From Succinispira mobilis DSM 6222 (GTDB taxonomy: Bacteria > Bacillota > Negativicutes > Acidaminococcales > Succinispiraceae), in the NCBI RefSeq assembly GCF_000384135.1, contig NZ_KB913028.1, positions 1,991,298 to 2,055,297 of the forward strand: a DNA stretch of 64,000 nucleotides, given 5' to 3'. The first letter of the stretch is position 1. Each line of letters starts with the position of its first letter. The notes beneath the pieces were generated by a model. That model searched no databases. It was given only the letters and a program-made list of their open reading frames with translations, and had not been told where the DNA came from. Position numbers and translations under genes: made by a program. This document shows positions 1-64,000 of this stretch, piece by piece.

Positions 1-190
1 CCATTTACTTAATTTATTTTCTCTAATTAGCAACTTAAAACAATAAAAAACATTAAAGATTTTATAAAATCATACGATATGTTATTATAAATATTATTTT
101 TCTAGATACTTTCGTCATTTAGTGTTATTGAATTTCGAAACATAAATTACTTTCATTTGCAAATAAACACAGCTTAAAATATACGCCCAA

Positions 191-219
191 TTAAAGTTTA
201 GCTATTTCTCGTACGACTA
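191..219 (+). promoter_or_regulatory. Possible sigma-28 promoter of the upstream flagellin gene
   Basis: TAAA at 192-195 is followed 16 bases later by TACGACTA at 212-219, which keeps the CGA core of the sigma-28 -10 box (GCCGATAT). The match is weaker and the spacing one base longer than for the second flagellin at 57547-57573. No good sigma-A pair is obvious in the AT-rich 1-274 stretch, so a flagellar sigma factor is the best guess. Confidence 0.35.
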
Positions 220-234
220 CCATGAAATTAACTT

Positions 235-258
235 AGATAGTTTTTAACGACACTATCT
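235..258 (+). promoter_or_regulatory. Leader hairpin next to the flagellin ribosome binding site
   Basis: AGATAGT (235-241) and ACTATCT (252-258) form a perfect 7-bp stem with a 10-base loop, ending two bases before the Shine-Dalgarno AAGGAG (261-266). The position suggests post-transcriptional control of translation. The loop has no GGA, so unlike the leader at 57462-57473 it is not a typical CsrA hairpin. Confidence 0.4.
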
Positions 259-274
259 GTAAGGAGTAGTACTC

Positions 275-3200
275 ATGATAATCAATAATAATATTTCTGC
301 TAAAAATACCAACCGCCTTTTGAGTATTAGTAGCAAAAATTCTAGTAAAAATCTTGAAAAACTATCTTCAGGATTGCGAATTAATCGTGCTGGCGATGAT
401 GCTGCAGGTTTAGCAATTTCCGAAAAAATGCGAGCTCAAGTACGCGGTTTAACTCAATCAGCTCGTAATGCTCAAGATAGTATTTCGCTAATCCAAACCG
501 CTGAAGGCGCTCTAGGGCAAACGCATGACCTTTTGCAACGCATTCGCGAGTTATCTGTTCAAGCGGCTAACGATACTAACACTAGTGATGATCGACAAGG
601 TATCCAAGCGGAAGTTGAACAACTAGTTTCCGAAGTAGATCGTATCGCCAATACTACTGAGTTTAACACAAAGAAACTCTTGGATGGATCCGCCAAAGGT
701 TCTCAAGAAAAAATAGATGGACAAATTCGTATTAGTAACAATTCAGCACTAACTATTCCAGCAACAACCAAAATGGCTCTACAAGAAGCTGCTAAAACAG
801 TTGCTGTTGATGGTGCTTTTATGGTGGCTCGTGTTGATAATAATGGTTTAGAGCAAGAAATTGTAAATTCCTTAGGTAACGCTTTAAATACCGGTCAGAA
901 AATTTTCAGCGATACTAAAACTCAAATTGATGATGTAGTTAGTTTAACAACTAAACTCCAATTAACTAAACCTAGTATTCAAGAAACTGCTCTAGCTATT
1001 AATCGAACTAAATTAGATGATAACCAACTCCAAGCAATTCGCGACGCCGCTGTTCAAACTAAAGCAATTGCTTATAACGCTGTCGAAAAAGCAATTCTAG
1101 CCAATAATGCTTCGCAGACTCTGGCTAATACCGCTGTACAAAGCGCCGTAACAGCCGCTAATAATTTTGCAACAGTTACAGCACCGAACATTTTAACTAC
1201 CGCACACACTACAGCCACCACCGAAAAAGCATTTGTAGTAACTAGTGCTAATAATGCTATAACCGCAGCAACTACTGTAGCTAATAATGCTTTTGCAGAT
1301 GTAAATCTCGGTATTACGGCCGCCCAAGGCATAATAGATGTTGCTAATAACGGAATAAACAATGCGATAACTGCCAGCACTAATGAAAAAAACACTTTAG
1401 AGACCGCTACAAGCAATGCCTTAACTGCAACTGACACCAGCCGAACTAATCTTTTAGCGGTACGTGACGCAACTTATCTTGACGGACTTACCACAAAAGC
1501 TGACTTGCCAACAGCCCTCAATCCTTTACGAGCAGATTTTGGTAATGCAGCAATCGATGCGATTCTAAATGACCCTAACATCACCACCTTAGCCGATGCT
1601 GCCGATCAACCAACTAGCGAAGTAGCGGTTGTTGCCGCGGTTAATAATCACTTAAAAGTCGCTGTAGATTATGCGCTTAATCAAAATGCTAGTGCTAGCA
1701 TTACCGACCCCGCCTTGCTAAGTGCGGTATTAAGCGCAGGCGTAAATGCCGATGGCACTCTAAACACAGCACCTACAGTAATAAGTAGTGCTGCTTTTAC
1801 AACTGCCCTCACTCCACTTTTGCGAACTGAGGCTTTAACTGCCGCTACTGCTGCTGGCAACAATGCTACCATAGCTAGTAACATCAGTAATTTAACTGTA
1901 ACAGCTAGCGCTACTATTAATTCTGCTGCTACCATAAAACTTAATGCTACTTTGATAAACAATGTAACCACGGCTAGCAAAACTGCGGCTGCGGCTGCTA
2001 TGACAACTAGTGACCTTAGCATCCGCACTGCCGCTGCCAATGTTATCAGCACGGGTTTTACCGCCAATACTTTAGCTGGAGTACAGTCAAATGCAGCTTT
2101 TGCCAATGCTGTTCAAACTGTAGGGCGCGCCAACGCCTTAGCCGCAACCGATCCTAGCTTACCTGCGAGCTTGCGCACTGCAATCGCCAACGCTTCTATC
2201 ACAGGAGTTACAGTTACATCTGACATTACCACCAATCCTACCTACATCAATGAATTAGTAAGCTATGTTCGCAATAAAACCAACACCGCTGCACTTGGTG
2301 TTGGCGCAACAACCACCTTTGCCAATGCTATTACTCCCTTAATCGTAGATGCCAGCAGTACAATTAACGCTCCCGCAACAGTTGCGGCAACCAATGCTTA
2401 CAAGGGTGCTGTAAACACTGAAATGCGACAAATTGCGCAGACCACAGCTTTGGCTAACGGTCTTTCTGGAACTTTGTCTACTATTGTCTATAATACAATT
2501 TTAAATACCACTATTCCTCCGGATAACTTAGCTATTTTTACCAACGTAATAGATAAAACAGTCTATCAAGATGCCTTAACAGCCGAACTCCAAAACGAGG
2601 CTTATCTCGTAACCAAAGCCAACGGTGTCAGTGAAAATGTTGCCCAAGCCACACGCGTCCTTATCCAAACAGATGGTGATGAACTTAAAACTTCAGGGGG
2701 CACCGTGATTGATGATTTGTTTGTTAAAACAGATTCTGGTTTTCAAGCAGCCCTCACAACCGACATGCGTAATAGTTCTATTCAAGCCGGAATCGCCTCT
2801 GGCGGTTTGGAAAGTCTCGTACGCATCGCTGCAGAAATCACCACTGATCCAAGCACCAGTATTGTTCCTGATATTGCCGCAATCCGTTACAATTCCAGAT
2901 ATCAAGATGCGGTTCTCAGTGCTATCGAAACACAAATCACAACCATGTCCAAACAATTCCGTTTTGACGCTAATTTAGAAAAATTGCTACTAGCAAACTC
3001 CGAAAAATTTGCCCAAGCTAGCAATAACAAAACTGTAGATCTTATCCTAGAGACAATGCGCAACAATCAAATTTTCCAAGCCACCGAATTAGCCAACAAA
3101 ACTATCGCCGACCCACAACTAAAAGAAAATATTTTGCCGTTGTTATTACAAGACGATTGGGGTACGGTTAATACTACTGATACTATCTATAATACCCCGG

Positions 3201-4009
3201 CAATAGCTCAACGGACCTTGTCTTTGGCTTTAGCCAAAACCGAACAAACAATTGATAATATCATTCCGGCAACCAGCAATCGTTCGGAATTAATTAACGT
3301 TTTAAAACAAGCACTGCTAAATAGTGACAACACCGCCTTAGATAGCGCTAATAATATTTTAGCCAAAGCACCCGTAAAGCAACAATTAGAAATTGCGTTA
3401 AACAAAGCCATGGACAATGAGTTTATTCTCATCAATAACTTAGGTCAGCAAACGCCGCTAGATTTTTCAGACAGCGGTCAGCTAGATTTAAGTAAACATG
3501 TTCTTGGGCTAGAAGGAGCTGGCGCAACCTTACCCCTAGCTTTTCGCGATATGCAAGTGGGCGAGACTATAAGTTTTGTCTTTAGTAAAGCCGAAGCAGC
3601 GGACTTGAAATTAGAAGCGCCTTTTCTTAGCCAAATCGGTGCTAACAGCGGTCAATTTCTAAATATCGGAATAGCCGGGGTCGATACCAACACTTTAGGC
3701 ATTACTAACCTTAACCTAACTAATAAATTTACTGCCCAAGCCGCAATTGAAGTAACCAACAACGCAATTATAAAAGTATCGCGTCAACGTAGTGTCCTCG
3801 GCGCAGTGCAAAATCGCTTAGAACACACTATTAGCAATCTCGGTACAGCTGCTGAAAATCTAAGTAGCTCTGAATCTCGCATTCGCGATCTAGACATGGC
3901 CAAAGAAATGCATGTTTTCCAGAAAAATAATGTCCTTAACCAAGTCGCCCAAGCAATGCTTGCTCAAGCCAATCAAACTCCGCAAGCAGTTGTCCAGTTA
4001 TTGCGGTAA
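275..4009 (+). CDS. Giant flagellin (1244 aa)
   Basis: Filament subunit exported by the flagellar type III system. Residues 1 to about 150 are a canonical flagellin D0/D1 N-terminus ([20 protein letters not shown], then QTAEGAL and [11 protein letters not shown]). The last roughly 85 residues are the matching C-terminal D1/D0 helices ([43 protein letters not shown]). Between them lie nearly 1000 residues rich in Ala, Thr and Asn, against 270-500 residues for a whole ordinary flagellin. A module just before the C-terminus ([19 protein letters not shown]) is shared with the other giant flagellin at 53725-57432. The start follows AAGGAG (261-266) by eight bases. The gene stands alone with its own terminator, far from the flagellar cluster. 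Flagellin identity is certain; whether it is a major or minor subunit is unknown. Confidence 0.95.
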
Positions 4010-4074
4010 TTGCAATTACTTTTCAGTTTAAATTTGCAAACAGTTTATAAAAAATCCTCCAGTTGTTTGAACTG

Positions 4075-4121
4075 CCCCCCAATCGTTAGATTTTTAGGTC
4101 TAACTTATTGGGGGGATTTTT
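4075..4121 (+). terminator. Intrinsic terminator of the first flagellin gene
   Basis: CCCCCCAAT and ATTGGGGGG form the base of a long hairpin, with an inner GTTAGA/TCTAAC stem, followed by ATTTTT. It lies 66 bases after the flagellin stop, so the gene is monocistronic. The AT-rich stretch 4122-4315 that follows holds nothing I recognise. Confidence 0.85.
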
Positions 4122-4315
4122 ACATTAATTAGCCTTGTATATGCAGTCTATATAGTATTTATCTGTATTGAAAAAAAACTTCTATTTTCTTAATATCTAC
4201 TATTGTATCTAAATAAAATAAGTTCAATAATTCGTAGGTTTATTGCAAACGAACCCTAATTTCTCAAATAACAAATCACAATAAATAGATGCATGATATA
4301 TCTCTAATATTGATA

Positions 4316-4735
4316 CTATCTTAACTGTTTCATCATCCATACATGAGGACATCCTTCATCATCATGGATTTCATCTGATGCTACATAGCCATTTTTCACA
4401 TAAAAAGTAGCTGCTCTGACTTGAGCTGATAATTCAATACAACGTCCTTTCCTTTCTATTACTTCTCTTTCTGCCGCTATAAGTAGTTCTCCGCCATAAT
4501 TCTTACCTCTAAATTCCTTTAAGACGGCAATTCTTCCTACGGTATAATTTTGCCTTGCGCCAGAAAAATATAATCTACAAGTAGCAACTGGAATTGCTTT
4601 TTCAAATATTAAAAAGTGTATTGAAAGATTGTCAATATCATCAAATTCATTTTCAAAGCCCTGTTCTTCCATAAACACTTTCATGCGGATGCGTTTTGCA
4701 TCCTCTGGTAATTGTTCATACATTTCAATTTCCAT
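4316..4735 (-). CDS. GNAT family N-acetyltransferase (139 aa)
   Basis: Transfers an acetyl group from acetyl-CoA to an unknown amine. The acetyl-CoA binding motif A is clear: VGRIAVLKEFRGKNYGGELL, with R-G-K-N-Y-G as the Q/R-x-x-G-x-G/A signature. Further strands and the C-terminal motif (ATFYVKNGYVASDE) complete a small single-domain GNAT, with best general resemblance to the ElaA/YjcF-like group. The start chosen is the Met of MEIEMYEQ, because AGGAAG stands eight bases before it; an upstream in-frame Met has no ribosome binding site. The gene is alone between the purine operon terminator and the first flagellin. The substrate cannot be predicted. Confidence 0.85.
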   Translation of the reverse strand: MEIEMYEQLPEDAKRIRMKVFMEEQGFENEFDDIDNLSIHFLIFEKAIPVATCRLYFSGARQNYTVGRIAVLKEFRGKNYGGELLIAAEREVIERKGRCIELSAQVRAATFYVKNGYVASDEIHDDEGCPHVWMMKQLR

Positions 4736-4765
4736 AGTTCTTCCTTTCCACTTCAAACAAAATAA

Positions 4766-4825
4766 GCAACCAAGACTAAATCTTATAGTGTCGAAACACC
4801 GTACCTACGATTTAATCTTGGTTGC
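4766..4825 (-). terminator. Terminator of the purine operon
   Basis: GCAACCAAGACTAAATC (4766-4782) and GATTTAATCTTGGTTGC (4809-4825) are inverted copies with one mismatch. Read leftward the stem is followed by TTATTTTG. It lies 130 bases past the purD stop and directly before the acetyltransferase gene, which fits an end point for the long purine transcript. Confidence 0.6.
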
Positions 4826-4955
4826 CTTATTACCACTCATCCGGTGATGAGCGAAAGCTAATATTAAATTTACAAATAGAACTGTATTAAAATATCGCTA
4901 ATATGTCTAGAGCAACACTCTGCTAAATTAGCATATCCTAATTTATTTGTTTCTT

Positions 4956-6227
4956 TTATTTTAAAGCTCGCCAAGCAATGTCTTTTCGATAATGTTGGCC
5001 TGTAAAGTTAATTTTTTCTACAGCCTGATAAGCCAAGTCTTTGGCCGCTCGCAAATCTTGCGCACAACCAACCACACCGAGCACTCGTCCGCCCGTAGTC
5101 ACTAATTGTTCGGCACTAATCCCCGTACCCGCATGAAATACCGTGGCATTTTCCAATTGTTTTACACTCTCTAAACCGCTAATCGGCTCATTTTTGCGAT
5201 AATCAGCCGCTGGATATCCTTGAGCAGCCATTACTACACAAACTGCCGCTTGGTTATTCCATTTAACTTCTACATCCTGTAGTCGACCTTGAGCACAGGC
5301 TAATAGAACTTCGGCCAAATCACTCGCTAACAATGGCATAATGACTTGTGTTTCTGGATCGCCAAACCGCGCATTAAATTCAATAACTTTTATACCTTGC
5401 TTGGTAATCATTAAGCCTGCATATAAACAACCTACATAAGGACAGCCTTCTGCCGCCATTGCTTTAATCGTGGGCACAAGCACTGTATCTAAACAAAGTT
5501 GTTGTAGTTCTGGAGTTAATACTGGCGCTGGAGCATAAGTACCCATGCCACCGGTATTTGGCCCTTGATCCGCATCAAAAATCCGCTTATGGTCTTGCGC
5601 TGCAACCATCGGCACAATTGTTTTGCCATCGGTAAAAGCAAGCAAGGAAGCCTCTTCGCCTGCTAAATACTCTTCAATAACCACACTCGCACCCGCTTGA
5701 CCAAACTCACTATCTAACATAATTTTATCAATAGCCTCTAAAGCTTCCGCTTCAGTCATCGCTACGATAACACCTTTACCCGCCGCAAGTCCATCTGCTT
5801 TAACAACAATCGGTGCCCCTTGTTCTTGGATATATTTTTTCGCACTGTCAGCATCATAAAAAACACCAAATGCCGCTGTGGGAATATTATATTTCGCCAT
5901 TAAATCTTTGGCAAAGCCTTTAGATCCTTCAATTTGAGCTGCTAGCTTGCTAGGTCCAAAAATATTTAAGCCGCGCGCTTGGAAAACATCCACAATTCCC
6001 GCAACCAAAGTTGCCTCAGGACCGACAACGGTCAAATCTATTGCCTGCTGTTGAGCAAAATCAGCCACTGCTGATAAATTAGTCAAATCTAGTTGCACAC
6101 ACTCTGCTAACTCCGCAATTCCAGGATTGCCAGGGGCCGCATATATCTTACTAACTTTTGCACTTTGGGCTAGTTTCCAAACCAACGCATGTTCTCGACC
6201 ACCACTACCAATAACTAATATCCGCAT
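4956..6227 (-). CDS. purD: Phosphoribosylamine-glycine ligase PurD (423 aa)
   Basis: Joins glycine to 5-phosphoribosylamine using ATP, giving GAR, the second step of de novo IMP synthesis. The N-terminus MRILVIGSGGREHALVWKL is the diagnostic PurD start. The ATP-grasp body carries KADGLAAGKGV, the acidic GGMGTYAPAP loop and IEFNARFGDPETQV, and the C-terminal domain ends normally. Length is typical (about 420 residues). It is the last gene of the purE-C-F-M-N-H-D operon, 35 bases after purH, with ribosome binding site GGGAGG. Nothing is missing. Confidence 0.97.
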   Translation of the reverse strand: MRILVIGSGGREHALVWKLAQSAKVSKIYAAPGNPGIAELAECVQLDLTNLSAVADFAQQQAIDLTVVGPEATLVAGIVDVFQARGLNIFGPSKLAAQIEGSKGFAKDLMAKYNIPTAAFGVFYDADSAKKYIQEQGAPIVVKADGLAAGKGVIVAMTEAEALEAIDKIMLDSEFGQAGASVVIEEYLAGEEASLLAFTDGKTIVPMVAAQDHKRIFDADQGPNTGGMGTYAPAPVLTPELQQLCLDTVLVPTIKAMAAEGCPYVGCLYAGLMITKQGIKVIEFNARFGDPETQVIMPLLASDLAEVLLACAQGRLQDVEVKWNNQAAVCVVMAAQGYPAADYRKNEPISGLESVKQLENATVFHAGTGISAEQLVTTGGRVLGVVGCAQDLRAAKDLAYQAVEKINFTGQHYRKDIAWRALK

Positions 6228-6262
6228 AAGTCCTCCCTTATTTTCCGCCGACTTAATCTAGC

Positions 6263-7801
6263 TTAATGTTTAAAATGACGTACTTTAGTAAACACCATGG
6301 CCAAGCCATGTTCATTCGCGGCATCAATACTTTCTTGGTCGCGCACCGAGCCACCAGTTTGAATTATCGCACTAATTCCCGCTTGATGGGCTGAATCGAC
6401 TGTATCTCTAAATGGTAAAAAGGCATCGGAGGCCAAAACACTGCCTACGCTTTCTGCTCCTGCTTGAGCAATCGCAATATTAGCTGAACCAACTCGATTC
6501 ATTTGTCCTGCGCCTACACCTAAAGTAACTTCTGCTTTAGCTAAAACAATCGCATTGGATTTTACATGTTTTACTACTTTCCAGGCAAATAACAAATCTG
6601 CCCATTCCGCTTCTGTTGGTTGACGTTTACTTACCACTTGCAAATCTTCACGTTTCACAACTAAAGTATCTAATTCTTGGATTAAAATACCGCCCGTAAC
6701 TTTTTTCATATCTTTTTCTTGCCCAGTAAACGCTAGTAAAGGCAATTCTAATAGCCGAATATTTTTCTTCGCCGTTAAAATTTCTAAGGCTTCGGGCGAA
6801 TAAGCTGGCGCAATTATAGCTTCTACAAACAATTTACTCATCTCTAGCGCCGTAGCTTGGTCAACTATTTGGTTTAGAGCAATAATGCCACCAAAAGCGG
6901 ACGTGCTATCAGCCGCATAAGCTTTTAGATAAGCCGTACACAATTGTGCTGCTGTTGCTGTACCACAAGGATTCGTATGCTTAATTATACTAACTGCGGG
7001 TTTATCAAATTCGCAAACTATTCGATAGGCTGCTTCCAAATCTACAATATTGTTAAAAGACAATTCCTTGCCGTGTAGTTGTTTCGCTTTGGCAATGCCG
7101 TATTCTTCCCCTTGCACTGCATAAAAAGCTGCTTTTTGGTGAGGATTTTCCCCATAGCGTAAATCTTGAACTTTAGTCAGCAATAAGCTATCGGCTGCCA
7201 CAAATTCTTCTGCTGTTAAATCTTGTAACAAATATTTAGTTATCGCTAGATCGTACTCCCCGGTATGGCGATAAGCTTCTAAAGATAATTTTTGTCTAAA
7301 ATTTAAGCTAATTTCTTGTTTGCTATTGATTAATTCAATTATTTCCGCATAACGTTCAGGGTTAACTACAACCATTACGTCCTTAAAGTTTTTAGCCGCC
7401 GCTCTAATCATCGCAGGCCCGCCAATATCAATATTCTCTATCGCTTCTGCCTTAGTTACGCCTGGTTTGGCAATAGTCTCTTTAAAGGGGTATAAGTTTA
7501 CCACTACCATATCAATCGGCTTTATGCCATGTGTTTGCATTGCTTGTACATGCTCTTGGTTATCACGAATTGCCAAAATCCCACCATGAACATAAGGATT
7601 TAAAGTTTTAACCCGTCCGTCCATTATTTCTGGAAAACCTGTAACTTCACTAACATAAGTTACAGGAATACCAGCTTGTTTTATAGCCTGCATTGTACCA
7701 CCCGTAGAAATAATTTCCACACCTGCGGCATGCAAACATCTTGCTAATTCAATAATGCCTTGTTTATTAGAAACACTTAATAATGCTCGTTTAATATTCA
7801 T
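6263..7801 (-). CDS. purH: Bifunctional AICAR transformylase/IMP cyclohydrolase PurH (512 aa)
   Basis: Carries out the last two steps to IMP: formylation of AICAR with 10-formyl-THF, then ring closure. The N-terminal cyclohydrolase (MGS-like) domain has [24 protein letters not shown] and [16 protein letters not shown]. The transformylase domain has [16 protein letters not shown] and the C-terminal SDAFLPFRD and QTGGS...DAANEHG segments. Length is normal for the fused enzyme. It lies 13 bases downstream of purN in the same operon. Confidence 0.97.
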
Positions 7802-7814
7802 AATTCACCCATTC

Positions 7815-8429
7815 CTATTTTAGAATCTTTACTTGACGGCCTTGAACTGCAATTTTTCCTTGAACATACAGTTGTAAAACCCTCGGGAAAATTTCATGTT
7901 CTTTTTCTAAAATTTTTGCCGCTAAGCTCGCTTCATTATCATCTTCAGCAACTTCGACAATTGCTTGCATAATAATCGGGCCACTATCCATTCCCTCATC
8001 TACAAAATGCACTGTACAACCCGAATACTTAGCTCCATAATCAATTGCCTGCTTTTGCGCCTGCAAGCCAGGAAAGCTAGGTAAGAGCGAGGGATGAATA
8101 TTAATAATTTTTTCTGGGAAAGCTCTAATTACTTGGCTAGATAAAATTCGCATAAATCCAGCTAATACTAACAACTCCACCTTATGGGCTTGCAGACATT
8201 CTATAAGCGCCTGTTCAAAAGCTTCTTTGCTAGAATAATCTTGTCTTAAAATGACTACGGCTGGAATACCTGCCGCAGCCGCTCTTTGCAAAACATAAGC
8301 ATCGGCTTTGTCGGCAATAACTACGCCAATTTGCAACGACAATTCGCCACTACTAATTTTATCTAAAATCGATTGGAAATTACTGCCACGCCCACTAGCT
8401 AAAACGCCAGCTATAATTTTGCTACTCAT
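7815..8429 (-). CDS. purN: Phosphoribosylglycinamide formyltransferase PurN (204 aa)
   Basis: Formylates GAR using 10-formyl-THF (third step). [11 protein letters not shown] near the N-terminus binds the substrate phosphate; AGFMRIL, then [12 protein letters not shown] (with the catalytic Asn and His) and [10 protein letters not shown] (with the catalytic Asp) are all present. It overlaps the end of purM by 8 bases, indicating translational coupling. The folate-independent alternative PurT is not seen in the window. Confidence 0.96.
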
Positions 8430-9486
8430 GGAAGACGCCGCCCTTCAAAATGGCCTCTTTAACTCCACTAGTTATTTGACCTAACTCAAAACAAGCTTCT
8501 TGCTTGTTAGCTAGTTCTGCTTTAATTAATTCTGCTTCAGCTGCATCTACAATCAAAATCATCCCAATACCCATATTAAAAGTCCGATACATTTCCTTCC
8601 AAGGCACATTACCCCACTCTTGCAATTTAGCAAAAATAGCTGGCATTTTCCAAGCCCCTGCATCAATTATCGCACTACAATTTTCTGGTAAAATACGAGG
8701 AATATTTTCATAAAAACCCCCACCAGTAATATGAACCATGCCTTTAATATTAAACTTTTCAATCAGAGGTAAACATAAACTTGGATACAAACGTGTTGGC
8801 TCTAACAGTTCTAAACCCAAAGTACGGCCAAATTCAGGAATTTCGGCGTCTAACTCTAGTTTTTGCACATCAAAACAAATTTTTCGCACCAAGGAAAATC
8901 CATTAGAGTGTAAGCCACTAGATGGCAAACCTAAAATTACATCCCCTGGTTTAATCTGCTCACCCGTAATCATTTTGGCCTTATCAACTACCCCCACACA
9001 AAAACCCGCGATATCATATTCGCCAGTTGCATAAAAGCCAGCCATTTCTGCCGTTTCGCCCCCAATTAGAGCGCAACCTGATTCCTTACACGCCTTAGCT
9101 ACTCCAGCTACAATGTTAGCCACTTGTTCTGAACGTACTTTATCAACAGCTAGGTAATCCAGGAAAAACAATGGTTCTGCCCCTTGCACCAAAATATCAT
9201 TTACGCACATAGCTACAGCGTCTTGGCCGATTGTATCATGTTTATTCATCATAAAGGCTAGCTTCAATTTAGTACCTACCCCATCTGTACCTGACACTAA
9301 TACTGGTTGTTCATATTTTTTATGATTCAAAGCAAACAAACCACCAAAACCACCTAGGTCACCCATTACTTCTGGTCGGTAAGTCGCTCGCACGTTATTT
9401 TTCATCAATTCTACAGCCCGATTGCCAGCATCAATATCTACCCCAGCATCAGCATAGGTTAATTGTGTTTTCTTCTCTTCCGCCAC
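8422..9486 (-). CDS. purM: Phosphoribosylformylglycinamidine cyclo-ligase PurM (354 aa)
   Basis: Closes the imidazole ring of FGAM to AIR with ATP. The signature [20 protein letters not shown] opens the protein, followed by [17 protein letters not shown], the metal-binding [20 protein letters not shown] and [11 protein letters not shown]. The start is GTG, eight bases after GGAGG. The FGAM synthase genes that would feed it (purS, purL, purQ) are not in this cluster and must lie elsewhere. Confidence 0.97.
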
Positions 9487-9498
9487 CGTAAAATCCTC

Positions 9499-10914
9499 CT
9501 ATTCAAAAATGTTTTTATTGTTACAGTCTGTAGTTTCTGGATATTCTCCTGTAAAACATGCATAACACATATTTTCTGCTCTTTTTGTCGCAAAAACTTG
9601 GCGCAACCCGGCCATAGAAATATAATGCAAGGAATCTGCCCCAATGTACTCACAAATTTCTTGCTCGGTATGTGTTGCCGCAATCAATTCTTTGCGCACA
9701 GATGTATCAATTCCATAAAAACATGGATAGGTTACTGGTGGTGAACTTACACACATATGCACTTCAGTAGCGCCAGCATCTTTTAACAAGCGTACTATTT
9801 TCCCGCTAGTAGTACCGCGCACAATGGAGTCATCCACCATAATTACACGTTTACCCTCTACTAAAGATTTTACGGCACTTAGTTTCATGCGCACACTATT
9901 AGCCCGTTTCTTTTGTTCTGGTTGAATAAAAGTTCTGCCCATATAGCGATTTTTTATCAAACCTTCTAAAAAGGGAATCCCGGACTCTAGCGAATAGCCA
10001 ATAGCCGCAGGCGTACCCGAATCTGGTACTGACACCACGATATCTGCTTGAATACGGGCATTTTCTTTAGCTAATTGTCGTCCCATTGCCACCCGTGATT
10101 GATATACACATTGACCATCAATTACACTGTCTGGGCGCGCAAAGTAAATATATTCAAATACGCATCTTGCTAATTTTTCTCTTGGCGGCGTAAAGAAGTA
10201 ACTTGTGAATTCTTGCTGATCACTGGAGATAACTACTACTTCACCAGGCAAGACATCGCGAACAAAAGCTGCCCCAATTGCATCTAATGCACAGGTTTCT
10301 GAAGAAATTATATAGCCCGTATCCAATTTGCCAATACATAAAGGACGATAGCCATAGCTATCACGCACCGCAAACATTTTATCATCAGTCATAATAACCA
10401 AGGAAAATGCTCCAGTTAATTCCCGCATTGCTTCAGCAATTTTATCTTCGATAGTTGCTCCACGCGAGCGAGCTATTAGCGTGATAATAACTTCTGTATC
10501 TACACTAGTTTGGAACACTGCCCCTTCTTGAGCCAATTTTTCTCGGATTTTTTTAGCATTAGTCAAGTTGCCATTATGTGACAAACTTAAATTTCCACCT
10601 GCATAACAAACTTTAAGTGGCTGAATATTTATTGCTAAACTAGCTCCCGTAGTTGAATAACGCACATGTCCAATTGCCATATGGCCTGGCAATTCGGGTA
10701 ACCCATCCCGGAAAACTTCCGTTACTAAGCCCATGCCCCGTTTAATGTCCACGTTTACGCCATCACTAACAACTATACCGGTACTTTCTTGTCCCCGATG
10801 TTGCAAGGCAAATAGGCCCAAATAAGTAGTTAAAGCTACATCTTCCTTATGAGAGTAAATGCCGAATACACCACATTCTTCTTTTGGTTTATCTGTTATT
10901 TGATCAAAAAACAC
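9499..10914 (-). CDS. purF: Amidophosphoribosyltransferase PurF (471 aa)
   Basis: Committed first step: transfers ammonia from glutamine to PRPP. After a short propeptide the nucleophile Cys is exposed by cleavage at EE-CGVFGI, the Bacillus-type processed form. The glutaminase domain has RGQESTGI and GHVRYSTTG. The phosphoribosyltransferase domain has the PRPP loop VMVDDSIVRGTT. C-terminal cysteines (MCVSSPPVTYPCFYGID, and a later MCYACFTGEYP) match the Fe-S cluster ligands of the Bacillus class. GTG at 10914 is chosen because AAGGAG lies six bases before it; an upstream TTG would put that site inside the gene. Confidence 0.96.
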   Translation of the reverse strand: MFFDQITDKPKEECGVFGIYSHKEDVALTTYLGLFALQHRGQESTGIVVSDGVNVDIKRGMGLVTEVFRDGLPELPGHMAIGHVRYSTTGASLAINIQPLKVCYAGGNLSLSHNGNLTNAKKIREKLAQEGAVFQTSVDTEVIITLIARSRGATIEDKIAEAMRELTGAFSLVIMTDDKMFAVRDSYGYRPLCIGKLDTGYIISSETCALDAIGAAFVRDVLPGEVVVISSDQQEFTSYFFTPPREKLARCVFEYIYFARPDSVIDGQCVYQSRVAMGRQLAKENARIQADIVVSVPDSGTPAAIGYSLESGIPFLEGLIKNRYMGRTFIQPEQKKRANSVRMKLSAVKSLVEGKRVIMVDDSIVRGTTSGKIVRLLKDAGATEVHMCVSSPPVTYPCFYGIDTSVRKELIAATHTEQEICEYIGADSLHYISMAGLRQVFATKRAENMCYACFTGEYPETTDCNNKNIFE

Positions 10915-10944
10915 AATGTTCTCCTTTTCTCGCCCCAATAGTTT

Positions 10945-11649
10945 TTAGCCGATTAATCTTTTTAAAACTTCTTGATATGCTTCTTCAACATTTCCTAAAT
11001 CTCTACGGAAACGATCTTTATCCATTTTTTCCATTGTTTTGCTATCCCATAGACGGCAGGTATCTGGAGTTATTTCATCTGCCAAAATAACTTGTCCTTC
11101 ATATAAACCAAATTCCAATTTGAAATCTACTAATAAAATGCCCCGTTCAGCTAGGTAAGCACTTAAAATTTCATTGATTTTCAAAGCGTATTTTTCCATA
11201 GTGTCAATTTGCTCTTGAGTCGCCAATTTCATTGCTTTAGCGTGATAGTAGTTAATTGGTGGATCGCCTACTTCATCGTTTTTATAATAAAGTTCTACTA
11301 CTGTACTAGCTAGTTTCTCCCCTTCAGGAATGCCTAAGTTTTTAGACAAACTTCCAGCTACAATATTTCTTGTTACCACTTCAATTGGGATAATTTGAAC
11401 TTTTTTTACTAATACCTCCCGATCACTTAACTCTTTAATGATATGATGAGGAATGCCTTGTTTGCCTAATAAATCAAAAAAGAAATTAGTGATTTTATTG
11501 TTCATAATTCCTTTGTTAATAATTGTGCCTTTTTTCAAACCGTTAAAAGCTGTAGCATCATCTTTATAATATACAATTACTTCATTTTCTTTGTCCGTTT
11601 TAAAAATCTTTTTCGCTTTACCCTCATATAACATTTCGCCCATTTTCAT
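10945..11649 (-). CDS. purC: SAICAR synthetase PurC (234 aa)
   Basis: Condenses CAIR with aspartate using ATP. The N-terminus LYEGKAKKIF is diagnostic, with later VRNIVAGSL, FKLEFG and ADEITPDTCRLWD motifs. Length is normal for the monofunctional bacterial enzyme. It lies 49 bases downstream of purE and 30 bases before purF, in the order purE-purC-purF common in Bacillota without purK. Confidence 0.96.
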   Translation of the reverse strand: MKMGEMLYEGKAKKIFKTDKENEVIVYYKDDATAFNGLKKGTIINKGIMNNKITNFFFDLLGKQGIPHHIIKELSDREVLVKKVQIIPIEVVTRNIVAGSLSKNLGIPEGEKLASTVVELYYKNDEVGDPPINYYHAKAMKLATQEQIDTMEKYALKINEILSAYLAERGILLVDFKLEFGLYEGQVILADEITPDTCRLWDSKTMEKMDKDRFRRDLGNVEEAYQEVLKRLIG

Positions 11650-11698
11650 AATTAAACACTCCCTTATTTTTTATATCTATTTTTATTTTCAGTGAAAA

Positions 11699-12193
11699 TT
11701 ATTTTTCAGCTCTTAACTGTTGTAATCTTTGCCCTTTAGCAATAACTTCTTGTTGCATTTTTTCGCGATAAGCCGCCAAATAATCTACTAATTGAGGATA
11801 TTTCCCTGACAAAATTTGGATCGCAAATAAAGCTGCATTTTTCGCCCCGTCAATCGCCATTGTCGCCACAGGAATTCCTGAGGGCATTTGCGCAATACTA
11901 AGTAGAGCATCCATCCCATCTAAGCTAGTCGCATTAATCGGCACCCCAATTACTGGCAAAGTCGTAAATGCTGCCACTACCCCAGGTAAATGTGCCGCCG
12001 CTCCCGCTGCGGCAATAATAACTTCTATACCTTCACTTCTAGCCTTTAAAACATAATCATGCACTAAATTCGGCGTTCTATGTGCTGAAGCTACTAAAAC
12101 ATCCACTGCTACGCCAGCAGCAGCTAATTCTTGTTCTGCTACCTTTAAAATACCCCAATCAGAATCGCTACCCATGATAATCGCTACCTTCAT
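11699..12193 (-). CDS. purE: N5-CAIR mutase or AIR carboxylase PurE (164 aa)
   Basis: Supplies CAIR in purine synthesis. The phosphate and CO2 binding motif GSDSDWG, then SAHRTP and AAGAAAHLPGVVA, identify the PurE family. No purK follows, so it could be a class II enzyme using CO2 directly, or purK could lie elsewhere; sequence alone does not settle this. Start ATG at 12193 follows AAAGGAGAG. It is the first gene of the purine operon. Confidence 0.95.
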   Translation of the reverse strand: MKVAIIMGSDSDWGILKVAEQELAAAGVAVDVLVASAHRTPNLVHDYVLKARSEGIEVIIAAAGAAAHLPGVVAAFTTLPVIGVPINATSLDGMDALLSIAQMPSGIPVATMAIDGAKNAALFAIQILSGKYPQLVDYLAAYREKMQQEVIAKGQRLQQLRAEK

Positions 12194-12199
12194 CACACA

Positions 12200-12280
12200 C
12201 TCTCCTTTGAACGTTCAATAAATTATTTACACTTTTAAGGATAATTTTCTTTTAAAGTTATAAAGTTTACACTTTTTCTA
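12200..12280 (-). promoter_or_regulatory. Purine operon leader with palindrome and spaced direct repeats
   Basis: TTGAACGTTCAA (12207-12218) is a perfect 12-bp palindrome touching the ribosome binding site. The 11-mer TTTACACTTTT occurs at 12226-12236 and again at 12266-12276, exactly 40 bases apart and in the same orientation. All lie downstream of the predicted start of transcription. The leader shows neither a purine aptamer nor a recognisable PRPP or guanidine riboswitch. A repressor operator (PurR boxes contain GAAC) or an RNA-level signal are both possible. Confidence 0.4.
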
Positions 12281-12304
12281 GTTGCTTATTGTAACTTCAA
12301 GGAT

Positions 12305-12333
12305 ATTTTAACAAATGCCTTGGTATAAATCAA
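12305..12333 (-). promoter_or_regulatory. Sigma-A promoter of the purine operon
   Basis: Read leftward: TTGATT, 17-base spacer, TAAAAT. It would start transcription near 12298 and give a leader of about 100 bases ahead of purE. Confidence 0.6.
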
Positions 12334-12364
12334 TATTTTTTCGAACTTTATTTTCACTTATTCT

Positions 12365-14119
12365 TTAATCGTTCGTTTTATTTGTTTTTATAAATTCTTC
12401 AATTTTAGCAACATCTAGCGTGAGATATAGCGTGCTTTGCTTATCATAGTAAACTAACCCAGGTTTTGCCCCATTAGCTTTCCAAACATTTTTGCGTTGC
12501 GTATAATCCACTGGCACATTGCTAGAATTTTTCCCTTTACTAAAATAAAGGGCTAACTCCGCCGCCAGTTGAATTTCAGTTGCTGCTGGCTGACCACTAG
12601 TTTTCTTAATTACGACATGTGAACCTGGCTGTTTTTGTACATGAAACCACAAATCGTTAGTTTTAGCAATTTTAAAAGTAAGTTGATCATTTTGTTGGTT
12701 ATTTTTCCCGACGTAAATTAAAGTATCTGCATCAACTCGAAATTTCCAAGGACTTGAGAGGGTTTTTTTAATTTTATTTTTGGTTTTTTTTGCTGCTTTG
12801 AATAAGCCTAAGACTTCTAATTCTATTTTTAGCTCTTGAATTTCCTCATTACTAGAGACGTTATCTAAGGCTATTTCCAAACTTTGTAAATAAAAAATTT
12901 GTTCACTAGTTTGTTGGATTTGTTCTAGCAGCACAACATTGGCCCGTTTGGCCTTATTATATTTTTTATAATAAGCATTGGCATTTTCTAGAGGCGATAG
13001 ACGTGCTTCTAAAACAATTGTAATTGGCTGATTGCTGTAGATATCTAAACCTTGATATTTATTGCTCTTAGGTTCGATAATATACAAATAAGCCATCAGG
13101 TTATCTGCCCAAATTTTATATTGTTCGGCATTTTCAGCTATAGCTTTTTCCCCTTCTAAGGCTATTTTTTTTCTTTCTTGTTTGTCGATTTCATTTTTTA
13201 ATAATTTTTCTAAAAATATTTTTTCTGGGACTGCTGCTGGGGTTAACTGCAATAAATAATTTATTGCCGCTAAAACTGAAGGAAAAACTTGTTCTTGCGT
13301 ATTTGCTTGCTGACTAAACAATCTAAATGGGGCAAAGGCTACAAAGCGCCCAGCTTTGGTATAGCAATAATAACCCTTGCGCAAATTAATTTCTGCTTTA
13401 ATTTCCACAATATTTTTTCCCAACTCTTGCCAATCTTTTTCAGTTAATTCAGTAGTAGCAATATTATCTGGGAACCCACAGCGCCAAACTATTTCCCTAC
13501 TAATCACAGTGCCTATTCCAGCAAAATTAGCCAACAAAAATTTATGCAACACAACAGCTACCGTGTCGCTTTTACCCGCAGTGATAAAATCTGCACTATT
13601 ATTTTTAACTAAACTATAGGGTGTGTGTTTTTGCGGTGGTAAAACATATTCACGATTAGGCTGAATTTGACGAAACGAATTGTTTTTTAAAGCAACATTT
13701 TTCAAAGCCTGAATAATAATATTGTCTTTTAATAAAATTATGTTACTATTTTTCCCAGTCAATTCAACATAGAGATTTTTACTCTCTAGTTGATTTGCAA
13801 AACCAATTGTATCTACTTGTATATTAATTATTCTATCTAATTCATACTGTCGCACATCTGTAATTCTCGCACCTTCTAAGTGTTTTCTCAAAACCATACA
13901 AAAGCTAGTGGGAGTTTCTAAATGTTGTGGTGCATTTTGCACAAAATACATGATTGGCAAACTAGTGCTAATTACTAAATACTGTTTTTCATTTTTAACA
14001 TATAGATATATACATACCGTACTATGATCAATTTGATATATCTTATCAATTCTCGCATTTATTAAACGTTCATATAGCTCTTCTTTTAAAAAAGATAAAC
14101 TTAATCCATCTAAATTCAT
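12365..14119 (-). CDS. rqcH: Ribosome quality control factor RqcH (NFACT family, 584 aa)
   Basis: Binds the 50S subunit carrying a stalled peptidyl-tRNA and recruits tRNA-Ala to add a C-terminal alanine tail as a degradation mark. The family used to be annotated as fibronectin-binding protein A. Visible are the NFACT-N domain (MNLDGLSLSFLKEEL at the start), a long charged coiled-coil middle (about residues 290-430) and the NFACT-R domain with DLWFHVQKQPGSHVVIKK near residue 490. Length fits bacterial RqcH. It is transcribed divergently from yicC across a short AT-rich gap. Confidence 0.93.
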   Translation of the reverse strand: MNLDGLSLSFLKEELYERLINARIDKIYQIDHSTVCIYLYVKNEKQYLVISTSLPIMYFVQNAPQHLETPTSFCMVLRKHLEGARITDVRQYELDRIINIQVDTIGFANQLESKNLYVELTGKNSNIILLKDNIIIQALKNVALKNNSFRQIQPNREYVLPPQKHTPYSLVKNNSADFITAGKSDTVAVVLHKFLLANFAGIGTVISREIVWRCGFPDNIATTELTEKDWQELGKNIVEIKAEINLRKGYYCYTKAGRFVAFAPFRLFSQQANTQEQVFPSVLAAINYLLQLTPAAVPEKIFLEKLLKNEIDKQERKKIALEGEKAIAENAEQYKIWADNLMAYLYIIEPKSNKYQGLDIYSNQPITIVLEARLSPLENANAYYKKYNKAKRANVVLLEQIQQTSEQIFYLQSLEIALDNVSSNEEIQELKIELEVLGLFKAAKKTKNKIKKTLSSPWKFRVDADTLIYVGKNNQQNDQLTFKIAKTNDLWFHVQKQPGSHVVIKKTSGQPAATEIQLAAELALYFSKGKNSSNVPVDYTQRKNVWKANGAKPGLVYYDKQSTLYLTLDVAKIEEFIKTNKTND

Positions 14120-14147
14120 ATAAAATCCCTTTCTTTAGCCATTTTTT

Positions 14148-14164
14148 ATGTTATAATATAACAT
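14148..14164. promoter_or_regulatory. Palindrome in the rqcH/yicC divergent promoter region
   Basis: ATGTTATAATATAACAT is a perfect 17-bp palindrome about 30 bases before rqcH and 90 before yicC. It contains TATAAT-like boxes on both strands, so it may be overlapping divergent -10 elements, an operator, or both. Confidence 0.35.
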
Positions 14165-14251
14165 TATTATATATTATATTATGATCAATAGCTAAATAAT
14201 ATTAATAATTTAAATTGTAGGAGTTTTTTCTAAAAAAGGAGGTTTATAAAT

Positions 14252-15142
14252 TTGTTAAAAAGCATGACTGGTTTTGGTCGCGGGGACTTCCGTGATGATA
14301 AACATTCTTTTACGATAGAAGTTAAAGCTGTGAATCATCGCTATAATGATGTAGTTGTTCGTATGCCACGCATGCTCAACGTCTTAGAAGATAAGATTAG
14401 ACGGGGAATTTTAAATAAAATAAGCCGTGGTCGTCTAGACGTTTTTATTAGCATGGAAGACTACACCGCTGATAAGTCTAATGTTCAGGTAGATAAACAG
14501 CTAGCTTTAGCTTATCAAAAAGCATTTCGCGAAATTTCTTTTTTAACTTGTTGTAATTCAAATGAAAGCCAAGAATTACTTTATGTTCTAAAAGCACCTG
14601 ATGTTGTTACGCAAAAAGAGCAACCACTAGATGCCGAAGAACTTTGGTCTAAACTAGAACAAGCGCTGAATATTGCTATTACAAATCTAATTATGATGCG
14701 TAAAGCGGAAGGCAACAATATTTATCAAGATTTATTAAATCGCATAAATCTCTTGCGAAATCTATTAACCAAAATAGAACAACGTGCCCCTTTAGTTCCA
14801 GTAGAAGCACAAAAACGAATCACGGAGCGCATTAACGAACTTTTAAAAGAACACAATAATGTTCTAGATCCAGAACGTTTAGCACAAGAAATCGCTATTT
14901 TTGCTGATAAAGCTAGCATTACTGAGGAAATTGTGCGTTTGAAAAGTCATTTCGAACAATTTATTAAAACTATTCAAAGCCAGCAACCAGCTGGACGTAA
15001 ATTGGATTTTTTAGTGCAAGAGTTAAATCGCGAAGTAAATACTATCGCTTCTAAAGCGAATGATTTTGCCATTACTACCGTTGCGGTAGATATGAAAAGT
15101 GAAATCGAAAAAATAAGAGAACAAATACAAAATATAGAATAA
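14252..15142 (+). CDS. yicC: YicC family endoribonuclease (296 aa)
   Basis: YicC/YloC proteins are endoribonucleases linked to stationary-phase survival and RNA turnover. MLKSMTGFGRGD is the conserved N-terminus. The C-terminal DUF1732 region contains EIVRLKSHFEQF and GRKLDFLVQELNREVNTI, the most conserved part of the family. Translation begins at TTG (14252), eight bases after AAGGAGGT; the first ATG is 12 bases further and too far from that site. First gene of the operon yicC-remA-gmk-rpoZ-coaBC, a common Bacillota order. Confidence 0.94.
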   Translation: MLKSMTGFGRGDFRDDKHSFTIEVKAVNHRYNDVVVRMPRMLNVLEDKIRRGILNKISRGRLDVFISMEDYTADKSNVQVDKQLALAYQKAFREISFLTCCNSNESQELLYVLKAPDVVTQKEQPLDAEELWSKLEQALNIAITNLIMMRKAEGNNIYQDLLNRINLLRNLLTKIEQRAPLVPVEAQKRITERINELLKEHNNVLDPERLAQEIAIFADKASITEEIVRLKSHFEQFIKTIQSQQPAGRKLDFLVQELNREVNTIASKANDFAITTVAVDMKSEIEKIREQIQNIE

Positions 15143-15160
15143 AATTGGAGAGTTATCACA

Positions 15161-15424
15161 ATGGCAATGGGAATGAAGTTAATAAATATCGGTTTTGGAA
15201 ATGTAGTCGCAGCAGCAAGAGTAATTGCAATAATTAGTCCAGATTCTGCGCCTGTAAAAAGAATTATTCAAGAAGCAAGAGATAAAAACATCTTAATTGA
15301 TGCAACTTATGGTCGCAGAACTCGTGCCGTGCTGGTTATGGATAGTAATCATGTGGTTTTATCTGCTATTCAACCTGAAACAGTAGCACACCGCGCTACA
15401 CAAAACGACGAAACCGAAGAATAG
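15161..15424 (+). CDS. remA: Extracellular matrix regulator RemA (DUF370, 87 aa)
   Basis: In Bacillus subtilis RemA is a DNA-binding activator of biofilm matrix operons. The conserved core [20 protein letters not shown], then [11 protein letters not shown] and [23 protein letters not shown], covers almost the whole protein. In genomes without Bacillus-type matrix genes its target is unknown. It lies between yicC and gmk, the usual place. Confidence 0.94.
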
Positions 15425-15435
15425 GAGGGGGTTTA

Positions 15436-16053
15436 ATGCAGGAAAAAGGTATTTTATTAGTCCTATCCGGTCCCTCTGGTGCTGGCAAAGGTACAATATG
15501 CAAGTATTTGCTAGCTCATAATCCTAGTTTAAAGTATTCCATCTCTGCTACGACAAGAGCACCTCGTACTGGCGAGTTGAATGGTCAAAGCTATCATTTT
15601 GTTAGCAAAGACACTTTTCAAGAAATGATCGCTCAAGATGAATTGCTAGAACACGCAGAGGTTTATGGGAATTACTATGGCACGCCTAAAAATTATGTCC
15701 AAAAACTTTTAGATGAAAATCTTGATGTCATTTTAGAAATAGACCCGCAAGGGGCCATGCAAATCAAAAATAAATTTCCTGAAGCAGTTTTTGTCCTAAT
15801 TTTACCACCTTCTTTAACCGAGTTATCTGACCGCATCTATAAACGCGGTACCGATACTGCAGAAGTTATTAGGCATCGCTTAAGCAAAGCTGTTTCCGAA
15901 CTAAAATTTTGCGCATCTAAATATGACTACTTGGTAATTAATGATGAAGTCAACAAAGCCAGCGATAAAATTTTAGCAATAATAACATCTGAAAAATGTC
16001 GCGTAGGGCGCAACATGCCTGTAGTCGAAGAAATTATTTGTAACAATAACTAA
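15436..16053 (+). CDS. gmk: Guanylate kinase Gmk (205 aa)
   Basis: Phosphorylates GMP to GDP with ATP. P-loop GPSGAGKGT at residues 10-18, GMP-binding SATTRAPRTGE and YGNYYGTPK, and the lid region (DRIYKRGTDTAEVIRHRL) are present. Ribosome binding site AGGAGGGG. It extends the purine theme of the window but is transcribed with rpoZ and coaBC. Confidence 0.96.
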   Translation: MQEKGILLVLSGPSGAGKGTICKYLLAHNPSLKYSISATTRAPRTGELNGQSYHFVSKDTFQEMIAQDELLEHAEVYGNYYGTPKNYVQKLLDENLDVILEIDPQGAMQIKNKFPEAVFVLILPPSLTELSDRIYKRGTDTAEVIRHRLSKAVSELKFCASKYDYLVINDEVNKASDKILAIITSEKCRVGRNMPVVEEIICNNN

Positions 16054-16067
16054 AAGGAAGTGATCTC

Positions 16068-16274
16068 TTGATTAATCCATCTATCGATTATCTAGTTACT
16101 TTGGTAGACAGTAAATATACCCTGGTGGTTTTAGCTGCAAAACGTGGACGCGAACTATTAAATGATAATAATAGCGAAATAAAATGTCCTTCTAATAAAC
16201 CAGTAAGTATCGCCTTGTATGAAATAGCTCAAGGTAAAATAACCTATGAACGTACCAAATTAGGTATCAAGTAA
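16068..16274 (+). CDS. rpoZ: RNA polymerase omega subunit RpoZ (68 aa)
   Basis: Helps fold and assemble the beta' subunit. The N-terminal MINPSIDYLVTLVDSKYTLVVLAAKRGREL contains the family's conserved helix, with AAKRGREL as the hallmark. The start is TTG (16068), preceded by AAAGGAAGTGATC. Its position directly after gmk is conserved across Bacillota. Confidence 0.93.
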   Translation: MINPSIDYLVTLVDSKYTLVVLAAKRGRELLNDNNSEIKCPSNKPVSIALYEIAQGKITYERTKLGIK

Positions 16275-16289
16275 GTTACGGAGGATATT

Positions 16290-17492
16290 ATGTCACTTAC
16301 AGGAAAAAAAATTGTTTTAGGTGTAAGCGGCGGTATCGCTGTCTATAAGGCTGTAGACTTGGTAAGCAGACTGCGTAAAAAAGGCGCAGAGGTTAAAGTT
16401 GTAATGACCGAAGCGGCGACTAAATTCGTTACTCCCCTAACTTTTCGTGAACTTAGTGCTAATCCAGTTGTAGTAAGCATGTGGGGGGAAGTTCATGAAT
16501 TCAATGTCGAACATATTGCGTTAGCCTGTTGGGCTGATTTATTTGTGGTTGCGCCTGCAACTGCGAATATCATTGCCAAAATGGCTACCGGAATCGCGGA
16601 TGATATGCTGTCAACAACCTTATTAGCCACACCAGCCCAAATAGTTATTTGTCCAGCAATGAATACTAATATGTATGAGCACCCGATAACTAAAGCAAAT
16701 TTACAGAAATTACTGGATCTAGGTTATAAAGTTTTGCCAGCCGCTGAAGGTCATCTAGCTTGTGGTACGAGCGGCGCCGGACGTCTGCCTGAACCTCAAG
16801 CAATTGTTGAATATCTCGAACAAACTATTGTTGCAGCTCAAGACCTAGCTGGTTTAAATATTCTAGTAACTGCCGCTGGGACGCGCGAAGCGATCGACCC
16901 CGTTCGCTATATCAGTAATCATTCTAGCGGTAAAATGGGCTATGCTATAGCCCAAGCGGCTATAGCTCGCGGTGCACAGGTTACATTAATTTCAGGTCCC
17001 AGCAATCTTCCTGTGCCTGCTAAAGTTAATTTTATTGCTGTAGACAGCGCTAGGGAAATGCATGCTGCGGTTTTAGATTATTTTACCCAAGCCGATATTG
17101 TAATTAAGGCTGCGGCGGTTGCTGATTATCGCCCCAAAGAAGTCAGCTCTCAAAAAATAAAAAAACAAGCTGATGCTAATTTAACTATTGTTTTAGAGAA
17201 AAATCCTGATATCCTGGCCGATCTTGGGCAAAAGAAAACCAAACAATTTTTGGTTGGTTTTGCGGCCGAAACTAATGATTTAATTAGTAATGCCCAAGAA
17301 AAATTACGCAAGAAAAATCTTGATATGATTGTCGCTAATGATGTAACCTTAAGTGGGGCTGGGTTTAATGCCGATACCAACATCGTTAAATTGCTCTATC
17401 CCGATGGAGAAATTTGTTCCTTAGAACAAATGAGCAAAACTAAAGTAGCAAACATTCTTCTCGACTGCATCTTGGCGAAAAGAAAAATCTAG
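16290..17492 (+). CDS. coaBC: Phosphopantothenoylcysteine synthetase/decarboxylase CoaBC (400 aa)
   Basis: Bifunctional coenzyme A enzyme. The N-terminal flavin-dependent decarboxylase (CoaC) has LGVSGGIAVYKAVDLV, APATANIIAKMATGIADD and the PAMNTNMYEHP loop. The C-terminal synthetase (CoaB) has TAAGTREAIDPVRYISNHSSG and KIKK with VLEKNPDIL. Length is normal for the fusion. Last gene of the yicC operon; its stop lies one base before the -35 box of metK. Confidence 0.96.
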   Translation: MSLTGKKIVLGVSGGIAVYKAVDLVSRLRKKGAEVKVVMTEAATKFVTPLTFRELSANPVVVSMWGEVHEFNVEHIALACWADLFVVAPATANIIAKMATGIADDMLSTTLLATPAQIVICPAMNTNMYEHPITKANLQKLLDLGYKVLPAAEGHLACGTSGAGRLPEPQAIVEYLEQTIVAAQDLAGLNILVTAAGTREAIDPVRYISNHSSGKMGYAIAQAAIARGAQVTLISGPSNLPVPAKVNFIAVDSAREMHAAVLDYFTQADIVIKAAAVADYRPKEVSSQKIKKQADANLTIVLEKNPDILADLGQKKTKQFLVGFAAETNDLISNAQEKLRKKNLDMIVANDVTLSGAGFNADTNIVKLLYPDGEICSLEQMSKTKVANILLDCILAKRKI

Positions 17493-17493
17493 C

Positions 17494-17522
17494 TTGCAAA
17501 ATCTATTTTTTTCCAGTATAAT
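17494..17522 (+). promoter_or_regulatory. Sigma-A promoter of the metK riboswitch unit
   Basis: TTGCAA, 17-base spacer, TATAAT, starting one base after the coaBC stop codon. The predicted start near 17529 lies just ahead of the riboswitch aptamer. Confidence 0.8.
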
Positions 17523-17543
17523 CTATGCTGTAAGTAAATATTG

Positions 17544-17690
17544 TACTCATCAAGAGTTAGCTGAGGGAATGGCCCGATGAAGCTGCGGCAACCATGATTT
17601 TTATCAAACGGTGCCAATTCCTGCTATTATATAGCAAGATGGGAAATAGATAACTAAATCTAACTCCCATTTTTGGGAGTTTTTATTTTT
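17544..17690 (+). promoter_or_regulatory. SAM-I (S-box) riboswitch with terminator
   Basis: The aptamer core is intact: CAAGAG, GCTGAGGGAATGGCCC, GATGAAG, GGCAACC and GGTGCCAATTCC in order. P1 forms from CTCATC (17546-17551) and GATGGG (17638-17643). The terminator is AACTCCCA/TGGGAGTT (17662-17681) followed by T's. The 3' strand of P1, ATGGGA (17639-17644), is also perfectly complementary to TCCCAT (17665-17670), the 5' arm of the terminator. This gives the classic OFF switch: SAM binding frees the terminator. Confidence 0.96.
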
Positions 17691-17721
17691 TCTTATTACA
17701 ATTAAGGAGTGATACTTTTTT

Positions 17722-18912
17722 ATGTCAAAAATGAAACGACTATTTACCTCTGAATCTGTTACTGAAGGACATCCTGATAAAATAGCCGACCAAATTTCTG
17801 ATTCTGTTTTAGATGCGATTTTGGCTCAAGATCCAGAAGCTCGTGTTGCTTGCGAAACTTTAGTTACTACTGGCCAAGTTCACGTAGTTGGCGAAATCAC
17901 AACATCTTGCTATGTTGATATTCCTAAAGTAGTTCGCAAAACTATTGTTGACATCGGTTATGACCGTGCAAAATATGGTTTTGATGGTGAAACTTGCGGT
18001 ATTTTAGTTTCTATTGATGAACAATCTGCAGATATTGCTATGGGTGTAGATAAATCTTTAGAAGCTAAACAAGGTGAACAAGATTACATCGAAGCTATTG
18101 GCGCTGGCGACCAAGGCATGATGTTTGGTTATGCTAGTAATGAAACCCCTGAATTTATGCCTTTACCAATTTCTTTAGCCCACAAATTAGCTTTACAACT
18201 TACTAAAGTTCGTAAAGATGGCACTTTACCTTATCTTCGCCCTGATGGTAAAACTCAAGTTACTGTAGAGTACGAAGATGATAAACCAGTACGTGTAGAT
18301 ACAATTGTTATTTCTACTCAACACGGTCCTGAAGTTTCTTTAGAACAAATTGCTAAAGATCTTAAAGAACTAGTAATTCTTCCTGTAGTAGATGCAAACT
18401 TACTAGATGAAAATACTAAATACTACATTAATCCAACAGGCCGCTTTGTTGTTGGTGGACCACAAGGTGATTCTGGTCTTACAGGCCGTAAAATAATTGT
18501 AGATACTTATGGCGGTATGGCTCGTCATGGTGGCGGTGCTTTCTCAGGTAAAGATCCAACAAAAGTAGATCGCTCTGCAGCTTATGCAGCTCGTTATGTA
18601 GCTAAAAACATCGTTGCTGCTGGTCTAGCTGACAAATGCGAAATCCAACTAGCTTATGCTATTGGTATCGCTAAACCAGTTTCTGTTTTAGTAGATACTT
18701 TTGGTACAGCTAAAATTTCTGAAGAAAAAATTGCCCAACTAGTACAAAAACATTTTGATTTGCGTCCAGCTGGCATTATCAAAGCTCTTGATCTTCGTCG
18801 CCCAATTTACAAGCAAACTGCTGCTTATGGACACATGGGCCGTACTGATATTGAACTTCCTTGGGAAAAGCTTGATAAAGTCGCTGAACTAAAAAAAGAC
18901 GCTGGTCTATAA
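17722..18912 (+). CDS. metK: S-adenosylmethionine synthase MetK (396 aa)
   Basis: Makes SAM from methionine and [23 protein letters not shown] is the conserved N-terminal ATP-binding segment; [12 protein letters not shown] and the P-loop-like [19 protein letters not shown] are present, and the length is typical. The start at 17722 follows AAGGAGTGATAC; a second Met two codons later is nearly as good. Codon use looks more strongly biased than its neighbours, as expected for an abundant enzyme. It is feedback-controlled by the SAM-I riboswitch ahead of it. Confidence 0.97.
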
Positions 18913-18933
18913 ACTATAAAATTTTTAAATTCA

Positions 18934-18969
18934 AAGAGGCTGTCGCCCTAGTGCGACGGCCTCTTTTTC
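18934..18969 (+). terminator. Intrinsic terminator of metK
   Basis: AAAGAGGC-T-GTCGC pairs with GCGAC-G-GCCTCTTT around a six-base loop and runs into TTTTT. Confidence 0.9.
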
Positions 18970-19009
18970 ATGATTAACTTCAGAAGCTCAACTCCAATTA
19001 TTAAATATG

Positions 19010-19332
19010 ATTTCTCTTTCCGAGAATATCAGAAAAGCTTATATGCTCAAAGAATTATTTCATAACGCTATTAGTAGCAAAGATATTTTAAAAACCTTTT
19101 AATCTGGTAAGAAAAAGCTAAACAGTCAGGAATTGAGAAATTTAGTAAACTTGCTGATACCATTTATTCTTGGAAAAACGAAATTATTGCGGCTTTAAAT
19201 ACTGGCTTCACTAATAGTTATACTGAAGGTTGTAACAATCGCGCTAAAGTGCTAAAACGTGTTTCTTTTGGTCTTAGAAATTTCAAGCGTTTCCGCAATC
19301 TATTATTGTTCATTGCTTCTTCAAAAAGTTAA
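19010..19332 (+). pseudogene. Decayed ISL3-family transposase, C-terminal remnant
   Basis: No intact frame, but translation gives the end of an ISL3-type DDE transposase. ISLSENIRKAYMLKELFH runs into a stop near 19101, and after a frame change KLADTIYSWKNEI is followed by TNSYTEGCNNRAKVLKRVSF and GLRNFKRFRNLLLFIASSKS before the stop at 19330-19332. The TEGCNN...K..KR.SFG..NF.RFRN string is characteristic of this family. The N-terminal and catalytic regions are absent, so the element is dead. It occupies the gap between metK and rsgA. Confidence 0.8.
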
Positions 19333-19334
19333 AA

Positions 19335-19366
19335 CTGGATTAAGAACTTTTTCATTCTTAATCCAG
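19335..19366. repeat. Hairpin repeat, copy 1 (next to the ISL3 remnant)
   Basis: CTGGATTAAGAA and TTCTTAATCCAG form a 12-bp stem with an eight-base loop, three bases after the transposase stop. A second copy lies at 33627-33658 with compensating changes in the stem. It was probably the transcription terminator of the insertion sequence. Confidence 0.65.
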
Positions 19367-19392
19367 TCTAAATATGTTTCTTTATTATTCAC

Positions 19393-19415
19393 ACCACAAC
19401 ATTTGACAAAGAACC
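19393..19415. repeat. Probable right inverted repeat of the ISL3 remnant
   Basis: ACCACAACATTTGACAAAGA matches the general form of ISL3-family ends (GGNTCTTTGTCAAATGTTG read inward on the other strand). No matching left end is visible near 18970, which fits a 5' deletion of the element. Confidence 0.5.
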
Positions 19416-19454
19416 AAAAATACCTGCACAGACTTACTCTGCACAGGTATTTTC
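19416..19454 (-). terminator. Terminator of the rlmN-prkC-rsgA operon
   Basis: AAAATACCTG and CAGGTATTTT with an inner CAGA/TCTG stem, placed directly after the rsgA stop. Both sides carry A/T runs, so it could work in either direction. Confidence 0.8.
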
Positions 19455-19455
19455 C

Positions 19456-20343
19456 CTATTTAAAATTATCCCGCAAGGCCTTCAGCTCTTGATAGATTGT
19501 CAGATATGTTTGGTATCGACTACTAGAGATTTCTCCCGTCGCCACTGCTTGTTTAACTGCACAATTAGGTTCTTGATCATGTTTACACGAGGAGAACTTA
19601 CAACCTTTTGCTACTTGACGAATATCTTCAAATAGCTCGGTTAGATTATCCCCCTTAAACAGTTCATTATCAACACTACTAAAGCCCGGTGTGTCTGCTA
19701 TATAACCACCAAAATCTAACTTTAGCAACTCTGAATAACGTGTCGTATGTTTACCACGCGAAATTTTACTTAACTCCCCAGTATTTAGCTTCAAACCTTC
19801 TTGAATAGCATTTAAAATGCTTGATTTCCCCACACCAGAAGGACCTGCTAAAACCGTTATTTTATCTTGCAAACACTCTTTAAGTTTTTGTAGACCTAAT
19901 TTTTCCCGAGCAGAAACGAACAGCACTGGATAGCCAATTTTACCGTATAATTGTTTTAACTGTTCTTGCTCTGCCACTTCTAATTCGCTTTTATTAAAAC
20001 ATAATACTACTCGCACTTTTGCTTTAGCATACAAAGCCAGCATTTTATCAATCAAAGTAAAACTATAGTCAGGATCGCGCATTGCAAACACTAACAAGAC
20101 TTGTTCCACATTAGCAACAACTGGACGCAACAAACTATTATGCCGTGGCAAAATTTCTTCAATACTTGCGTTATTTTCTCCATCCAGTAAAATTTTCACT
20201 CGATCTCCTACTGTTAAAGCAAACCGGCCTTTTTTAAACTTACCTCGCAACTTGCAAGTTATTAGCTCTGACTGCACTGCTGTTTGTACATAATAGTAAC
20301 TATTATACGCTCTAATAACCAAGCCTTCTATTAATCCACTCAA
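19456..20343 (-). CDS. rsgA: Ribosome small-subunit GTPase RsgA (295 aa)
   Basis: Circularly permuted GTPase that tests late 30S assembly. An N-terminal OB fold is followed by the permuted motif order: FNKSE (G4), then the P-loop GPSGVGKSSILN (G1), then DTPGF (G3). The C-terminal zinc site is CKFSSCKH with the later Cys of EPNC. Its TTG start overlaps the prkC stop (TTGA), so translation is coupled. The prpC-prkC-rsgA order is conserved in Bacillota. Confidence 0.95.
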   Translation of the reverse strand: MSGLIEGLVIRAYNSYYYVQTAVQSELITCKLRGKFKKGRFALTVGDRVKILLDGENNASIEEILPRHNSLLRPVVANVEQVLLVFAMRDPDYSFTLIDKMLALYAKAKVRVVLCFNKSELEVAEQEQLKQLYGKIGYPVLFVSAREKLGLQKLKECLQDKITVLAGPSGVGKSSILNAIQEGLKLNTGELSKISRGKHTTRYSELLKLDFGGYIADTPGFSSVDNELFKGDNLTELFEDIRQVAKGCKFSSCKHDQEPNCAVKQAVATGEISSSRYQTYLTIYQELKALRDNFK

Positions 20344-22217
20344 ACTCGCTTCTCCTCTAACAATGCGCCATTAACATAGAATTCTACTCTTACATCGCCA
20401 CTACCACTATTTTCGATAGTCAAACGAATTCGCTCTCCAGCTTTATGCGTATTTTCATAAACTCTTTCCCGTGAACCATTGCGGATTACATCGATGCGCA
20501 CATTATGCAAGCCATCACTACTAGGAACCACAAATTCAACAATATTATTTTTTCTAGTTACTGTTCCGGCCTTGGCTATAACTATATCAACTTTACTACC
20601 TACTAAAACTTCTTCATTAGCACTCGGTGATTGAGACACAACACTACCGAAACTTTCTGAAGCTGCTCTTTCACTAATATTGCCCACTGATAATTTAGCC
20701 GCTTCCAAAACTTTTTTGGCTTTTTCTACACTAAGTCCGCTTAAATCAGGGGTTTTAACTTTAGCTACTTGCTTCTTGGCAATAATTATATCCACTGTAC
20801 TATTTCTTTCCACCTTACTTTTAGCTATTGGTTCTTGCCCAATTACCGTATCTTCTTTGATTTTATCAGTAAAACTTTCCTTGACTATCCCTAATTTCAA
20901 ACCAGCATCCCTTAACCTGATTTTTGCTTGTTCAATGTTCAAGTCTACAATGTCCGGTACATCAACACTCTTACCCCCTTTATTAACTACAAGGGTAATA
21001 TGTCTGCCTTCTTTTACGGTTTCACCCGCTTCTGGTTTTTGACGAATAACTTCACCTGGCCCAAATTTAGAATTTTCCTCTTCTTCAATCTTTGTATATA
21101 GATTGGCTTCACGAATAAGTTGCTCTGCAATAGCTTGCTGTTTGCCAACTACATTTGGAACTTTTACTTCTTTGGAACTCCAAAAATTCCCATATACTCC
21201 AAAAATACCCACAAAAAAACCAAGTACTAACAACCCTAAAACTACCGCTACATAAAAAGCCTTACTGTATTTTTTCTTTTTAAGATTATTTATTTTATCT
21301 TTATCAATTAAAATCGTTTGTTCATCAGCATTGTTTGAATAATTGCTAATAAAAATAGTACTATCTAAAGGATCATTCTCAATTAAATCTTTTACTAAAA
21401 TCTCTGCTCGTTTTAATTCGTTAATTAATTCATTCGCCGTACGATAACGATCACTAGGATTTTTCGCTAAAGTTTTGCTAACAATACTCTCTAACACTGG
21501 CGGAATATCAGGATTAAACTCCCGTAACAAAGGTGGATTATCTTTAACATGTCTTAACGCCACAGCTACAGGTGTTTCCGCTTCAAAAGGGACACGGCCC
21601 GTAAGCATTTCAAATAAAACTATCCCTAAAGAATAAATATCTGATTGAGCTGTTACACTTTTTCCTGCCGCCTGCTCTGGTGATACATAGTGGACTGAGC
21701 CCATTACATCATTATTATTAAGTGTAGCAGTTGCAGTTGCCATTACTCTAGCGATACCAAAGTCTGCAACTTTAGCTTTACCTTCACTGTCAATTAAAAT
21801 ATTGTGCGGTTTAATATCACAATGAACCAAGCCACGGATATGAGCATGATTCAAGGCCGAAGCTACATCTATTGCAATTTTAATCGCGTCTTTATAGGAA
21901 AGACGGCCATATTTTTCTATTTCTTGTTTCAAAGTCCCGCCAGCTACATACTCCATCACTATAAAATTAATATCTTCCGAATGTCCCACATCAAAAACAT
22001 TAACAATACAAGGATGCGAAAGTTTTGCAGCTGCTTTAGCTTCTCTTTTGAACTTTGCAATAAAAGTTTCATCTGAGACAAACTGTTTATGCAATATTTT
22101 TACCGCAACTTCGCGATCCAACAAAGTATCATGAGCACGATAAACTTCAGCCATACCACCTGTTCCAATATGATCGACAAGTTTATACCTATTGTTTAAC
22201 AAATCGCTCTTACTCAA
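20340..22217 (-). CDS. prkC: PASTA-domain Ser/Thr kinase PrkC (625 aa)
   Basis: Membrane kinase that senses muropeptides or lipid II. The cytoplasmic kinase domain (residues about 10-270) has the Gly loop GTGGMAEVY, AVKIL, HCDIKPHNIL, DFG and VSPEQ. A single membrane helix (FYVAVVLGLLVLGFFVGIFG) near residue 325 leads to three extracellular PASTA repeats (VPNVVGK, VPDIVDL, TPDLSGL). A short beta-rich domain of about 80 residues follows the last PASTA. The start is TTG at 22217, six bases after GGAGGG; a TTG 21 bases upstream would place that site inside the gene. Confidence 0.95.
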   Translation of the reverse strand: MSKSDLLNNRYKLVDHIGTGGMAEVYRAHDTLLDREVAVKILHKQFVSDETFIAKFKREAKAAAKLSHPCIVNVFDVGHSEDINFIVMEYVAGGTLKQEIEKYGRLSYKDAIKIAIDVASALNHAHIRGLVHCDIKPHNILIDSEGKAKVADFGIARVMATATATLNNNDVMGSVHYVSPEQAAGKSVTAQSDIYSLGIVLFEMLTGRVPFEAETPVAVALRHVKDNPPLLREFNPDIPPVLESIVSKTLAKNPSDRYRTANELINELKRAEILVKDLIENDPLDSTIFISNYSNNADEQTILIDKDKINNLKKKKYSKAFYVAVVLGLLVLGFFVGIFGVYGNFWSSKEVKVPNVVGKQQAIAEQLIREANLYTKIEEEENSKFGPGEVIRQKPEAGETVKEGRHITLVVNKGGKSVDVPDIVDLNIEQAKIRLRDAGLKLGIVKESFTDKIKEDTVIGQEPIAKSKVERNSTVDIIIAKKQVAKVKTPDLSGLSVEKAKKVLEAAKLSVGNISERAASESFGSVVSQSPSANEEVLVGSKVDIVIAKAGTVTRKNNIVEFVVPSSDGLHNVRIDVIRNGSRERVYENTHKAGERIRLTIENSGSGDVRVEFYVNGALLEEKRV

Positions 22218-22241
22218 TGTATTCCCTCCAGCACACAAAAA

Positions 22242-22964
22242 TTAAGCATTTGGTGTATTTTTACACAACACCAAAGTTACATTATCCAAGCCACCAGCAT
22301 TATTCGCAGCAGCTATTAACTCTTCTGCCATTAATTCCAGATCTTTACTTGTCGACAATACTGCCTGCAAGTTTGTGTCTGACAACATATTCGTCAAGCC
22401 ATCGGTACACAATAAAATTATATCATCTTTTTCTATTTTTATATAGCCTGTGTCCACTTCTACATCATCTTGAGCACCAATAGCCCGCATAATAACATTT
22501 TTATTGGGATGATGTTCCGCTTCTGCATCAGTTATCAAACCTTTTTTCAACATCTCTACTACCAAAGAATGATCCGTAGTTATTTGCTGCAATATCCCCT
22601 GACGGCAGATATATAAGCGGCTATCACCAACATGGGCATAGTATAAACACCCTTCCTTGATATAAACAATTATCAAGGTTGTACCCATTTTGCTTAATTG
22701 TTTGTCCCTTTGAGCCAATAGATAAACTTGCGAATTAACTCGCCGCGTAAAAGCCTGCAAATAATCAAGAATGCTTTCTGGTTTTAAGTCTGTTAAAGCC
22801 AAATTATCATTAATATACTCAATTGCACACTTACTTGCCACTTCTCCTGCAGAATGTCCCCCCATTCCATCAGCGATTACATACAAGTTAGGCGGTTTTA
22901 ACAAATAGCAATCTTCATTATTAGTCCGTACTTTTCCTATATGAGTTTTAGCAACACTAATCAA
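22242..22964 (-). CDS. prpC: PP2C-type protein phosphatase PrpC (240 aa)
   Basis: Dephosphorylates PrkC and its targets. Metal-binding motifs are in order: VRTNNED, ADGMGGHSAGEVAS, VGDSRLY, TDHS, LLCTDGLTN and DNVTLVL. The preferred start is TTG (22964), eight bases after AGAGG; a GTG three codons upstream overlaps that site. It directly precedes prkC, the usual kinase/phosphatase pair. Confidence 0.95.
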   Translation of the reverse strand: MISVAKTHIGKVRTNNEDCYLLKPPNLYVIADGMGGHSAGEVASKCAIEYINDNLALTDLKPESILDYLQAFTRRVNSQVYLLAQRDKQLSKMGTTLIIVYIKEGCLYYAHVGDSRLYICRQGILQQITTDHSLVVEMLKKGLITDAEAEHHPNKNVIMRAIGAQDDVEVDTGYIKIEKDDIILLCTDGLTNMLSDTNLQAVLSTSKDLELMAEELIAAANNAGGLDNVTLVLCKNTPNA

Positions 22965-22983
22965 TATACACACCTCTCAGCAA

Positions 22984-23418
22984 TTATTCAACTTCATATG
23001 TAATAATTATATTTCCTACTTTAATCTGATCCCCAGTTTTTAAAGTATGTTTTGTAATTTTTTCGCCATTAACAAAAGTGCCATTAAGGCTTTTTCCATC
23101 ATATACTATATGCGCCCCATTTTCATATAATATAAAAGCATGTAATCGCGAAATCTTTCCATCTTTAATACAAAGTTCATTGCTGGTCATACGTCCAATG
23201 TTCACTCTACTAGTATATAGTTCCAAGGTAATTGCTTCATTGGCCGAATTTTCATAAACCAACCGCCCCAAGCTTTTAGTGTAAGAATCACATTCCGCAG
23301 CCACAGTATCCCAAGTTACTGGTTTAAAAATCTTCGTCTGCTCCATTTCCTGCTTACAATGTTTTGTCGGCGGTTCTTTAGTCCTAAATATTTGTTTAAG
23401 CTTCTTTAATAGTTTCAA
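22984..23418 (-). CDS. FHA-domain protein (144 aa)
   Basis: The C-terminal half is a forkhead-associated domain, which binds phosphothreonine peptides: VNIGRMTSNELCIKDGKISRLHAFI and DGKSLNGTFVNGEKI carry the G-R, S-R-x-H and N-G-T signatures. The first 60 residues are basic and unstructured ([18 protein letters not shown]) with threonines, including QTKIFKP, that could be PrkC targets. Placed directly upstream of prpC-prkC, it is a plausible phospho-reader of this kinase; that link is inferred. Confidence 0.85.
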   Translation of the reverse strand: MKLLKKLKQIFRTKEPPTKHCKQEMEQTKIFKPVTWDTVAAECDSYTKSLGRLVYENSANEAITLELYTSRVNIGRMTSNELCIKDGKISRLHAFILYENGAHIVYDGKSLNGTFVNGEKITKHTLKTGDQIKVGNIIITYEVE

Positions 23419-23430
23419 AGCACTCGCTCC

Positions 23431-24480
23431 TTACTCTAACTCCTCAATTTTATTACGTAATTGTCCACAAGCAGCATTAATATCCGCGCCCATCTCTTTT
23501 CTGATTGTAACAGGAATATTGTTTTTTTGCAAATATTCTTGGAATGCTTTAACTTGTGTTAATGGTGATTTTTGTAGCCCATACTCTTGAACATTATTAG
23601 CTGGAATTAAATTGACGCAAGCCAATTGCCCACGTAATAAACTCACTAACTTGGCAGCGTCTTCTAAACTATCGTTCACCGCCGCTAACATTATATATTC
23701 ATAGGTTACTTGTCGTTTAGTATTTTGGGCATATCTACCTGCACATTCTACCACTTCGTGCAAACAATAGCTAGCATTAATTGGCATAATTGTCGTACGT
23801 TTTTCTTGTTCACTAGCGTGTAAGGAAATAGCTAAATTTATTGGTAAACTTTCAGTTTGTAAGCGTTTTATACCAGGAATAATTCCTGAGGTTGATAAAG
23901 TTATATTACGATAGCTGATATTGAATAGTTCTGGGTCATGTAACAGTCGAATAAATTCTAATACATTTTCATAGTTTAATAATGGCTCCCCTGAACCCAT
24001 AATCACAACGTGCGATACACGTTCCCCGTTGGCTTTTAATTGCTTAGCAAAATACATTACTTGAGCTAACATTTCGGCCGCAGTTAAATTACGCTTAAAT
24101 CCACCTAAACCGCTAGCACAAAACTTACAGCCCACTGCACAACCAATTTGGCTAGAAACGCAAATACTATTCCCATAATTATGACGCATACATACACTTT
24201 CACAAGTTTCGCCATCGGCAAAGGCTAATACAACTTTACTAGTATTACCACTACTTGCGGTAAGCTCTTTTAGGCAACGGATACTTAGAAAACTATTGGT
24301 AAATTGCTCTTGTAAAATTTGAATTGTTTCCCGCCCCAAGTTTTTCATCTCCGCAAACTCCACAACCTGTTTGGCATATAACCAGTCAATAATTTGGCTA
24401 GCACGAAATTTAGGTATTTTATGGGCTAGGCATAGTTCTTGTAAGGCTAATTTATTTCTAGCAAATATATCTGTTTTCAT
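23431..24480 (-). CDS. rlmN: 23S rRNA/tRNA m2A methyltransferase RlmN (349 aa)
   Basis: Radical-SAM enzyme that methylates C2 of A2503 in 23S rRNA and A37 in some tRNAs. The radical-SAM CX3CX2C motif is GCAVGCKFCASG. The GEPLLN motif and the catalytic cysteines (one near the C-terminus in INAACGQLRNK) are present. Length and N-terminal accessory domain are normal. First gene of the operon that continues with FHA, prpC, prkC and rsgA. Confidence 0.95.
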   Translation of the reverse strand: MKTDIFARNKLALQELCLAHKIPKFRASQIIDWLYAKQVVEFAEMKNLGRETIQILQEQFTNSFLSIRCLKELTASSGNTSKVVLAFADGETCESVCMRHNYGNSICVSSQIGCAVGCKFCASGLGGFKRNLTAAEMLAQVMYFAKQLKANGERVSHVVIMGSGEPLLNYENVLEFIRLLHDPELFNISYRNITLSTSGIIPGIKRLQTESLPINLAISLHASEQEKRTTIMPINASYCLHEVVECAGRYAQNTKRQVTYEYIMLAAVNDSLEDAAKLVSLLRGQLACVNLIPANNVQEYGLQKSPLTQVKAFQEYLQKNNIPVTIRKEMGADINAACGQLRNKIEELE

Positions 24481-24531
24481 AAATTTTAGCTGTTCCCCTT
24501 TTAATATTACAAATTATATATCTCAATTAAA

Positions 24532-24557
24532 AATAGACTGGTAGCTACCAGCCTATT
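24532..24557 (-). terminator. Terminator of the priA-rsmB operon
   Basis: AATAG-A-CTGGTAGCTACCAG-C-CTATT is a near-perfect palindrome, followed leftward by TTTTTAA. It separates the DUF3307 gene from rlmN. Confidence 0.75.
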
Positions 24558-24575
24558 TAAAAACATATTTTGGTT

Positions 24576-24938
24576 TTAGAAGAATATCGCAAATATCCAA
24601 ACTATAACCACAATTACTACATGATAAGCCTGATCAAGCATTAAAGCCGGAATATAGTCGGCACGATTTTTATCCCCTACTACACGCTCTTTCCAGCCAT
24701 CAACAACATAATGTGTCACCAAAAATAACACAAAGGCAATCAGTGTAATTCCTACAGTACCCATATATTTCCAAGTAACAACACTTAGCAATAAACTGTA
24801 AGTTAAACTATGCACAAATAACATAAACTTAGATTTATTTTTCATTTTCATTACAAATTCACCTTGCAAGTGAATATCATATAAAAAATGTAATAATACC
24901 ATGACTACAAGAAATTCAAAATTTGGTATATCAAACAT
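24576..24938 (-). CDS. DUF3307 membrane protein (120 aa)
   Basis: Small integral membrane protein of unknown function. The N-terminal HFLYDIHLQGEFVMKMKNKS, with paired His/Asp and Gln/Gly, matches the conserved start of DUF3307, and HYVVDGWKE lies in the second half. Four hydrophobic segments are seen. Last gene of the priA-def-fmt-DUF116-rsmB operon, 15 bases after rsmB. Confidence 0.65.
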   Translation of the reverse strand: MFDIPNFEFLVVMVLLHFLYDIHLQGEFVMKMKNKSKFMLFVHSLTYSLLLSVVTWKYMGTVGITLIAFVLFLVTHYVVDGWKERVVGDKNRADYIPALMLDQAYHVVIVVIVWIFAIFF

Positions 24939-24953
24939 ACCTGCTCACCCCAT

Positions 24954-26315
24954 TCATTTTTTTTTGAGTTTAACAATATAAAAACCATCAACTCCATGTA
25001 TGTGTGGATATAACGAAACCTCGAGAACATCTTCACCCGTAACCGGATGTTTAATGTATACGCGTTCAAAGTCAGGCTGTTCCTGTAAAAAACTATTAAT
25101 TACCCCCTGATTTTCTTTTGTGCAAATTGTGCAGGTACTGTATACCATATACCCCCCTGCCTTTAAATATTGTCCAGCATTTTTAAGAATTTCAAGTTGC
25201 AACTTAGGAAACTCTTCCAAATCTGCCGCACTTTTGCGCCAACGCGCATCAGCTCTTCTTCTTAAAACTCCTAAACCTGAACATGGTGCATCAACCAGTA
25301 CATAATCTGCACTAGCCACTAGTTCTTTTCTAAAGACGCGCGCATCTTGATTCTTTGTTTCTATTATATCTATACCTAATCTTAACGCATTTTCCTTAAT
25401 TAAAGCAAGTTTATGTTCATAAACATCAAAAGATAGGACTTTACCCCTATTTTTCATTTTTTGAGCCGCATGTGTGGCTTTCCCGCCTGGGGCACTACAC
25501 ATGTCTATTAGGGTTTTTTCAGATAACGGTTGTAAAATATCCGCCACTAACATAGAACTTTCATCCTGTACTTGCCATAAACCTGCCTTAAAAGTCGGAG
25601 ATTGCGCCAAGGAGTTTTTCATTTCTTCAACTACAATACCATCTTCGGTTAAAGCCGATTTGCGTACCTGCATTTCTTCTTGTTCCAACAACTTAATAAG
25701 TTCAGCACGAGTTATTTTTAAAGTATTAGTCCGAATACTCAAACTCGCAACCTCATTATTAGCTTGACACAGGGCAATCGTCGCCTCTAGTCCTAATTCT
25801 TTCAACCACATTTTTATTAGCCACTCTGGATGGCTATATTTTAAAGCAATATGCTGGCTAGGGTTTTCTTGCATATCAGGAAACTGAATTTGTTCTTTGC
25901 CACGAATAATATTACGTAGCACACCATTTACAAATTTTACTGTTCCAGCATGCGAGTATTTTTTGGCTAAATTAACTGCTTCATTACAAGCAGCTGAAAC
26001 TGGAACTTTATCCATATAAAAAATTTGGTAAACTGCTAAACGCAAAATATTAACTATCATACTGGGAATTTTATTTAGTGGTCGACTAACAAATTTAGCT
26101 AAAATCCAATCAAGCGTATTCGTAAATTTTACCGTACCATAAACTATTTCCGTTAAAAATCGTCTATCTACAGGGACTAAGCGGGTTCTATTTAGACGTT
26201 TTTGTAAAGCAATATTGGCATAGGCTTTGGAAATATAGATTTCTTCCAATAGTTCAATCGCAATTAAGCGCACATTTATTTTTTCAGCTTTTTGTCTTTC
26301 TTCTTGCTTATTCAT
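24954..26315 (-). CDS. rsmB: 16S rRNA m5C967 methyltransferase RsmB (453 aa)
   Basis: Methylates C967 of 16S rRNA. A NusB-like RNA-binding domain (about residues 1-150, with RRFLTEIVYGTVK) precedes a Rossmann methyltransferase: DMCSAPGGKATHAA binds SAM, DAPCSGLGVLRRRADAR carries one conserved Cys, and STCTICTKENQ the catalytic Cys. Its start overlaps the end of the DUF116 gene by 8 bases. Confidence 0.95.
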   Translation of the reverse strand: MNKQEERQKAEKINVRLIAIELLEEIYISKAYANIALQKRLNRTRLVPVDRRFLTEIVYGTVKFTNTLDWILAKFVSRPLNKIPSMIVNILRLAVYQIFYMDKVPVSAACNEAVNLAKKYSHAGTVKFVNGVLRNIIRGKEQIQFPDMQENPSQHIALKYSHPEWLIKMWLKELGLEATIALCQANNEVASLSIRTNTLKITRAELIKLLEQEEMQVRKSALTEDGIVVEEMKNSLAQSPTFKAGLWQVQDESSMLVADILQPLSEKTLIDMCSAPGGKATHAAQKMKNRGKVLSFDVYEHKLALIKENALRLGIDIIETKNQDARVFRKELVASADYVLVDAPCSGLGVLRRRADARWRKSAADLEEFPKLQLEILKNAGQYLKAGGYMVYSTCTICTKENQGVINSFLQEQPDFERVYIKHPVTGEDVLEVSLYPHIHGVDGFYIVKLKKK

Positions 26316-27093
26316 TCATACCTTCCGTTTGCAAAAAATTTTTAATTGCAGCCTCAACCTTATTCAAATCTACCAGAGTATTGCAACAAGGTCCATGAGG
26401 CCGCTCATTTAGTACTCCAACTACTGGAATAGGAAAAACATCTTGTATTCCACTGGTCAGATCTCGCTCACAAGCTATTGCTAAAATTGCATGTGGTCTA
26501 ATTTTCTTCACAACCTGCCTCGCTAAGGTCCCACCCGTAGCTACGGCTAAATGCACACCATATTTGCGAGTTAAGGCTAGCAGTCCACCTACTGGGCATC
26601 GCCCACATTGTTTACAATTATTAATATCTCGGGTTATTTTATGTGGACAAACATCAAGTTGAATACAATGCGGTGTTAAAATCAACAATTTCGTCGGTGC
26701 AATTTTAATATTGTTTTGTTTTACCAAATGGTTACTAACTTCAATAAAGGACCGCTCAATGATAACTTTGTTAATATCCAATAGTTTCCCAATAAATACA
26801 GCTAGCGGAAATAATAAATTAATACTATACCAAGCTGGTTTTTGAAACATAAAAAACTTCTTTATCCCTAATAAGGTAAAAATCATCCCTAAAACAGCAA
26901 AAGTTAGTACTAAAATTCCCCCACCTAGTAGAGTTGCCACTATAAATGGCAAGTACATATTCAAGGAAGCCAACCCTGGCAAAATTAACTGCCAAAGTAA
27001 AAAGCACATCCCTGCTAAAACTAATATACTCACCAAAATCAACGCCAAAAAGACACGTTTTTTAGGTCTAATTTCTATTTGCATTACATTCAT
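26308..27093 (-). CDS. DUF116 cysteine-rich membrane protein (261 aa)
   Basis: Function unknown. Two or three N-terminal hydrophobic segments (residues about 15-100) precede a soluble domain. Its spaced cysteines (HCIQLDVCPHK, NNCKQCGRCPVGG, ACERDL, HGPCCNT) suggest a metal or Fe-S site. The pattern is that of DUF116, widespread in anaerobic Bacillota next to rsmB and fmt, as here. Confidence 0.8.
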   Translation of the reverse strand: MNVMQIEIRPKKRVFLALILVSILVLAGMCFLLWQLILPGLASLNMYLPFIVATLLGGGILVLTFAVLGMIFTLLGIKKFFMFQKPAWYSINLLFPLAVFIGKLLDINKVIIERSFIEVSNHLVKQNNIKIAPTKLLILTPHCIQLDVCPHKITRDINNCKQCGRCPVGGLLALTRKYGVHLAVATGGTLARQVVKKIRPHAILAIACERDLTSGIQDVFPIPVVGVLNERPHGPCCNTLVDLNKVEAAIKNFLQTEGMNE

Positions 27094-27105
27094 CTCATTT
27101 CACAC

Positions 27106-28032
27106 TTAAAAAAATTGCTCTCCTATTTCCAATTTTCGTCCATTAGCAAAATCTTTAGCAGCCATGCGCTTACGATTAGCTGGTTGTACTTCTTCTATTT
27201 GTAAGGTTTGTGAACCAGTTTGAACAATAAAACCCGCTTTGTTCAATTGAACTACACTACCAACTGGCAGTTTAGTATCTTTATACTCACTAATCGAACT
27301 ACGCCAAATTTTCAAAGTTTCCCCTTTGCTATCTACAGTATATACCCCAGATAAAGCTCGAATCTTATTATGAATACTCACGGCAGAATTTTGCCAATCA
27401 ATTTTTTCCATGTCACGCGTAATTAACTTCGTGTAGGTCGCTACAGCATCATCTTGTTTCCGAGCTACAATTTTCCCTTGTTCCAATTCTTTTAGCGTTG
27501 TTACCAACAATTCTGCGCCAAGTAATTTTAAGCGATTATACAAGCTTTCTGTTGTATCTACTGGGGTAATCTGCTCCTCTGCTACACTGAGGATATCCCC
27601 AGTATCCATACCCACATCCATTTTCATAACAGTTACCCCTGTTACTGTATCCCCATTAAGAATTGCCCAGTGAATTGGCGCAGCCCCTCGATATTTTGGT
27701 AAAATAGAACCATGCACATTCAAACACCCATATCTAGGAATATCCAAGATTGCTTGTGGTAGTATCTGTCCATAAGCTACAACTATAATCACCTCAGGTT
27801 GTAGGGCTTGTAATTCGGCAATAGTCTGTTCTGCTCTAACTTTCTCTGGTTGATAAACAGGTAAATCATGATCTAAAGCAACCTGTTTCACAGCGCTGTA
27901 AGCTAGTTTTTTTCCTCGACCACTTGGGCGATCTGGTTGTGTGTATACTGCCAAAATTTCATGCCCACTAGCAATTAATTTTTCTAAACTCGCACTGGCA
28001 AAATCTGGCGTTCCCATAAATATTATTTTCAT
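27106..28032 (-). CDS. fmt: Methionyl-tRNA formyltransferase Fmt (308 aa)
   Basis: Formylates initiator Met-tRNA. FMGTPDFA at the start, the catalytic NVHGSILPKYRGAAPIHWAI with Asn, His and the later Asp of MDVGMDTGDIL, and the C-terminal OB-like domain are complete. It lies 19 bases downstream of def, its metabolic partner. Confidence 0.96.
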   Translation of the reverse strand: MKIIFMGTPDFASASLEKLIASGHEILAVYTQPDRPSGRGKKLAYSAVKQVALDHDLPVYQPEKVRAEQTIAELQALQPEVIIVVAYGQILPQAILDIPRYGCLNVHGSILPKYRGAAPIHWAILNGDTVTGVTVMKMDVGMDTGDILSVAEEQITPVDTTESLYNRLKLLGAELLVTTLKELEQGKIVARKQDDAVATYTKLITRDMEKIDWQNSAVSIHNKIRALSGVYTVDSKGETLKIWRSSISEYKDTKLPVGSVVQLNKAGFIVQTGSQTLQIEEVQPANRKRMAAKDFANGRKLEIGEQFF

Positions 28033-28050
28033 TTTTCTACCTCATTTTTA

Positions 28051-28530
28051 CTATTCATCAACTTGTTCTTTAGTAGCTTGAAGTTTTTTCAAATTAACAG
28101 CGAGGTCCACAAATAACCGTCCTTCTAAATGATCAATTTCATGTTGCAAAGCCCTCGCTAAAAAATCTACCGCCTTAATTTTCACTCTTTTCCCCTGACG
28201 ATTTAAGCCTTGTACTACTACTTTTTGAGCTCTAGCAACATCGCCAAAAAAACCAGCAACACTTAGGCAACCCTCTTGGTCTACTACCGAACCTTCGGCA
28301 CTTACTATTTCGGGATTTATCAACTCGATTAGACCTTCGCCAATATCGACGATAATAATCCGTTTACTAACACCTATCTGTGGAGCTGCTAACCCGACTC
28401 CATCTGACGCATACATCGTATCCGCCATATCATCTAGAATTTTTAAAATTTGTTTATTTATTTTTTCCACCGGTTCCGCTTTTGCCTTTAAAACCGGATT
28501 CCCTATTTGTACTACTTCTAAAACTGCCAT
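28051..28530 (-). CDS. def: Peptide deformylase Def (159 aa)
   Basis: Removes the formyl group from nascent proteins using a bound metal. All three motifs are seen: GVGLAAPQIG, EGCLSV and QHEIDHLEG. Length is close to the short type 1 enzymes. Between priA and fmt, the common order. Confidence 0.96.
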   Translation of the reverse strand: MAVLEVVQIGNPVLKAKAEPVEKINKQILKILDDMADTMYASDGVGLAAPQIGVSKRIIIVDIGEGLIELINPEIVSAEGSVVDQEGCLSVAGFFGDVARAQKVVVQGLNRQGKRVKIKAVDFLARALQHEIDHLEGRLFVDLAVNLKKLQATKEQVDE

Positions 28531-28545
28531 TGTACTCTCCTTCTA

Positions 28546-30960
28546 CTAAATTATATTTACGGGTTGAACATCCACCATGATCTCTTTGCGCAAATAAATT
28601 TTTTCCCGTAAACAATATGCTTTTATTAAAGTTAAATCACTACCCTTTATTAGAATATGCAGTGAATAATAATTTTTAATCTTACTTACTAATCCATAAA
28701 AAGGTCCGATGATTTCTATTCTATTGCCATTAACAACTTTTTGCAACTCCAAAAATAACTCATCTGCAATTTTTTCTGCTTTTTCTTGTTCAACCGCTGT
28801 TATTTTAAATTTTATTAGTTCCACATAAGGCGGATAAGAGAACTCCTGGCGTTGTTGCAATTCCACTGCCGCAAAATTAGCATAGTCTTGTTGGCAAATC
28901 AACTGCATAATCGGATTTTCTGGATTATAGGTCTGAATTAGCACTTTGCCAGCGGCTGCACCTCGCCCTGCTCTTCCAGCCATTTGCATCAACAAAGCAA
29001 ACGTCGCTTCTCCCGCGCGATAATCTGGTAAATTAAGCGTACTATCTGCGGCTAAAATTCCCACTAGAGTTACATTCGGGAAATCATGTCCTTTAGCCAC
29101 CATTTGCGTACCAATTAAAATTTGTGCTTGACCTTGAGCAAAAGCTTGCAATATTTTATCATGACCAAACTTTCCCTTCGTACTGTCTTGATCCATTCGC
29201 AAAATTCGTACCGTTGCAAATTCCTTTTGCAATTGTTCTTCTAGTTTTTGTGTTCCTGTGCCAAAAAATTTTATTTTATGACTTCTGCACTGCGGGCAAA
29301 TATCGGGAGCGGTTTCCCTGTGCCCACAATAATGACAAGTTAAACCGCCACCATATTGTTTATGATAAACCAAAGACACATCACAATTACTGCATTTAAC
29401 AACATAACCACAGTCACGACACATTACAAAGGTTGAAAACCCTCGACGATTCAACAAAATTATCGCTTGTTTGCCCGCACTTATAGTTTCTTCCAACGCT
29501 TGCTTTAAAGCCCGAGAAATCACACTATAATTTTTAGCTTGCAATTCAGCGCGCATATCCACTAAACTGATTTCTGGCAAAACAGCATCTTGCTTTGCAC
29601 GCAAATTCAGCTCGAAATACTTATATTCGCCACTTTGTGCAGCTTGATAACTTGTTAAACTTGGCGTTGCACTGCCTAAAACCAAGGGAATATGCAATGC
29701 CGCCGCTCGCATTTTAGCTACTTGCACAGCGTGATAACTAGGGTAATTATCCTGCTTATAGGCATTTTCATGCTCTTCATCAATTACTATTAGACCTAAC
29801 TCACTAAAGGGCGCAAAAACACCCGAACGAGCCGCAATCAAAATAGCGGCTTGACCATTTCGCAATTTTCCATAAACATCATTACGTTCATTTTGGGTTA
29901 AGCGACTATGCGATACTACTACTTGATTTTTAAATAGGCTTTGAAACCTTTTCACAATCTGACCGGTAAGGGCAATTTCCGGGACTAAAATTAAAGTTTG
30001 CCGCCCTCTTGCTAAGCTCATTTTTGTTAATTGCAAATAAACTTCGGTCTTGCCACTACCGGTAATTCCATGCAATAAAATGGTACGCTCGGGGTTAGTC
30101 TGCAGCTGTAAATTAGCAAAATAATCTACAACCTGCTGTTGTTGAGAATTCAACTGCAAAAATTCACCTGTAGTTGCCCCACTAGCATAGCTATCACGAT
30201 AAATCCGTTTCGCAAAATATTCAATCGCTCCAAGTTTTACTAGGCTATTTAAAACATTTTTACTAATTCCTTGCGCTTGCAGCTCTTCAGTTGAATATTC
30301 CTCTTGTTGTTCCAATAATGCCAACACCTGCAATTGGCGTTTTGCCTGTTTGCTAACTAAACCCCATTTAGTTTTATCACTAATCTTTATATACCACACT
30401 TGCTTTTCTTGAAATTTTTTATAAACACTGTCTTCCAAAATAAGAACTTCCAATTTAAGCAATTTATTTAACTGTTTATGCAAATCAATAATTTCTGGCA
30501 ACATTTTTTTTAATTCTTGGTAAGTTTTTTTTACTTTCCCTTGTAAGCACTGGCAAATAGTTTGTTGTATTGCTGTTAAAGCACTTATTTTTTCTCCTTG
30601 CGCTAACACATACAATTTTTCAGCCTTTATGCCAGTATTACCCACTAAAAATAGTTTCAAGGCTTCGGGATAAGAGCACAAATAATAATCAGCAATATTT
30701 CTAGCTGTATTTAACATTTCCCTTGAAAACCAAGGTTGCTCATCGACTATATCCAAAACCTCTTTGAGCTTCTCTAGTTCAATTGCTCCATCTAGTTGGA
30801 GTACTTTTTCTAAAACCACTCCTTCTTTCAACATATTGCCAAAAGGAACGATTACCCGATGTCCTACTTCAATATGTTCTAAAGCTGCTGGTAATTTGTA
30901 AGTAAACAATTTATCTAAACTTTTAACATTGGTATTAATACAAACTTGTACAAATTGCAT
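28546..30960 (-). CDS. priA: Primosomal replication restart helicase PriA (804 aa)
   Basis: Reloads the replisome at stalled forks. An N-terminal 3'-end binding domain (VCINTNVKSLDKLFTYKLP) is followed by Walker A GITGSGKTEV, Walker B VIDEEHENAYKQ, and the paired zinc-binding cysteines (CRDCGYVVKCSNC, CHYCGH and CPQC) between the helicase lobes. QMAGRAGRG is motif VI. First gene of its operon, with a clear promoter upstream. Confidence 0.96.
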   Translation of the reverse strand: MQFVQVCINTNVKSLDKLFTYKLPAALEHIEVGHRVIVPFGNMLKEGVVLEKVLQLDGAIELEKLKEVLDIVDEQPWFSREMLNTARNIADYYLCSYPEALKLFLVGNTGIKAEKLYVLAQGEKISALTAIQQTICQCLQGKVKKTYQELKKMLPEIIDLHKQLNKLLKLEVLILEDSVYKKFQEKQVWYIKISDKTKWGLVSKQAKRQLQVLALLEQQEEYSTEELQAQGISKNVLNSLVKLGAIEYFAKRIYRDSYASGATTGEFLQLNSQQQQVVDYFANLQLQTNPERTILLHGITGSGKTEVYLQLTKMSLARGRQTLILVPEIALTGQIVKRFQSLFKNQVVVSHSRLTQNERNDVYGKLRNGQAAILIAARSGVFAPFSELGLIVIDEEHENAYKQDNYPSYHAVQVAKMRAAALHIPLVLGSATPSLTSYQAAQSGEYKYFELNLRAKQDAVLPEISLVDMRAELQAKNYSVISRALKQALEETISAGKQAIILLNRRGFSTFVMCRDCGYVVKCSNCDVSLVYHKQYGGGLTCHYCGHRETAPDICPQCRSHKIKFFGTGTQKLEEQLQKEFATVRILRMDQDSTKGKFGHDKILQAFAQGQAQILIGTQMVAKGHDFPNVTLVGILAADSTLNLPDYRAGEATFALLMQMAGRAGRGAAAGKVLIQTYNPENPIMQLICQQDYANFAAVELQQRQEFSYPPYVELIKFKITAVEQEKAEKIADELFLELQKVVNGNRIEIIGPFYGLVSKIKNYYSLHILIKGSDLTLIKAYCLREKIYLRKEIMVDVQPVNII

Positions 30961-30991
30961 AGTTTTACCTCAAAATTCTTATTGTCTACTA

Positions 30992-31020
30992 ATTATATAC
31001 TTTGCCAAAGCTTTATTCAA
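30992..31020 (-). promoter_or_regulatory. Sigma-A promoter of the priA operon
   Basis: Read leftward: TTGAAT, 17 bases, TATAAT, ending 31 bases before the priA start codon. Confidence 0.75.
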
Positions 31021-31028
31021 CAAATAAT

Positions 31029-31048
31029 AAGCTGCTTAAAAACAGCTT
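31029..31048 (-). terminator. Probable terminator of the CofE-like operon
   Basis: AAGCTG and CAGCTT flank an eight-base loop; read leftward the stem is followed by ATTATTT. The stem is short, so efficiency is uncertain. Confidence 0.45.
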
Positions 31049-31086
31049 TATCCAGCTTGTTTTAAACAGCTTATCCTTTTCTGACG

Positions 31087-31731
31087 TTAGGATTTATGAT
31101 AATTTTTGACAATAACAATTGGTGTTTTTTCACTACCATTACCGAAAGGGTTGTCAATTAAAATTTTAGACATTAACTGTGCATCCACACCTTTAGAAAC
31201 TCCTAAAATTGCCGCTCTTTTTAAGTCATTTACATCCGCAACTACCGCACCATAACAACCTAATTCTGCTGTTATGCTTTCTGCTACGGCAGTTGGGTTT
31301 TTCGGACCGAAAACAATATATTTATCATAAGGCGGCATAGTTCCTGAAAAATCATCAATCAAGCGCGCTTGTTCCCCCGCCAACTGATAGAAAACCCCAC
31401 TTTTACCAAGAACCTTGGCCAAGGAACCCGCCAAGAACGCCCCCAAAACTCTTAACTCACCCTCTTCATTCATCAAAGCTTGCATAGCATAGCGATTAGC
31501 TAAACTTCCATGCACTGGAAAAAATCGGCATAAAATTTTAGCCAATAATCCTGGGGTTATTTCTTGAATATCAAAAGCTCGCTTTTGAGTTATCGCTACC
31601 ACACTTTCCGCCACCGCAATAACATCGCCTGCCTCTACATGAGCCTGGCAGTATTCTTTTATCGCTTTCACAATATCATCATTGTGAGTCAAAATTCTAG
31701 TTTTCACTGGCAAAATCTCATAACTACTCAT
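31087..31731 (-). CDS. CofE-like (F420-0:glutamate ligase family) protein (214 aa)
   Basis: Resembles the family that adds glutamate to coenzyme F420-0: PVKTRILTHNDDIVKAI near the start, GDVIAVAESVVAITQKR, the IDDFSGT loop and VVADVNDLKRAAILG. Nothing else in the window points to F420 metabolism, so the real acceptor may be another gamma-glutamyl-linked metabolite. It overlaps the preceding gene by 4 bases (ATGA) in a four-gene unit with a thioesterase and DUF3842. Confidence 0.75.
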   Translation of the reverse strand: MSSYEILPVKTRILTHNDDIVKAIKEYCQAHVEAGDVIAVAESVVAITQKRAFDIQEITPGLLAKILCRFFPVHGSLANRYAMQALMNEEGELRVLGAFLAGSLAKVLGKSGVFYQLAGEQARLIDDFSGTMPPYDKYIVFGPKNPTAVAESITAELGCYGAVVADVNDLKRAAILGVSKGVDAQLMSKILIDNPFGNGSEKTPIVIVKNYHKS

Positions 31732-32261
31732 TTCACAACACCTCGCTCAATCGCCTCTTGCAATTCTTGCTTAGTTGTCCAAAAGTACCACCGCGCAATT
31801 TTAAATTCTTCTTTAGAAACATAATTAGCATAAACCTCTAGTTTTATATCAAATATTTCTTTGATAATTTCCTGTATTGACTTTTCCGCTTCAATCGTTA
31901 AAGTTAAAATTAGCGTTTCTTTACTCTGTCCAAAAATCGGAAATGCTTCTAAATAATTATCTTGACGCCGATAGCCAACTCTTTCTAATCTGGTAGTAAC
32001 AGTAGCCTGATCAAATTGCTCTTGCGGTAGTAAATGTCGCGAGAAAGCATCAATAATCGTAGCATCTGGTTTTTCACTCTCATTAGCTATTTCAAATTTT
32101 GTAGTAAACACAGCACGTTGTGCAGCAACTTCTTCTAATTTAAAAGCACTCCGGCACTCTACATGGGCCACTATTTTGGCTTCTCCCTGTATCAAAGCAT
32201 GCAAATAAATAGCCCCGGCAATAATTGCTATTATTCCTACTAGTCCAGCTAAAAACATCAT
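31728..32261 (-). CDS. Hypothetical protein with one N-terminal membrane helix (177 aa)
   Basis: Not recognised. Residues 3-24 (FLAGLVGIIAIIAGAIYLHALI) form a membrane anchor or uncleaved signal; no lipobox Cys follows. The rest looks like a compact alpha/beta extracytoplasmic domain with no obvious motif. Its stop overlaps the start of the CofE-like gene and its start adjoins the thioesterase stop, so the three are co-translated. Function not predicted. Confidence 0.7.
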   Translation of the reverse strand: MMFLAGLVGIIAIIAGAIYLHALIQGEAKIVAHVECRSAFKLEEVAAQRAVFTTKFEIANESEKPDATIIDAFSRHLLPQEQFDQATVTTRLERVGYRRQDNYLEAFPIFGQSKETLILTLTIEAEKSIQEIIKEIFDIKLEVYANYVSKEEFKIARWYFWTTKQELQEAIERGVVK

Positions 32262-32687
32262 CTATGCTCGCCCACCTTTAGTATCAATTTCAAAAAATAT
32301 CCTTAATCTTTGGAAAAATTCTTTTGGCAACCTTGTTACCGAACCATCTTTTTTAGTAAAAACATTTTGTGTTAAACCCTCGGCTATTAAGCTTTCATCT
32401 TTGGCATTTTTTATTTTATAAGAAAAAACCATTTTAACGCGGGATAATTCAATCATGTCCGCACAAATAATTATTTCATCCGCAAATCTAGCTGGTTTTT
32501 TATAACTACACCGCGCATCAGTTATCGGAAAAATATAATCCGCTTCCATTAGTTCCAAAAGATCAACGCCTGCTTGACGCAAATATTCAACTCTTCCCAT
32601 TTCAAACCAGCGAAAATAATTAGCGTGGTGTACAACACCCATCATATCCGTTTCTACAAAACGTACTCGATCTTTTAGTTTTACCAT
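32262..32687 (-). CDS. Acyl-CoA thioesterase, 4HBT/YbgC family (141 aa)
   Basis: Hot-dog fold thioesterase. The catalytic signature VETDMMGVVHHANYFRWFEMGR carries the Asp and the HxxNY of the 4-hydroxybenzoyl-CoA thioesterase group, and RCSYKKPARFADEI and IAEGLTQNVFTKKDG follow the family pattern. Length is normal. The acyl substrate is unknown. Confidence 0.9.
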   Translation of the reverse strand: MVKLKDRVRFVETDMMGVVHHANYFRWFEMGRVEYLRQAGVDLLELMEADYIFPITDARCSYKKPARFADEIIICADMIELSRVKMVFSYKIKNAKDESLIAEGLTQNVFTKKDGSVTRLPKEFFQRLRIFFEIDTKGGRA

Positions 32688-32693
32688 TTCTCT

Positions 32694-33113
32694 CTAACTC
32701 TCCTTTTCTATAAAAGTTGTAATTTCAGACACAGTTTCTTTTATCAATTGGTTCATGCTTTTATTTTCTAAACCAACTATTTTTATATTAATATTCGCGA
32801 TTGGCAGAAAAATTTTTTTCGCCACTGCACCTGCAACTTTTTGGGCAATTTCCGGAGTAACTTCCCCATACATTGCATTAGGAATAATCAAGCCTAAAGG
32901 AGCTACGAGTAAATCCACCTGCTGAATCGAGTAACAAATCGCATGTTCGCCACTAGCACCATTTTTAGCACCAGCCTTGACCATGGCTAAGGTTGCCATT
33001 GAATTGGTCCCTAAAGCAAGAAGCTCAACTTTTTTCTTTAAGTGCTCGGGTAAATTACTTATAACCTGAGCCATAAGTCCACCACCTAGGCCATCAATAA
33101 AAGCTATAACCAC
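32694..33113 (-). CDS. DUF3842 family protein (139 aa)
   Basis: Small soluble protein of unknown function, seen in Clostridia and relatives. It begins VVIAFIDGLGGGLMAQVI, a nucleotide-binding-like Gly-rich loop, followed by LLALGTNSMATLAMVKAGA. GTG at 33113 is chosen because AGGAGGTG lies five bases upstream; the longer frame starting at 33203 has a Lys/Arg-rich leader without family similarity. Start of the leftward operon with the thioesterase. Confidence 0.75.
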   Translation of the reverse strand: MVIAFIDGLGGGLMAQVISNLPEHLKKKVELLALGTNSMATLAMVKAGAKNGASGEHAICYSIQQVDLLVAPLGLIIPNAMYGEVTPEIAQKVAGAVAKKIFLPIANINIKIVGLENKSMNQLIKETVSEITTFIEKES

Positions 33114-33190
33114 TTTGCACCTCCTAAAACATATGCCTAACATTATAACACTTTTTTTACACTTATACCACCTTAAATATCGTTTTCCCC

Positions 33191-33220
33191 TTGCTTTTTT
33201 CAACTTACCTATTCTATAAT
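33191..33220 (+). promoter_or_regulatory. Sigma-A promoter of a small gene
   Basis: TTGCTT, 18 bases, TATAAT, ending 32 bases before the ATG at 33253. Confidence 0.6.
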
Positions 33221-33252
33221 TTATTTAAGTAAATAATGAAAGGATGTATTTC

Positions 33253-33435
33253 ATGAGCGCAATTAATATTCCCGAAATTCTTAAACAGCTAATCAGCAAT
33301 AAAGAATATACGCTACCTGATTATCTTACCGAACAAGAAATTGCCGTTTTAGTCGATCTCTTAAAACTAAATCTCAAACGCTCCCACCCTTTTGCTCTTT
33401 TAAGCCGTCAGGACAATATGTTATTTTTATTATAA
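33253..33435 (+). CDS. Hypothetical small protein (60 aa)
   Basis: Not recognised. It has a promoter and an AAAGGA site eight bases before ATG, which argues for a real gene. The predicted protein is helical and acidic-hydrophobic in the middle (YLTEQEIAVLVDLLKLNLKR), with no membrane helix. It is transcribed divergently from the DUF3842 operon. An ATG three codons upstream overlaps the ribosome binding site and is not used here. Confidence 0.55.
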   Translation: MSAINIPEILKQLISNKEYTLPDYLTEQEIAVLVDLLKLNLKRSHPFALLSRQDNMLFLL

Positions 33436-33626
33436 GCACTTATAATTGGAACTAAGCTTACTTAATTTTAATAGTTGCTTTGCTCTAAGCTAGTTCCCTC
33501 CCCAATGTTAAAAGCGCTAATTTTGTATAGAAAACAGTTTCGCCTTAAACTAAAGAGATATTTTATGTTTAAGAACCAGTTTCCTATACAACTACAGTTT
33601 GGCGTTTTTATCTTTTAAATTTAAAA

Positions 33627-33658
33627 CAAGATTAAGAACTTTTACATTCTTAATCTTG
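33627..33658. repeat. Hairpin repeat, copy 2
   Basis: CAAGATTAAGAA and TTCTTAATCTTG with loop CTTTTACA. It is the same element as 19335-19366, including the flanking GTCTAAATA. Stem differences are compensated on both sides (TGG/CCA there, AAG/CTT here), so the fold rather than the sequence has been kept. Confidence 0.7.
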
Positions 33659-33693
33659 TCTAAATAGCCTTATTTATTTAGCAGTCAATTTAT

Positions 33694-33730
33694 GGAGGCA
33701 GTGTCGGAAATAATTTCCGACACTGCCTCC
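33694..33730 (-). terminator. Perfect 18-bp hairpin after glutamine synthetase
   Basis: GGAGGCAGTGTCGGAAAT and its exact inverse surround one base. It lies 15 bases past the synthetase stop. There is no long T run on the leftward side (TAAATTG follows), so it may act as a 3' stabiliser or a weak terminator; rightward it is followed by GCTGTTTTTA. Confidence 0.6.
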
Positions 33731-33745
33731 GCTGTTTTTAATCAA

Positions 33746-35647
33746 CTAGTCAATTATATTGCGTTTATACTGTTGGTAAGTACATTTCACTTCTTTCATT
33801 TTCGCCGCTAACTCTAATTGCAATTCAGAAGCTAAAGCATAATCTTGCGCTTCAAAAGCTTTTCTAATTTTGGTAAACAACGAAGGTGCTGCCAAGCTAT
33901 CTTTAGCAATATACCGTCTTAAAGTTTGTACTTCTCGCCAAGCAGTTAAATCCGAATCAGTAACTGTTTCGACTTTATGTAGCGGTTTCATAGCCACAAT
34001 CGCATCAAAGTAATCAGGAATAATTCTATTGAGCAATTCTGCTTGCCAACGTTTTTGCGCGCCCAATTTAAAGGAATTCACAAATTCTGGGCGAATAATG
34101 TTACCACGCGTTAAGCTAGCAACTTTTTCTGGATATTTTTCAAACGCCGTAAGATTTTCCCAAACTGTAGCTGGTGGTTTGCTGAATAGGCGATCTCTTT
34201 CTTCCGCTGTATAATCATCGAACACATCTTCTTCACTGCGATACTCGCGCTCTGTTTCTAAGTAGAACCCTACTTCGCCCGCTTTTTTAGATAGTTCATT
34301 TTCTAATTCCACTAAACTCTTATCCGCTGTAGCCAAAATACCATCTAACATCGTCATGTAAAATGCCGCTAAAGCCATATAGGTATTTGTAAACGGATTT
34401 GGCGAACGCACCTCAAAACGAGTAGCCATTGGACTGTCAATATCACGCACTAAGCCTGCTAAAATAGTTCTATTTCTTGAAGGAATTGCTGGCTCATGAC
34501 CTAATGAAGTAACAATACAAACTGGTGCTTCAAAACCTGGTTTCAAGCGATTTAATGAATCATTGGTAGCTGAAACAATTGGATTAACCACTTCATAGTT
34601 TTTCAAAATACCCATAATTGAGCCGTAACCGATGGCACTCAAAAAGTTTTGGCGCATATCCGTTGGCGCAAACAAGTTAACTAGTTTACCAGTTTTCATT
34701 TTAGCCATAATACAAACATGAGTATGTTCACCATTACCAGCTACACCCTCAATTGGTTTTGCTTGGAAAGTAACTTCCAAACCATTTTGGCGGAAAACTT
34801 CCTTAATAATTGTTCTCGCTAATAATTCATTATCAGCTGTTTGTACCCCTTGAGAATACTTCCAGTCTATTTCTAATTGTTCCATTACATGAGACAAATG
34901 ACCAGTGCCATCCATTTTTGCTTTTACGCCACCAACTTCTTTGTGTCCCATTTCTGGTTCTAAACCATAACGTTCTAAAGCAATTACAGCTTGTTCCATT
35001 GCTGTACGCACATTACCGCGCGTACGTTGCCAGTATTGCTCTTGCAATACTTGTGATGCTGATAATTCTTCTACTGGAGCCGCATCAGCTGGAGTTTTTA
35101 CCCAAAATTCTAATTCTGTTGCACAAGTGAACACAATATCTTCTACTTCCGCTAAATTCACATGCTCTAAACCAGCAATAGTTGGTTGTTTAGCAAACAA
35201 ACTCATAAGTTCTTGTTTTACAAAATCCAAAGAATTTTTCAAAATAGAACGTGAATCTACAAAAACATCATTATGAATCAAGAAACTTGGAATTCTCAAA
35301 GTACCTACCATTTTTCCTGTTTCTAAATCAATATGTTCATAGTTATAGTCGACAAACCAATTAACATCTTTATCAACTTTAAAATCTACCCGAGCATTAT
35401 TTAAAGAGGCAATTCCAGGAAGCACAACAGAGGAACCATCAGTTTGAACAGCACTAGCTTCTAAGAAACTATGCATTTCGGAAATAAACAAGCTTACCGG
35501 AATTTTTTCATCAGTATCATTACCGGCAAAATCAATTCCTACCACAGAAACAAATTGAATTTCTGGATGCGCTGCTAAAATCTCTTTGAGACTTTGCGGA
35601 TCATGTTTATCCGCAGGAATTACATACAACAAATCTTTTTGTGTCAT
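33746..35647 (-). CDS. glnA: Glutamine synthetase, long form (633 aa)
   Basis: Assimilates ammonia into glutamine with ATP. The catalytic beta-barrel signatures are present: ELEFWVK (metal-binding Glu), GNGEHTHVCIM (ATP and metal), and PSRNRTILAGLVRD followed by FEVRSPNPFTNTY. At 633 residues it is longer than GS-I (about 450) and shorter than typical GS-III (about 700); similar long forms occur in anaerobic Bacillota. The C-terminal 150 residues are helical and not part of the classic GS fold. ATG at 35647 follows GAGGTG by six bases. It is preceded by its own promoter and an attenuator-like hairpin. Confidence 0.88.
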   Translation of the reverse strand: MTQKDLLYVIPADKHDPQSLKEILAAHPEIQFVSVVGIDFAGNDTDEKIPVSLFISEMHSFLEASAVQTDGSSVVLPGIASLNNARVDFKVDKDVNWFVDYNYEHIDLETGKMVGTLRIPSFLIHNDVFVDSRSILKNSLDFVKQELMSLFAKQPTIAGLEHVNLAEVEDIVFTCATELEFWVKTPADAAPVEELSASQVLQEQYWQRTRGNVRTAMEQAVIALERYGLEPEMGHKEVGGVKAKMDGTGHLSHVMEQLEIDWKYSQGVQTADNELLARTIIKEVFRQNGLEVTFQAKPIEGVAGNGEHTHVCIMAKMKTGKLVNLFAPTDMRQNFLSAIGYGSIMGILKNYEVVNPIVSATNDSLNRLKPGFEAPVCIVTSLGHEPAIPSRNRTILAGLVRDIDSPMATRFEVRSPNPFTNTYMALAAFYMTMLDGILATADKSLVELENELSKKAGEVGFYLETEREYRSEEDVFDDYTAEERDRLFSKPPATVWENLTAFEKYPEKVASLTRGNIIRPEFVNSFKLGAQKRWQAELLNRIIPDYFDAIVAMKPLHKVETVTDSDLTAWREVQTLRRYIAKDSLAAPSLFTKIRKAFEAQDYALASELQLELAAKMKEVKCTYQQYKRNIID

Positions 35648-35680
35648 TTCTTTCACCTCTTAAAAAATTTCAATTTAATA

Positions 35681-35721
35681 AAAAAAGACCTTCCTATACC
35701 TTGTATTAGTACAGAAAGGTC
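35681..35721 (-). promoter_or_regulatory. Attenuator-like terminator in the glutamine synthetase leader
   Basis: Read leftward, GACCTTTCTGTAC pairs imperfectly with GTATAGGAAGGTC and is followed by TTTTTT. It stands between the promoter at 35757-35785 and the start codon, so transcripts of the gene must read through it. It could also end transcripts from the upstream amidase gene. No known glutamine aptamer or ANTAR hairpin is recognised. Confidence 0.6.
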
Positions 35722-35756
35722 GTCTTTGACCATAAAATATTACATTTACATGATTG

Positions 35757-35785
35757 ATTCTACCACTACTACTATTTTTTGTCTA
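35757..35785 (-). promoter_or_regulatory. Promoter of glutamine synthetase
   Basis: Read leftward: TAGACA, 17 bases, TAGAAT, giving a leader of about 100 bases before ATG. Confidence 0.5.
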
Positions 35786-35794
35786 GTACTATTT

Positions 35795-37030
35795 TTAAAT
35801 TTCTTTATCCATCGTCAAAATAGTTTCTACTAACACCTCTACGCCGGCAATAATATCTGCTTCACTAGTCATTTCAGCAGGATTATGACTAATCCCCTCA
35901 ATCGATGGTACAAAAATCATTGTCGTAGGCATTATCGCCGCCATATGCATGGCATCATGACCTGCCCCACTATTCATGCGTCGATATTTAATGTTCTTCT
36001 GTTGACAAACGCCTGCTGTTATATCAGCTAAATTTTTAGATAACCGCACTGGTCTATCAGAAGTCAAAACATCAATAGTTATTTTTACTTCATCGGCTTC
36101 GCCTACACAACGCACAGCTTCGTGTATTTCTTCTATCGCTTCTAAAATAACTTCATAATCTACGCCACGTAAATCTAGCCATAATACTACCTTGCCAGGA
36201 ATAACATTAATTGAGCTAGGCTCAATATCCACTACCCCGACAGTAGTTACAATCCCTTGCTCGGAATGTGCTTTTCCCACCTCTTCAATTGCCAAAATTA
36301 GTTTAGCCCCACTAACCAACGCATCCTTACGGAAATTCATTGGTGTTGCCCCAGAATGGTCAGCCACCCCTTCAACTGTAATTTTCATCCGTGTCGGGGC
36401 AGCTATATTTTCCACTACCCCAATTGCTTCACCACTATCTGCCAATACACGCCCTTGCTCAATATGTAATTCTACAAATGCTGCATATTTGCTGGCATCT
36501 AGCTTAACTTGTTCATATTTCTCTGGCTCAAAACCAGCTTGTTTTAATACTTCAATGTAGCTTAATTCATCCTTTTTAGTCGCACTAGAAAATGTTTCTG
36601 GCGTACCTACCCCCGCCAACAACTTACTACCAATAGTAGCGAAACCAAAACGAGTTGATTCTTCTGCCATAAAAATTATTACTTCGTAAGAATGTTCCAA
36701 CCCTTGTTCTTTAATGGCATAAGCGGCTTCCAAAGCTGCTACTACCCCTAATGCTCCATCGTAAGCGCCACCTTGCTTTACTGTATCTAAGTGCGAACCA
36801 GAGGCAATCGTTGGCAAAGTTGGATTTTTCCCTGGCAAGCGGGCAAAAATATTGCCCACATAATCGCGCCGCACTTCCATCCCCAATTCTTGCATTTTCT
36901 CCATGATATATTTTTGCGCTGCTAGATCCTCGGCAGAATATGCTAATCTAGTTATCCCTTTATCGACACTACCACCAAAACTTTTTAAGTGTTCTAAGAT
37001 TTCTAACACTCTCGCTTGCTTAATTTTCAT
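35795..37030 (-). CDS. M20-family hydantoinase/carbamoylase-type amidase (411 aa)
   Basis: Zn-dependent hydrolase of the N-carbamoyl-amino-acid hydrolase/allantoate amidohydrolase group. Metal-ligand motifs GSHLDTVKQGGAYDGALGV, AEESTRFG and HIEQGRVLADSG, and the C-terminal SGAGHDAMHMA, are all intact. The N-terminal RLAYSAEDLAAQKYI fits the family. ATG at 37030 is chosen, five bases after GAGGTG. The substrate could be a carbamoylated amino acid, allantoate or ureidoglycolate; no allantoin genes are nearby. It lies upstream of glutamine synthetase, so release of ammonia for assimilation is conceivable. Confidence 0.85.
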   Translation of the reverse strand: MKIKQARVLEILEHLKSFGGSVDKGITRLAYSAEDLAAQKYIMEKMQELGMEVRRDYVGNIFARLPGKNPTLPTIASGSHLDTVKQGGAYDGALGVVAALEAAYAIKEQGLEHSYEVIIFMAEESTRFGFATIGSKLLAGVGTPETFSSATKKDELSYIEVLKQAGFEPEKYEQVKLDASKYAAFVELHIEQGRVLADSGEAIGVVENIAAPTRMKITVEGVADHSGATPMNFRKDALVSGAKLILAIEEVGKAHSEQGIVTTVGVVDIEPSSINVIPGKVVLWLDLRGVDYEVILEAIEEIHEAVRCVGEADEVKITIDVLTSDRPVRLSKNLADITAGVCQQKNIKYRRMNSGAGHDAMHMAAIMPTTMIFVPSIEGISHNPAEMTSEADIIAGVEVLVETILTMDKEI

Positions 37031-37077
37031 ATCGCACCTCACTATTTTTTCTCTCTATTAACACCATATAAAGTTTT

Positions 37078-37118
37078 AGACCTTAACTATACTAAATATA
37101 TTAATATAATTAAGGTCT
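37078..37118 (-). terminator. Terminator after the DEAD-box helicase
   Basis: AGACCTTAA and TTAAGGTCT form a perfect 9-bp stem around an AT-rich loop, 27 bases past the helicase stop. Confidence 0.55.
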
Positions 37119-37145
37119 TTAAGCAAGAATCTTTGTTATGTAATT

Positions 37146-38396
37146 TTAATTAGACTTGTTTTGCTTTCTAGAAGAACTAGAATTTTTGGCCAATACATTC
37201 TTTTTACCACGTTTATTTTCCCGCACACTACTTTTACCACGTTTTACTTGTCGATCGTTTTTCTTGCGGCTACTCATAGTTTCGCCAGCATGATTTTGCT
37301 TTTCAATTTTATAACCTAGCGCTTTTTCAATTGCCGTTAGCCACTTAACATCATCGTGCGTATACAAGGTAACAGCAACGCCATCAGCACTGGCGCGTCC
37401 AGTTCTCCCAATGCGATGAATATACATATTCGTATTATGTGGGATATCATAATTGATAACATGTGTTACACCTTGAATATCCATACCGCGGGCAACTAAT
37501 TCCGAAGCAACTAAAATTTGAATTTTTGCTTCTTGAAACTTTTTCATAACTTGATTACGCTTACTTTGTGACAATTCGCCATGAATTGCTTCTACTTCTA
37601 AGCCTTTAGCTGCTAGAAAGCCTTCGATTTCTTTCACCACTTCTTTACTAATACAAAAAATCATTAACAAATAAGGATTTAAGCGTTCAATTAGATTAAG
37701 TAACAACCCTTTTTTATTTTCTCCTGCCACTTTAATAGCGATTTGACGAATATTTTCCACTGTAGGATTTTCCTCACTTAAAGACACTACATATGGATTG
37801 AGCATAATTTTTTTAGCAAGTTGCTTGACAATATCAGGCAAAGTGGCCGAACACATCATGTTTTGCCGCTCTTTTGGCAAGTTATCAACTACCAAATTAA
37901 TATCCTCCAAAAAACCTCGTTGCAACATTTCATCTACTTCATCTAACACGAAGAACTTTATCGCGCCAAGATTAGTATTCTTACTCCGCAAATGGTCTTG
38001 AATTCTGCCTGGAGTGCCAACAATGATATGCACTACATTTTTCAGTTTCGTCTCTTGTGAGTTTTTATCTCGCCCACCACAGACATTTGCAACTCTAATT
38101 TCTGTACCAATAACTAATTTCTTAATTTCTTGATAAATTTGCAAACTTAATTCTCTTGTAGGTGTTAAAATTAGCACCTGCAAATAAGGCTTACTCGTAT
38201 CAATTTTTTTCAATGCTGGGATGACAAACGCTAAGGTTTTTCCCGTACCAGTTTGCGCCTGCACTAAAACATCGCGACCAGTGAATAATACTGGAATAAC
38301 TTTTTCTTGAACTGGTGTCGCCTGCTTAATCCCCTGTGTTTGCAATATTTCTACAATCCTAGTATCTACCTTTAAGTCAGTAAAAGTCTTTTGCAT
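37146..38396 (-). CDS. DEAD-box RNA helicase (416 aa)
   Basis: ATP-dependent RNA unwinding. The motifs run in order: Q motif (GIKQATPVQEKVI), I (AQTGTGKT), Ia (PTRELSLQI), Ib (GTPGRIQ), II (DEVD in place of DEAD), III (SAT), V (ARGMDIQGV) and VI (HRIGRTGRA). The C-terminus is a strongly basic Lys/Arg/Ser tail (RQVKRGKSSVRENKRGKK) that likely binds RNA. A CshA or CshB-type role in ribosome assembly or mRNA decay is likely. Ribosome binding site AAGGAGGG. Confidence 0.93.
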   Translation of the reverse strand: MQKTFTDLKVDTRIVEILQTQGIKQATPVQEKVIPVLFTGRDVLVQAQTGTGKTLAFVIPALKKIDTSKPYLQVLILTPTRELSLQIYQEIKKLVIGTEIRVANVCGGRDKNSQETKLKNVVHIIVGTPGRIQDHLRSKNTNLGAIKFFVLDEVDEMLQRGFLEDINLVVDNLPKERQNMMCSATLPDIVKQLAKKIMLNPYVVSLSEENPTVENIRQIAIKVAGENKKGLLLNLIERLNPYLLMIFCISKEVVKEIEGFLAAKGLEVEAIHGELSQSKRNQVMKKFQEAKIQILVASELVARGMDIQGVTHVINYDIPHNTNMYIHRIGRTGRASADGVAVTLYTHDDVKWLTAIEKALGYKIEKQNHAGETMSSRKKNDRQVKRGKSSVRENKRGKKNVLAKNSSSSRKQNKSN

Positions 38397-38472
38397 AAAA
38401 TATCCCTCCTTACGTTAAAAAATTGCAATGAAAAAAAGCGTCCCTTTGGACGCTATTCACTAGCTAAAAAGT

Positions 38473-38562
38473 TGGTGCCGAGGACCGGAATCGAACCGGT
38501 ACGGGTCTCACGACCCGAGGGATTTTAAGTCCCTTGCGTCTGCCAGTTCCGCCACCCCGGCA
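38473..38562 (-). tRNA. tRNA-Leu (anticodon TAA)
   Basis: Read leftward it gives a long-variable-arm tRNA starting TGCCGGGGTGG. The anticodon is TAA in GGGACTTAAAATCCC, the T loop is GGTTCGATTCC, and CCA is encoded at 38473-38475. Last of five tandem tRNAs. Confidence 0.95.
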
Positions 38563-38574
38563 CATTATTCAATT

Positions 38575-38648
<74 letters not shown>

Positions 38649-38658
38649 TCAAAGTTTT

Positions 38659-38733
38659 TGGAGCGGAAAACGAGATTCGAACTCGCGACCCTCGCCTTGG
38701 CAAGGCGATGCTCTACCGCTGAGCTATTTCCGC
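38659..38733 (-). tRNA. tRNA-Gly (anticodon GCC)
   Basis: Acceptor GCGGAAA, anticodon in CGCCTTGCCAAGGCG, T arm GAGTTCGAATCTC, discriminator T and encoded CCA. Confidence 0.95.
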
Positions 38734-38739
38734 ATATTG

Positions 38740-38815
<76 letters not shown>

Positions 38816-38828
38816 ATTTTATATAGTA

Positions 38829-38905
38829 TGGCGACCCGGATGGGACTCGAACCCACGACCTCCGCCGTGACAGGGCGGCATTCTAACCAACTAAACTACC
38901 GGGCC
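38829..38905 (-). tRNA. tRNA-Asp (anticodon GTC)
   Basis: Acceptor GGCCCGG, anticodon in CCGCCCTGTCACGGCGG, T arm GGGTTCGAGTCCC, encoded CCA. First of the transcribed order Asp-Phe-Gly-Cys-Leu. Confidence 0.95.
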
Positions 38906-38924
38906 TCGCTGAACTACATATGTT

Positions 38925-38953
38925 ATTATATAGAAAAACAGCTAGGTTGTCAA
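38925..38953 (-). promoter_or_regulatory. Consensus promoter of the tRNA cluster
   Basis: Read leftward: TTGACA, 17 bases, TATAAT, an exact sigma-A consensus, 20 bases before the tRNA-Asp gene. Confidence 0.92.
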
Positions 38954-39032
38954 CACCTTTTTTTGAATTTTTTTCAATGTTTTTCTATATATATTAAACT
39001 CCGCCTCCCAAGGTATTCGATAGCTCTTATAC

Positions 39033-40664
39033 TTATTTGTTAGATGCTAAAACACTATATAATTCATAACCACCACTCAGATTATAAGTTTCTATAAAAC
39101 CATTCTGTTGTAAAATTCTTTGCGCGATATAACCTCTTAATCCCACTGCGCAATAGATAAAAATTTTCTTATGGGGTTCTAGTTCCGCAATACGTCCACG
39201 CAAATCATCTAAGGGAATATTAATTGCCGCACTTAGATGTCCTTGCTGATATTCGCTTTTGCTACGAACATCCAATAAAATATCCGTTGTTTGAACGCGG
39301 GCTAAATCCTCTGGATAAAAAAATTTACTTTTGCCTAACAAAACATTTTCGGCAACATAGCCAGCCATATTAACAGGATCTTTGGCCGAATTAAATGGTG
39401 GGGCATAAGCTAATTCCAGTTCTGTTAGTTCTTGCACTGTCAATTGATGTCTTACCGCGCTCGCCAAAACATCAATACGCTTATCTACACCTGTGCCCCC
39501 TACTATTTGTGCCCCTAACACAACACCAGTAGGCGTATACAGTAATTTTATAAACATTGTACTCGCCCCTGGATAATAACGCGCATGGTTTGCGCTATAT
39601 GTATAAGACTTTAAGTAGTTAATTTTATTTTGCTGTAAACTTTCTTCACTTTCCCCTGTTACAGCTACTACCAAATCAAAAGCTTTCAAAATAGCCGTCC
39701 CTTGTGAACCGGGATATTGTTGCTTACTGCCACAAATAATATCTGCTAGTAACCTTGCTTGGCGATTAGCTGGTGAAGCCAACGGAATATTTCTCTTCGC
39801 ACCCGTAAAACAAAGATGCTCTACGGCATCACCTAAAGCATACACATCTTGCACATTAGTGCGTAAATTTGCATCTACAATAATCTGCCCCAAAGCATTT
39901 AAAGCTACACCCGAGTTCTTTAAAAAACCAGTATCGGCTTGAACACCAATACTCATAATTACCAAGTCCGCCGCAATTTTTTCACCATTTTCCAAGCACA
40001 CAAATTCTGGCGTTATTTCTGTTACCCGACTCTTTAAAAACAACTTAAGTCCTCGCTCGCGCAAATAATTTTGCAAATGCGCCGCTACTTCCAAGTCAAT
40101 ACTCGCAATCAAATGGGTATTTGCCTCAACTATTTGCACTTGATAGCCTAGATGCTGCAAATTTTCCGCCATTTCAATGCCTATATAGCCACCACCAATA
40201 ACTACTGCTGTTCCTGTTTTCTGTTTATCTGTAAATTCTTTGATTTTATAAGTATCAGGGATATTCCTTAAAGTAAATACATGTGCTAAATCAGCCCCAG
40301 CAAACTTCGGAGTTATGGGTTTCGCACCTGGCGAAAGAATTAACTTATCATAACTTTCCCAATACTCAACTTGAGTTTGATGATTATAAACTTTAACCCG
40401 TTTTAAGGTAGTGTCTAATTCTACTACCTCACTGAAAGTTCGCACATCTACATTAAATCGTTTGCCAAACCCTTGGGGCGTTTGTATCTGCAACGCGCAT
40501 TTATCAGTAATTACATCGCCAATATAATAAGGCAACCCACAATTAGCAAAGGATATATACTCGCCTTTTTCAAACATTATAATTTGAAATTGTTCACTAT
40601 TTCTGCGGAGCCGTGCACACACCCCTGCGCCCCCTGCCACACCACCAACAACTAAGATTTTCAT
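39033..40664 (-). CDS. CoA-disulfide reductase fused to rhodanese (543 aa)
   Basis: FAD/NAD(P)H enzyme of the CoADR-RHD type, implicated in CoA-disulfide, polysulfide or persulfide reduction. The FAD-binding ILVVGGVAGGAGVCARLRR at the start, the redox-active single Cys in SFANCGLPYY, the NAD-binding VIGGGYIGIEMAENL and a C-terminal rhodanese domain (residues about 455-540) with the active-site loop YCAVGLRG are all present. Two reactive cysteines in one chain fit sulfur transfer. ATG at 40664 follows GGAGGTG by ten bases; it lies five bases from the cdd stop. Confidence 0.92.
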   Translation of the reverse strand: MKILVVGGVAGGAGVCARLRRNSEQFQIIMFEKGEYISFANCGLPYYIGDVITDKCALQIQTPQGFGKRFNVDVRTFSEVVELDTTLKRVKVYNHQTQVEYWESYDKLILSPGAKPITPKFAGADLAHVFTLRNIPDTYKIKEFTDKQKTGTAVVIGGGYIGIEMAENLQHLGYQVQIVEANTHLIASIDLEVAAHLQNYLRERGLKLFLKSRVTEITPEFVCLENGEKIAADLVIMSIGVQADTGFLKNSGVALNALGQIIVDANLRTNVQDVYALGDAVEHLCFTGAKRNIPLASPANRQARLLADIICGSKQQYPGSQGTAILKAFDLVVAVTGESEESLQQNKINYLKSYTYSANHARYYPGASTMFIKLLYTPTGVVLGAQIVGGTGVDKRIDVLASAVRHQLTVQELTELELAYAPPFNSAKDPVNMAGYVAENVLLGKSKFFYPEDLARVQTTDILLDVRSKSEYQQGHLSAAINIPLDDLRGRIAELEPHKKIFIYCAVGLRGYIAQRILQQNGFIETYNLSGGYELYSVLASNK

Positions 40665-40669
40665 AAATC

Positions 40670-41056
40670 TCACACCTCCATATCAGTGCTTTTAAAGCCT
40701 ATTGGCAACAACTCGGACAACTTATGTTGCACTACTGTACCCGCCAAATTACTCCGATATACAGTTTTTATCCCAAATTCCTGCATAACCTGACGGCAAG
40801 CTCCGCAAGGCACCACAGGTTCTTGGGTATCAGCTACCACTAGAATTTCACTTAAATTCTGTTCTCCTTGTGCAATCGCCTGAAAGATGGCGTTGCGTTC
40901 TGCACAACTAGTAAGTCCGTAAGAGGCATTCTCTACATTACAGCCTAGATATATTTGCCCGGACTTACCCCTTACAGCTGCCCCAACTTTAAATTTCGAA
41001 TAAGGAGCATAGGCATTTTCTCGAACCTGTATCGCTTGTTTAAGTAGTGTTTTCAA
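40670..41056 (-). CDS. cdd: Cytidine deaminase Cdd (128 aa)
   Basis: Deaminates cytidine to uridine in pyrimidine salvage. Zn ligands and the catalytic Glu are in SCAERNAIF and VPCGACRQVM, and the substrate motif KVGAAV...GCNVENASYG is intact. The start is TTG at 41056 after GGGGTGATAG; this gives the usual length of about 130, while the longer frame would overlap ybeY with unrelated sequence. Confidence 0.94.
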   Translation of the reverse strand: MKTLLKQAIQVRENAYAPYSKFKVGAAVRGKSGQIYLGCNVENASYGLTSCAERNAIFQAIAQGEQNLSEILVVADTQEPVVPCGACRQVMQEFGIKTVYRSNLAGTVVQHKLSELLPIGFKSTDMEV

Positions 41057-41069
41057 ACTATCACCCCAA

Positions 41070-41531
41070 CTATCGATATATTGCCAATTTTGCCAAAACT
41101 CGTTCTTCCTGTTCCCGCATAACTTTCTTGTCTGCTTCTTGCATATGATCATAGCCTAATAAATGTAAAAACCCATGAATAAGCAGATACGCCAATTCTC
41201 GTTCTAAACTGTGTCCATACTCTAGAGCTTGCTCTTGCGCTCTTTCTAAACTGACAATGATATCCCCCAACAGATGCTCTTCGCCTGGTAATACGGGAAA
41301 CTCTTCCCCTTCATCTAAGGCAAAAGATAACACATCCGTAGCACTATCTATTTGTCGATATTCCGCATTAATCTGCCTAATTTCCGCATTATCCACTAAA
41401 GTTATACCCACTTCACAAGCTTTGTCTAATTCATAAACAGCCGCAGCTTGCTCTAAAACACTTTTTACCAACTGTTCCATTACCAAATCATATTCTATTT
41501 TATCTTGTTCATTATTTATTATAACTTTCAT
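41070..41531 (-). CDS. ybeY: Endoribonuclease YbeY (153 aa)
   Basis: Single-strand endoribonuclease for 16S rRNA maturation and ribosome quality control. The Zn-binding HGFLHLLGYDH motif lies near residue 115, preceded by the conserved TDVLSFALDEG. Located next to cdd, a common order in Bacillota (ybeY-dgkA-cdd), here without dgkA but with a tiny membrane protein gene upstream. Confidence 0.95.
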   Translation of the reverse strand: MKVIINNEQDKIEYDLVMEQLVKSVLEQAAAVYELDKACEVGITLVDNAEIRQINAEYRQIDSATDVLSFALDEGEEFPVLPGEEHLLGDIIVSLERAQEQALEYGHSLERELAYLLIHGFLHLLGYDHMQEADKKVMREQEERVLAKLAIYR

Positions 41532-41542
41532 TTCTTAACCGC

Positions 41543-41677
41543 CTATAACCAGCCAAAACGAATTGCCATATTATAAAACACAAATGCTAAAAAACAAAAA
41601 ACCAATACTCGATGCATCATCAATTCTAATTTAGTCTTAGGTTCTTTACCTATTACCAATTCTTTTTCATCCATCAT
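41543..41677 (-). CDS. Small membrane protein upstream of ybeY (44 aa)
   Basis: Too short for usual gene callers. ATG at 41677 follows GGAGG by five bases, and the frame ends 11 bases before ybeY. The protein starts MMDEKELVIGKEPKTKLELM and ends in a hydrophobic segment (VLVFCFLAFVFYNMAIRFGW). The layout is a charged head and one membrane helix. Not recognised. Overlap with the usual ybeY operon slot of a membrane enzyme (dgkA) is only positional. Confidence 0.65.
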   Translation of the reverse strand: MMDEKELVIGKEPKTKLELMMHRVLVFCFLAFVFYNMAIRFGWL

Positions 41678-41776
41678 TTTTACCTCCACAAATTAAGCTA
41701 AATTATCAATTTAATTCTATCATAAAAATCTTGTTCTGTCTGTGTCTATCTCACTTAAGAAATCTTTTTCCGACTC

Positions 41777-41805
41777 TTGACTTTTAAGTTTTTCCAGCTT
41801 ATAAT
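41777..41805 (+). promoter_or_regulatory. Sigma-A promoter of the T-box transcript
   Basis: TTGACT, 17 bases, TATAAT, 16 bases before the base of T-box Stem I. Confidence 0.85.
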
Positions 41806-41820
41806 CATAGACAACTTAAT

Positions 41821-42127
41821 AATATGAAGCGATGAGAGAAAGAGTAGCTATAATTTTTTTCACAGAGAGTCAGTAGCGGTGGAAGCTGATATTAAAAGTT
41901 GTAGTGAAGTTCATTCTTGAGCTGTTAACCCGAAACTCTTAGTAAGGTTAACCGTTTCCTGCGTTAAAGGTTCGAGTGAATATATTTATTCAAAAAATGG
42001 GTGGTACCGCGGCTATGTTCGTCCCAAAGCTGACGGTATTTTTTTGTTTTTCTGAGGATAAATATATTAATTTGGGTGGTACCACGGTTATGATAATCGT
42101 CCCTTGTTTACGGGACGATTTTTTTAT
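41821..42127 (+). promoter_or_regulatory. Phenylalanine-specific T-box leader with two antiterminator/terminator modules
   Basis: Stem I carries GATGAGAGAAAGAGTAG, the distal CAGAGAG...GGTGGAAGCTGAT and, on the 3' side, GAA-G-TTC-ATTCTTGAGC. TTC (41910-41912) sits exactly where the specifier GGC sits in the Bacillus subtilis glyQS leader (GAA-A-GGC-ATTCTTGAGC), so the codon is Phe. A first T-box TGGTACCGCGG (42002-42012) is followed by a terminator TACCG/CGGTA with T7 (42005-42045). A second, GGGTGGTACCACGG (TGGTACC at 42077-42083), is followed by a strong terminator AATCGTCCC/GGGACGATT with T7 (42095-42127). No second Stem I exists between them. TGGT complements the ACCA end of the tRNA-Phe in this window. 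Confidence 0.93.
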
Positions 42128-42151
42128 TTATATTTTGAGGAGGAATCACAA

Positions 42152-43573
42152 ATGTCTTTACCCTTATTAATTATTTTAGTGTACATTGTGCTCTTATTTG
42201 CAATTAGCTTTTGGGCCAAAAAAAGAAGTTCTGGTTGTGCCGAAAATTATAGCCTAGCTGGACGGCAGCTTTCCACTCCCTTGATTGCTGTTTCCATCAT
42301 TGGTCTAGCGGTCGGCGGCGCTTCTACCATCGGTGTTTCCGAACACGCCTTTCGTGTCGGTATCTCTGCCGGTTGGTATACCATCGCTTGGGGTATTGGT
42401 GCTATTACCATGGGCGTACTATTAGCTAAAAAATACCGCCAACAAAACATCACTACAATTTCTGAGTTAATCGAAAAACATCATGATAAAAAAGCTGTAG
42501 TGTTAGGCGTAATTTGTCAAATCGTAATTCAAATGGTTATTATTTCCTTACAATATATTGCCGGCGGCAGCATTCTCCACGCACTACTGCCAGAAATTTT
42601 CGATTTAAAGACGGGCATGATTGTCAGCGCGATTGTTTTTATCGGCATCACTTTCATTGGTGGCATGTGGTCCGCCAGTCTCTCCAATATTCTTAACATC
42701 GTCTTAATCTACGGTGGAATCACGCTAGCAACTTTTACGCAAACCAATAATTTAGGCGGTTTGCAAAACATAACCTTAGCTTTACCACAAAATGTACCTT
42801 GGTTCGACCCCATAGCCGGTGTGGGCTTAAAAGGGATTTTCAGTTGGATTGTAGTAATGGTTACGGTAAATCTTTCTTTGCAAAGTATTATCCAAATTTC
42901 TTTAGGGGCTAAAGATGAGGCTACTTCCAAAAAAGGCTTCATCATCGGGGGGATTTTAATGATTCCCATTGGCTTTATGGCTGCCCTCTTAGGGGTTTGC
43001 GCTAAAGCTGTTCACCCCGAATTAACTCCTGCAGTAGCATTGCCTCAAGTTATCATGCAACTAGAACCTTTACTTGCCGGCATAACCTTAGCTGCTCTCT
43101 GGGCGGCCGATGTCTCCACAGCTTGCAATTTATTACTTAGTGCTGCCACTTTATTTGCTAAAGATATCTACAAAGGTTTTTTAAAACCTGATACTGATGA
43201 TCTTACGCTTCAAAAAATTATGCGTTACGCTGTATTAGCGGTCGGCATCTTCACTTTTGGCATTGCTTTATCAGTTTCAGGCATAATCCCCACTATCATG
43301 GCCGGGCTAAGTCTAACCGCTGCCTTTAGCGTAATTGTCTTGGTAGCACTGTTCGCCCCAGAAAAAACCTCAATTAACGCCGGTTTTTATACCTTACTAG
43401 TTGGGCTGATTGTCCTTGTAGTTTGGCAAACTGTCCCTAGTGTGCGCTTATTACCTCATGTTATTTATGCTGAATGGTTGTTTTGCTCCATAACCTATGC
43501 AGTCGTAGCCAAATTCGATACAGTCAAAGCCAATAAAGGCGCAGAACTATTAGCTACTGATAATATCGAATAA
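42152..43573 (+). CDS. SSS-family sodium:solute symporter, probable phenylalanine/aromatic importer (473 aa)
   Basis: Multi-pass membrane transporter, about 13 helices, of the sodium:solute symporter family. NYSLAGRQLSTPLIAVSIIG and GGASTIGVSEHAFRVGISAGW match the conserved first helices, and the later WAADVSTACNLLLSAATLF is the usual family segment. ATG at 42152 follows GAGGAGG by eight bases; the longer frame runs back into the T-box terminator. Family membership gives no substrate. The Phe-specific T-box directly ahead makes uptake of phenylalanine or a precursor the best inference. Confidence 0.85.
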   Translation: MSLPLLIILVYIVLLFAISFWAKKRSSGCAENYSLAGRQLSTPLIAVSIIGLAVGGASTIGVSEHAFRVGISAGWYTIAWGIGAITMGVLLAKKYRQQNITTISELIEKHHDKKAVVLGVICQIVIQMVIISLQYIAGGSILHALLPEIFDLKTGMIVSAIVFIGITFIGGMWSASLSNILNIVLIYGGITLATFTQTNNLGGLQNITLALPQNVPWFDPIAGVGLKGIFSWIVVMVTVNLSLQSIIQISLGAKDEATSKKGFIIGGILMIPIGFMAALLGVCAKAVHPELTPAVALPQVIMQLEPLLAGITLAALWAADVSTACNLLLSAATLFAKDIYKGFLKPDTDDLTLQKIMRYAVLAVGIFTFGIALSVSGIIPTIMAGLSLTAAFSVIVLVALFAPEKTSINAGFYTLLVGLIVLVVWQTVPSVRLLPHVIYAEWLFCSITYAVVAKFDTVKANKGAELLATDNIE

Positions 43574-43973
43574 TCCCCTGTGAAATTCCCATAAATAAAC
43601 GAACTCCAAACGCGGTTTCTAACTCTTTAGTGCAGATAGGCTCTTCCCCAAACCATTCTCCAGCTTATAATCGCTGCTAATGGTAAATGGCAACGGGTGT
43701 CAAAAAAACTTTTTTATTATATTTCTAATGATTTCTCATAATTCATTAAATCTAAAACTCAATATGTTGCCTTCACAAACATCATATGTGTTGGTCATTG
43801 CGTGCCCCTTAAAAACACCTTTCCTTCGCTATAATGGGTCTTAAAAAATCTTATTATCGCGAAAAAGGTGTTTTTTGTATAGGTGAATTTCAAATAAAGT
43901 GCAACACCATCATCAGTTGGCGGTATTTCGCATATTTCAGCTACGCAACAGTCTTACGACACCTAATGAGAAA
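43574..43973. other. Gene-free stretch after the symporter
   Basis: No open frame with a ribosome binding site is seen. It contains a long imperfect inverted repeat at 43811-43876. Sequence near 43885-43915 may be a scrap of an insertion sequence but is too short to assign. Confidence 0.5.
43811..43876 (+). terminator. Long hairpin, possible terminator
   Basis: AAAAACACCTTT...TTCGC-T-ATAAT pairs with ATTAT-C-GCGAA...AAGGTGTTTTTT. It is 240 bases past the symporter stop, so it may instead be an insertion remnant. Confidence 0.4.
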
Positions 43974-44009
43974 AACAAGAGGAATAATCATAAGATTACT
44001 CCTCTTGTT
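43974..44009 (-). terminator. Terminator overlapping the exonuclease stop
   Basis: AACAAGAGGA and TCCTCTTGTT form a 10-bp stem whose 5' arm is the last codons of the exonuclease gene; leftward it is followed by TTTCTC. Confidence 0.75.
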
Positions 44010-44568
44010 GACTTTTTTCCCAACCTAGTTTTAGCATGTGGGCCACTAATTTAGCAGTATTGCGCGCATCATCTAACGCTGTATGCCAAGTTCCAGCTAA
44101 TTCAATTTGTTGGGCATCCAAAGCATTTTTTAAAGATAACCGCCGTTCAGCATTGAAAAAGCTTTGATATTCTCTTGATAAATCCACATAATCTGCATAT
44201 TGAATGGGGTTTTCCAAGCCATAGCGTTGACAAGCTTCTTTTATTACATGCCAATCAGCATCCCCCCAAGCCACAAAGTAATTATTATTAGGCTCATATA
44301 CAGTTTTAAGCTCTTCTAACATTTCTTCATACTTAATCCCCTTATCTAGATCAGCTTTAGTAATCATCGAAAATTCTTGAGCTTGTTTAGCTTGTTTTGG
44401 GAAAAAGGACGGTTTCACAAAAGCTTGCGCTTCTGTAATTACAGTATGTTGGCGACCATCTAATTTCACCAACCCATATTCCAATATTTCCGAGAAAAAC
44501 CCTCGGGGACGTCCCACTCGTTTTGTATACATGGTGAATTCAAAATCCACCACTAAAAAATCTCGCAT
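43996..44568 (-). CDS. DEDDh 3'-5' exonuclease, KapD-like (190 aa)
   Basis: Exonuclease of the DnaQ superfamily. ExoI FLVVDFEFT (Asp, Glu), ExoII WGDADWHVI (Asp) and ExoIII HTALDDARNTAKL (His, Asp) complete the DEDDh set. A single small domain without polymerase parts resembles KapD and other RNase T-like enzymes, whose substrate (DNA or RNA ends) is open. ATG at 44568 follows AGAGGTTG; the longer frame to 44619 has no site. Confidence 0.88.
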   Translation of the reverse strand: MRDFLVVDFEFTMYTKRVGRPRGFFSEILEYGLVKLDGRQHTVITEAQAFVKPSFFPKQAKQAQEFSMITKADLDKGIKYEEMLEELKTVYEPNNNYFVAWGDADWHVIKEACQRYGLENPIQYADYVDLSREYQSFFNAERRLSLKNALDAQQIELAGTWHTALDDARNTAKLVAHMLKLGWEKSQQEE

Positions 44569-44612
44569 TTGCAACCTCTTTTCTGGCTCCGAACTTTGCT
44601 TAAGCCTAAAAT

Positions 44613-44641
44613 TTGACAATCAGACTATTTAATTATAGTAT
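44613..44641 (+). promoter_or_regulatory. Sigma-A promoter of the EamA exporter gene
   Basis: TTGACA, 17 bases, TAGTAT, about 40 bases before the ATG at 44681. Confidence 0.75.
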
Positions 44642-44680
44642 AGTATATATTTTTTAACAATAACAAAGGACTTTTTTATT

Positions 44681-45571
44681 ATGAATGCAACAACAAAAGG
44701 AATCTTTCTAGCTACTTTATCTGCCATCGGTTTCGCAACCTTACCAATATTTGTAAAATTAGCTTACGCGCAAAATATTTCTACAGGCAGTATTCTTTTT
44801 TTTCGTTTTTTTCTTTCTTCCTGCCTAATATTCGCCTATATTACCTATAGAAAAATCTCTTTAAAACTCCCGCGTGAGAAGATCTTACCAATTCTAGCCT
44901 TAGGGGCTATCGGTTTTGCCATTTGCTCCCTATCGTTTACCCTCGCCAGCAAATATCTGTCCGCTTCTTTGGTAGCCATTATTTTCCAAATTTACCCAGC
45001 CATTGTCGCTATTATTGCTTTTATTTGCGGCCTAGAAAAAATAACCCTACCGCTGCTCTTAGCTTTTGCCAGTTGCTTTTTAGGTTTAAGCCTAGTTATC
45101 GGTCTTGATTTTACGTCTTTAAACTACTTAGGTTTATTCTGGGCACTTTTTAGCGGCATAAGTTATGCAATCTATATAACTTTAAGCAACAAAATTTCCC
45201 GAGAAATACCCTCACTAGTTTTAACCTTCTATGTGTGTGCAAGTGCTACTGTTGTATTTTTATTCACAAGCAGTATGCAAACAGGTTTTGATCTAAGCCT
45301 AACTTTTTCAGGATTTTTGACCTTATTGGCAATGTCGATATTTTCAACAATTGTTGGTATTTTAGGCTTTATTGCCGCGTTGAAATATATCTCTCCCACC
45401 CACACTTGTATTGTAAGCACCTCAGAACCAGTCTTTACCGTTCTAATCGCTATCCCCTTACTTCAAGAATCTCTAACCAGTAGTCAGGTTTATGGTGCTA
45501 GCTTGGTAATTTTTAGTATTCTCGCTCTAGAATTGAAAAAGCCGTTAAAAACAACAAAAAAACACCAGTGA
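44681..45571 (+). CDS. EamA/DMT-family transporter (296 aa)
   Basis: Ten-helix drug/metabolite transporter made of two EamA repeats (about residues 5-140 and 150-290). Each repeat ends in the characteristic SAS-LVAIIFQIYPAIVAII- and CIVSTSEPVFTVLIAI-type segments. Family members export amino acids or metabolites; the substrate is unknown. It sits alone between two leftward units with its own promoter and a shared terminator. Confidence 0.9.
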   Translation: MNATTKGIFLATLSAIGFATLPIFVKLAYAQNISTGSILFFRFFLSSCLIFAYITYRKISLKLPREKILPILALGAIGFAICSLSFTLASKYLSASLVAIIFQIYPAIVAIIAFICGLEKITLPLLLAFASCFLGLSLVIGLDFTSLNYLGLFWALFSGISYAIYITLSNKISREIPSLVLTFYVCASATVVFLFTSSMQTGFDLSLTFSGFLTLLAMSIFSTIVGILGFIAALKYISPTHTCIVSTSEPVFTVLIAIPLLQESLTSSQVYGASLVIFSILALELKKPLKTTKKHQ

Positions 45572-45599
45572 TGCACAACTGCACCCCTGGAGTTTTTTG
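45561..45599. terminator. Bidirectional terminator between the EamA and ABC genes
   Basis: ACCAG...TGCA-CAAC-TGCA...CTGG followed by AGTTTTTTG rightward, with an A run on the other side. The stem includes the stop of the EamA gene. Confidence 0.7.
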
Positions 45600-45606
45600 A
45601 TTATTG

Positions 45607-46326
45607 TTATAAGATTTTTGATAAAAAACCTTGTGTCCGCTCTTCTTTAGCCTGGCTAAAAATTTCATCAGGAGTCCCGGTTTCCACAATTCGCCCTTCA
45701 TCCATAAAAATTACTCGATCGCCCACCTCTCTGGCAAAACCCATCTCATGAGTTACTACTACCATGGTCATGCCAGTTTTTGCTAAATCTTTCATTACAT
45801 CTAGTACCTCTTTAACCATCTCTGGGTCTAAGGCCGAAGTTGGCTCATCAAACAACATTACTTTCGGCTGCATAGCTAAAGCTCTAGCTATAGCTACTCT
45901 TTGCTGTTGCCCGCCACTAAGATTTTCTGGATAGGCATGGACCTTGTCGCCTAAACCAACCTTATCTAATAGCTCCATTGCTACCTGTTCCGCTTGTTTA
46001 ACATTAATATTTTTTACTTTTAAAGGTGCCAACATAATATTTTGAAGCACCGTCATATGGGGAAACAAATTAAATCTTTGAAAAACCATGCCTACTTCTT
46101 TGCGAATAGCATTAATTGTTTCATTATTTTCTACGGCAATATTATCAATTACAATAGTCCCCGATGTTGGTTCTTCTAAATAATTCAAACACCGCAAAAA
46201 CGTACTTTTTCCTGAACCGCTGGGGCCAATTACTACCACAACTTCATTTTGGGCTATTTCAATACTCACATCTTTCAGAACATGCAAACTGCCAAATTTT
46301 TTATTTAATTTATCAACTTTTATCAT
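45607..46326 (-). CDS. Polar amino acid ABC transporter ATPase (239 aa)
   Basis: GlnQ/ArtP-type ATPase: Walker [17 protein letters not shown]-loop [14 protein letters not shown], signature [16 protein letters not shown], Walker [16 protein letters not shown]-loop [12 protein letters not shown]. Length is exactly that of the polar amino acid group. Overlaps the permease gene by 4 bases. Confidence 0.94.
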
Positions 46327-46979
46327 TTTATATTGTACCTCCGCTCTAAAGCATCCACCAAGCGTGAAATTGCAAAAGTCATAATTAAATAAATAAAAGC
46401 TACAGTTAACCAGATTTCAAAAGAAGAATAGGTACGAGCAATTATCAACTGTCCGCGTCTAGTTAACTCTTCAAATCCAATAACTGATACTAAGGAAGAA
46501 TCTTTTAACATTGCAATAAATTCATTGCCTAACGGCGGAATAACCCTTTTAAAGGCTTGGGGAACGATAATATAACGCATGGTTTGCATCCAAGTCATCC
46601 CTAAAGAACGGCCCGCTTCCATCTGTCCTTTGTCAATAGATTGAATGCCCCCACGAAAAATTTCAGCGACATAGGCCCCACTATTTATCGAACAAGCAGA
46701 AATCGCAGCTATAAACGGATCGATTCTTTGGCCTGTAAGCATGGGCAAGGCAAAATAAATTAGAAAGATTTGCACCAATAATGGTGTACCACGAATAAAA
46801 TCCACATAAATTCTGGCTAAAGCTCTACAAAAAACAAAGTCAGATAATCTGGCTATACCAACTATTAAGCCGATTAACATCCCAAATCCTACACTAAGGG
46901 CAGTTATTTGAATTGTTATCCCAGCACCTTGTAATAACAAAGGAAATGCTTCCATTATCACTTTAAAATCAAATGACAT
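46323..46979 (-). CDS. Polar amino acid ABC transporter permease (218 aa)
   Basis: GlnP/HisM-type membrane subunit with five helices and the [22 protein letters not shown] coupling loop; the N-terminal helix segment [20 protein letters not shown] is typical. No substrate-binding protein gene accompanies the pair, so the binding subunit must be elsewhere. The promoter upstream carries an operator-like palindrome. Confidence 0.93.
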
Positions 46980-47023
46980 CTTAGCTATACCTACCTTTTA
47001 TAATTATACTAAACTATCTCTAT

Positions 47024-47052
47024 ATTATAACATGTACACTTGTACATTACAA
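47024..47052 (-). promoter_or_regulatory. Promoter with an operator-like palindrome in its spacer (ABC importer)
   Basis: Read leftward: TTGTAA, 17 bases, TATAAT. ATGTACAAGTGTACAT (47032-47047), a 16-bp palindrome, fills the spacer between the two boxes, so a bound regulator would block polymerase. Confidence 0.65.
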
Positions 47053-47077
47053 TAATTACAAAATAGGCAAAATAAAA

Positions 47078-47103
47078 TTTCGGGATAGCGAACTATCCCG
47101 AAA
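47078..47103 (-). terminator. Strong terminator after the structured RNA
   Basis: TTTCGGGATAG and CTATCCCGAAA, perfect 11-bp stem with a four-base loop, followed leftward by TTTTATTTTG. Confidence 0.8.
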
Positions 47104-47109
47104 TATATT

Positions 47110-47334
47110 TTCTTACCAAAAATAACCTAGCTGACCTGGTTTTTGCCCCCACACTCGCCTGCTGGAGTTTTCGCTACTACGCTTGCTTGCCACCTCACTA
47201 CTCACACTCTCGATTTTCTCGGCAGGACTTACTTCTAAGCCGCACCATGCTCACAACACTTTTGGTTGCTTACGTGGATCCTTTTGCCTGCGACTGGCTT
47301 GGATTTGCAACCACAGACCTAAGTCATTTGGATA
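47110..47334 (-). ncRNA. Candidate structured non-coding RNA, about 215 nt
   Basis: Between fliT and the ABC importer lies a stretch visibly richer in G+C than its surroundings, with no credible reading frame on the minus strand. Its two ends pair: CCAAA-TGACTTAG (from 47331 leftward) with CTAGGTTA..TTTGG (to 47116), 13 pairs with a 2-base bulge. Inside, a nested stem is built from GGTTGC/GCAACC (47307-47312 with 47264-47269), ATCC/GGAT and GCC/GGC. Further left are CTTA-GAAG-TAAG and CCTGC/GCAGG. A consensus-like promoter precedes it and T-rich ends follow. Position after fliD-fliS-fliT is where hpf/raiA often lies in Bacillota, so an RNA of the raiA-motif class is conceivable; 6S RNA is another candidate. 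Neither is shown. Confidence 0.6.
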
Positions 47335-47340
47335 ACAAAT

Positions 47341-47369
47341 ATTATATAATTTTCCTAGTCATTTTGCAA
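47341..47369 (-). promoter_or_regulatory. Promoter of the structured RNA
   Basis: Read leftward: TTGCAA, 17 bases, TATAAT, beginning just past the fliT stop. The predicted start near 47334 is three bases before the closing stem of the RNA. Confidence 0.75.
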
Positions 47370-47377
47370 GTACTCAA

Positions 47378-47719
47378 TTATCTTTTTGCATTGATATTAT
47401 AACCAGTATTTGCACTTTGCGCATAAACATCATAGACACTACTAATAGTCTTACGTTGTTCAATTTGGCGCATTAAAAATTTAACTCTATTTAATAATGT
47501 TTTTTCGGCAACTAATAACTCTTGCTTCAAATCTTCATAGGCACCACTACCTACATAGTTATCTGGATCAGGTGCTACCGCAATAAAAGCAATTACTTTA
47601 TCACGTTGCTCCAATAAATCTGCAAACATATCAAAATGTTTTGTGTTTGCAAAATCTTCCAATTCCCGCGTCAAAAAAGCATAATCGGCAAACAATTGCT
47701 TTTTGGTCTTATCACTCAA
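47378..47719 (-). CDS. fliT: FliT-like flagellar chaperone (113 aa)
   Basis: Small all-helical protein directly after fliS, the usual place of FliT, the export chaperone for FliD. Sequence conservation in this family is low and there is no diagnostic motif; helical content, size and position are the evidence. The start proposed is TTG at 47719, seven bases after GGGAAG and four bases past the fliS stop; a longer frame to 47788 would overlap fliS by 65 bases. Confidence 0.6.
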   Translation of the reverse strand: MSDKTKKQLFADYAFLTRELEDFANTKHFDMFADLLEQRDKVIAFIAVAPDPDNYVGSGAYEDLKQELLVAEKTLLNRVKFLMRQIEQRKTISSVYDVYAQSANTGYNINAKR

Positions 47720-47723
47720 ATTC

Positions 47724-48158
47724 TCACTTCCCAAAATCAACTGTGCCTGCAACCGCACTTGCAGCTGGTTGTCCAATTCCTTTGGCAATTTTCATTGCCT
47801 CAAACCAAGCCTCACGCAACTCTTGCAGAACTAGCAAAGCATTTTCGAAGTGAATTTTTTCATGCTTAAAAACACCTTGCCGCAGTTCATATTCAATATA
47901 ATCATAAAGTTTTAGATAGCCTTCTGCCAGTTCTGGATTAACATCAACTTTTAATGTGCAAACAAATTCCCGAATAATATTTTGGGCTTTAATACTAGCC
48001 TCATTAATATCTTTAGGAGCAATATTATTTTCAATACCCATAATCGCTTCCTTGGTAAAGCGGATGGCCCCATCATATAGCATCAAAGTTAGCCTTTCCG
48101 GGGGCATGGTATTAATTTGTTGATTTTTGTAAGCACCTACACCAGTATTATTAATCAC
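47724..48158 (-). CDS. fliS: Flagellin export chaperone FliS (144 aa)
   Basis: Binds the C-terminal helices of flagellin and prevents premature polymerisation. GAYKNQQINTMPPERLTLMLYDGAI is the conserved start of the FliS fold. GTG start eight bases after GGAGG. The C-terminal extension (PAASAVAGTVDFGK) is slightly long. Two giant flagellins in the window are its likely clients. Confidence 0.95.
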   Translation of the reverse strand: MINNTGVGAYKNQQINTMPPERLTLMLYDGAIRFTKEAIMGIENNIAPKDINEASIKAQNIIREFVCTLKVDVNPELAEGYLKLYDYIEYELRQGVFKHEKIHFENALLVLQELREAWFEAMKIAKGIGQPAASAVAGTVDFGK

Positions 48159-48224
48159 GTATATTCCTCCAAAGTTACCTTGAATTTTCTTTAAATTCTA
48201 TTTCTGTTGGTTACTACAATCTAC

Positions 48225-50057
48225 TTAAGAAGAAGTCCCTCCAAATAAACTACTAGTTTGATTTTGAATTTTTTGTAATGCTTTTTCCATTTGAGCATAT
48301 TGCTTGTAGTAATAATCTTCTTTAGTCGATATCTGTTTTTCCAATAATGTCATCTTATTTTTATAGCTATTAATTTGCTTACCGAGAATACTGGTAACCT
48401 CGGTACTACTATACTGTAAGACCCCAGCCTTATCGTCAATTTTTTCCATGCTACTGGTCATCAAATCGTATAATTTAGCTGCAACTCCTGCCCGACCCTC
48501 TTTCTTATCGCCTGTCCCCGAAAAGATTTTGGCAACAGCCGTAGGATCTTCTGCTAGAGCTGTTTTTAGCTTATCTTCATCTAAATATAATTTGCCGCCT
48601 TCTTTCCAGTTACTACCTGTGGAAATTCCGATTGCCGCAGCATTTTTATATTTACCATCTATGCCCTCAATACTAGTTATCATAATATTGCGCATACTGC
48701 TCGTTAGCCCAGTTAAGATATCATCATTTTTAAGCAAACCACTTTTAGCCAGTTTTTCCCATTTTTCAACTTGAGTTTCACTAAGTTTGCTTTCTTCATC
48801 TTCAGTAAGTGGCTTATAGGTGCGATATTTAGTTTCATTAGCTTTGTCAGTTGTATAAGTTAATAAAGAATTATACAACTCAACAAAGGATTTCATGTTA
48901 GCAACAATCTTATCCACATCTTGCTCTACCGTAACATTCGCTTCGCCCAAACCAGTCAAATTATAGGTAATTCCAGCAATGGAAAAGGAGTTACTAGCCT
49001 GTTCTAAGTCCGTCACACCATCTAAATCAAAAATTGCATTTTGCCCTTGCGTCCGTGCTGGCAACTTATCGCCGCCATCGGTACCCAATTTCAACCCCTG
49101 CTTAAGGAATTTTAAGCCTGCGGCATCAGTACCGGTAAAATCAACTTTTTTGCCATCCTTGCCGACAATCGTAAAGGTATCCGCGACTTCATCATAGCTA
49201 GCGGTAACTCCAGCATCAGAGCCATTAATTGTACTAAGCATATTTTGCATGTTTTTGCTAGCATCTAAAGTTATTTCTTTACCATTGATACTAATTTTAA
49301 AAGTCTTAGAATCACCGGTAAACTCTGGCAATACATCCTTGCCGGCAAACTGTGTCAGCAAAGTAGTTTTAGTGCCAGAACCTAGTTTTTCACTACTACT
49401 ATCTTGATAATTATAGTTCATCTTTAACGCATTGGTTAAAAATTTCATGCCCGCATCACTAGTTCCAGTAAAATCAATTACCCCTTCAGAGCCAGTTTTT
49501 TCACTAATCAGAAATACTCGATCCATCGTCACATCATAAGTAGTCTTAACCCCTGCTCCCGCTGAATTGATATTAGATAATAATTGATTTAAGCTAGCGG
49601 TTGGATCAACTTTGATTTCTTTCCCATTAACAGTTATCGAAAATTCACTCGACAAACTTACATCCGTAGCATTAGCAAACTGAGTTTTCAAGGTGGTTTT
49701 GTTTTCAGCCGAAGCCATTTTTTCCGAACTACCTACACTCGCAGCTTTAGCCAATTGTTTAACCTTTAGTGTATGTGGTACATTAAGAGCATCCGAATTA
49801 GCCTTTGCTGTAACTACTTCTTTATTACTAGTATTAGAATTAACCGGGCTAACCGTAGCACTCAACTTGTACTCCGTCATTTTCGCTCTAAATTCCGCTT
49901 CTTTAGTATAAATAGTTTTATACTCATCTTTCTTCCACTCAGCAGTAGTCTTATTCTTATATTCCTTATCATAACGGTCTTGATAAGGTTGAACCATGGA
50001 TTTTACAATATTTTCCACGTCCATCCCCGAAACTAAACCGACATTTCTTACCGTCAT
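48225..50057 (-). CDS. fliD: Flagellar filament cap FliD (610 aa)
   Basis: Cap that guides flagellin polymerisation. The N-terminal NVGLVSGMDVENIVKSMVQPYQDRY and the C-terminal coiled region (KMTLLEKQISTKEDYYYKQYAQMEKAL) are typical FliD D0/D1. The middle holds two related modules of about 115 residues: ITVNGKEIKVDPTASLNQLL with VIDFTGTSDAGMKFL, and ISINGKEITLDASKNMQNML with KVDFTGTDAAGLKFL. This internal duplication makes it longer than the roughly 450-500 residues common for FliD. Ribosome binding site AGGAGG. Confidence 0.95.
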   Translation of the reverse strand: MTVRNVGLVSGMDVENIVKSMVQPYQDRYDKEYKNKTTAEWKKDEYKTIYTKEAEFRAKMTEYKLSATVSPVNSNTSNKEVVTAKANSDALNVPHTLKVKQLAKAASVGSSEKMASAENKTTLKTQFANATDVSLSSEFSITVNGKEIKVDPTASLNQLLSNINSAGAGVKTTYDVTMDRVFLISEKTGSEGVIDFTGTSDAGMKFLTNALKMNYNYQDSSSEKLGSGTKTTLLTQFAGKDVLPEFTGDSKTFKISINGKEITLDASKNMQNMLSTINGSDAGVTASYDEVADTFTIVGKDGKKVDFTGTDAAGLKFLKQGLKLGTDGGDKLPARTQGQNAIFDLDGVTDLEQASNSFSIAGITYNLTGLGEANVTVEQDVDKIVANMKSFVELYNSLLTYTTDKANETKYRTYKPLTEDEESKLSETQVEKWEKLAKSGLLKNDDILTGLTSSMRNIMITSIEGIDGKYKNAAAIGISTGSNWKEGGKLYLDEDKLKTALAEDPTAVAKIFSGTGDKKEGRAGVAAKLYDLMTSSMEKIDDKAGVLQYSSTEVTSILGKQINSYKNKMTLLEKQISTKEDYYYKQYAQMEKALQKIQNQTSSLFGGTSS

Positions 50058-50071
50058 TGCACTTCCTCCTT

Positions 50072-50461
50072 TTAGGCTTTTTTATCCACTATCATCCCTA
50101 CATAATCCTTAATTCTTGCTACCATATCTAAAAATTCTTTCGAAGGGAAAGTTTTCAAAACACGATTAGCCTTACCATCTACTAAGTTAACCATAAGGCG
50201 ATTAGTATCTTCATGTACATCAAATTTTAAATCAGGGTTAGTCATTGCTAAAAATTGACTCATCATCTTACTCATGTTTATCAAATCATCTTTACTAACC
50301 TGTTTTTCTGGTGCTGCTTGGGTATTGTTCTTACTCTGTTCTTCAACTTTCGGAACATCTCTTGTTGCTGCATGCACCGCAGCATCGGTTGTCACCGGAC
50401 TTGGAGTTACACTGAACATATCTGCAGGACTAGTTGACAATGAATTTATACCTATACTCAT
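50072..50461 (-). CDS. flaG: FlaG family flagellar protein (129 aa)
   Basis: FlaG proteins influence filament length; their mechanism is unclear. The C-terminal half, DLKFDVHEDTNRLMVNLVDGKANRVLKTFPSKEFLDMVARI, is the FlaG domain; the N-terminal half is low-complexity Ser/Thr/Ala. ATG at 50461 follows GGAGGG by seven bases; the longer frame to 50575 overlaps the upstream gene. Next to fliD as usual. Confidence 0.9.
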   Translation of the reverse strand: MSIGINSLSTSPADMFSVTPSPVTTDAAVHAATRDVPKVEEQSKNNTQAAPEKQVSKDDLINMSKMMSQFLAMTNPDLKFDVHEDTNRLMVNLVDGKANRVLKTFPSKEFLDMVARIKDYVGMIVDKKA

Positions 50462-50556
50462 AAGAATCCCTCCAAAAAATATATATAAATTTTTATTTTT
50501 TCGAAAACCCTTTATCTGTATTATCGAATCTTTTCGCCAAATATTAACTAAAAATT

Positions 50557-51468
50557 TTATTTTTCTGCAAACCAAGCTTTTGTATGTTTAATCCCATTAT
50601 TCCAAGAATAAATTTGTTCTTGATAATATAACCTTTGCATAATTGTTGCCAAAGGTTTTACAATAATATCTTCATTGCGAATTTTATCAATACCTGCTGC
50701 TTGCAAGCGCTCTGCTTGTTGCTCATCCACTACAAAGCTATCGCGTGGACGCTCATAAGTTAGATACACTAAATTCTCATTGCTCATGAAATATTTATAA
50801 GTAACTGGATTGAACTGGAAATTATGCATCCAAAGTTGTAAATGTTCTGGTACAGAACGTTGTACATAAGCCAAGTGTTCAAAGTTCTCGGGTTGCAAGA
50901 TTTTATCAAAGTTGCGCGTCGCAAAATCTTGATAAGTCACATTTTTAAGTTCTAAACCATATACGGGATCGACCATAAACCACTCTTGACTTAGTTCATC
51001 CCAAATCTCTAGCAAACGATGTATAACAACTTTACCAGTAACTGAATATATTGGTAATTGTCTACAAGGTATTTTAAGTTCATCCATATAAAAATTAATT
51101 AAATCAAACCCTGTAGTATCTGCTAACTTGCCTGATATATTCAACAAATATTCTACCCGCGTCGATTGAATTACGCTAATATTTTGATCATAAATGCAAT
51201 TGAGCAACCCTGACACTAGCGCTCGCGTATCTTCTTGATAAACGATTTGTTGAAAACTATGCTTTACATCTAAAGTTTCTGGATCTAAAGAGTAAAAACG
51301 ATATAGGCCTTCTTGTTCTAAATAATATTTTTGCCCAGCAAAATCATACAAACCTACCGTAGTAAGCAATGTGTGTGGAAAAGGTCGAGCAGATAAATGC
51401 TGCTGTTCTTGCTGAGGAAACAATTCCCGAATATGCATTTTATCATAATGTGTCACTACTAATTTCAT
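50557..51468 (-). CDS. Transglutaminase-like protein in the flagellin modification locus (303 aa)
   Basis: Not firmly recognised. Residues about 120-170 follow the transglutaminase/cysteine protease fold pattern: KIPCRQLPIY corresponds to the usual GIPAR strand, IHRLLEIWDELSQEWFMVDP to the H-x-W...W..vDP segment, with His150 and Asp167. The catalytic Cys normally 15-20 residues before GIPAR is not at its place (ADTTGFDL); Cys135 in IPCR is displaced. It may thus be a pseudoenzyme or use a shifted nucleophile. Placed between maf and flaG, so a role in flagellin maturation is inferred only from position. ATG at 51468 follows AAGGAG. Confidence 0.55.
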   Translation of the reverse strand: MKLVVTHYDKMHIRELFPQQEQQHLSARPFPHTLLTTVGLYDFAGQKYYLEQEGLYRFYSLDPETLDVKHSFQQIVYQEDTRALVSGLLNCIYDQNISVIQSTRVEYLLNISGKLADTTGFDLINFYMDELKIPCRQLPIYSVTGKVVIHRLLEIWDELSQEWFMVDPVYGLELKNVTYQDFATRNFDKILQPENFEHLAYVQRSVPEHLQLWMHNFQFNPVTYKYFMSNENLVYLTYERPRDSFVVDEQQAERLQAAGIDKIRNEDIIVKPLATIMQRLYYQEQIYSWNNGIKHTKAWFAEK

Positions 51469-51494
51469 TTGCAAGTTTCTCCTTTCTAACCGCA

Positions 51495-53345
51495 CTATTG
51501 TCTTACGAAAATAACTCTATTAATTTCTGGGCGTTCTTGTAAATATTCCTCAGCTAGAACAACTGCCGCATTAACATATTCTAGCAAACGTTTATTAACT
51601 AGATATAGCCCTTCCCACAATTCATATTTATATTCACCTAAATCCAGCAACAATGCTTCATTGATATCAAAAACAAAGTTTTCTTTCATCATTTCCAAGA
51701 AAATCGCATTTTGATCAAGTTCTTTAAAAACATTTATGGCCTTACTAATTATTTCATAATTTTTGTTGCCTTCATCACAGTGATTTATTTGTAATAAAAT
51801 AGTTTTTTGTTCTAAAAGAAGTTTTTGTAAAAGTAACATATCTTTTTTATATCCCGCTGCATATTGTTTCGCCAATTCCTGTTTTCGGGCTATTAATCCT
51901 AAAGATTTTTCCGAAATTTCTTTAATGGTGCTTTCAATATCAGTTTTGTTTTTCAACTCTTTGTCAATAACCTGACGCAAAGTCATATTGCGGGCGCCAA
52001 TTATAGGTAAACCACCTTCAGTCGCATTAATAAATTTGCAGTTCGGCGCTGTTTCAATAAACCTTTCTATCGCTCTTTTCATACCAATAAATACATCCGA
52101 TGAGTAAACTGTCTTACCATTAATATCCTGTAACAAAATGCTATTATCACTTTGATTATGCCGACTCCCCTCAGACCACGAACCTTTAGCATGCACCTTA
52201 TTACCATAAAAACAACAGTCTTGTCCGACCATAACGACTTTTTTACAACCCATTTGCACCGCAATAGCATGGGCAATATTTACTACTGACAAGCCACCCG
52301 TAGAAATTAATAAATCCTCGGAAAAATACTTATAGGCCGCTATAGCGATTTTATCCATCGCATCAATCGCAAAAGTAAAAATACTACCTTTATATTCTCG
52401 AAGCAAAGGACTATATACTGAATAGGAGCAAATCAGAGGAATATCTAAATCTTTCGTGTTTGCAAAAATTCTGTTAGCCAAATCACTGCCATCTACAGCC
52501 ATATGAAAATGAGGTTTTATGCCATGCTTTGCCAAAACAGAAATCGCAGTCCCCGCAGCAATTATTATGGCCTTGTCTCTAGCTTCTTGCAACAGGGAAA
52601 TATTTTTTTCCAAAGAAGCCCCCGCAGCAACCACAATGCAAGTATTACGTGCAAACAGTTCTTTCAAATGCAATAAATTAGCCGTCTTTGCTTTTAAAAC
52701 ACTCCAATTATGAATTAACCAAGTGTTTCTCCAAAATTTACGTGTAACGTCCATAATATTTTTATCAGTTAAAGCAATTTTGGTGCATTGGCAAATCTTC
52801 AAAAAAAACTCTGTAAACAAGGTTAAGTAACTAACAAATGGTAACACTACTATTTTTTCGTGCTGCCCAACATTGGTAAGTGTTATAATTGTCGATTCTA
52901 CCTGTTCAAATTCATCGGCAACAACCAAAACTAGCTCCTCCGAATTTACTGTATTGGTAAATTCCGTTAGATATTCTGATAAATTATTATATTGCAACCA
53001 TTTGTAAAATAAACCAATGCTAGGAATAACGATAAAGATTCTTTTTAGTTTTTCAAAATACCTAGCAATTGTTATTAATTGCTTATTATCTGGCAGTCCA
53101 AAAAGACATAACTGTTCTATTTGCTTAGGTTTATTTTTTATTAATTGTTCGATTTCCCGAGTCTTATTATAAATACTATGCAAATAAATATTTTTTTTGC
53201 CCTGCTTAACCCTTATTTCACAAGCATTTTCGTCCCACTCGATATTCTTAGCATAACGATTATTTTTTTCATAATTTCTTACTAATTCCAATAAATCTGT
53301 TCTATAACCTTTTAAAAACTCTTTATTATTCTTTAAGTAGTTCAT
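51495..53345 (-). CDS. maf: Motility accessory factor, Maf (DUF115) putative flagellin glycosyltransferase (616 aa)
   Basis: Maf proteins transfer nonulosonic acids (pseudaminic or legionaminic acid) to Ser/Thr of flagellin in the cytoplasm. The central DUF115 domain is clear: CIVVAAGASLEKNISLLQEA, PHFHMAVDGSD, STGGLSVVNIAHAIAVQMGC and VMVGQDCCFYGNKVHA. Flanking N- and C-terminal helical regions are typical of MAF_flag10 proteins. No sugar biosynthesis genes are in the window. ATG at 53345 overlaps the preceding stop by one base (TGATG). Confidence 0.88.
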   Translation of the reverse strand: MNYLKNNKEFLKGYRTDLLELVRNYEKNNRYAKNIEWDENACEIRVKQGKKNIYLHSIYNKTREIEQLIKNKPKQIEQLCLFGLPDNKQLITIARYFEKLKRIFIVIPSIGLFYKWLQYNNLSEYLTEFTNTVNSEELVLVVADEFEQVESTIITLTNVGQHEKIVVLPFVSYLTLFTEFFLKICQCTKIALTDKNIMDVTRKFWRNTWLIHNWSVLKAKTANLLHLKELFARNTCIVVAAGASLEKNISLLQEARDKAIIIAAGTAISVLAKHGIKPHFHMAVDGSDLANRIFANTKDLDIPLICSYSVYSPLLREYKGSIFTFAIDAMDKIAIAAYKYFSEDLLISTGGLSVVNIAHAIAVQMGCKKVVMVGQDCCFYGNKVHAKGSWSEGSRHNQSDNSILLQDINGKTVYSSDVFIGMKRAIERFIETAPNCKFINATEGGLPIIGARNMTLRQVIDKELKNKTDIESTIKEISEKSLGLIARKQELAKQYAAGYKKDMLLLQKLLLEQKTILLQINHCDEGNKNYEIISKAINVFKELDQNAIFLEMMKENFVFDINEALLLDLGEYKYELWEGLYLVNKRLLEYVNAAVVLAEEYLQERPEINRVIFVRQ

Positions 53346-53623
53346 CAACACTCCTCCAATAAACAGCTTTTTATAAATTCATAGAGCTTGTACTCCAAAA
53401 TATCCGCCGTTAACAAATAGTCCGCTTGTTCCACGCTATTTAAGAGCTCTAAGAAAATTGTATTTAGTTGTTGAATTTGTATTACTGAAAAAATATCACC
53501 CTGTTGCAAAATGTATTCCATTAATTCTAAAATTCTATCCGCCAATTTTTCCACTTCATTATTAAAAATATTTTGCTGAATTTGTAAGATTTTTTCACTA
53601 ATATTGGTTAGATGTGTGTTCAT
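53345..53623 (-). CDS. Hypothetical helical protein upstream of maf (92 aa)
   Basis: Not recognised. Predicted almost entirely helical (ISEKILQIQQNIFNNEVEKLADRILELMEY), acidic, with Cys near the C-terminus (KSCLLEEC). ATG at 53623 lies ten bases after GGAGG; a longer frame would start inside the flagellin terminator. One-base coupling with maf suggests a shared function, for example chaperoning Maf or flagellin. Confidence 0.65.
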   Translation of the reverse strand: MNTHLTNISEKILQIQQNIFNNEVEKLADRILELMEYILQQGDIFSVIQIQQLNTIFLELLNSVEQADYLLTADILEYKLYEFIKSCLLEEC

Positions 53624-53654
53624 AAAGCTACTGCCTCCAATATCTATTATTAAA

Positions 53655-53682
53655 GAAGCAGGTTGGTCACCCAACCTGCTTC
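53655..53682 (-). terminator. Hairpin between flagellin and the maf genes
   Basis: GAAGCAGGTTGG and CCAACCTGCTTC, a 12-bp stem followed leftward by TTTAATAAT. It ends most flagellin transcripts; read-through would reach the maf group. Confidence 0.8.
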
Positions 53683-53724
53683 AAATATTTTAGAACTTTG
53701 ACTGTCCAGCCATTAAAACTTATT

Positions 53725-56700
53725 TTATCTTAAAAGTTGTACAACGCCTTGTGGTTGTTGGTTAGCTTGCGCAAGCATAGCTTGAGCTGCTTGATTTAAG
53801 ATATTGTTCTTTTGGAAGATAGTCATTTCTTTAGCCATATCTAAATCGCGAATACGAGATTCAGCGGCAGATAAGTTTTCAGAAGCTGTTCCTAAGTTGT
53901 TAATTGTATGTTCTAATCTATTTTGCATTGCCCCTAGTAAGCTTCTTTGAGAAGATACTTTAGTCACTGCATTATTGATAGTTTCAATTGCAACTTGAGC
54001 CCCAAATTTGCTAGAAATATCTACTTTATCTACACCGATAGCTTCTGCACGCATATCACCTACAGAGATAAACGCTGTTTGACCAGAGTTAGCACCGATG
54101 TGAGTTAAGATAGATTCATCAAGGTTTGTAGATGCAGCTTCCGCTTTACCGAATACATAAGTTACGCTATCGCCAACTTTCATGTTTTCGAAATTAAGTT
54201 TTACAGTTGCGCCTTCACCTTGAAGACCAGCTACAGATTTGCTTAAATCTAATGAACCATCATCATTAAATTTAACTGTGTTTTGTTTACCAGTGTTGTC
54301 TACTAATTTGAACTCATTGCTCATTTCATCAGCAAGAGCTGCTTTAGTTTTAGTTGCTACTTCACTATCCGCTACTACATTAGCTTTAGTGTTGAATTTA
54401 GTACCATTGTCAGTAGTCATTGCTGCTTCAATAGCTACTTGTAATTCAGCTTTATTGAAAGTGTCTGGCAATTCTGTTGCCAAAGCTTCTTTCGCAAGGC
54501 TAACTGCTTTGTTCATAGTTTCTGTAGCTACCGTAGTATCTGCAGTAACTTTAGCTTGAGTATTTACATCGCCATAAGTACTAGTAATTAATTTTTCCAT
54601 GATTGCATCATTGATGGAACCAGTGCCAATCAAGTTGTCAAGTACTTTTTTAGCTTCTACTTTTTGATTTTCTACAGCAACTTTATAAGTTTCTGTATCA
54701 TCAGTAGCTATCTGTCCACCTTCAAGAACTACTTTATCAGCTAATTTGCTAGTTAACTCTGCTGTTAAACCTAACTCTTTACCAGCTTGAGCTACTTGTT
54801 CTTTCATAACTTTAGTTACTACACTCTTATAAGCATCAGTAGCTTTAATAACATTAACAGTACTAGCCACTGAACCATTAGCTGATACAGCCATATCAGC
54901 TGCTACGTTAGCAACTTCAGCCATCGCACCATTAGCTACTGCTTTTGCAGCAGCACCAGTTTCCATGTCTTTTACTAAAGCCGCTTGATAAGAAGTTGTA
55001 CCTTTAATTGTTCCAGAAGTATTAACAGCAGTTGCGGCTACAGCCACACCACTTGCATCTGCAATAGTTTGAGCCACTTCTTCACTAACCCCTTTATTAA
55101 GAGCTGCGGTTTTTGAAGTTGCTTTTAAATCCTTGTTAAGAGCCGCGGTGTATTCAGCATCACCAGTTGCATATCCTGCTGATGCAGTAGTTCCACCTTG
55201 AAGAACTACTTTATCACCAATAGTATTAGCTAATTCAGTCGATACACCTTTAGCCAAAGCCGCTCCTTGAGCTGCTGTTACCATGTCAGCCCGAACTGCC
55301 GCTACATATCTTCCATCAGTCAAAACACTTGCTGCTGTTACTTGCGTTGCATTAACAATTGCTATTTCGGCAATGGTTTTCGCTACATTAGCTGAAACCC
55401 CTTTAGACAAAGCAGATTCTTCCGCTTTACTACGCGCATAAGTATCAAGTGCAGTTTTATATACAGACTTAGCAGTTACATTTGCGTCAGCAGCCTCTAC
55501 CGTCATATCTGTTATAGTTGCTTCAGCTACAGCATTAGCCATCGCTTTCGAAACACCTTGTGATTGCATAAAAGCAGAAACCACTTCGCGTCCTGCAGTT
55601 TCAACAACTTTTTTAAAATCACTACTTGCTAGAACAGTAGCTGTAGTTTTTACAGCTAATCCACTAACCATAATATCTGCTGTGGCTTTTGCTGTTTGTG
55701 CTGAAGATACAGACATACTATCAATTGCCCGATCTTTTGCTTCACCACTTACTACTGTTTGGAATACGAAGTTAGCTTTTACTTCTGTATTAGTTTTTAC
55801 TTCTGTACCAGAAACAATAGCGTCTGCCATTGCCTTAGATATTGCCTCGCTGTTAGTTTTCTTAGCTTCTTGGTAAGCAGCATTTTTCATAATGTCAGAC
55901 ATAGCATTTTTGTAACCAAGGTCCATTTTTACCATGCTTTCATCATTAGTACTACCATCATCATTTACCGCAACTTTGGCAATTGCTGCAGCTAATGTAG
56001 TGTTACCAGTCATTTCTACTGCTTTATTAGTAATAGCATTAGTAACCGCGGCTTTAGCATTATCGGTCATGGCTTTTTTCACAGTGGCTTGTACCGTAGC
56101 TGAGTCCGCATTACTTGCTAAAGCATTTACCGCATTTAACATTTTATCTACTACAGCACTACCCATAACATCGCGTACTGCTGAACTATCAAGGGCATTA
56201 GCGGCTTGAGCTTTCGCGTCAGCTGCATCAACATATTGTTTATTAGCTAAGCCATCAAGCACTGCTTTTACATTAGTCCCAACTCCTACAACATCATCTA
56301 AGTTACTCTCGATACTGGTTTTAATAGCCGTAGCTGCATTTTTAGCAGCAGTTATTGCTGCTGTAGCTGCCTTAATAACACCTGTCGCTGCAATATATCC
56401 ATCTCCTAAAACTGAAGAAGCGCTATTCTTAACGAGTCCAGCCTTATCAATAGCACTGGCAATCGCACCAGTAACTGCCGCCACCGCTAAAGAAACCGCA
56501 TGAACTGCAGAACCTGCCGCTGTAGAAGCCGCATTTTCTACCAATACTGCAGCATTTACTGCTGCCGTTACGGCTACAGAAGCTGTATTTTGCAATGTTT
56601 CCGCTGCATTTACCGCTGCAGCTACCGCTGCATCGCCAACACCTTTAATGCGGCCAGCTTCATCTTTAACGATATTTAATTGAGTGTCACTCATGCTTGC

Positions 56701-57432
56701 TTTGTTAGCTGCTGTACGCAATTTATTAAGCATTGTGCTGTCTACTTTTAAGTCTTCAGCAACTTTAATAGCTTCATTAACTGCATTGGCTACTTTATCA
56801 GTAAAACCAGTACCAGCTGCAAGTGTTTTTTCAATCGCACCAGCGATATCTTCTACAACTTGGTTAGCATCGCTACGGATAAGCATGAATGCACCATCAA
56901 CACCTACAGTTTTAGCTGCTTCTGCTAATTTTTCCATACCTGCTTTATCAATTGTCAATGCTGAGTTGTTGTTAACTTTTACTGAACCTTCAACAGCATC
57001 TTTAACACCTTTAGCTGAACCGTCAAGTAATTTCTTAGTATTGAACTCAGTAGTGTTACCGATACGGTCAATTTCAGAAATCAATTGTTTTACTTCGTTT
57101 TGAAGTTCTTTACGGTCGTCATCAGTGTTTGTATCATTTGCGGATTGTACAGAAAGTTCACGCATACGTTGAAGAATGCTGTGTGTTTCATTCAATGCAC
57201 CTTCAGCAGTTTGAATCAAAGAAATTGTATCTTGAGAGTTACGGCTTGCTTGATCAAGACCGCGGATTTGCGCTCTCATTTTTTCAGAAATCGCCAAGCC
57301 TGCAGCATCGTCACCAGCGCGGTTGATACGAAGACCTGAAGAAAGTTTTTCTAAGTTTTTAGAAGAATTTTGAGTGTTTGTGATCATTTGGCGATGAGTA
57401 TTCATCGCAGAAATATTATGATTGATAATCAT
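53725..57432 (-). CDS. Giant flagellin (1235 aa), probable major filament subunit
   Basis: N-terminal D0/D1 ([36 protein letters not shown]) and C-terminal D1/D0 ([34 protein letters not shown]) are canonical. About 950 residues lie between them, dominated by Ala-rich helical repeats of roughly 50 residues (for example [17 protein letters not shown] and [17 protein letters not shown], each with a V..GG or V..AT strand and Y..A segment). The module with [11 protein letters not shown] and IGANSGQ before the C-terminus is shared with the flagellin at 275-4009. The start is ATG at 57432 after AAGGAGGA (57441-57448); the longer frame covers the leader. A sigma-28 promoter, CsrA-type hairpin, and adjacent csrA, fliW, fliS and maf suggest this is the main flagellin. 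Confidence 0.95.
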
Positions 57433-57440
57433 GGTTAATA

Positions 57441-57473
57441 TCCTCCTTGATATTTTTATTAGGCATCCTTGCC
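57441..57473 (-). promoter_or_regulatory. CsrA-type binding sites in the flagellin leader
   Basis: GGCA-AGGA-TGCC (57462-57473) is a hairpin with AGGA wholly in the loop, the preferred CsrA target. The second GGA motif is the Shine-Dalgarno AAGGAGGA itself (57441-57448), 13 bases closer to the start. The pair matches the two-site layout of the Bacillus subtilis hag leader, where CsrA blocks ribosome binding. Confidence 0.75.
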
Positions 57474-57546
57474 CTTTTTTTGTATAATAAACAGTTTTGG
57501 AAATTTTCGGCCGATATAATCTCCTCAACTGTCACTATCAACCCTT

Positions 57547-57573
57547 ATATCGTTGAAATATTTTAGGACTTAA
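57547..57573 (-). promoter_or_regulatory. Sigma-28 promoter of the giant flagellin
   Basis: Read leftward: TTAA(G), 15 bases, AACGATAT, against the sigma-D consensus TAAA-N15-GCCGATAT. It lies in the 151-base gap after csrA and would give a leader of about 108 bases. Confidence 0.7.
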
Positions 57574-57583
57574 ATGTTTTTTA

Positions 57584-57808
57584 TTATTTTTTTATTTTTT
57601 GTAAGAGATTTTCTACCACCGTATTATCCACTATTGCTTCACGGTTTGCAAGCATTATTTCTTGATAAAGCTCGCCACGATAAATATTAACATCACGCGG
57701 CGCATCTATAGCTAATTTTACCACATCGCCCTTTATTTCTACAACTGTCAACATAATCTCATCGCCAATTACAATACTTTGTTTACTTTTTCTACTAAGA
57801 ACTAGCAT
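57584..57808 (-). CDS. csrA: Translational regulator CsrA (74 aa)
   Basis: RNA-binding repressor. MLVLSRKSKQSIVIGDEIML and VKLAIDAPRDVNIYRGELYQEI contain the conserved core with the RNA-contacting Arg of NIYR. Overlaps fliW by 14 bases. The nearby hairpin in the flagellin leader is its likely target; FliW is its antagonist. Confidence 0.96.
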   Translation of the reverse strand: MLVLSRKSKQSIVIGDEIMLTVVEIKGDVVKLAIDAPRDVNIYRGELYQEIMLANREAIVDNTVVENLLQKIKK

Positions 57809-58256
57809 ATTGCTCTTGCTCTTTTCTTATTAAGGGTTTATCTAAAGGTTGCTTAATACTATAAGGCGAAGAGTTTATAATATATTGTTTTGCTAGATTT
57901 TTGTTGATGTTGAAAACAACTGGCGCCGTAAGGTTAATCAAAATATCTTCTGTGTTTTTTTCAATTTTCACGATACTATAAACCTGCACATCAGTTTCAG
58001 AAACAATCTTCAAATCTTGTTGTGCAGCATCATCTAAGTCAAAAACATATTCTGGAAAAAAAACAAAAGGCTGGGTCAAGAGAAAGGTCAATTCCGGAGT
58101 TTGCAGCGATTGTAAATACAAAAAATCTTCTTGTCCCGTAGGCAGTAAGGCAAATTGCACCTCTTGTTCAAACCCCGGTAGTGGCTTTACAAATCTATAT
58201 ACATCTTTGGGATCTACTTGAACTTCACCGAATCTAATTGTTTGTACTGTAATCAT
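57795..58256 (-). CDS. fliW: Flagellar assembly factor FliW (153 aa)
   Basis: Binds CsrA or free flagellin; when flagellin is exported, FliW sequesters CsrA and flagellin translation resumes. RFGEVQVDPKDVYRFVKPLPGFE is the usual N-terminal motif, and NLTAPVVFNINKNLAKQYII is the conserved C-terminal segment. Co-translated with csrA by overlap. The C-terminal extension is typical. Confidence 0.95.
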   Translation of the reverse strand: MITVQTIRFGEVQVDPKDVYRFVKPLPGFEQEVQFALLPTGQEDFLYLQSLQTPELTFLLTQPFVFFPEYVFDLDDAAQQDLKIVSETDVQVYSIVKIEKNTEDILINLTAPVVFNINKNLAKQYIINSSPYSIKQPLDKPLIRKEQEQYASS

Positions 58257-58264
58257 ATGCCCTC

Positions 58265-58843
58265 CTATGCTTTCACATCTATTCCTGGACTAGCCTTGCC
58301 TACCCAATCAATATTTAGGCTTCCATAACTAGCTACATTGCTCGTTACCTTTGCAACTTGCGTGTTATTAACTACCTTTGCTGCCCGAACATTTAAAGTG
58401 GCCTTATTGGTTTGCCAGTTGATTTGTAATGCTTGGTTTTTAGTATAACTAATATTTGGTCCTGGTTTATATTTAATAACAGGCGCTGAGGGAATATCCG
58501 GGTTAACAGACTCCCAAGAAATATCATAGATAGCTTGAAATCCTTTTTCAATCTGCATTAGCCGATTTCCCTCATCAACCATCCGGTCAATAAAGTCCGA
58601 GGTAGCCTGTTTTCCTTCACTAGCCATATCTTGCCGCAAAGCGGTATTGTTTTTATAGCCCATAGCATAACGGGCATCGACAGTATCAATTTCCAAAGTA
58701 CCGCCTTTATTGCCAGTTATTTCCAAAATGGCGGCTGGTTGCGTTTGTTCAATTTTTTGCGCTTCCGTCTGCAAATCCAACTTGGTATGAGCTGGATAGA
58801 TATCCAGCCTAGCCGGACTAGACTGAATTTGGATTTGAAACAT
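58265..58843 (-). CDS. DUF6470 (YviE-like) protein (192 aa)
   Basis: Conserved gene between flgL and fliW in Bacillus and relatives; function unknown. The conserved start (PARLDIYPAHTKLDLQTEAQ) and the C-terminal YGSLNIDWVGKASPGIDVKA, which fits YviE-like proteins, are seen. No membrane segment. Position and pattern are the evidence. Confidence 0.8.
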   Translation of the reverse strand: MFQIQIQSSPARLDIYPAHTKLDLQTEAQKIEQTQPAAILEITGNKGGTLEIDTVDARYAMGYKNNTALRQDMASEGKQATSDFIDRMVDEGNRLMQIEKGFQAIYDISWESVNPDIPSAPVIKYKPGPNISYTKNQALQINWQTNKATLNVRAAKVVNNTQVAKVTSNVASYGSLNIDWVGKASPGIDVKA

Positions 58844-58877
58844 TTATACCACCTCACCATTTCCGCCAAGTTTATTT

Positions 58878-59789
58878 TTAATTCAAAAAGTCTAACAACG
58901 AAGTCGGCATTATTTTGGAACCGATAGAAAGTGATGCTCGATATAAGAGTTCACTACTTTTCATATCAATTGTCGCTTTAGCCATATCTAAGTCATCATT
59001 TTTAGCTAAATCTTCATACACCCGATTAGAGTTGTCGCCAATGATATTTTGCATCATCTCATAAGTAGACATTCTCGTACCTACTTTAGTATTGGCTGCA
59101 ATCACTCGATCCTGTGCCGAATCTACGCTAGCTAGTCCCACATTTGACACCCAAGCTAAATCTGGGCTCCCACTCCGCAATTCTTTTTGGAGAATATTTA
59201 ATTGATTAAACACCTCTAAATCTGGTCCAAAAGCTTCTGCAGCTGTAGTATTAACTGAATCTTGTCCTGGCGAAGCCGCTCCAGCCTGTAACTTTAAAGA
59301 AATGTAATTATTATCACCTTGAAATACTACACTCCCATCTTCTTGACGCACAAAAGGTTGCGTAGCATCCGCCTGTCCCGAAAACAAAAAGCGATTGCCG
59401 ACTTTTATATTCGCAGTTTCTACCATATTGTCAATTATACCATTTATTTCTTCCCCAATCGCTGCAATCGAACTTTCCGGATTAGGTGCGGTAGCTTGAA
59501 TAGTTAGTTCCTTTACTCTAGTTAACAGCGAGGTCATATTTTGCAAAGTTGAATCTGTACTAGTAAGCCAAGATATAGCATCATTGGCATTTTGATCAAA
59601 TTTTTCCAGCTCACCTTGGCTACTGCGAAAACGTAAACTTCTAACAACCCGAATCGGATCGTCAGAAGGACGATGCAAATCTAACCCATCCGTCATTTTT
59701 TCTGTAAGTTCGCTTTGTTTGGCCAGGGTTTTGTTTAAGCTATTTAAAAATTGATATGTCATATGTTGTGTTCCAATTCTAGAAGCCAT
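58878..59789 (-). CDS. flgL: Flagellar hook-filament junction protein FlgL (303 aa)
   Basis: Second junction protein (HAP3). MASRIGTQHMTYQFLNSLNK and LHRPSDDPIRVVRSLRFRS match the flagellin-like N-terminus of FlgL; the C-terminal helix with KNDDLDMAKATIDMKSSELLYRASLSIG is typical. Its length is ordinary, unlike FlgK next to it. ATG at 59789 is chosen; a GTG four codons upstream overlaps the ribosome binding site. Confidence 0.94.
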   Translation of the reverse strand: MASRIGTQHMTYQFLNSLNKTLAKQSELTEKMTDGLDLHRPSDDPIRVVRSLRFRSSQGELEKFDQNANDAISWLTSTDSTLQNMTSLLTRVKELTIQATAPNPESSIAAIGEEINGIIDNMVETANIKVGNRFLFSGQADATQPFVRQEDGSVVFQGDNNYISLKLQAGAASPGQDSVNTTAAEAFGPDLEVFNQLNILQKELRSGSPDLAWVSNVGLASVDSAQDRVIAANTKVGTRMSTYEMMQNIIGDNSNRVYEDLAKNDDLDMAKATIDMKSSELLYRASLSIGSKIMPTSLLDFLN

Positions 59790-59812
59790 CTTTATTTTCA
59801 CCTACCTATTTT

Positions 59813-62800
59813 TTATCTACCTACAGTACCCGTACCATTGATAAGTTTTTCTAACATCTCATCCATCGTCGTCATCATTCGGGCCGAAGCATTATAGGCT
59901 TTTTGAAATTGAATCATTAAAGCCAGCTCTTCATCTAAATTCACACCTGACACTTCCGAACGCCAGCCAAGCATTTGATCAACTAATATTTTAGTGTTTT
60001 CCGTGGTATCTGCAGCATTTTCACTTTGTATTCCCAGTACGCCAATTTGCCCTTCGTAGAAATTGGAAATCGACTTATCCATAACTGCCTTATATTGAGT
60101 TAAGCCTAAATTCGGTGAATCCTTAGTAACACTAGCATCCTTCGGTCCTACCTTAATAAATTGCGCCAATCTTACTGCATTATCCCCTGAACCATTGCCT
60201 TGAGGCATGGTAAAGGTATAGGTATCGCCCTTGTTATTAGCTGTATCAGCATTAATCTCTAGCTCAATTTTATAATTGAAGGTTGAAGGTGCTGTACTAC
60301 CATCAACTAAGTTGTCACTACTATCTAACATTACAGAAGATTTGCCAGTTTCGGCATTGTATTGCACTGTGCCCCGTCGCCAAATCGTACCATCTAATGT
60401 ATACTCAATTTCGCTAATACCGCCTTTTTCATCGGCTAATTTACTCACTTTTAACTGGAAATTAGTCGAAGCTGTACTATCGTACTGAATAGTAGTTTTA
60501 TTCACTAACTGTGCCGCTCCACCCGAATCTGGCCGAGCTTCAAAAACGAAATTATCACCAGCCTTGACACTCTTATTAACCGCTACACTGATGTCATAGG
60601 CAAAAGGCAGATCGCCTTTCATATTGATGTTTCCTTTAGAGTCAAGTGTTGCTGTCTTTTGAGTTACCCCGCCGTCCATAGAATATTGTACTTTCGTAGG
60701 TTTGCCATTCGTATCTACCGCAAGCACTGTAATTTCATAGGTCGTATTTACTTTACCAGCATATTTATAACCTAAAGGATCTACTAAGCTTATTATATCT
60801 GTTTTGGCGCCAACATTAAAGCTGTACTTATCACCTAATTTTTGTTCATCAGTAGGAATATCTAGAACAATATCAAAATTATCTCCTAGCAACCTAATTT
60901 TATCTTCAGCTGCCGTGCCGCCAGCAACTGTGGAAACAGCTGCCTCCGTATAAGTAACCCCTGCATCTGTTGTATATTTAGCCTCATATTGATTTAGCGT
61001 TTTGCCTTCTAAGGTGTTTTCCACACTAAATTTAATTTCCTTGCCATCACTTAAGCTACTCGCATCAAAATTCAAATCTATAGTATAAGACGGGGGTGTA
61101 TTGATTTGCGCTGTAGCTACTCCATTATTAATCGTTCCTGGTATCGTTGTTGTCGTTGCACCACCATCGGTAGAATATGTAATATCAAAAGAACCTGGTG
61201 TTTGAGGCGGTCCCACAATCTCAGGAGTCAAATTACTAATCGATAATTGAAAATCCGTTGCATTAGCTAAATTATAGTCCGTAACAGTGATTTTGTTCGT
61301 CAAAGCAACTTCAAAGTCTCGGCTCGTTGTTGAGTTATAGTTCATAGAATCGATTTTGGCTGAAGGCATAATTTTAAAATTATAATTGTCGCCTACATCT
61401 GACTTAACTCCGCCAGTATAATCTAAGTCCACATCAAATGAATATGTAGAGCCAGTTACCTTAACCTTTCCAGATTGCTGATCAATAGTAATTGTTACAT
61501 CAGTACTAGCTACTTTTGTGCCATTAACTGTAAGCTCAAACGCAGTTGGTTTACCATTAGTATCTACCTTACTTACTTCTAGTTTAAATTCACCAGTCTT
61601 ATTACCTTGATAGTGGGCATTACTCACACTAGCATTAGGAATTTGTAGATTGTTATATGTGGCATTAGTGTTAGTATTAACTTGAGTTACAGTCACAGTT
61701 GGAATTTGAAAACGATAAGTATCTAATTGCGCACTAATTTTAGCGGCATTAAGATCTAAATTTATGGCAAAATCTAATTTGCCATCTTTGCTTTTTACTT
61801 CATACTTACCCGTCACAGCATTTATAGTCACTGTAATATCATCGTTAGGAATAGTTTGCACCTTACCATCAATCGACAAATCAAATTTAGTTGGACGAGG
61901 TGGAGTAGCTGTATCTACGGCTAAGACATTCAAGATTATATCGCCACCCGTTGCTCCAGCGTAATAAGCCCCATCATCTAGGGTTGCACTCGGAATATCA
62001 GGATTAGCAGCATTAGCCGCCCCTACATTACTAGTTTTAGGTAAAGTAAAAGTATACTTATCGCCTATAGTAGAATTTAAGTTCCCCAATACACCCCGAT
62101 CCATTTTTAAAATCAAACTAAACGTTGAAGTTGCTGTATCTGTGATTGTGAAAGTCCCATCACCATTATCCGTTACACTAATATTAGCATCAGGAATTGT
62201 TACTGTAGCCCCATTATCTAGCTTAAAATTAAACTCAGTTGGGATTTGCGGCGTCGTTGCACTAAGATCACTAACTTCTAAAGAAAATGCTCCGGTTCCA
62301 GCACCATTATAGTATGAACCAGCCAGCAAACTACCTTTAGGAATTTCTGGTTGTTTACGACTATTTTCGACCTCAACCGTTACTTTGTTAAGTTTAAAAT
62401 CGTATTCATCACCAACAGTACTAGCTCCTGCAGCCACATTCATGGTAAAGCTAAATGCTTGGGTATTTTTGCTAGTACTAGCAACTTTCACATTACCATT
62501 ACTGTCTAACGCAATCGTATAATTATCTGCATCTAATTTTTTCCCATCTTGAAAAACTGTATAAGCACTGGGACGACCAGTAAGCGGATTAATTGCAGTT
62601 ACCTGCAATTTTATCTCACCTTCACCCGTACCATTATAATAACTCCCAGTTTGCAATACTGCTGCTGGTGGGGTAGTTGTCGGATTAACCCCAACCTCTG
62701 TATCAAGATTATCAAAATTAATAGTATATGTATCCGCCAAAGCACTAGTTCCTGCACCCATCTGCAAAGTTATATCTAGATCTTTGCCAGTGGCATACCG

Positions 62801-64000
62801 ACCTTTAATGTTTATCTTCCCATCTGCTGCTACTGTAAATTGTATATTGGCATTGGGAACTAATTGATCCTGTCCCGCAATAGTCATTTTAAATTGAGCT
62901 GGACGCCCAGTAGTGGGTGATACTTGCGTTACCTCCAAATTGATGGCATCTAAAACTCCACTATACTTATCTACTGTTACAACATCCATGCCTACGGCAG
63001 CTGCCGTTGCTACTGTGGCAATAGGCAAGTCCAAAGTATACACATCGCCCAAGGAACTTTTTTTACTAGGGTCAGAATCTATGCTTAATTTTAAATCTAG
63101 TTCGTTGTTTTTAGCATCTCGCCCCAAAATACGAAGCGTATTCAATGGATCTAATAATACATTTATAGAAGCATTAGGAATATCCACTGCTTCCTGATCA
63201 GGTAATTGCAATCTAAATTTAGTCGGTCTTTGAGTTGCAGGATCTACTTCCAACACAGTTAACTGACTTTGTCCGTTAGGAAATTTCAAATAGGTCGATG
63301 TTTCCATACTCAAAGCTGGTTTATCGACGTTCCCACTAGTTGAAGCTACAGTTGTTGCCGTTTGATCAATTGTAACTGTATAACTATCTCCTACTACGCT
63401 TTGCTTATTAAAATCAGCATCTAATTTCAAGTTTAAATCTAGCTTGTTACCAGCTGAATCTACACCTTTGATATTTAAATTTCCGAAAACATCCATGTCA
63501 ACGTTTATATTCGCACTAGGAATTTCTATCCCTGCTTGTCCTGGCAAAGTTAATTTATACTTACTAGGTCGTAACGGAATACCAGCTGTTTCTGTAACTT
63601 CTAGTTTTATAGCTCCAGATCCTACCCCTGCATAATTTGAACCAGCAACGATACTCATTGTTGGACTAGTTCCTGAAACTGTATCAGTAACCGCCATATT
63701 GCCAAGTGCTGCGGTTGACACAGTATATTTATCGCCTATTTTATTAGTCTTTCCAGCTGTAGTTTCTAACTGCACGGTTAAATTCAAATTCTTTTCCACA
63801 CCGTTTTCCGTGTAAGTTCCTTTAATCGTCATATTGCCAGAGCTATCTTTCGTTAAAGTTAACTTTTCACTAGGAACTGTTAATTCACTACTACCTACCA
63901 TCACCTTAAATTTACTAGCCCGTTTGCTAGTTGCATCAACTTCGGCAACTTGTAGAATTATATCGCCACTTATCGGTCCAGCATATTCCGAAGTAGGACT
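59813..64000 (-). CDS. flgK: Giant FlgK hook-filament junction protein, N-terminus beyond the window (at least 1395 aa)
   Basis: The C-terminal 100 residues are FlgK: GVNLDEELALMIQFQKAYNASARMMTTMDEMLEKL, with RSEVSGV before it. The open frame runs leftward from beyond base 64000 without a stop, so at least 1395 residues are visible and the N-terminal domain is missing. Most of it is a tandem array of about ten modules of 95-115 residues, each with a Y.G...G...L.V..VD...GRPT.F strand, an IP.A.I.V segment, a G.I.IKG strand and a GD.Y.F close. Ordinary FlgK has 450-650 residues. Upstream of flgL as usual. Confidence 0.93.
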   Translation of the reverse strand, partial: SPTSEYAGPISGDIILQVAEVDATSKRASKFKVMVGSSELTVPSEKLTLTKDSSGNMTIKGTYTENGVEKNLNLTVQLETTAGKTNKIGDKYTVSTAALGNMAVTDTVSGTSPTMSIVAGSNYAGVGSGAIKLEVTETAGIPLRPSKYKLTLPGQAGIEIPSANINVDMDVFGNLNIKGVDSAGNKLDLNLKLDADFNKQSVVGDSYTVTIDQTATTVASTSGNVDKPALSMETSTYLKFPNGQSQLTVLEVDPATQRPTKFRLQLPDQEAVDIPNASINVLLDPLNTLRILGRDAKNNELDLKLSIDSDPSKKSSLGDVYTLDLPIATVATAAAVGMDVVTVDKYSGVLDAINLEVTQVSPTTGRPAQFKMTIAGQDQLVPNANIQFTVAADGKINIKGRYATGKDLDITLQMGAGTSALADTYTINFDNLDTEVGVNPTTTPPAAVLQTGSYYNGTGEGEIKLQVTAINPLTGRPSAYTVFQDGKKLDADNYTIALDSNGNVKVASTSKNTQAFSFTMNVAAGASTVGDEYDFKLNKVTVEVENSRKQPEIPKGSLLAGSYYNGAGTGAFSLEVSDLSATTPQIPTEFNFKLDNGATVTIPDANISVTDNGDGTFTITDTATSTFSLILKMDRGVLGNLNSTIGDKYTFTLPKTSNVGAANAANPDIPSATLDDGAYYAGATGGDIILNVLAVDTATPPRPTKFDLSIDGKVQTIPNDDITVTINAVTGKYEVKSKDGKLDFAINLDLNAAKISAQLDTYRFQIPTVTVTQVNTNTNATYNNLQIPNASVSNAHYQGNKTGEFKLEVSKVDTNGKPTAFELTVNGTKVASTDVTITIDQQSGKVKVTGSTYSFDVDLDYTGGVKSDVGDNYNFKIMPSAKIDSMNYNSTTSRDFEVALTNKITVTDYNLANATDFQLSISNLTPEIVGPPQTPGSFDITYSTDGGATTTTIPGTINNGVATAQINTPPSYTIDLNFDASSLSDGKEIKFSVENTLEGKTLNQYEAKYTTDAGVTYTEAAVSTVAGGTAAEDKIRLLGDNFDIVLDIPTDEQKLGDKYSFNVGAKTDIISLVDPLGYKYAGKVNTTYEITVLAVDTNGKPTKVQYSMDGGVTQKTATLDSKGNINMKGDLPFAYDISVAVNKSVKAGDNFVFEARPDSGGAAQLVNKTTIQYDSTASTNFQLKVSKLADEKGGISEIEYTLDGTIWRRGTVQYNAETGKSSVMLDSSDNLVDGSTAPSTFNYKIELEINADTANNKGDTYTFTMPQGNGSGDNAVRLAQFIKVGPKDASVTKDSPNLGLTQYKAVMDKSISNFYEGQIGVLGIQSENAADTTENTKILVDQMLGWRSEVSGVNLDEELALMIQFQKAYNASARMMTTMDEMLEKLINGTGTVGR

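Follow-up and report, generated by a model that had tools for sequence, protein, structure and literature searches.

The locus that follows the flagellar genes on the minus strand of the window (the whole stretch of 64,000 nucleotides analysed here) carries the raiA motif, or ModT, in its complete form. This abundant structured RNA of bacteria was known before, and the confirmed finding adds one member to its family. The locus is very probably a single raiA-motif RNA gene with its own promoter, a two-pseudoknot fold, short and long transcript forms, and an action in trans on the growth transition. Positions of the features are collected in Table 1.

Identity and composition of the RNA

Comparison of the whole window with Rfam by cmscan yielded a match to RF03072 (raiA RNA) of 187.4 bits (E ~5e-50), the gathering score of this model being 101.3 bits, and the match covered model positions 1-209 of 209. 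A first-pass annotation of this DNA had offered a raiA-motif RNA as its first guess, with 6S RNA or a new class as alternatives, and had proposed a covariance-model search against Rfam as a check. This search bears out the first guess with a strong, full-length match, and both alternatives are excluded: RF03072 is the sole Rfam match at the locus, where no 6S RNA model matched. The 2.085-Mb genome contains one copy of the raiA-motif RNA. Two further structured RNAs, both well above the Rfam cut-off, were observed in the window, namely a T-box leader at 41823-42029 (+) upstream of an ORF at 42104, and a SAM riboswitch at 17544-17645 (+) upstream of an ORF at 17722.

Table 1. Positions in the window of the RNA, its predicted signals and its neighbouring genes
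Feature	Position	Strand	Basis
raiA-motif (ModT) RNA, full length	47122..47327	-	Rfam RF03072; covariation in 60-sequence alignment
Sigma-A-type promoter TTGCAA-17-TATAAT, predicted +1 near 47334	47341..47369	-	Scan and conservation
P1 3' flank with TTTTT, outward extension of P1, likely end of short transcript (~215-220 nt)	47112..47121	-	Sequence, duplex fold
Intrinsic terminator (12-bp stem, 4-base loop, T-rich tail), likely end of long transcript (~263 nt)	47070..47104	-	Scan, analogy with ModT(L)
FliT-like gene, upstream of RNA	47378..47788	-	Position; BLAST cluster with the gene between fliS and RNA in relatives
fliS	47724..48158	-	PF02561, E 2e-25
fliD	48225..50057	-	PF07195 and PF02465
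Amino-acid ABC transporter permease, downstream of RNA	46323..46979	-	PF00528; same downstream gene in many relatives
Amino-acid ABC transporter ATPase, downstream of RNA	45607..46326	-	PF00005

The G+C contrast noted earlier was also found: the RNA has a G+C content of 50.5%, a value attained by just 0.9% of 206-nt windows, versus 34-38% in the permease gene, fliS and fliT and 26% in the stretch that separates the permease gene from the RNA. In agreement with the earlier remark that no convincing minus-strand frame is present, no minus-strand ORF of at least 40 aa overlapping the RNA was found. On the plus strand, two ORFs (50 and 71 aa) cross the RNA in antisense at 47183-47402 (+) and look mechanical. 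A protein-coding reading is therefore rejected as far as the sequence can tell, given the lack of a 40-aa minus-strand ORF and the mechanical appearance of the 71-aa one.

Fold and covariation

The fold was assessed in a 60-sequence alignment that joins this RNA to 59 homologues found within its taxonomic class, counting the structure of the Rfam model together with P3a and P3b; helix names follow the text of PMC11751092, which reports the structure of the C. acetobutylicum raiA RNA. Standard pairs were found in 97.9% of cells and two-sided compensatory changes in 24 of the 52 pairs (carried by 384 cells), figures to be read with the caveat that the homologues were collected with the same Rfam model and so lean towards its structure, while the MAFFT alignment used no structure. 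Pairing fell to 87.7% when shuffled and to 28-47% when partners were slid by 1-3 columns, and none of 500 shuffles reached the observed values of pairing and covariation. P1, P3a, P3b and the hairpin helices were recovered independently by RNAalifold. At the level of sequence comparison, the covariation with relatives that the first-pass annotation had suggested examining supports the raiA fold and, together with the RF03072 match, its notion of an independent structured RNA.

Individual elements follow the family pattern closely. Both ends pair, as had been noticed, to form P1, which was extended outward in the duplex fold. P3a (RNA positions 24-27 with 47-50) and P3b (30-32 with 40-42) are 100% paired, and P3a contains a compensatory double change, C27-G47 in this genome versus G27-C47 in 59/59 relatives. 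The pseudoknot pk-1, described from the cryo-EM structure as an unbroken run of seven pairs that joins the P3 loop to the P5-P6 junction (PMC11751092), is formed here by positions 33-39 with 84-90 in 7/7 pairs; in the class alignment it is 98.8% paired, with compensatory changes. By homology and covariation, the transcript would thus fold into the compact two-pseudoknot raiA structure. A nested stem of three tiers had been proposed from the sequence. Its two inner tiers, ATCC/GGAT and GCC/GGC, are the conserved helices P3a and P3b, whereas the family structure has no counterpart of the outer tier, GGTTGC/GCAACC. That tier is pairable in 247 of 354 cells of relatives and was rejected because the same bases belong to other helices, GGTT to P1 and GCAAC to the P5 hairpin, whose pairs hold in 99-100% of cells.

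Promoter and transcript ends

The sigma-A-type promoter predicted earlier is present, its end lying 14 nt upstream of the start of the RF03072 model. Taken alone, it is not above chance in the region (four found, 3.4 expected). Conservation carries the argument: a promoter-like site scoring at least 9 of 12 occurs at this position in 58 of the 60 class loci versus 21% of shuffles, and an exact TATAAT is located 3-25 nt upstream of the RNA in 51/60 versus 1.6 expected in shuffles. The site is conserved downstream of flagellar genes, of comF and of other genes alike, and the RNA is therefore its own gene. By sequence and conservation, then, the RNA has an independent sigma-A promoter, as is reported for C. 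difficile ModT (PMC11706538), and would be transcribed leftward from this housekeeping promoter. The RNA had been placed as starting three bases after the +1; this has to be corrected, since the RF03072 model begins at 47327, about 7 nt past the predicted +1.

This conservation also bears on a rival reading in which the RNA would arise chiefly from transcription of the flagellar genes, as the 3' end of a fliD-fliS-fliT message, and would act in flagellar regulation. The RNA starts about 50 nt past the fliT stop, the scan found no terminator between the two, and fliD or fliS is upstream in 15/60 loci. However, the RNA's own promoter is conserved also where comF (ComF is upstream in 9/60) or unrelated genes precede it, and in a C. 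difficile modT mutant the flagellar operon was not down-regulated (PMC11706538). Such an origin is considered highly unlikely.

Two 3' ends are predicted. The first, at the poly-U beside P1, is weak by sequence, and about 45 nt beyond it the terminator expected from the first reading was found at 47104-47077. Strict terminators were detected in 10 of 59 relatives versus six in one shuffling round. In C. difficile, ModT(S) and ModT(L) are reported to be 215 and 260 nt long (PMC11706538); the lengths of ~215 and ~263 nt predicted here fit these isoforms. By this analogy, transcripts from ~47334 would end at P1/poly-U or at the terminator, likely giving a short form of ~215-220 nt and a long form of ~263 nt.

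The terminator weighs against a reading of the RNA as a cis-acting leader or riboswitch for the amino-acid ABC transporter genes that lie downstream of it. The transporter is indeed the next same-strand gene here and in many relatives (the permease follows the RNA in 38/60 loci), and the Rfam type label of RF03072 is "Cis-reg; riboswitch". Nevertheless, the RNA is bounded by a strong terminator, the permease gene has a promoter-like site of its own upstream (47052-47024), and the downstream genes vary among relatives, other genes being present at the f32 and f33 loci. In addition, modT mutants of C. difficile and C. acetobutylicum are reported to be complemented in trans (PMC11706538). Control of the transporter in cis is thus extremely improbable.

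Genomic neighbourhood and separation from hpf

The local gene order is flgL-DUF6470-fliW-flagellin-MptE-like-312 aa-flaG-fliD-fliS-fliT-like-RNA-ABC permease-ABC ATPase. The RNA had been described as lying directly after fliD-fliS-fliT. Pfam confirms fliD and fliS; the third gene has no Pfam match and is FliT-like by position and BLAST clustering. The flagellin is very large (1267 aa, 53725-57528 (-)), with standard N and C ends. It adjoins the MptE-like gene (51495-53351), and nonulosonic-acid-synthesis-like sugar genes lie beyond the window (L179); these two observations suggest from sequence that the flagellin is glycosylated. The gene at 50557-51495 (-), flanked by flaG and the MptE-like gene, encodes a protein of 312 aa without a Pfam match.

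In the 60 class loci, where genes were called as plain ORFs and grouped by BLAST, each cluster being named from the sequences in it, Hpf was found within 8 kb downstream of the RNA in 34, usually with SecA and PrfB next. The order common to many relatives is (fliDST or comF)-RNA-ABC transporter-hpf-secA-prfB. In the present genome, hpf is at 739073 and hpf-secA-prfB are contiguous at 739-743 kb, between 0.8 Mb (on a circular contig) and 1.3 Mb from the RNA. A search of the window, of the 12 kb adjoining it and of an 18-kb region around hpf found no comF. Proximity to raiA/hpf or comFC, which is common (66%) and not obligatory in the family, is therefore lacking here. Because hpf-secA-prfB remain contiguous far away and are joined to RNA-transporter in many relatives, a rearrangement has most likely broken the block at the transporter-hpf junction. 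The suggestion that the RNA had lost its neighbour is accordingly right as to the linkage and wrong as to the gene, which the genome has kept.

In comparison with the RF03072 family, this member shares the full-length sequence and structure including pk-1, the sigma-A-type promoter, the poly-U and terminator, and the single copy; it differs in that hpf/raiA is not nearby and fliDST and two transporter genes flank the RNA. The C-G pair in P3a, where relatives have G-C, distinguishes it from the 59 class relatives. Its place is slightly unusual, since the usual partner lies elsewhere in the genome; in C. difficile, too, hpf is not downstream of the RNA (PMC11706538). That the RNA is a decayed, non-functional copy left after hpf moved away is scarcely credible: hpf-secA-prfB are separated from it and its score is slightly under that of most relatives (187 versus up to 202 bits), but it retains the near-invariant positions and an intact promoter, selection has continued, as the compensatory double change in P3a shows, and no other copy exists in the genome.

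Distribution and variants in the class

In a scan of the class, raiA RNA was found in 182 of 381 genomes. It is present, for example, in the tractable laboratory strain Veillonella parvula SKV38 (L127). Most other families have the RNA, whereas in the large sister family f20 it was absent in 20/20 sampled genomes, with every candidate scored; the numbering of the class scan implies about 189 f20 genomes (G098-G286) without it. The RNA was absent also, with every candidate scored, in an Anaerovibrio, two Selenomonas and a Pectinatus.

Weak RF03072 matches in relatives were considered as a shortened variant, and three of the four are artefacts (two contig ends and one N gap). The fourth (L075 1501-1605 (-), genome G067) is a raiA RNA with intact P1 ends that lacks about 100 nt of its interior and contains no N; it may be a naturally shortened form or the product of misassembly. 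An enlarged raiA RNA was observed in genome G036 (L090 8001-8285 (-)), with a second GCAGCTTAGAAGTAAGTCCTGCCG copy in the hairpin region, a partial internal duplication.

Proposed function

The raiA/ModT RNA is highly conserved. It is reported to be very abundant and trans-acting, and in C. difficile neither Hfq nor KhpB was found to bind it (PMC11706538; PMC11751092). Deletion of ModT is described as delaying entry into stationary phase, raising c-di-GMP and lowering sporulation, and loss of the RNA in clostridia as altering c-di-GMP level, sporulation and aggregation (PMC11706538; PMC11751092). A c-di-GMP link is demonstrated in C. difficile only. By analogy with clostridia, the best function for the present RNA would be that of a trans-acting RNA of housekeeping type that times growth-phase transitions: an abundant, stable RNA would act in trans and help the cell pass from growth to stationary phase.

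The host differs from C. difficile in that no Spo0A match was found in its genome, and the clostridial sporulation phenotype is therefore probably not applicable. With 27 GGDEF matches in the genome, a role of the RNA in c-di-GMP control is possible. A stronger version, in which the RNA was freed from hpf and kept by flagellar genes because its core role is c-di-GMP/motility switching rather than ribosome hibernation or sporulation, is judged unlikely.

The clean, family-wide absence makes f20 a natural comparison group for a co-loss screen, aimed at genes that come and go with the RNA. The present locus represents a flagellated, Spo0A-less host whose raiA RNA is unlinked from hpf. Given its distance from hpf and its own promoter and terminator, the RNA is most likely not a cis regulator of hpf in this genome, and the unlinking weakens models that assume such an action in cis.
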